IMG/VR virus record: IMGVR_UViG_3300022198_002558
Location: 1-21,063 of that record
Source: a virus
Length of the DNA: 21,063 nucleotides
Strand: one strand, 5' to 3'
Of the stretch, positions 1-21,063 are shown piece after piece (position 1 is the first letter of the stretch; each line of letters begins with the position of its first letter). Below the pieces are notes generated by a model, which saw only the letters and a program-made list of their open reading frames with translations, made no database searches and was not told the DNA's origin. A program made the position numbers and the translations under genes.

Positions 1-30
1 TCTTGAATAATACTATAAAATATTAGTGTT

Positions 31-1881
31 ATGGCACTAAATAAATTTATCTTTAAACCTGGGATCTTTAGAGAAGGTACTGACTATGATAATGAAGGTG
101 GCTGGTTTAACGCTAACTTAGTTAGATTTAAAGCTGGCAGACCACAAAAAATTGGTGGTTGGCGTAAAGACACCCTCAATACATTTTTAGGAACCTGTCG
201 TGCTCTACATGCATGGATTTTGTTAGCTGGTACTAAGCTCTTAGGTTTAGGTACTAATCTAAAATACTACATAGAAGAAGGAGACTCTTTTAATGATATT
301 ACTCCTATTCGCTCTACAACCAGTGCTGGTGATGTAACTTTTTCTGCTACTGACGGTGACGCAACTCTTACAGTAAGCGACACGGCACACGGTGCAGTAC
401 AGAACGACTTTGTTACTTTTAGTGGTGCAGTTAGTTTAGGTGGTAACATAACAGCTTTAGTTTTAAATAAAGAGTATCAAATAACTAATATTATTGACTC
501 TGATACCTATACTGTAGAAGCTGAAGTAAATGCTAACTCTTCTGATACAGGTAACGGTGGAGGTTCTGTAGTAGGGCAGTATCAAATAAATACAGGTCTT
601 GATGAATATGTTAGCTCTACTGGTTGGGGTGTAGGTGCATGGGGTGCAGGAACTTGGGGTAGTTCTACTTCTATCTCTGCTTCTAATCAACTTAGACTTT
701 GGACTCATGACAACTTTGGTGAAGATTTAATTATTAATCCACGTGGTGGCGGTATTTATTATTGGGACGCTACTAATGGCGTAGGCACAAGAGCTGTAGA
801 ACTAAGCAGCATAAGTGGTGCAAATCAAGTTCCTACAGTAGGGTTACAAACTATTATTAGTGAAACTGATAGACACGTAGTAGTTTTAGGAGCAGATCCA
901 CTTTCTAGCGGTGTACGTACAGGTTCTGTTGACCCTATGCTTATAGCCTTTAGTGACCAAGAAAACGCTACTGAATTTGAACCGTTAAATACAAACACAG
1001 CAGGTAGTTTAAGAATTTCTGAAGGTAGCCAAATAGTGGGTGCTGTAAAAGCACGTCAGGAAATACTTATTTGGACAGACGTAGCTTTATATTCAATGCA
1101 GTTTATTGGACCTCCTTATACTTTTGGAGTTAATTTAATTAATGATAGCACAGGTTTAATTAGTCCTAAAGGTGCTGTCACTACTCCTGCTGGAGTATAT
1201 TGGATGGGTTATGACAGCTTTTACGTATATAACGGAGCAGTGCAAAAAGTTCCTTGCGCGGTTTTAAGTTATGTTTTTGACAATTTGAATGCAGGTCAGG
1301 CTTTTAAAGTATTTGGTTTTAGTAATAGTGAGTTTAATGAAGTCGGTTGGTATTATCCTTCTGGCAGTAACTTAAATATAGACAAGTACGTAGTCTACAA
1401 CTATGCTGAGCAGGTTTGGACTATCGGCGAACTTAGTAGAACAGCTTGGATAGATAAAGGTATAGTAGACTATCCTAGAGCTACAGAAGGTCAATATTTA
1501 TATGAACATGAGTTTGGTTACGATGCTGACGGTAGCCCTATGACTAACGTCTTTATAGAAAGCAGTGACTTTGACATAGGCGACGGTGAAAGTTTTGGTT
1601 TTGTGCGTAGAATTATTCCTGATATCAAGTTTTTAAGTAACAGTGACACAGGTCAAGTAAACGCAGTATTAAAAACACGTAACTATCCTGGAGATACATT
1701 AACTACCGCAAGCACAAGCGTGATAGAAAGCAATACATCTAAAGCAGACGTAAGAGCCAGAGCCAGACAAATAGTATTTCGTTTGGAATCAGATGATGAC
1801 GCTGATAATTCAGGCAACAGTGATGTAGGTTGGCGTTTAGGAGCTACTAGATTAGATATACAGACTGACGGAAGGAGATAA
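31..1881 (+). CDS. tail nozzle/stabilization-like virion protein
   Basis: This 616-residue protein is probably a tail-tube or nozzle component of a short-tailed phage, similar in character to P22 gp10-type DNA stabilization proteins. The N-terminus (residues 8-45) carries FKPG, NEGGW, LVRFKAGRPQKIGGW, a pattern I recall from many marine phage proteins. Residues about 96-187 look like an inserted beta-rich, Ig-like domain (alternating Thr/Val/Ser/Gly). A Gly/Trp-rich linker follows at 198-211. From about residue 222 to the end, repeated aromatic-Gly strands (for example RGGGIYYWD at 238-246) suggest a beta-propeller-like fold. No Shine-Dalgarno sequence is visible before the ATG, although all three frames stop within the 30 upstream bases. 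It ends in a one-base TAATG overlap with the next gene. The virion role is an inference from pattern and neighbours. Confidence 0.7.
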   Translation: MALNKFIFKPGIFREGTDYDNEGGWFNANLVRFKAGRPQKIGGWRKDTLNTFLGTCRALHAWILLAGTKLLGLGTNLKYYIEEGDSFNDITPIRSTTSAGDVTFSATDGDATLTVSDTAHGAVQNDFVTFSGAVSLGGNITALVLNKEYQITNIIDSDTYTVEAEVNANSSDTGNGGGSVVGQYQINTGLDEYVSSTGWGVGAWGAGTWGSSTSISASNQLRLWTHDNFGEDLIINPRGGGIYYWDATNGVGTRAVELSSISGANQVPTVGLQTIISETDRHVVVLGADPLSSGVRTGSVDPMLIAFSDQENATEFEPLNTNTAGSLRISEGSQIVGAVKARQEILIWTDVALYSMQFIGPPYTFGVNLINDSTGLISPKGAVTTPAGVYWMGYDSFYVYNGAVQKVPCAVLSYVFDNLNAGQAFKVFGFSNSEFNEVGWYYPSGSNLNIDKYVVYNYAEQVWTIGELSRTAWIDKGIVDYPRATEGQYLYEHEFGYDADGSPMTNVFIESSDFDIGDGESFGFVRRIIPDIKFLSNSDTGQVNAVLKTRNYPGDTLTTASTSVIESNTSKADVRARARQIVFRLESDDDADNSGNSDVGWRLGATRLDIQTDGRR

Positions 1882-2201
1882 TGGCTAAACTATTACCTAC
1901 TCGATTGCCTATCAGTATGGAGCCTCAGGTAACGTCTGACACCTATAATAGGCTAGTACGTGTATTAGAAATTAACTTAGGTCAAGTAGACCCAGAAAAC
2001 ACTAGTCAAGTAAACACAACTGAACGTAATGAAGGATTTTATAATCCAGGTTCTATAATTTTTAATACTAACACAGACACTCTTCAATGTTGGGACGGTA
2101 CAAGGTGGAGAGACTTATTTAGTTCTCAATTTTACGTTAATAATGACTTAGGTTTTGGCTTAACAGGAACACTCGGTACTGTCAGTGTCACAACTTCGTA
2201 A
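1881..2201 (+). CDS. small tail-fibre-like protein
   Basis: This 106-residue protein starts on the ATG that shares its A with the stop codon of the preceding nozzle-like gene, behind a good GGAAGGAGA ribosome binding site. The middle (residues about 53-80) reads PGSIIFNTNTDTLQCWDGTRWRDL in pattern. That is the 'attach-and-display' style repeat common in phage tail fibres and tail-associated proteins, where a short beta strand is followed by a W-G-T-x-W turn. The C-terminus is a Gly/Thr/Val-rich strand. It is far shorter than a full fibre, so it may be an adaptor or a fibre-base protein. Its last 17 bases overlap the GTG start of the downstream HNH-type gene. Function is inferred. Confidence 0.6.
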   Translation: MAKLLPTRLPISMEPQVTSDTYNRLVRVLEINLGQVDPENTSQVNTTERNEGFYNPGSIIFNTNTDTLQCWDGTRWRDLFSSQFYVNNDLGFGLTGTLGTVSVTTS

Positions 2202-2649
2202 GTGTACTTGGTGTGGTACTAAAAAGCCTGCTAAGGAGTTTGATCAAACTAAAAAGAACAGCACTCAGTGTAACACCTGTAAACTAGAAAGACGTTACGA
2301 AAAAATTAATAGTAATCCTATTAATTACATGCAAAATTTATGTGTTCAACTAAAACATGTACGTAAAAAACAAGGAATAAATTGGGACGTTACACCTCAA
2401 GAATTATATATACTATACGCAAAACAAGAAGGTAAATGTGCCTTAACAGGACAAGAACTAACATTTAAAAGAGGAACAGATGAGGAATCCGATTTTAATA
2501 TATCTATTGACCGTATCAACTCTACTGATAGTTATCACATTGAAAATATCCAGCTTGTTGGTAAAATTATTAATTTCTTAAAAAATGATTTACCACAAGA
2601 AAAATTTATCAAATTAGTTAAATTAATATACAATAATACAAACAGCTAA
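2185..2649 (+). CDS. HNH-type endonuclease-like protein
   Basis: This 154-residue protein has two N-terminal zinc-knuckle pairs, C7/C10 and C29/C32, and an HNH-like core: KCALTG at 84-89, SIDRIN at 107-112 and HIENIQLV at 118-125. This is the layout of small phage HNH endonucleases, in which a beta hairpin carrying the first motif is followed by a helix with a conserved Asn. The usual first-motif His is replaced (SIDR, not IDH), a variant I recall in other phage HNH-like proteins, so catalysis is uncertain. The start is GTG at 2185, because the next in-frame ATG would remove both zinc pairs. It overlaps the previous gene by 17 bases and no strong ribosome binding site is visible. Its place inside a virion and lysis cassette suggests a free-standing, homing-type insertion. 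Confidence 0.7.
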   Translation: MSQLRKCTWCGTKKPAKEFDQTKKNSTQCNTCKLERRYEKINSNPINYMQNLCVQLKHVRKKQGINWDVTPQELYILYAKQEGKCALTGQELTFKRGTDEESDFNISIDRINSTDSYHIENIQLVGKIINFLKNDLPQEKFIKLVKLIYNNTNS

Positions 2650-2660
2650 CAATTTCTTTT

Positions 2661-2924
2661 ATGACTATAGACGAACAAATGAAAGAAGCTCAAAAAATTG
2701 AGATCAGTGTTAACGAAGGTAAAACATGGTACAATTTAGCAGAAGGTTTTGATAAATGGAGAGTCTTTCCTAGACTTTTGATTAGTTTATATGGTTTAGC
2801 TTTTTATAGAACCACAGAGTGGTTTATGACTTTACAAGACCCCACTAACGCACAAAGTGCATTTGTTTCAGTTGTAGTGGGTGCAGGTGCAGCATGGTTT
2901 GGTTTATATGTCGGTAGAAAATAA
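2661..2924 (+). CDS. small two-helix membrane protein, holin-like
   Basis: This 87-residue protein has a charged N-terminal half (residues 1-33) and two hydrophobic stretches, about 35-50 (FPRLLISLYGLAFY) and 66-84 (SAFVSVVVGAGAAWFGLYV). It ends in a short basic tail, GRK. That topology and size suit a small phage membrane protein such as a class II holin. It lies 11 bases after the HNH-type gene and just before another holin-like gene, so this may be half of a holin/antiholin pair. There is no recognisable Shine-Dalgarno sequence before the ATG. The family is one I recall from marine phage genomes without an assigned function; the holin call is an inference from topology and position. Confidence 0.55.
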   Translation: MTIDEQMKEAQKIEISVNEGKTWYNLAEGFDKWRVFPRLLISLYGLAFYRTTEWFMTLQDPTNAQSAFVSVVVGAGAAWFGLYVGRK

Positions 2925-2931
2925 AGATCCA

Positions 2932-3060
2932 ATGAGTGAACTATACGATTACAAAGGATGGTTTTGGGATGACGTGAATAAAAGATTTTATCGCTGGCAT
3001 GAACTAAAAATATTAATGCAAGAAAGAGATATAAAGAAAAAACAAAATGATACAAAATAA
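2932..3060 (+). CDS. small protein of unknown function (42 aa)
   Basis: This short ORF fills the only gap between two membrane-protein genes. It encodes 42 residues beginning MSELYDYKGWFWDDVNKRFY and ending in a basic QERDIKKKQNDTK-type tail. The aromatic-rich start (W15-W17 region of the peptide, R-F-Y-R-W) followed by a charged helix looks like a real protein rather than noise. An in-frame ATG at 2908 would add 8 residues and overlap the previous gene by 17 bases. I chose 2932 because a weak AAAGA-type site lies about 6 bases upstream. Its 3' end overlaps the next ATG (3047) by 14 bases, which supports expression within the operon. Function unknown; a lysis accessory role is only suggested by position. 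Confidence 0.5.
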   Translation: MSELYDYKGWFWDDVNKRFYRWHELKILMQERDIKKKQNDTK

Positions 3061-3436
3061 ATTAATAGACGCAGTAAGTGGCGTAGTAGATAAATTTATA
3101 GTAGATAAAGACTTAAAAGCCACGCTTAAACATGAGATGGAGATGTCTTTACATAATGCTAATTTAGCACAAATAGAGTTAAACAAAGCAGAAGCACAAC
3201 ACCCTAGCATATTTGTAGCTGGATGGCGACCCATGGTCGGTTGGATATGTGCTGTGGCTTTAGGTTATCACTTCATTTTAAGTCCTATTTTAGCTACTAT
3301 CCTCACACTTTCAGGTTATACTATTACTTTACCTGAGTTTGAATTCGCTCAACTCAGCACCATCCTAATGGGCATGCTCGGTTTAGGTGGTTTACGTACA
3401 TTTGAAAAAATGAAAAAAGTAACGAAGGGAAATTAA
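3047..3436 (+). CDS. GTA-type 3TM holin-like protein
   Basis: This 129-residue protein resembles the three-transmembrane holin family found in gene transfer agents and marine phages (Pfam GTA_holin_3TM). Residues 1-50 form a charged amphipathic helix. GWRPMVGWICAVALGYHF (59-76) begins the first membrane segment, a second lies about 77-92, and a third at 101-118 ends in the typical MGMLGLGGLRTFEK (108-121). The GWRP and GLGGLRT.EK signatures are what I recognise. The protein would sit in the host inner membrane and time lysis. No endolysin gene is visible in this window. It overlaps the upstream small gene by 14 bases and the downstream gene by one base (TAATG). Confidence 0.8.
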   Translation: MIQNKLIDAVSGVVDKFIVDKDLKATLKHEMEMSLHNANLAQIELNKAEAQHPSIFVAGWRPMVGWICAVALGYHFILSPILATILTLSGYTITLPEFEFAQLSTILMGMLGLGGLRTFEKMKKVTKGN

Positions 3437-4410
3437 TGGGTTTAGGTAAAAGCGTAAAAAGATTCTTTAAGAAAAACCTTAGAGATATCGCTACAGTAGT
3501 AGGATTCGCCGTTGGCGGTTGGGGTGGTGCAGCGATTGGTCAAGGAATTGGTTCACTGGGGGAAGGCAGAGGTTTAAAAAAATCAATTTCAAGTGCTGGT
3601 AAAGTATACACAGCTGGACAAGTAGCTAGTGGATATGGTATAAATGATACAGGTGGGCTTAGTTCTCTAAATCCTTTTGGTAAAGATTTTATACTAAAGT
3701 CAGGTAATTTAGCACCAGGAGCAACTGGATACGGTAGCACTGCTGGAAGTTATTTAGAAGGTATAGGTGGTGCTCTTAGAGGCACAAACACAGCAGCAAT
3801 GGGCGAAGCACTAAAAGCATTACCTTTAGGTCAAAAAGCAATGTTGGCTGGGCAAGGTTTAAATTTATTAGGAGCTTTTGACCCTATAGCAGCACCCAAT
3901 AACACAATGCCAGCAGCAATGGGTGGTCCATATTTAACACAAGGTTTAAGACCAGCTACCGTTAGCGATGTATACGGAACAGGCAACATGAGAGGTTTAC
4001 CTAGTGTGCCAGGAGTTCAAGGTTCTAGCGTAGCTATGGATCCTATAAATATGGCTTATATGGAATTATTAAGAAAACAACAAGAAGAAGGTTATGGTAC
4101 ACTAGCATTTCCTGAATTTAATCAATCACCAATTATGACTGCCAAAACTGGCGGTATAGCAAGACTCGCCGACGGTGGGGAATTGCCTGAGGTAGATTTA
4201 CGTTTTACAGGAGGTGGTACTAATGATCCTATGGGGTCAGGGGATAAAGATACTATACCAGCACTGCTCGCCGACGGTGAGTTTGTGATGACTAAACAAG
4301 CTGTAAAAGGTATAGGCAACGGTAACCATGATAAAGGTATCGCTATGTTATACGCTATGATGGACAATAACGAACAAAAAGCACAACAAATGGGGTTAGG
4401 TAGGGCATAA
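3436..4410 (+). CDS. putative virion protein with LADGGE/LADGEF repeats
   Basis: This 324-residue protein starts with a strongly basic helix (KSVKRFFKKNLR, 5-16) followed by a Gly/Ala-rich hydrophobic stretch (17-40) that could insert in a membrane. The middle is Gly/Ser/Pro-rich and low in complexity. The C-terminal part holds GGIARLADGGELP near residue 238 and DTIPALLADGEFVMTKQAV near residue 273. The second resembles the 'PALLSPGEFVM' motif of phage tail-tape and internal virion proteins. The two LADG motifs are encoded by an identical 13-base string. It follows the holin-like gene with a TAATG overlap and precedes four other probable virion genes. A role in the internal virion or tail is inferred. 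Confidence 0.6.
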   Translation: MGLGKSVKRFFKKNLRDIATVVGFAVGGWGGAAIGQGIGSLGEGRGLKKSISSAGKVYTAGQVASGYGINDTGGLSSLNPFGKDFILKSGNLAPGATGYGSTAGSYLEGIGGALRGTNTAAMGEALKALPLGQKAMLAGQGLNLLGAFDPIAAPNNTMPAAMGGPYLTQGLRPATVSDVYGTGNMRGLPSVPGVQGSSVAMDPINMAYMELLRKQQEEGYGTLAFPEFNQSPIMTAKTGGIARLADGGELPEVDLRFTGGGTNDPMGSGDKDTIPALLADGEFVMTKQAVKGIGNGNHDKGIAMLYAMMDNNEQKAQQMGLGRA

Positions 4411-5636
4411 TGGCAGAAACACAACAGTTTGCAAGAGTAGAAAGTTTACCACCAGCATTTTTACAACAATTTTTTGCTGGTGTACCAGGAGCAAATATTC
4501 CTGGAATCATGCCTCTACTCAATCAAGAATTAGTAAATAGACTTACTGGTATGGGCGTTGAAGGTGCCACACCTTACACTTACACTGGTGAGCGTATAGC
4601 TGGGTTTACTCCCGCAGAAGAACAAGCTTTTAGACTAGCAGGTGAAAGTGCTGGTAGTTATATGCCCTATATACAAAGAGGCGAACAACTAGCTGAACAA
4701 GGTTTAGCAAACGTTTTAGGCTCTACAGGTTTAGCTACCGACTATTTACAACAAGCTGGTAGAGAAGGTGCTGGGGCTGTTAGAGAAGCAGCAGGAATAT
4801 TAAGAGGGCTTCCTGGTCAGTTTACTACTGCTCAAGGAATAGGTCTCGGTGGTCTAGGTCAGTTTGATCCTAGATCAACACAAGGCTACTATAATCCGTT
4901 TGAAGAGCAAGTAGTTGCACAAACACTAGAAGACATTAATAGGCAGTACGGTCAAGCTGATGTAGGTGAAAGAGCACGACAAGTGGCTAGTGGTGCATTT
5001 GGTGGTTCTCGTGGTAGGCTTAACCAAGAAGAAATAGCAAGACAATATGGGCGTGGTGCAACAGAGGCTGTAAGTGGAATAAGAAGAGCAGGGTTTAGCC
5101 AAGCTCAACAACAAGCACAACAAGCATTTGAAGAAGCACAACGTAGACAATTACAAACAGCACAACTTTACGGTAACTTAGCAGGTCAACAAGGTAACGT
5201 GGCTGGTGGTCTAGGTAGTTTAGGTACAGGGCTCAGTAATATATTGGGTGGCGTAGGTAGAGATATAGCAACCACAGGGCTACAAACTGGTCAGTTCGGC
5301 TCTAACGTAGGTCAGCAAATAGCAGGTCTAGGTCAAGGTGTAAGTGGTTTAATAGGCACTGATATTAACAGACTAATGGGTATAGGTGGTCAACAAAGAG
5401 GGCTACAACAAGCAGGTCTAGATTTAGATTATCAAAACTTTGTGGGTCAATATAATTTACCGATGCAAACTTTTGGTCAAATAGGTCAATTAGCAGCAGG
5501 ATTTGCTCCTGCTCTAGGTGGTCAAACCTTGACACAATCTACCACTGATGCACCTAGCAACAGCTTAATGCAAGGACTAGGTACTGCGATTGCTGCATAC
5601 GGAGCTTTGCGTAACCCAACTGGTAGTGTAACTTAA
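4410..5636 (+). CDS. putative internal virion / DNA-ejection protein
   Basis: This 408-residue protein is rich in Gly, Gln and Ala. Its most recognisable stretch is residues about 152-245: FDPRSTQGYYNPFEEQVV, then GAFGGSRGRL, then a Gln/Ala-rich helix (SQAQQQAQQAFEEAQRRQ). I recall this combination from many marine phage proteins encoded next to the tail genes. A long Gly-rich region (about 255-330) and the segment DLDYQNFVGQYNLP (about 338-351) follow. The C-terminal part is hydrophobic and Gly/Ala-rich. No catalytic motif is seen. Its overlaps with both neighbours (TAATG at each end) place it in the same translated series. An internal virion or ejection role is inferred from composition and position. 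Confidence 0.6.
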   Translation: MAETQQFARVESLPPAFLQQFFAGVPGANIPGIMPLLNQELVNRLTGMGVEGATPYTYTGERIAGFTPAEEQAFRLAGESAGSYMPYIQRGEQLAEQGLANVLGSTGLATDYLQQAGREGAGAVREAAGILRGLPGQFTTAQGIGLGGLGQFDPRSTQGYYNPFEEQVVAQTLEDINRQYGQADVGERARQVASGAFGGSRGRLNQEEIARQYGRGATEAVSGIRRAGFSQAQQQAQQAFEEAQRRQLQTAQLYGNLAGQQGNVAGGLGSLGTGLSNILGGVGRDIATTGLQTGQFGSNVGQQIAGLGQGVSGLIGTDINRLMGIGGQQRGLQQAGLDLDYQNFVGQYNLPMQTFGQIGQLAAGFAPALGGQTLTQSTTDAPSNSLMQGLGTAIAAYGALRNPTGSVT

Positions 5637-8083
5637 TGGTAATGAATCCTAGACAGTTAGAATCTCAACAAATGAGTATGGATTTGGCTAATCAATTAGT
5701 AGCTCGTAACGTACCTATAGAAAACATAATTCAACAAACAGGTCTACCTAGAGCAACTGTTAATAATTTAGTAAACGCACAATTAAACATATCAAGACCA
5801 AGTATGCCTATGTCTAGCCCACAAGGTATAAACTCCCTTCAAGGTAATTTACAACCTGACGTAGCGGATGTAGTGCCAAACGTGGGTACGGATATAGCAG
5901 ACTACTTAACAGAAGAACTAGGTTTTGACCCTGAAGCTATGGCTAATCCTAATATGGATATAACGACAGAAGATTTAACTACAAAACAAAATTTAAACAT
6001 AGCTAACGCAGAAGTAATGCTTGAAGATCCTAGTCAAGTAGACATACTTTTAGCAAATCAAAAAGCATTATCTGGTCAAACAGATGAAGACGTAGTGGAT
6101 GTCTATAAAAGAGCGTTAGCTGAATATTCAGGTGTTGACTATAAAAGTTTAATACCGTTACCTGATAAAGATTTTGCTATTATGATGGCTGGTTTAAAAC
6201 TAGCAGAAGCAGGATCAAAAGGTGAAAAATGGGGTACAGCTTTAACTCAAGCTGTAACTACTGGGCTTACTCAATATGCTTCTGATAAACGTAATTACGA
6301 AAAACAAATTTTAGGTATAGACCTACAAACTGCACTTCAAACCGATAAAGCTATGAAAGACTTTATAGGTAAACAAATAGATTACGCTCAAAAATTAAAA
6401 AATGAAGAGCTTACAGGTGCACGTAAACAATATATGGTCACAGTGCCAGGAGCAGATGAAGGTACTGTTTTACAACTTAACTCTGTACAGGTAGGTAATC
6501 TACAAGCTGGTGGATATGATTTAATGGAGTATGATGTTTCTAAAATGGGGGCAATGAAAAATTATACTGTCACCTATAACGACGGTACAACTAACACAGG
6601 TGCATTAACAGAAGCACAAGCGTTAAAATATAATCAAGATCAAGCTAATGGTATTATAAAAAATATTGAAGTTGCTGGAGCTACAAGTTCCTCTGATGAC
6701 TTTGGTGTTTTGACTAGGGCTAAAAATGCACCGCCAGGCACTAATTTTACTTTTGACTATACAAGTAAAACAGGACTTACTGACCTTATAAATAATCCTG
6801 ATTTAGAAGTGATTCCATTAAAAGACGCTGGCGGTAGTTATGAAGTCATAGATAAACAAGACAATACTTTAAAAAGAATACCCGCTATTCAATACTTTGC
6901 TAACGCAGATCAATACAAACTTAAACGAGGTTTAACAGGTAGTATAGTTTCTCCTGATGGAACAACGATTAGTTTTGATAGTGATGGTTCTGGTTTTAGT
7001 AGTATGAACGCTAACTCAACAGGTAAGGCAGTAGAAAAAGTAGTTGAACAAGTAAGAAGTAGAAAATTTTTAACTAATGAAGTTAATCGTTTAGCAGGTA
7101 ATACTATTGATACTATAATGGGTATGGAGAACCCTGACTTAGCATTTAATAATTTAGCTGGTAGAGGTATAGATACTGTAAGAAGTGCTTTAACTAACTT
7201 GAAAGCTATAAGTAGTATTTTTTCTAAACCTGTAGTTAGAAATCAAGAAGGTGATATAGTAAAAGGTTTTACGTTTTCTTATCAAAATTCAGAAGGTGAA
7301 ATAGAAAAAGGTTTAAGTTTTAACCAATTTAGAAATAAAATTATACAATCAGAATTTTTTCAAAAGTTTGAAAAAACTCCTTTAGGTCAATTTATAATCA
7401 ATACTAATGATGATCGTGGAGTTGCCCAGTCGCAATTATTTACGTTAGCTTTAGTTGGTGCAGCAGCAGCAGGTGGTTCAGCCGACCTTGATTTAAGGGC
7501 TATATCAGATAAAGATATGGAATTATTCATGACTAGAGTTGGAGCACAGGCAAGTAACGCTAGTCAATTTATGGCGATAGTAAATCAATTTAGAGAAGAC
7601 ATTATTGAAACCGAATTGAATTACTTAAACTCTATGTTAGATATGCCTATAACTCAAATGAGAGAAGTTAAAAATCCAGAAACAGGCAAGTTTGAAGTTA
7701 AAAAAGTAGACTTGTTTGAAGAAAGAGGTATTTACAAACAACGTAATGAAAGAATAAAAGAATTAAACGCAGAGTTAGAAAAAATTAGAGCTATTCCAAG
7801 ATTGAATGTATTAGACGATGATTACGCTGTCAGCAATGTAGGTAGCCTTAAAGTAGCACTTGAACCTATGGGCGGAGTATCACCAACTGCACCTATAGCT
7901 ATAACAGTTCCTGGAATAGAAAATCCGTCATACGAGCAGGTAGTAGGGTATTTATTTTCATTGCCTGCTCTAGAAGCAAAAAATTATTTACTTGGTATAC
8001 AACGAAGTTACGGTAAACGTAACCCTAATGAGTTCAATTTATTATTGAATTTTTATAAACAAGCTAAAGGTAAGATGCAATAA
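5636..8083 (+). CDS. large virion-associated protein with N-terminal HTH-like segment
   Basis: This 815-residue protein has no domain I can name. Residues about 20-50 (QLVARNVPIENIIQQTGLPR, then ATVNNLVNAQ) read like a helix-turn-helix of the resolvase/Hin type, which is odd for a virion protein. Residues about 80-150 are acidic. The central part alternates beta-rich and helical stretches. A long, charged helical region lies around 655-720, with repeated Glu/Lys and an IKELNAELEKIR coiled-coil-like segment. There is a short Ala-rich hydrophobic patch (LALVGAAAAGGSADLDL) near 603-619. The start at 5636 is preferred over the ATG at 5642 because it forms the TAATG junction. Membership in the tail/ejection set is inferred from position. 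Confidence 0.55.
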   Translation: MVMNPRQLESQQMSMDLANQLVARNVPIENIIQQTGLPRATVNNLVNAQLNISRPSMPMSSPQGINSLQGNLQPDVADVVPNVGTDIADYLTEELGFDPEAMANPNMDITTEDLTTKQNLNIANAEVMLEDPSQVDILLANQKALSGQTDEDVVDVYKRALAEYSGVDYKSLIPLPDKDFAIMMAGLKLAEAGSKGEKWGTALTQAVTTGLTQYASDKRNYEKQILGIDLQTALQTDKAMKDFIGKQIDYAQKLKNEELTGARKQYMVTVPGADEGTVLQLNSVQVGNLQAGGYDLMEYDVSKMGAMKNYTVTYNDGTTNTGALTEAQALKYNQDQANGIIKNIEVAGATSSSDDFGVLTRAKNAPPGTNFTFDYTSKTGLTDLINNPDLEVIPLKDAGGSYEVIDKQDNTLKRIPAIQYFANADQYKLKRGLTGSIVSPDGTTISFDSDGSGFSSMNANSTGKAVEKVVEQVRSRKFLTNEVNRLAGNTIDTIMGMENPDLAFNNLAGRGIDTVRSALTNLKAISSIFSKPVVRNQEGDIVKGFTFSYQNSEGEIEKGLSFNQFRNKIIQSEFFQKFEKTPLGQFIINTNDDRGVAQSQLFTLALVGAAAAGGSADLDLRAISDKDMELFMTRVGAQASNASQFMAIVNQFREDIIETELNYLNSMLDMPITQMREVKNPETGKFEVKKVDLFEERGIYKQRNERIKELNAELEKIRAIPRLNVLDDDYAVSNVGSLKVALEPMGGVSPTAPIAITVPGIENPSYEQVVGYLFSLPALEAKNYLLGIQRSYGKRNPNEFNLLLNFYKQAKGKMQ

Positions 8084-10638
8084 TGGCACAGAACGACATA
8101 GTAGATATTGATCCAGTCCTTGAGGAATTAGAACAAATACAACTTAGTGAACTATTTCCTGAGAGACAAGCAATAGTCGATAGAACGTACAGTGGCAAAA
8201 GAATTGGCGACACTTTTAAAAATTTTCTAGTTGAAGAACTAGGTGTACCTTCTACTGCTCTTGATCTAGCTGTTGGTCCGCAAGGTGGATTTAGAGAAAG
8301 ATTTTATAGTCCTGGTCGAGGAATGGACCCACTAGGGCTACCCCCTATGTCCCCAATACAATTTAGAGGCTTTAGAGAATTACTTGAGCCTTCAGATGTC
8401 AGTTCAAGAGTAGCTAGAGAAAGTGGTATAAAAGAAAATCCACCGACGCAAATTAGTAGAATTGCTGCGTATTTACCTAAAGATAGTTATGATACAGGCG
8501 TTCAAAATTTAATACGTAATTATTACGGTGATAATTTTAACGTACCAGATAATTTTGATTATGAGTTTCAACGCGAACCTTTTAATAATCAAGTTATATA
8601 CCGTGACCCAATAGATAGCGAACTTAAATTTATAAATCCACCTGGCATAGATTGGGGTAATTTTACAGCTAGCATGGCACCTATAGCAGCAGAAATAACA
8701 GGAGTTTTAGTAGGAGCAGGAGCAGGTACTGTTGGGGCAGCTATCCCAGGAGTCAATCCAGCATCTGGTGCGATAGTAGGTGAAGTATTAGCCAGTTATT
8801 TATGGCGTTACAATAATTTAAACGAACTAGCTAATCAAGGATTACTTGACCCCAGTTACGACGAAACAAAAATAAATTACCAAGCTATGAAAGATGCAGG
8901 TATGACTGCTCTGTTTAGTATTGGTGGGGCAGGCGCATATAGGTTATTGACCAAAGCATTTGGCACAGGTGCTATTATTCCTGGACTAAAAGAAGAAGAG
9001 TTTGTTAAGGCTTTTGATGAGTTAAAAGCTGGTGCGGATACCCCTGCTAAACAAAAAGTGGTAGAAACTGCCACTGTTCCTGAAGTTATGGCTACACAAG
9101 ACGTACAACCGATTATTGCTGGTGGTCTACAAGCAGAAATAGCAAGAGCAGCAGGACGAGGAGATAAAAGGGCTGGTCAAGTAGTTGCTAAACTTGAAGC
9201 AGGAGAAACAGCTAAACTTGAAGCTATTGAAGAAACTCTTGAGGATGCAGCAGGAGTTATGCCCACTAAAACAGGACCGATACGTGAGCAGTTAGATGAA
9301 CTTCAACCTGAAATAGTGCTTCGTAAAGAAGAATTAGGTAAAGGTATGAAGTCTGAGTTTGATGATACTATTGATCCTAAAGTAATGGAAGTTGAAAAAA
9401 CTATACAAAATGCTAGAGGTACTTTTGATACTAATATTAATAACTTATTAGATGAAACTGTTGAACCTGAAGTAGCACTAAATGCTTTAAGAAAAACAGT
9501 TGCGGATATTTCAAAAGGTGAAAAAGCTCTTCCTGGAACTGGTAAAGGATTTAAAATTAAATTAAACAAATTACTGGCTAGTAATAAAACTGAGGAAGAA
9601 ATTTTAGATAAAGTTTTACAACTAGCTAAAACTAGTGATAGAGATTTTTTCAAGTCTTTTTTAAATGATTCTGAATATGTTGAAAGTGCTGTTTTATTAC
9701 GTAGAGCATTAAAAAATAAATATAAAAAATCAATGACTGCTGATGAGTCTGGTAATCTAATGCCTTTAACACCAGATCAACATCAAAGATTTATTACAGA
9801 TAATAAAAATATTATAGAAGATTTATTTGACCCTGCTGACGCTAAAATTTTTGAAGACGCAAGTCTTTTAGGTAGACAATTAAATAGAGAAGTAAGAAGT
9901 AACGAAAAAGCTATTGATGAGTTAAGAAGGTTACCTTGGAACTCTGAAGCGAATGCTAATCCAGAGTTTATTTTTAAAAATACATGGACAACTCAAAAAG
10001 AAGGCATAACTAAAACTAGAAAAGTTAAAGATATTATTGGAGACAACCAAGAACTAGCTGATGAGTATCGTTTAATGATTTTAAATGATATGCGTAAACA
10101 AACAGATAATTTTAAAGGCACTAAAATAGTAGACTATATTGACAACTATGGTGCAATGCTTGAACAATGGTATCCTAAAGATGTAGTTAAAAATTTAAGA
10201 GAATATTCAAATTTAATTAAAAATATGAAAACTAAACAAGGTGCAGTGTTTGATGATCCTGCTTTAATTGAGCTCATGAATAAAGCAGCAAGAGTTTACG
10301 TAGGATTTTTTACTGCTCCTGGTAGGGCATTAAGTGCTGCTAAACAACTTTTAGGTATGCATAAAAATACTAAGTTTGTTGATTTAATGCTCAACCCTCA
10401 AAAATATAGAGACGCAATAAAAATGCGTGAAATACTATTAGATCCTAAAGTTATGGATATAGTTAAAGGTTTAAGTAGAACTTATGGTAGAGAAACAAGT
10501 TTAGTTTCAGGTTTTGATGAACCAGAAACAGGTCAAATAGAAACAGCTGATCCTGTCTTACTCAATCAACCAATAGAAGAACTAGAAATTACTGAACTTA
10601 ATAGAGGCGGAGAACCGTTAATGGAGTTAAAATACTAA
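8083..10638 (+). CDS. large internal virion-like protein with hydrophobic segment
   Basis: This 851-residue protein begins with an acidic helix (residues 10-30). Residues 155-192 (REPFNNQVIYRDP, then INPPGIDWGNF) match a pattern I recall in large marine phage virion proteins. It is followed by a long hydrophobic Gly/Ala-rich segment (about 194-240) that could cross a membrane during DNA ejection. From about 340 to 620 the protein is highly charged, with Glu/Lys-rich helices and probable coiled coils. The C-terminal part contains RVYVGFFTAPGRALSAAKQL (about 740-759). The size and the single membrane-like stretch in an otherwise soluble protein resemble internal virion proteins that form a translocation channel. 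No lytic or nuclease motif is seen. Role inferred. Confidence 0.55.
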   Translation: MAQNDIVDIDPVLEELEQIQLSELFPERQAIVDRTYSGKRIGDTFKNFLVEELGVPSTALDLAVGPQGGFRERFYSPGRGMDPLGLPPMSPIQFRGFRELLEPSDVSSRVARESGIKENPPTQISRIAAYLPKDSYDTGVQNLIRNYYGDNFNVPDNFDYEFQREPFNNQVIYRDPIDSELKFINPPGIDWGNFTASMAPIAAEITGVLVGAGAGTVGAAIPGVNPASGAIVGEVLASYLWRYNNLNELANQGLLDPSYDETKINYQAMKDAGMTALFSIGGAGAYRLLTKAFGTGAIIPGLKEEEFVKAFDELKAGADTPAKQKVVETATVPEVMATQDVQPIIAGGLQAEIARAAGRGDKRAGQVVAKLEAGETAKLEAIEETLEDAAGVMPTKTGPIREQLDELQPEIVLRKEELGKGMKSEFDDTIDPKVMEVEKTIQNARGTFDTNINNLLDETVEPEVALNALRKTVADISKGEKALPGTGKGFKIKLNKLLASNKTEEEILDKVLQLAKTSDRDFFKSFLNDSEYVESAVLLRRALKNKYKKSMTADESGNLMPLTPDQHQRFITDNKNIIEDLFDPADAKIFEDASLLGRQLNREVRSNEKAIDELRRLPWNSEANANPEFIFKNTWTTQKEGITKTRKVKDIIGDNQELADEYRLMILNDMRKQTDNFKGTKIVDYIDNYGAMLEQWYPKDVVKNLREYSNLIKNMKTKQGAVFDDPALIELMNKAARVYVGFFTAPGRALSAAKQLLGMHKNTKFVDLMLNPQKYRDAIKMREILLDPKVMDIVKGLSRTYGRETSLVSGFDEPETGQIETADPVLLNQPIEELEITELNRGGEPLMELKY

Positions 10639-10639
10639 C

Positions 10640-11839
10640 GTGAGCGTATACGACAGAATAAATTTTGATTTAAACAGAATCCCTGAAAGGGAAGATTTGT
10701 TTATGCCTAGCAGACCAACTGTTACAGATGCACCTTTATCAAACGTGGCTCAGCCTCCTGTTTTTAATCAAAATTTTGCACCAGCTCAAATAGATTTAGG
10801 TGGTGGTTTAGGTAGTATTAGTGTACCTCAAATACCTTTAGAAACTATATTAGCTAATATCCCACAATTTAATATACCCACAGGAGTGGACTTAACAAAT
10901 CTTGATCCCACTATTTTCGGTTACAGACCACCAGCCGTGGAGCCAGAAGTAGAAACTGTTGAAACTGGTTTAGAAGACGCAGGTGTAAGTGACGAAGTAG
11001 TAGAAGATGTTGTAGACACTACATCTGATTATCCTTTTATTGACCCTGAAACAGGTGGACAATATGTTTTAATAGTAGGAGATCCTACTAATCCTGGACC
11101 AGGAGTCGTAGTTAGAGATCCTGAAACAGGTGAACTACCTCCAGGATTTAGCGATGAAGGAGTTAGCGGACCAGCAGGCACAGTTGTTGAAGGACCATAT
11201 GTTCCTCCACCTCCACCCTCAGTTTTTTCCGAACCTAGCCCAACAATCGTGGACGGTGGTATAACTACTGCTACACCTGTAGTTGACGATAGAAACTTAA
11301 TTACTCCTAATGTAGAAGTACCTGAAGGCAGTATGACTGGTTTAGGTAGCTACTTTACAGCTCCACAAATTAATCAAATAGTTGATCCTGGATATAGCAG
11401 ACCAGCCACCACAGATATGGATAGACTATTACAAATGCAAAGGCAAACTTACGGTAATTTTTTATATGCACCGACACCTGCCCCTGCTCCAAGCCCAAGC
11501 ACAGGCACAGCTCCATCAGAAGGTGACGTTGGTTCAGGGTACGTGGGAACTGATTACACTACATTCCCTACAGACACTACCCCAAGAGACTATATAGACC
11601 AACTATACAATGATCCTACAGGCATACAGTTTAATAATATTCAAAATCAAATGGGTATGAATCCTTATAGCTTTGATAACATAGGTAATTATTACACTGG
11701 TTATGACCCAGCACACAATATTCAAAACAATATACTAAAAAATATCTATAATAGAGGTTACGGTGTTATGGACTTTCCTGTATTTAGTGGTATTACTAGT
11801 TTAGTTCCTAGTGACGCTAGAGCTACTATCGGTTATTAA
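10640..11839 (+). CDS. Pro-rich protein of unknown function, end of late module
   Basis: This 399-residue protein starts with GTG, two bases after the previous stop codon. It is low in complexity and rich in Pro, Thr, Gly and Asp. An acidic stretch around residues 96-130 (EVETVETGLEDAGVSDEVV) is followed by two DPETG motifs and a PPPPPS run near residue 190. An alternating Pro/Ala/Ser stretch (TPAPAPSPST) lies near 278-288. The C-terminus is Asn/Tyr/Gly-rich. This composition fits an extended or disordered virion or scaffolding-like protein, but I recognise no family. It is the last gene of the plus-strand late block; its stop lies one base from the stop of the minus-strand helicase gene. Confidence 0.5.
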   Translation: MSVYDRINFDLNRIPEREDLFMPSRPTVTDAPLSNVAQPPVFNQNFAPAQIDLGGGLGSISVPQIPLETILANIPQFNIPTGVDLTNLDPTIFGYRPPAVEPEVETVETGLEDAGVSDEVVEDVVDTTSDYPFIDPETGGQYVLIVGDPTNPGPGVVVRDPETGELPPGFSDEGVSGPAGTVVEGPYVPPPPPSVFSEPSPTIVDGGITTATPVVDDRNLITPNVEVPEGSMTGLGSYFTAPQINQIVDPGYSRPATTDMDRLLQMQRQTYGNFLYAPTPAPAPSPSTGTAPSEGDVGSGYVGTDYTTFPTDTTPRDYIDQLYNDPTGIQFNNIQNQMGMNPYSFDNIGNYYTGYDPAHNIQNNILKNIYNRGYGVMDFPVFSGITSLVPSDARATIGY

Positions 11840-11840
11840 G

Positions 11841-13286
11841 TTATTTTAACCAATCACTAAAAGTTTCTTCACCTAATACTAAGTTAGCAATAGATTGTTT
11901 TCTACGTAACGCCTTTACTATCTTTTCGTCTACAGTTTTTTCACAAACTATATCTATATAAGTAACTTTATTGGTTTGACCAATACGGTGTGCACGGTCT
12001 TCAGACTGTAACCGTTTTTCTAAGTCATAGTTGTTACTATAATAAACAACCGTACTAGCAGCAGTTAGTGTTATTCCGTAGCCACCTGTTTGAGTATTAC
12101 CCACAAAAAATCTTAGTGTACTATTTGGGTCTTGAAATTCATCAATTACCCTTTCACGTTCAGCTTGTTCAACACCACCGTAATAAGTTCCTACTGAATT
12201 TCTACCATAAATGTCAATTAAAGTCTTTTCTATTTTTTGTATGTCGTATCTATAATTAGCCCAAATAATGACTTTTCCGTCAGTTTCTTCTAAAATAGAG
12301 AGCAATTCTGGGAGTCTTTGAGAAGTTATTTCGGTAGTAACTCCGTCATCAGTCACTGTGAATCCGCATGAAATTTGGTGTAAACGTATAATTTGTGTTA
12401 TAACGTTTTTAATAGTAACGGTCTTAGAATTTTTTAATAAAGTCACAGCAAAACGTTGTAATTCTTTATACGCTTTCTGTTGGTCTTTTGTCATTTCTAT
12501 AGTTCGTTTAATATAGACTTTTTCTGGTAGGTCTAAACAATCTTTTTTCAAAACTCTGTGGCTAAACTTAGTGAGTAGCTCATTCAACTCATCCATGTTT
12601 TTATAACCTGTGACAAATTTAAAAGTTCTACCTTGACCACTCTTTTCTACCATGTCTGCGTAACGTGCACGGAAACTATAATAACTACTAAAGCCCAATA
12701 ACGCAGGGTTTAAAAACATACACTGACTATATAAATCTAGAGGACTTTTAGTAACAGGTGAACCAGTGAGTATTCTTCTATAGTAAGCGTACTTACCTAA
12801 TCGTACACAGTTCGCTGTCCGTTTAGCGTCTTGATTTTTTATAGTAGTGCTTTCATCAATAATAAAAATTGACTTACTTAGTTGTAAAAACTTATTAGCA
12901 AACTCAACACCCTTCTTAGTACTAAAAGCTTCTATGTTCATAACTAATATTTTTAAATTGAAGTCAGAAGAATAAATTACTTTTAATTCTTTTTGAAAAG
13001 ATTTAGTGTGGTTACTTTGCCACTTCACTATGTCATAGGGTACGTGGTCAGGTAAGTGTGTTGGTATTTCTTTACTTACCCAATTATCGTATACACCTTT
13101 AGGTGCAACTATAAGTGCGTTATATATCTTGCCTTGGCTATATAAGTAAGCAATATTATCTATTATAACTTTTGATTTACCACAACCCATCTCCATAAAT
13201 AAAGCATACTCATCTTTATCATGTGATACTTCTAATGCTTCTAACTGGTGGTCGTATGGTTTAGTTTTAAATTTAAAATCTTTCAC
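11841..13286 (-). CDS. SNF2-family DEAD/DEAH helicase
   Basis: This 481-residue superfamily 2 ATPase is of the SNF2 type. Residues 13-30 contain a Q-like motif (YDHQLEAL). The Walker A motif is MGCGKS (33-38), the motif II DExx box is DESTTIKN (144-151), and motif III is TGSP (174-177). The C-terminal RecA lobe has VIIWANYR, GITLTAAS and the arginine-finger motif VI QSEDRAHRIGQ (427-437), which is diagnostic for SNF2 proteins. These ATPases move on double-stranded DNA; in phages the role may be in replication, repair or late transcription. The start is GTG, with an in-frame stop just upstream and an AAGAGAC site about 8 bases before it. It is the only convincing minus-strand gene here, divergent from the replication genes and separated by a structured gap. 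Confidence 0.92.
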   Translation of the reverse strand: MKDFKFKTKPYDHQLEALEVSHDKDEYALFMEMGCGKSKVIIDNIAYLYSQGKIYNALIVAPKGVYDNWVSKEIPTHLPDHVPYDIVKWQSNHTKSFQKELKVIYSSDFNLKILVMNIEAFSTKKGVEFANKFLQLSKSIFIIDESTTIKNQDAKRTANCVRLGKYAYYRRILTGSPVTKSPLDLYSQCMFLNPALLGFSSYYSFRARYADMVEKSGQGRTFKFVTGYKNMDELNELLTKFSHRVLKKDCLDLPEKVYIKRTIEMTKDQQKAYKELQRFAVTLLKNSKTVTIKNVITQIIRLHQISCGFTVTDDGVTTEITSQRLPELLSILEETDGKVIIWANYRYDIQKIEKTLIDIYGRNSVGTYYGGVEQAERERVIDEFQDPNSTLRFFVGNTQTGGYGITLTAASTVVYYSNNYDLEKRLQSEDRAHRIGQTNKVTYIDIVCEKTVDEKIVKALRRKQSIANLVLGEETFSDWLK

Positions 13287-13304
13287 TATCTTAGTCTCTT
13301 AAAG

Positions 13305-13376
13305 AAGTAAAGGTGTTAAGCCGTAACTTAACCGTTGTAGCCTAGTCTATTTGTCCAGGACTTACGACCTTTACTT
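13305..13376. repeat. 72-nt structured element closed by a 10-bp perfect stem
   Basis: AAGTAAAGGT (13305-13314) and ACCTTTACTT (13367-13376) are exact inverted repeats that bracket 52 bases. Inside, GTTAAG (13315-13320) and CTTAAC (13327-13332) pair with a 6-base loop directly against the outer stem, and GTCC/GGAC (13352-13355 and 13357-13360) forms a short DNA palindrome. The element ends 19 bases from the helicase GTG. A transcript of either strand could fold, since all pairs are Watson-Crick. The size is tRNA-like, but no canonical T loop or anticodon arm can be fitted. Function unknown: RNA leader structure, regulator site or origin are all possible. Confidence 0.55.
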
Positions 13377-13430
13377 ATAGGTAATAATAAAGTACTTCAG
13401 TAAGAAATAAAAGGTTATTGCGTGTTTTAT

Positions 13431-13471
13431 GCTAATAGCGACGTAATACGTTCAGCCAATACGCTACTAGC
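13431..13471 (-). repeat. hairpin better formed in minus-strand RNA
   Basis: GCTAATAGCG (13431-13440) and CGCTACTAGC (13462-13471) are inverted arms with a single mismatch at DNA level. In plus-strand RNA this is an A-C mismatch. In minus-strand RNA it becomes a U-G wobble pair, giving an unbroken 10-bp stem. The 21-base loop holds the palindrome ACGTAATACGT. The strand preference suggests it would act in the leader of the helicase transcript, about 145 bases before that gene's start. Confidence 0.45.
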
Positions 13472-13587
13472 CCTTATATAATAAGCGTTAAGAAAATTCT
13501 ATTACAGCTATTAGCTAAACACAAATGTTTTTGGATTTTTAAAACATAAATTATTTTTACCTATATAGCACATAGGGTTTTATTTTT

Positions 13588-13647
13588 TTATAGATTAGGT
13601 TTATAATTTTTTATAGGGTAGCTTAACTTAGTGTTAAGGTTATTCAT
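13588..13647 (-). CDS. 19-codon leader ORF with an ideal ribosome binding site
   Basis: On the minus strand an AAAGGAG sequence (13661-13655) stands 7 bases before an ATG at 13647. That ATG opens a 19-residue reading frame (MNNLNTKLSYPIKNYKPNL) ending in TAA at 13588. The ribosome binding site is among the best in the window, better than those of most annotated genes here. The peptide is short, basic and Asn/Lys/Tyr/Pro-rich, with no recognisable family. It lies about 300 bases upstream of the helicase gene on the same strand, so it could be a leader peptide, a regulatory micro-ORF or a small toxin-like or host-takeover peptide. It could also be chance. Confidence 0.35.
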   Translation of the reverse strand: MNNLNTKLSYPIKNYKPNL

Positions 13648-13660
13648 ATGTAATCTCCTT

Positions 13661-13701
13661 TCATGGCTATCTACTTACCCTTAATTTGTAGGTAGCCGTG
13701 A
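13661..13701 (+). repeat. 14-bp hairpin better formed in plus-strand RNA
   Basis: TCATGGCTATCTAC (13661-13674) pairs with GTAGGTAGCCGTGA (13688-13701) over 14 positions, with a 13-base loop. Twelve pairs are Watson-Crick and two are G-U in plus-strand RNA; in minus-strand RNA those two become A-C mismatches. The hairpin should therefore act in the plus-strand transcript, where it ends 22 bases before the ATG at 13724. No T run follows, so it is not a typical terminator. RNA stabilisation, RNase III processing or control of the first replication gene are possible. Confidence 0.55.
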
Positions 13702-13723
13702 TTTTAAGATAAAAAGAGACAAG

Positions 13724-14035
13724 ATGGCAGTATACGTAGTACAAAAACCAGATAGTAAAAAGAACATACTTTCCGCTTCACAGTTTGGTGACTTTGAATT
13801 TATATTGGATAGAACTCCAGATATGATATTCAGCCCTGTTCCAACTGTAGCTAAAATACGTAAGAAACTAATTGACTTCAATGATGACGACTACCTTTTA
13901 TTAATTGGCGATCCCGCAGTTATAGGTGTATGTGTACATTACGCTTTACAAAATAATAGAGGTAGGGCTAACTTACTTAAATGGGATAACCGTGAATATA
14001 AATACTTTAACATTGAGGTAAATACAAATGTTTGA
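13724..14035 (+). CDS. conserved marine phage protein, unknown function
   Basis: This 103-residue soluble protein opens the plus-strand replication block. Residues 1-6 (MAVYVV) form a beta strand. Residues about 63-77 read DYLLLIGDPAVIGVC, and the C-terminal part contains LLKWDNREYKYFNIEVN (84-100). I recall this combination of LIGDP.AIG and LKWD....Y from many marine phage genomes, where it sits beside replication genes without an assigned role. An AAGAGAC sequence 5 bases upstream is the probable ribosome binding site. The stop overlaps the next gene by 8 bases, consistent with a shared transcript. No catalytic motif is visible. It is an early-gene candidate by position, and the strong hairpin upstream may control it. 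Confidence 0.65.
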   Translation: MAVYVVQKPDSKKNILSASQFGDFEFILDRTPDMIFSPVPTVAKIRKKLIDFNDDDYLLLIGDPAVIGVCVHYALQNNRGRANLLKWDNREYKYFNIEVNTNV

Positions 14036-14561
14036 ACCAGAAGATAAACCAATGGGCGACGCTTCCCTTAAAGCGTTATCTGATAAATCTAAAGAACTTG
14101 AAAACCTAGACAACGCTATTAAAGATATAGAAGAAGAACTAGGCAAATATAAAGCCATGTATAGAGAAATAAGCGAGGTAGAAATACCAAGTATGCTTAG
14201 TGAGTTAGGGCTTAGTGAAATTACACTAGCTAATGGTAATAAAATAAGTACCACTAGCTACTATTCAGCACGTATAAGTGAAGATAAACGTGATGAGGCT
14301 TTTCAATGGCTTAATGATAATGGCTTTGCTGATATTATTAAAAATACAGTTTCTGTAAGTTTTGGTAGGGAAGAAGACGACTCTGCTAAAAAGCTCGTAG
14401 ATAGCTTAGAGGATAATGGGTACGCTACCACTCAAAAAAAGTGGGTAGAACCTATGACACTCAAGGCTTTTGTACGGGAACAAGTGGAAAAGGGTTCCGA
14501 CCTGCCCTTAGAAACTTTTAATGTTTATATAGGTCAAAAAACAAGGATAATTAAAAAATGA
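14028..14561 (+). CDS. conserved phage protein with N-terminal coiled coil
   Basis: This 177-residue protein has a charged helical N-terminus (residues 15-50, a likely coiled coil). SVEIPSML-type sequence and LGLSEITLANGNKIS (60-74) follow. The C-terminal half contains EAFQWLNDNGFADIIKN (90-106), VSVSFGREEDDSA (108-120) and LKAFVREQVEKG.DLPLETFNVYIG (145-169). I recall the arrangement 'helix, SEI.L.dG.kI, FGR.E, HP.TL.AFVRE' from a widespread phage family encoded near SSB-like and helicase genes, with no function I can assign. The start has a TGAGG site 10 bases upstream. Its stop overlaps the next ATG (ATGA). A DNA-replication or recombination accessory role is suggested only by its neighbours. 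Confidence 0.65.
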   Translation: MFEPEDKPMGDASLKALSDKSKELENLDNAIKDIEEELGKYKAMYREISEVEIPSMLSELGLSEITLANGNKISTTSYYSARISEDKRDEAFQWLNDNGFADIIKNTVSVSFGREEDDSAKKLVDSLEDNGYATTQKKWVEPMTLKAFVREQVEKGSDLPLETFNVYIGQKTRIIKK

Positions 14562-15334
14562 CACAAGAAAAAAGTGAAATAATTGAAAAGAAAACTACTG
14601 AACTAGCTGTGCCGTCAGCCTTTATGGAAGACGCTAACAGTGGTTTAGAAAATATAACCTCTGATGACCTTACCATACCTCGTTTAAAAATACTTCAAGC
14701 GTTAAGCCCAGAAGTAAATAAGCGTGATGGTAAGTATGTTGAAGGTGCCGATGCTGGTGACGCAATTAATACTGTTACTAGTAAGCTCTATAACGATGAA
14801 AACCCTCTGGTAGTTTTACCTGTGAGTTATAAACGTTTGTTTTTAGAGTGGCAACCTAGAGACTCTGGTGGTGGTTTAGTTACGTCGCATGATGACCAAT
14901 CTATTCTTAGTAAAACTACTAGGAACGATAGGGGTCAAGATGTACTTGAAAACGGTAACTATATACAAACCTCAGCTAACCATTTTGTTATTGTATTAAA
15001 TAGCGACGGTAGCTTTGACCAAGCAGTAGTTCCTATGGCTGGTACACAGCTTAAAAAGTCTCGTACTTGGAACTCTGTTATGGCTAGTTTAAAACTACGA
15101 TCAGGTGATAAGGTGTTCACCCCACCCAGCTTTAGTCACAAGTATAGTATGAAAACTGTACAAGAGTCCAATGACCGTGGTACTTGGTTTGGTTGGAGTA
15201 TATCTAACTTAGGACCATTGAGTGAGGATGAGATGTTTTACTACGAAGCAGCAAAAGACTTTGCTTCATCCGTAGGAGAAGTGAATTTGTCAAGTAACAA
15301 TGGTGAAGCCTCAACTGAGGATGCACCGTTTTAA
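14558..15334 (+). CDS. conserved phage protein, putative SSB-like
   Basis: This 258-residue protein has an N-terminal pattern (FMEDANSGLENITSDDLTIP at 22-41, LKILQALSPEV at 43-53, KYVEGADAGDAINTVT at 59-74) that I recall as a conserved phage family beside replication genes. Residues about 85-100 (VVLPVSYKRLFLEWQPRD) and the strands after them could form a beta-barrel. The C-terminus is a flexible Ser/Asn/Glu-rich tail ending in EDAPF, closely resembling the acidic, hydrophobic tip of bacterial SSB proteins (DDDIPF) that recruits partner enzymes. From this tail and the primase and helicase genes that follow, I infer single-stranded DNA binding. The OB fold is not demonstrated. An intrinsic terminator follows directly. 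It starts with ATGA coupling behind AAGGA. Confidence 0.6.
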   Translation: MTQEKSEIIEKKTTELAVPSAFMEDANSGLENITSDDLTIPRLKILQALSPEVNKRDGKYVEGADAGDAINTVTSKLYNDENPLVVLPVSYKRLFLEWQPRDSGGGLVTSHDDQSILSKTTRNDRGQDVLENGNYIQTSANHFVIVLNSDGSFDQAVVPMAGTQLKKSRTWNSVMASLKLRSGDKVFTPPSFSHKYSMKTVQESNDRGTWFGWSISNLGPLSEDEMFYYEAAKDFASSVGEVNLSSNNGEASTEDAPF

Positions 15335-15339
15335 CTCTT

Positions 15340-15364
15340 GGGGGCTTTATGCCCCCTTCTTTTA
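15340..15364 (+). terminator. intrinsic terminator after the SSB-like gene
   Basis: GGGGGC (15340-15345) and GCCCCC (15351-15356) form a perfect 6-bp G+C stem with the loop TTTAT, followed by TTCTTTTA. It begins 5 bases after the stop codon of the SSB-like gene and ends just before the ribosome binding site of the primase gene. In so AT-rich a genome this stem stands out. The U tract is interrupted by one C, so termination may be partial, lowering primase relative to the abundant protein upstream. Confidence 0.8.
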
Positions 15365-15376
15365 CAGGAGATTGTA

Positions 15377-16882
15377 TTGGAACTTGCCCAACAGTTTAGT
15401 CAAATTTTTGAAGGCTCTAAACGTGCACATGGCATATTTGATATCAATGATTATAATAATGGTCAAAAGCAACAAGGTGTTGCTCGCACTATAAAGACCG
15501 TAGGTGCCACCCTACAAAACTGGACAGATCATTTAGAAGGTAAAGTTGGTTTAGGTATCATACCTATTAATGAAGATAATTTAGTTAAATGGGGAGTTAT
15601 TGATATTGATACATACTCTCTTGATTTACCTAAACTAGTACAAAAAATAGAAGATTTTAAATTACCACTTATAGTGTGTAGAAGTAAAAGTGGTGGAGCC
15701 CACGTATTCTGCTTTACCGATGATTGGGTACAAGCTGGGGATATGCAGGATAAACTTAGAGAGTTGGCTGCAGGTTTAGGTTACGGTGGTGTAGAAATAT
15801 TTCCTAAACAGCGTGAGGTACTTGTAGACCGTGGAGATATAGGTAGTTGGTTAAATATGCCTTACTTTGAAGGTAGTACTTCAGTAAGATATGCGTTAAG
15901 TGTAAAAGGTGAAGCACTCACCCCAGAAGAGTTTATAGCTTTTGTACAAAAGCGTAGAGTAAGTCTTGACGAATTAAATGCTTTATCTGTACCAGAAATA
16001 GAAGAATTAAAAGGTGGTCCTCCGTGTTTAAAAACGTTACTTAAACAAGGATTTCCTGAAGGCACTCGCAATAATGGGCTATTTAATGTGGGTGTGTATT
16101 TAAAACAAGCTACACCTGATAAATGGGAAACTGAAATAGAAGACTACAATAGAAAATTTGTTACTCCTCCTCTCCCTGCTCAAGAAGTACTTACTTTAAT
16201 AAGTACGTTAAAGAAAAAAGATTATAACTATAAGTGTAGTGATGAGCCTATACGTTCTTACTGTGATGTACAAAAGTGTCGTACTTGTAAGTTTGGCGTA
16301 GGAAAAGGTAATACTGCTCCTACATTTTCTAGTCTTGCTAAACTAGATACTAAACCACCTTTATGGTTTTTATCTATTGATGATAAGCGTTTAGAACTAA
16401 CTACAGAACAACTACAAAATCAAACTAAGTTTCAACGTGCTTGTATGGATGTTATAAATCTTATGCCACCTAAAACTAATGAACGTGCTTGGCAGGCACA
16501 AATACAAAGTTTAATGGACAATGGTATGGAAATTATTGAAGTTAGTAACGACGTATCATTAGACGGTCAGTTTAAAGATTTATTAGAATCTTTCTGCACA
16601 GACTTAGCACAAGCGAGTACTCGTGAGGAAGTATTATTAGGTAAACCTTATACAGAAAACGGTAGAACTCATTTTAGAATTAAAGATTTACGTGAGTATC
16701 TAGTTAAACATAGATTCACTGAGTTAGACACTAATAAAATAGCTAGTAAATTACGAGACCTAAAGGCAAAACATACGTTTTGGAACTTAAAAGGTAGGGG
16801 AACTAATGTCTGGTACATACCAGAAATTGACTATAAAGATGAGACACTTGACGGTCATGACTTCACAGGGGATATGATGTGA
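15377..16882 (+). CDS. archaeo-eukaryotic-type primase (TOTE/AEP-like)
   Basis: I place the start at TTG 15377, because AGGAG (15366-15370) lies 6 bases before it. An upstream in-frame TTG at 15338 would put its start codon at the base of the terminator hairpin and has no ribosome binding site. The 501-residue product shows the primase-polymerase motifs WGVIDIDTYS (metal-binding D76 and D78), SKSGGAHVF (103-111, nucleotide-binding Ser/His), GVEIFPKQ (138-145) and GSWLNMPYF (about 156-164). A PriCT-like helical segment (GTRNNGLFNVGVYLK, 229-243) and a four-Cys zinc cluster (C287, C296, C301, C304) follow. It should synthesise primers for phage replication, working with the UvrD-like helicase that starts inside its stop codon (GTGA). 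The extra domain after 310 is unassigned. Confidence 0.85.
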   Translation: MELAQQFSQIFEGSKRAHGIFDINDYNNGQKQQGVARTIKTVGATLQNWTDHLEGKVGLGIIPINEDNLVKWGVIDIDTYSLDLPKLVQKIEDFKLPLIVCRSKSGGAHVFCFTDDWVQAGDMQDKLRELAAGLGYGGVEIFPKQREVLVDRGDIGSWLNMPYFEGSTSVRYALSVKGEALTPEEFIAFVQKRRVSLDELNALSVPEIEELKGGPPCLKTLLKQGFPEGTRNNGLFNVGVYLKQATPDKWETEIEDYNRKFVTPPLPAQEVLTLISTLKKKDYNYKCSDEPIRSYCDVQKCRTCKFGVGKGNTAPTFSSLAKLDTKPPLWFLSIDDKRLELTTEQLQNQTKFQRACMDVINLMPPKTNERAWQAQIQSLMDNGMEIIEVSNDVSLDGQFKDLLESFCTDLAQASTREEVLLGKPYTENGRTHFRIKDLREYLVKHRFTELDTNKIASKLRDLKAKHTFWNLKGRGTNVWYIPEIDYKDETLDGHDFTGDMM

Positions 16883-18378
16883 CTTGGAATGTTGTCCTTG
16901 GACCACCTGGAACTGGTAAGACTACCTTCTTACTAAAAACTGTAGAACAGTTATTCAAAAAAGGTATTAAACCTTATGAGTTAGCATATCTTGCTTTTAC
17001 TAAAAAAGCTGCAACTGAGGCTCTTCAACGTGCTGTAGAAAAGTTTGAATACGAACCTGATCAATTAGTTTATTTTAGAACGATACATTCGCTTTGTTAT
17101 TTCTGGCAAGGGTTAAGTAAATCTGATGTGTTAGATAGAAAAGATTTAAGAGCGTTTAGTCAAACTGTAGGGGAAAAAATAAATTCAGCATGGGATGGGG
17201 AAAATTTAATGGCGTTAAATTCTAAGGGTGATCAAATGTTATTCTTAGAAAATATGGCACGTAACAAAGGAGAACCTTATAAGGTAACTTGGAATAAAGC
17301 CAACACCGATATATCTTGGATACATTTTGATTGGTTTTGTAAAAACTATAACCAGTATAAGGCGTTGAATTATTTAATGGATTTTACAGATATGTTAACA
17401 GGCTTTTTAGAGTTTGAAACTAGACCACCTTTAAAAGCACTTATTGTTGATGAAGCTCAAGATTTATCGGCACTACAATGGAAGTGTGTACATAAATTAG
17501 CTCAAGATGTTGACCATGTTTATATAGCTGGGGACGATGACCAAGCTATCTATAAGTGGGCAGGGGCTGACCCTGATCATTTTATAAACTTAACTGGTAA
17601 AGAAATATATTTAGAGCAAAGTTATCGTGTGCCTAGAAAGGTTCACGACGTAGCATTAAACATAGTAAAAAGAATACGCAATCGTAGGCATAAAACTTGG
17701 ATACCTAGAGAGGAAGAAGGAAGCGTTACCTATCATACTAACTTTGAACATATAAATATTTCTGACGGTGATTGGTTATTCTTAGCTAGAAATAATTACT
17801 TATTAAATAACGTAGAAAAACATTTACGTACTAATGGGTACTTTTTTACCAAAAATAATAGAGCCTCTGTAAATGAAAATTTATTGACGGCTATTAAAGA
17901 TTGGGAACTTTTACGTAAAGGCGAAAGCATAGAAGCGAATAGAATCAAAAAAATATATAGTCACATGAAAGCAGGTAAAGGTGTACGTACTGGTTATAAA
18001 ACTATGAAACAAGCCTCTCCTGATCTAACGCTCAACATTAATCAGCTTAAAAAAGATTATGGTTTAATGGTAGACGATATATGGCATAAGTCTTTTGATT
18101 TAATAGGTGATGCTCAACGTGAGTATATTATTTCTGGTTTACGTAAGGGTGAAAAAGTAAATTCTTCAAGAATTAAATTGAACACTATACATGCTACTAA
18201 AGGTGGCGAGTGTGAAAATGTAGTGCTTTTAACTGACGTAGCTAATAAAACTTATGAGGAATTATATAGAAGCCCAGATAATGAGTGTCGTGCTTTTTAT
18301 GTAGGTGTTACTAGAACTAAAGAAAATCTACATATAGTACAAGGTAAAACTAGAAAAGAGTTTAAAGTTATGATATAA
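16879..18378 (+). CDS. UvrD/Rep-family SF1 DNA helicase
   Basis: This 499-residue helicase starts with GTG, overlapping the primase stop (GTGA). The motifs are in order: Walker A GPPGTGKT (8-15), Ia LAFTKKAA (38-45), TIHSLCY (68-74), Walker B VDEAQD (190-195), motif III GDDDQAIYKWAGA (218-230), motif IV LEQSYRVP (245-252), motif V TIHATKGGECENVVL (436-450) and motif VI YVGVTRTKENLHIV (474-487). It is shorter than cellular UvrD (about 720 residues), with reduced 1B/2B insertions, as is usual for phage versions. It should unwind DNA 3'-to-5' at forks or in repair and probably partners the primase. Translational coupling suggests matched expression. A dyad-rich gap follows before the next gene. 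Confidence 0.93.
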   Translation: MTWNVVLGPPGTGKTTFLLKTVEQLFKKGIKPYELAYLAFTKKAATEALQRAVEKFEYEPDQLVYFRTIHSLCYFWQGLSKSDVLDRKDLRAFSQTVGEKINSAWDGENLMALNSKGDQMLFLENMARNKGEPYKVTWNKANTDISWIHFDWFCKNYNQYKALNYLMDFTDMLTGFLEFETRPPLKALIVDEAQDLSALQWKCVHKLAQDVDHVYIAGDDDQAIYKWAGADPDHFINLTGKEIYLEQSYRVPRKVHDVALNIVKRIRNRRHKTWIPREEEGSVTYHTNFEHINISDGDWLFLARNNYLLNNVEKHLRTNGYFFTKNNRASVNENLLTAIKDWELLRKGESIEANRIKKIYSHMKAGKGVRTGYKTMKQASPDLTLNINQLKKDYGLMVDDIWHKSFDLIGDAQREYIISGLRKGEKVNSSRIKLNTIHATKGGECENVVLLTDVANKTYEELYRSPDNECRAFYVGVTRTKENLHIVQGKTRKEFKVMI

Positions 18379-18405
18379 CTTTACTTCTACTTTACAAGTA
18401 AAGTA
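18378..18405. repeat. dyad repeat TACTTTAC-AA-GTAAAGTA with extra half-site
   Basis: TACTTTAC (18388-18395) and GTAAAGTA (18398-18405) are perfect 8-bp inverted arms around AA. A third, overlapping arrangement pairs ACTTTACTT (18378-18386) with AAGTAAAGT (18396-18404). The 54-base gap after the helicase stop is otherwise AT-rich, with a GGAG site for the next gene at 18420-18423. The repeat may be an operator or an mRNA stem between the replication and modification modules. No T run follows, so it is not a normal intrinsic terminator. Confidence 0.5.
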
Positions 18406-18432
18406 AAATAAACTATTACGGAGATAAATACT

Positions 18433-18942
18433 ATGAATATATTTTATACATACAACGACCCAGTACTTGCTGCTCAGTCTTTACCTGATAAGCTAGTAGT
18501 CAAAATGCCTTTAGAATCAGCTCAAATGCTTTGCACTACTCAACGCTACTATTTTCACAGTAGTTATTGTGACCAATTAGAAATTTATAAAACAGCCTAC
18601 TTAAACCACCCTTGTACTATATGGGCTAGGGAAAGTTTAGAAAACTATCAATGGCTTTATAAACACTTTGTAGCTTTATGTGACGAGTACACGTATCGTT
18701 ACGGTAAAGTACACGCTAGTGATACTAAACTAAGGCGTACCTTATCATACATACCTGCCTCTATGCCTAGTTTAGGACTTACTCCTATAGCTCAAGCTAT
18801 GCCTGATCAGTATAAAAACGCTGACCCTGTCGTGGCGTATCGTAACTACTTAATTAATGAAAAGCACTATGCTGCTTGGAATAAAACTAGACCTAAACCT
18901 AACTGGTGGAACACTACTTGGCAAATTGAGGACTGTGCATGA
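18433..18942 (+). CDS. conserved phage protein of unknown function
   Basis: This 169-residue protein starts with ATG behind a GGAGATAA-type site. Its most distinctive segments are LVVKMPLESAQMLCTT (21-36), NHPCTIWARES (58-68), NYQWLYKHFVALCDEYTYRYGK (71-92) and a C-terminal AMPDQYKNADPVVAYRNYLI stretch. I recall these segments from a widespread family in marine phages and phages of Proteobacteria, with no established function. My recollection is that relatives usually read DKHVVKM in the first motif; here it is DKLVVKM, which may be a lost conserved His. The pattern recalls small DNA-repair glycosylases in a general way but I cannot support that. Its stop overlaps the next ATG (ATGA), placing it in the putative modification operon. 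Confidence 0.6.
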   Translation: MNIFYTYNDPVLAAQSLPDKLVVKMPLESAQMLCTTQRYYFHSSYCDQLEIYKTAYLNHPCTIWARESLENYQWLYKHFVALCDEYTYRYGKVHASDTKLRRTLSYIPASMPSLGLTPIAQAMPDQYKNADPVVAYRNYLINEKHYAAWNKTRPKPNWWNTTWQIEDCA

Positions 18943-19784
18943 TAGAGGAAAATATACAAAAGTTTTTTAATTATCTAAACGAACGCCATATCATATACTT
19001 ACGCCGAAAAAACGGTGTAGCTTATCCGTGGACTAACGACGTTATACTCACTGAGTATAGTTTTTGTAATGTCTACCGTGAGTTGGATAAAGTTACTGAG
19101 TGGATAAGGGTCAACTGGCGTGAACCTTACGCTGACCATAGAAACTTGCCTTTTGCTATGGCAGTAGCTAGACAAATAAATTGGCCAGATACTCTAGAGG
19201 AAATAGGGTTTCCTGAAACTTGGGAACCTGAGAAGGTAAAAGCTATTATGCAAGCTAGAAAAGATAGAGGCGATAAGGTCTATACTGGTGCGTATATGTT
19301 AACTGGTACTTTAGGTGGTACAAAAATAGAACAAACTATAGATAAAATATTAACACCGTTATACAAAAATCATCCCCCTATGATAACTTGGTCACTAGAA
19401 GAAACTTGGAAAGGTTATTTACAAAAAGCAGGGTTTAGTGGTTTTATGGCTTATGAGGTAGTTACTGATTTACGCCACACTAGATATTTAAGTGAAGCTC
19501 AAGATATTATGACTTGGGCTAATCCTGGTCCTGGAGCACAGCGTGGGCTTAATAGAATAAAAGATAGAGAGTTAAATAAAACTATTAAGAAAGATAGACT
19601 TAATTTTGAGATGCAGGAATTATTAGAACTTTCACCTAATTATCTACAAGGACATATGGAACCTTTAGAAATGAGAGACATAGAACATTGTCTTTGTGAG
19701 TTTGATAAATACGAGAGGGTACGTTTAGGTCAAGGTAGACCACGTGCTAAATATAAACCAAAACCTGAGGAGGCTAACCTATGA
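18939..19784 (+). CDS. thymine-hypermodification helical-family protein (aGPT-Pplase/HMUDK_hel-like)
   Basis: This 281-residue, mostly helical protein resembles the DNA-glycosylase-like family found in phage thymine-hypermodification pathways, known in Pfam under names such as alpha-glutamyl/putrescinyl thymine pyrophosphorylase and 5-hmdU DNA kinase helical domain. The signature stretch is DVILTEYSFCNVYRELDKVT (34-53). ARQINWPDTL (77-86), YTGAYMLTG (115-123), GFSGFMAYEVVTDLRHT (165-181) and NPGPGAQRGLNRI (195-207) follow. Known relatives act on phosphorylated 5-hydroxymethyluracil in DNA. No P-loop kinase is fused here, and the C-terminus is a basic tail (RPRAKYKPKP). It is followed with ATGA coupling by a glycosyltransferase. 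The exact clade, and hence the reaction, is not resolved from sequence alone. Confidence 0.7.
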   Translation: MIEENIQKFFNYLNERHIIYLRRKNGVAYPWTNDVILTEYSFCNVYRELDKVTEWIRVNWREPYADHRNLPFAMAVARQINWPDTLEEIGFPETWEPEKVKAIMQARKDRGDKVYTGAYMLTGTLGGTKIEQTIDKILTPLYKNHPPMITWSLEETWKGYLQKAGFSGFMAYEVVTDLRHTRYLSEAQDIMTWANPGPGAQRGLNRIKDRELNKTIKKDRLNFEMQELLELSPNYLQGHMEPLEMRDIEHCLCEFDKYERVRLGQGRPRAKYKPKPEEANL

Positions 19785-20578
19785 AAATATTTATTCCAAC
19801 CAGAGGCAGGGCTGATGATCAAGTAACCTTGTCCCATTTTCCTGAGGACTTACGTAAACAAGTTACGCTAGTTGTCAATGAATATGAAAAAGATTTATAT
19901 CTTAAATATGATTGCCAAATTATGGCTTGTCCTGAGTCCGTTGTCTACGATATAGCTAGTAAACGTAAGTATATTTGTGAAAACGCAGGTGGTGGTAAAA
20001 TAGTTATGTTAGACGATGACTTACGTTTTTATATTCGTAAGGCTACTAACGACTGGCACCTTAGATACATAGAGCCTGATGAGTTTCACGCTTTGTTTGG
20101 TTTATTGGATAAATGGCTTGATGACTATGCCCACTGTGGTGTGAGTGCTAGGGAAGGTAACAATCGCGTTGAACATTTATCTGCTGAAACTACTAGGTAT
20201 ATGCGTGTACTAGCATACAATCTTGATATGTTTAAAGGTAAGGGTATTGAGTTATTCAGAACTAAAGTTATGAGCGACTTTGATATGAACTTACAATTAT
20301 TAAGTAAAGGACTACCTAATAAGGTGAGCTATTACTATGCCCAAGGTCATGGTAGTAGTAATGCTCCTGGTGGTTGTAGTGAGTGGCGTAACGTTCAAAT
20401 GCAGTCAGAGGGTGCAGAAATTTTAAAATCTCATCACCCTGATGTGGTTAAAGTGGTAGAAAGGGAAACTAAAACAGCTTGGGGTGCAGGAAAAGAAGGC
20501 ACGGTTATACGTAAAGACGTCAACATACAATGGAAAAAAGCATTAAAACTAGGAGCACAAAATGGCGAATTATTCTGA
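19781..20578 (+). CDS. GT-A glycosyltransferase resembling the TET-associated (TAGT) family
   Basis: This 265-residue protein has an N-terminal nucleotide-sugar fold, starting with IFIPTRGRAD (3-12) and LVVNEYE (30-36). A metal-binding DxD-type motif lies in KIVMLDDDLRF (73-83). VSAREGNNR (121-129) supplies a probable acceptor-side loop, DFDMNLQLLSKG (166-177) has the acidic base region, and NAPGGCSEWRN (194-204) ends the core. The order PTRGR, MLDDDL, S.R.GNN, DF...LQLL, GG matches my recollection of the family associated with TET/JBP oxygenases, which glycosylates hydroxymethylated bases in phage DNA. A classical cell-surface GT2 is an alternative but lacks this pattern. A strong GAGGAGG site precedes its ATG, and its start overlaps the previous stop (ATGA). 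Confidence 0.75.
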   Translation: MKIFIPTRGRADDQVTLSHFPEDLRKQVTLVVNEYEKDLYLKYDCQIMACPESVVYDIASKRKYICENAGGGKIVMLDDDLRFYIRKATNDWHLRYIEPDEFHALFGLLDKWLDDYAHCGVSAREGNNRVEHLSAETTRYMRVLAYNLDMFKGKGIELFRTKVMSDFDMNLQLLSKGLPNKVSYYYAQGHGSSNAPGGCSEWRNVQMQSEGAEILKSHHPDVVKVVERETKTAWGAGKEGTVIRKDVNIQWKKALKLGAQNGELF

Positions 20579-20783
20579 TATCTTAAATGGATATAAATCG
20601 GAACTTAAAGGTAAACGGGATTCTGTAACAGTTAATCTAAGTGTACTACTTGATAACCCCACCAGTATACCAGAACACGTAGATATTGTAGTAGAGGTAG
20701 ATAAACTAATAGAGAAGTTAGCTACCATACAAGAAAAAATAGAAATGGTAGACTTTGTTTTAAAATTCAAGGATAGTCAATGA
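20562..20783 (+). CDS. small protein of unknown function (73 aa)
   Basis: This 73-residue protein has an AGGAG ribosome binding site 7 bases before its ATG and overlaps the glycosyltransferase gene by 17 bases and the next gene by 4 (ATGA). Residues 3-20 and 45-66 look helical, the latter with regular hydrophobic spacing (VDKLIEKLATIQEKIEMVDFVL) that suggests a coiled coil or helical hairpin. It is well placed to be an accessory or adaptor of the adjacent enzymes, but no family is recognised. Both overlaps and the good ribosome binding site support it as a real gene. Confidence 0.6.
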   Translation: MANYSDILNGYKSELKGKRDSVTVNLSVLLDNPTSIPEHVDIVVEVDKLIEKLATIQEKIEMVDFVLKFKDSQ

Positions 20784-21063
20784 AAGTTATAAATTGTAGA
20801 AACGTTAACGATGGCTTTGTTAAAGCTATGGATCTTATTGCTCAAAATAAAGAGTACACTTTTCCTAGTAGGGCTGGCGAAGTTATAGAAGTACCTCAAC
20901 CTGTAGCAACAGTGTATGGTAATTCAAAAGAAAGAGTTTTGTTTGAAGACGCACGTAATGCTAATCCCTTTTTCCACTTAATAGAAAGTTTATGGATGTT
21001 AGGTGGCTGTAATGACCTAGAGTATATAAAGTATTACAATAAACGCATGAGTCAGTTTAGTGA
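20780..21063 (+). CDS. thymidylate synthase-like / dUMP hydroxymethylase-like protein, partial
   Basis: The window ends inside this gene, leaving 94 complete codons plus two bases. The visible N-terminal part (VINCRNVNDGFVKAM at 3-17, TVYGNSKERVLF at 44-55, ANPFFHLIESLWMLGGCNDL at 60-79, YYNKRMSQFS at 85-94) matches the phage branch of the thymidylate synthase fold, including the NPFFHLIE.LWML.G hallmark. Members either methylate dUMP to dTMP or hydroxymethylate dUMP or dCMP. The residues that separate these (the catalytic Cys region and the pyrimidine-specificity Asn/Asp) lie beyond the window, so the reaction is open. Its place after a hypermodification-family protein and a TAGT-like transferase makes dUMP hydroxymethylase an attractive inference. 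ATGA overlap with the 73-residue gene. Confidence 0.8.
   Translation, partial: MKVINCRNVNDGFVKAMDLIAQNKEYTFPSRAGEVIEVPQPVATVYGNSKERVLFEDARNANPFFHLIESLWMLGGCNDLEYIKYYNKRMSQFS

Follow-up and report, generated by a model that had tools for sequence, protein, structure and literature searches.

What base could be made by the genes at the end of this viral sequence, and what does a protein named after a DNA kinase do next to a glycosyltransferase? The window, i.e., the whole stretch analyzed, comprises 21,063 nucleotides of IMG/VR record IMGVR_UViG_3300022198_002558. An earlier note had read three adjacent, translationally coupled genes as a single pathway of base hypermodification and glycosylation. 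Our analysis suggests that the neighboring genes probably direct the synthesis of a thymine variant bearing a chemical handle, to which a sugar is then attached in the viral DNA. The genes are as follows:

18433..18942, + strand: candidate pyrimidine-dimer glycosylase (DenV-like), 169 aa; PF03013 E 5.2e-9, phrog_624 E 9.3e-57
18939..19784, + strand: HMUDK_hel protein, 281 aa; PF18723 E 1.9e-45; predicted helix-hairpin-helix DNA-glycosylase fold; proposed 5-hmdU reader
19781..20578, + strand: TAGT-family glycosyltransferase, 265 aa; PF20691 E 2.6e-18, phrog_842 E 4e-45; proposed 5-hmdU DNA glycosyltransferase
20562..20783, + strand: small protein between the TAGT and TS-like genes, 73 aa; phrog_1811 E 1.8e-9
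20780..21063, + strand: thymidylate-synthase-family (TS-like) gene, first 94 aa; phrog_5131 E 3.3e-30; proposed dUMP 5-hydroxymethylase

The cassette genes lie where the earlier note had placed them, and the coding overlaps behind their translational coupling were confirmed: neighboring genes share 4 bases at each of 18939, 19781, and 20780, and 17 bases at 20562. The claimed adjacency holds for HMUDK_hel and TAGT. The TAGT and TS-like genes, however, are not direct neighbors, because the 73-aa gene intervenes; a homologue of its product was present in 18 of 67 TAGT-type relatives. The DenV-like gene, which shares 4 bases with the start of HMUDK_hel, has a homologue upstream in 54 of these 67 (some relatives end there). 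It is a conserved upstream neighbor, and its part in the pathway is putative. Both TAGT and a TS-like gene were present in 67 of the 75 viral loci recovered with the HMUDK_hel protein. The arrangement of the three genes is neither a product of chance nor rare within the sampled loci. PADLOC has no model covering the cassette, and NCBIfam has none for either HMUDK_hel or TAGT.

The profile search assigned the 281-aa protein to the helical hypermodification family, as had been proposed: residues 6-263 matched PF18723 with 155.9 bits (curated cut-off 25). PF18723 is HMUDK_hel, for which aGPT-Pplase1 is an older name, and the protein belongs to this family and not to that of the amino acid transferases. 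Its structure model (pLDDT 94.6, pTM 0.90) has a predicted helix-hairpin-helix DNA-glycosylase fold. No solved relative was found by sequence. Because the Foldseek matches in the PDB were all at E > 0.001, the fold assignment relies on VIA-align and a coherent list of glycosylases; VIA-align gave Z 11.7 to 8z2n_B and Z 10.5 to 3knt_A, on a scale where mostly helical models may score Z 13-14 through common arrangement alone. The closest solved fold, 8z2n, is PUGT (PaMx11 gp46, the 5-PmdU glycinyltransferase), which aligned over 216 residues at 10% sequence identity and an rmsd of 3.7. This enzyme transfers an amino acid to the phosphorylated base, and the glycosyltransferase-type phages gave no ADDT-family match.

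The 265-aa protein is a TAGT, again in agreement with the earlier proposal (PF20691, 67.1 bits against a curated cut-off of 27.5). Its acidic motif D78-D79-D80 was invariant in 17 of 17 aligned members, and D166 was also conserved. A sequence comparison with solved structures yielded one unconvincing match (E 0.0087). An ordinary GT2 or surface-glycan enzyme was also considered and is disfavored, because the TAGT stays with a dUMP-type hydroxymethylase. Profiles of TET/JBP oxygenases matched none of 50 records, and the control genomes gave no match either.

The TS-like gene had to be assessed from its relatives, since the window end cuts it, and Pfam gave nothing significant for the 94-aa fragment. 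We aligned a full-length relative of 338 aa (L004) with ThyA, SPO1 gp29, and a dCMP hydroxymethylase. The relatives carry Asn at the column of E. coli ThyA N177, like SPO1 gp29; in the dCMP hydroxymethylase, this residue is Asp. They have a gap at W80 and Phe or Tyr at W83, and the residue after the catalytic Cys is Asn, again as in SPO1 gp29. Asn at the N177 column together with the loss of W80, which we take to be the marks of a dUMP 5-hydroxymethylase of the SPO1 gp29 type, was found in seven aligned glycosyltransferase-type relatives (L004, L008, L023, L041, L066, L068, and L079). The window's own copy reaches only the W80 column, where it has a gap; the N177 column lies beyond the fragment. 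Among solved proteins, the best relative was a CMP hydroxymethylase (E 1.8e-26), ahead of the best thymidylate synthase (4.9e-14). Agreement with SPO1 at the diagnostic columns supports the earlier suggestion that a putative dUMP hydroxymethylase supplies the hydroxymethyl base before polymerization.

Judging from families and residues, the TS-fold enzyme would convert dUMP to 5-hydroxymethyl-dUMP, which would be phosphorylated and then polymerized into phage DNA. The TAGT would move a sugar onto the hydroxymethyl group in DNA, yielding a base-J-like glycosyl-5-hmdU; the simplest donor would be a nucleotide sugar of the host. Base J of kinetoplastids begins with thymine in DNA, which is oxidized by JBP enzymes. 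Glucosylated 5-hmU would equal base J or an isomer of it, but here, unlike in base J, the hydroxymethyl group would come from the TS-fold enzyme. HMUDK_hel may bind 5-hmdU in duplex DNA and expose the base to the transferring enzyme. The same protein would serve a P-loop kinase in M6-like phages and a glycosyltransferase in phages of the window's type, and we infer one shared biochemical role with both. According to the available part of one report, T4 beta-glucosyltransferase accepts 5hmU in duplex DNA only if it is mispaired with G (PMC4111573); given this need for a mispair, a helper making A-paired 5-hmdU accessible would be plausible. We think, with modest confidence, that the cassette is the glycosylation branch of phage thymidine hypermodification, in which the TS-fold, TAGT, and HMUDK_hel steps belong together.

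To see the window in its family, we surveyed 152 non-redundant HMUDK_hel loci and scored partners within 8 kb. A transferring enzyme was found in 136 of them: a P-loop kinase in 36, a glycosyltransferase in 100, and never both. The remaining 16 had neither, a count that dropped from 24 because classes C and K3 were added post hoc from partnerless loci. TAGT occurred in 79 loci, two of which also have a GT-B gene. The earlier note had called a glycosyltransferase together with an aGPT-Pplase-like protein an unusual combination; HMUDK_hel with TAGT is in fact the commonest arrangement in this sample, and the co-location is already published for pelagiphages (2022; PMC9599517, available text). 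HMUDK_hel overlaps TAGT or lies at most 30 bases away in 46 of 77 TAGT-type loci, as judged by longest-ORF starts. Glycosyltransferases of at least two folds were found in the same slot beside HMUDK_hel. Among their classes, B1 has Pfam glycosyltransferase matches below the cut-off only. Class B2 has no Pfam match at all and was counted with the glycosyltransferases on the strength of a profile match to B1 (hhalign probability 95%, E 2.6e-8).

The HMUDK_hel tree implies 19 changes between kinase and glycosyltransferase; it was built quickly, and support is below 80% for 44 of its 112 inner branches. Leaving out the five loci that have only a class B2 glycosyltransferase did not alter this number, and kinase against TAGT alone gave 17. 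Among Microbacterium phages, Koji has a kinase, Nebulous and Zayuliv have TAGT, and their HMUDK_hel proteins are 63-64% identical. ADDT was present within 8 kb in 18 of the 36 kinase loci and in 0 of the 100 glycosyltransferase loci. The TAGT search matched all 4 known TAGT records and none of 17 kinase-type records. This comparison of sequences shows that the enzyme next to HMUDK_hel has been exchanged many times. No published account of such an exchange was found in a literature search that left key papers uncovered.

A kinase encoded elsewhere in glycosyltransferase-type genomes was considered as well and set aside on the following searches. The window's own genome is seen only in part, because the window ends 1.3 kb past the HMUDK_hel gene. 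PF18748 (5-hmdU DNA kinase), searched in 50 records, and PF18724 (amino acid:DNA transferase) each matched 0 of 39 whole glycosyltransferase-type records and 7 of 9 kinase-type records. Records with both HMUDK_hel and TAGT lacked a PF18748 match in 36 of 36 cases. This profile on its own is no proof, since the Koji and Montesquieu kinases escaped it and, of its seven matches, three were below the cut-off. Three custom kinase profiles gave no match in two contigs of >62 kb, one 45-kb contig, and the complete genome of LuckyBarnes. In these four, a scan for the Walker A pattern, which took in only the longest of overlapping ORFs, returned two 499-aa UvrD-like helicases, an 804-aa annotated helicase/primase, and proteins of 103 (two), 453, 523, 537, and 1,043 aa, but none of kinase size (120-260 aa).

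Pseudomonas phage M6, whose DNA contains 5-NedU, has HMUDK_hel (gp55), a TS-like protein (gp58), an HD protein, and PolA in the same order. M6 also has a P-loop kinase (gp54, PF18748), ADDT (gp51, PF18724), and PLP-type and radical-SAM-type genes, but no TAGT; in the window, TAGT takes the place held by the kinase set. Of the hallmarks of M6/ViI-type systems, HMUDK_hel and the putative dUMP hydroxymethylase were found here, whereas PF18748 and PF18724 were absent from the 39 glycosyltransferase-type records. The same gene set as in the window occurs in HTVC023P-type pelagiphages, where it was noted as possibly broadening the M6-type system; the available text of that account contains no comparison with the 5-hmdU kinase and proposes no role or fold for aG/PT-PPlase1 (PMC9599517). 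Members of this group are no more than distant relatives of the window. Among isolates, Brevibacterium phage LuckyBarnes (NC_047851) encodes TS, a pair of TAGT proteins, and HMUDK_hel in series; its whole genome yielded neither a match to a kinase profile nor a small protein with the Walker A pattern. It differs from the window in host and gene order, and its HMUDK_hel is 29% identical.

Going beyond the cassette, HMUDK_hel could be a general 5-hmdU reader, i.e., a repurposed DNA-glycosylase fold and not part of a kinase, that was re-coupled to unrelated transferring enzymes, the glycosyltransferase form being a TET/JBP-free route to base-J-like DNA. We put this forward tentatively, as a proposal a little short of an even chance. 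The transferring enzymes concerned are P-loop kinases, the GT-A TAGT, and T4-BGT-like and other GT-B enzymes.

Alternatively, HMUDK_hel might act alone and belong with the TS-like gene, for example as a 5-hmdU-specific glycosylase or binding protein directed against 5-hmdU that carries no sugar in the DNA of the host or of rivals, while the glycosyltransferase works by itself. The predicted glycosylase-like fold would suit such a role, and HMUDK_hel does occur without either partner: nine records, seven of them >100 kb, had no match to PF00303, PF20691, or PF18748 anywhere (ThyX was outside this search). Bacterial and archaeal genomes contributed 80 retained loci; 66 of them lacked any kinase, glycosyltransferase, or phage-polymerase profile match, and 36 of these 66 have a TS-like gene. 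In Hyphomicrobium, a 49% identical HMUDK_hel overlaps the TS-like gene with no other pathway gene beside them. Conversely, the complete circular MW202897 has a hydroxymethylase and a TAGT 43% identical to the window's without a PF18723 match; the HMUDK_hel helper is therefore not always required. Domains named 5-hydroxymethyluracil kinase and thymidylate synthase have been validated in defense, according to the available part of the source, although these may be separate systems and the kinase domain may not be HMUDK_hel (PMC13092281). Against a solitary role speak the close spacing to TAGT and the frequency of transferring enzymes in the phage loci given above, as well as SP10, where the HMUDK_hel fold is included in a 637-aa protein named 5-hmdU DNA kinase. 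No fusion to a glycosyltransferase or other pathway enzyme was seen among the fetched loci, which, like the partnerless loci and MW202897, counts against our main reading. Overall, we regard this explanation as unlikely, though it deserves serious consideration.

A second possibility is that HMUDK_hel primes 5-hmdU, e.g., with a phosphate, and that TAGT adds the sugar to the primed group, so that the product is a sugar phosphodiester and not a plain glycoside. Glycosyltransferases using phosphate acceptors exist, and the family name contains the word "kinase". In SP-15 DNA, a sugar is reported to be linked via phosphate (PMC5977210, available part). However, the Walker A pattern was missing from 277 of 278 HMUDK_hel domains (the single exception, in L086, may be chance), the predicted fold is glycosylase-like, and PF18748, the family named 5-hmdU DNA kinase, is a separate P-loop protein in M6. 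Priming is improbable.

Less probable still is a TAGT unrelated to thymine that sits here by coincidence and acts on hydroxymethylcytosine or a surface glycan. In its favor, the TAGT of T-even phages attaches a further glucose to glucosyl-hmC (PMC13216743, available part). These glucosyl-hmC systems likewise have a TAGT-family enzyme adjoining a TS-fold hydroxymethylase, but theirs is of the dCMP type, and their TAGT is only about 25% identical to the window's. The TS-like partner here appears to be of the dUMP type; its company with TAGT in 67 of 75 loci and the filling of one slot by different glycosyltransferase folds also argue against coincidence. Finally, a base of the M6, ViI, or phiW-14 kind, amino-acid-linked or mixed, was the second option of the earlier note and is very improbable: HMUDK_hel and TS-like genes are common to M6 and the cassette, but neither the ADDT nor the kinase profile matched any of the 39 whole glycosyltransferase-type records, albeit PF18724 overlooked a Montesquieu gene annotated as clade 2 of that family. 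The part of the earlier note's pathway that is supported is the putative route from TS-fold-made 5-hydroxymethyl-dU to glycosylation by TAGT.

The gene comparison points to a single base-grasping protein that phages pair with an enzyme adding either a sugar or a phosphate. If this is true, the family named after a kinase would be a reusable reader of a modified base. Thymine hypermodification would then be modular, consisting of one hydroxymethylase, one reader, and a plug-in enzyme that sets whether the base receives a sugar or a phosphate plus an amino acid. Base-J-like DNA would be common in environmental phages and made without TET/JBP.

An earlier note read the end of the window as a cassette for DNA base hypermodification and glycosylation. 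Profile searches bore this out for its two central genes, which encode the 281-residue HMUDK_hel protein and the 265-residue glycosyltransferase TAGT. Five genes make up this run:

18433-18942, same strand as the rest of the run: DenV-like protein (profile search)
18939-19784, same strand: HMUDK_hel (PF18723, E 1.9e-45)
19781-20578, same strand: TAGT (PF20691, E 2.6e-18)
20562-20783, same strand: small protein with no named function (profile search)
20780-21063, same strand: first 94 residues of a thymidylate synthase (TS)-family protein (profile search)

The run (18433-21063) is unidirectional, with successive overlaps of 4, 4, 17 and 4 bases, in a virus record of 21,063 bases; profile searches placed a UvrD-like helicase and a primase 5' of it. 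T4 DenV uses the Thr that follows Met. The DenV-like protein encoded directly upstream of HMUDK_hel has another residue in that position, so its glycosylase activity is doubtful. Elsewhere in the window, 2185-2649 encodes a 154-residue protein with Cys pairs that, by eye only, resembles an HNH endonuclease. According to the available text of PMC9476957, the HMUDK_hel family was formerly named aGPT-Pplase1, a name still carried by the records of M6-like phages.

The stabilization-type protein links the virus to phage DSL-LC04, with 41% identity, and to pelagiphages of the HTVC023P type, with 31-35%. DSL-LC04 gave no HMUDK_hel match, and its helicase directly adjoins the DNA polymerase. One search with the window HMUDK_hel protein yielded 75 viral loci. 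Both TAGT and a TS-like gene were present in 67 of them, and 65 of these 67 were followed downstream by a match to DNA polymerase I. The remaining eight were two kinase-type loci (HMUDK_hel beside a P-loop kinase, as in M6), four loci with a GT-B-type gene, and two with too little flanking sequence. M6, in contrast, carries ADDT (amino acid:DNA transferase, PF18724), PLP-type, radical-SAM-type and P-loop kinase genes at the place of TAGT.

For the hydroxymethyl step, the alignment comprised full-length TS-like relatives together with ThyA of E. coli, a dCMP hydroxymethylase of the T-even type and SPO1 gp29 (a dUMP hydroxymethylase by its record's note); the window's own copy stops before the ThyA N177 column. 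In the TS family, N177 decides between uracil and cytosine, and W80 guards against hydroxymethylation. Seven glycosyltransferase-type relatives have Asn in the N177 column, as do ThyA and SPO1 gp29, whereas the dCMP enzyme has Asp. In the same seven the W80 column is empty, W83 is replaced by Phe or Tyr, and the catalytic Cys is followed by Asn; SPO1 gp29 shows a gap, Phe and Asn at these columns. Among solved relatives of the TS-like protein, CMP hydroxymethylases matched best (E 1.8e-26), and thymidylate synthases followed at E 4.9e-14 and weaker.

We then compared the partners of HMUDK_hel. Fifty whole records (from the 89 loci L002-L090) were typed by gene neighbourhood as 9 kinase, 39 glycosyltransferase and 2 neither; the 39 comprise 36 with both HMUDK_hel and TAGT, 2 with HMUDK_hel and a GT-B-type gene, and 1 with TAGT but no HMUDK_hel. 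The 5-hmdU DNA kinase profile PF18748 matched in 7 of the 9 kinase-type records, four times over the cut-off, and ADDT matched in 7 of the 9, plus phiW-14. Profile searches found neither in any of the 39 glycosyltransferase-type records. Conversely, the TAGT profile gave no match in 17 kinase-type records or in phiW-14, and matched in all four TAGT-type records. Four further searches provided a wider set, which is a sample, since two of them were limited to the best 80 of 565 relatives and the best 80 of 218. The 278 loci with an HMUDK_hel of at least 150 residues formed 152 groups at 97% identity. Within 8 kb, 77 groups had TAGT, 36 a P-loop kinase, 14 a GT-B-type gene (class B1 in 9, B2 in 5), 2 TAGT with B2, 7 a class C glycosyltransferase and 16 none of these; a kinase together with any glycosyltransferase was found in 0 of 152. 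For groups with 3.5 kb or more of sequence on each side, the counts were 63 (TAGT), 24 (kinase), 12 (GT-B-type), 1 (TAGT with B2), 4 (class C) and 10 (none). Of the 36 kinase loci, 34 showed a Walker A motif, the other two kinase genes being cut by the contig end. In this non-redundant set, ADDT occurred in 18 of 36 kinase loci versus 0 of 100 glycosyltransferase loci, and the TS-like gene in 34 and 100, respectively.

The glycosyltransferase slot is itself variable. Class C gave no convincing Pfam match; its model (pLDDT 79) resembles GT-B glycosyltransferases, with T4 beta-glucosyltransferase as the top Foldseek match (E 2e-7) and in the top VIA group (Z 17.6, tied with others). B1 matches glycosyltransferase group 1 weakly, and B2 has no Pfam match, yet its profile matches that of B1. 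As the available text of PMC13216743 gives a GT-A fold for TAGT of T6, at least two folds, GT-A and GT-B, occupy the same slot.

Several loci carry additional genes. Two of 50 records, both closely related to the window, have a UDP-glucose/GDP-mannose dehydrogenase gene (L093:19023-19859 on contig G028, and contig G001:4789-5070), a hint that the sugar might be a uronic acid. Between its HMUDK_hel and TAGT genes, L048 encodes an FkbM-type methyltransferase (L048:7898-8584; PF05050, E 1.5e-11) that could cap the sugar. A sulfotransferase-like gene lies between HMUDK_hel and a class C gene (L193:10810-11592; PF13469, E 2.7e-4, below cut-off). Radical-SAM-like proteins, recognised by eye from a Cys motif, are encoded near HMUDK_hel and TS-like genes in two glycosyltransferase-type loci (L068:8315-9328, L227:7533-8531). 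Contig G028 also has two 2OG-Fe(II) oxygenase genes (L093:12032-12616 and 12879-13586; PF13532, PF13640), with no Tet_JBP match.

A quick tree was built from 115 HMUDK_hel proteins of at least 240 residues, with same-label groups merged at 85% identity. Over 104 labelled rows, the partner has to switch between kinase and glycosyltransferase 19 times; such counts do not distinguish gain from loss. The number remained 19 after dropping five loci known by class B2 only, and was 17 for kinase versus TAGT alone. For kinase against all other rows it was 20, and starred branches force 11 or more of these changes. Closely related HMUDK_hel proteins can have unlike partners: that of locus L231 (ADDT and kinase) is 73-74% identical to that of L199 or L214 (B2), and among Microbacterium phages that of Koji (kinase) is 63-64% identical to that of Nebulous or Zayuliv (TAGT). 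The label clusters more than in shuffles, indicating that partners are also inherited.

HMUDK_hel and TAGT also occur apart. The complete, circular record MW202897 has TAGT, a hydroxymethylase and an HD gene without an HMUDK_hel match. Nine partnerless HMUDK_hel records (seven above 100 kb) gave no match to PF00303 (TS family), PF20691 or PF18748, ThyX being outside this search. Six loci without an adjoining partner (L163, L194, L205, L224, L232, L236; four on contigs of 220-460 kb) form a supported HMUDK_hel group (98% SH-aLRT); five of their contigs, all except that of L232, were searched whole for these three profiles without a match. Among bacteria and archaea (actinobacteria, cyanobacteria, Clostridia, Hyphomicrobium), 80 loci out of 170 relatives (L300-L379) were analyzed. 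In 66, no kinase, glycosyltransferase or polymerase profile matched; 36 of these have a TS-like gene, 48 lack any small P-loop protein within 4 kb, and several have a dTMP-kinase-like P-loop gene. The other 14 comprise 10 with kinase, 4 with glycosyltransferase and none with both, in agreement with the exclusion. Most of the bacterial and archaeal proteins are less than 30% identical to the window protein; for those of Hyphomicrobium (49-50%), a TS-like gene follows immediately and no transferring enzyme was recognisable there. The partnerless phage records and the bacterial and archaeal loci indicate that HMUDK_hel is able to occur without either partner, and it possibly has a role of its own. 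The bacterial and archaeal loci may have a connection with domains that the available text of a defence paper (PMC13092281) names as TS, dNMP kinase and 5-hmdU kinase.

The AlphaFold2 model of HMUDK_hel is confident (mean pLDDT 94.6, pTM 0.90). Foldseek against the PDB returned nothing at E 0.001 or better. VIA-align placed the PaMx11 glycinyltransferase PUGT on top (Z 11.7), followed mostly by DNA glycosylases of the helix-hairpin-helix type (Z 10.5 or less), whose fold flips bases. The nearest named entries in a viral structure library were other HMUDK_hel proteins and a 637-residue protein of SP10 that bears the name 5-hmdU DNA kinase. This SP10 protein therefore contains the HMUDK_hel fold; from its length and name, the remainder is probably the kinase part. 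Fourteen residues are invariant across 46 aligned members of both types, and 277 of 278 HMUDK_hel domains lack a Walker A pattern. We infer that HMUDK_hel may be a subunit exposing 5-hmdU to whichever transferring enzyme is present, a role that would fit the modelled fold, the same residues with both kinds of partner, and the union with a kinase in SP10. According to the available text of PMC4111573, T4 beta-glucosyltransferase by itself modifies 5hmU in duplex DNA only when the opposing base is G, which would explain the usefulness of a helper.

The gene set of the cassette is already known, and the available text of PMC13216743 reports that 288 of 753 phage genomes carry solitary TAGT genes. 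Neither the finding that kinase and glycosyltransferase exclude each other nor the repeated partner exchange around a constant HMUDK_hel was found in the literature searched, though key papers may contain them. The cassette represents a glycosylation variant of thymidine hypermodification in phages that is both real and recurrent; its product and the reader role of HMUDK_hel are predictions that can be tested in cultured phages.
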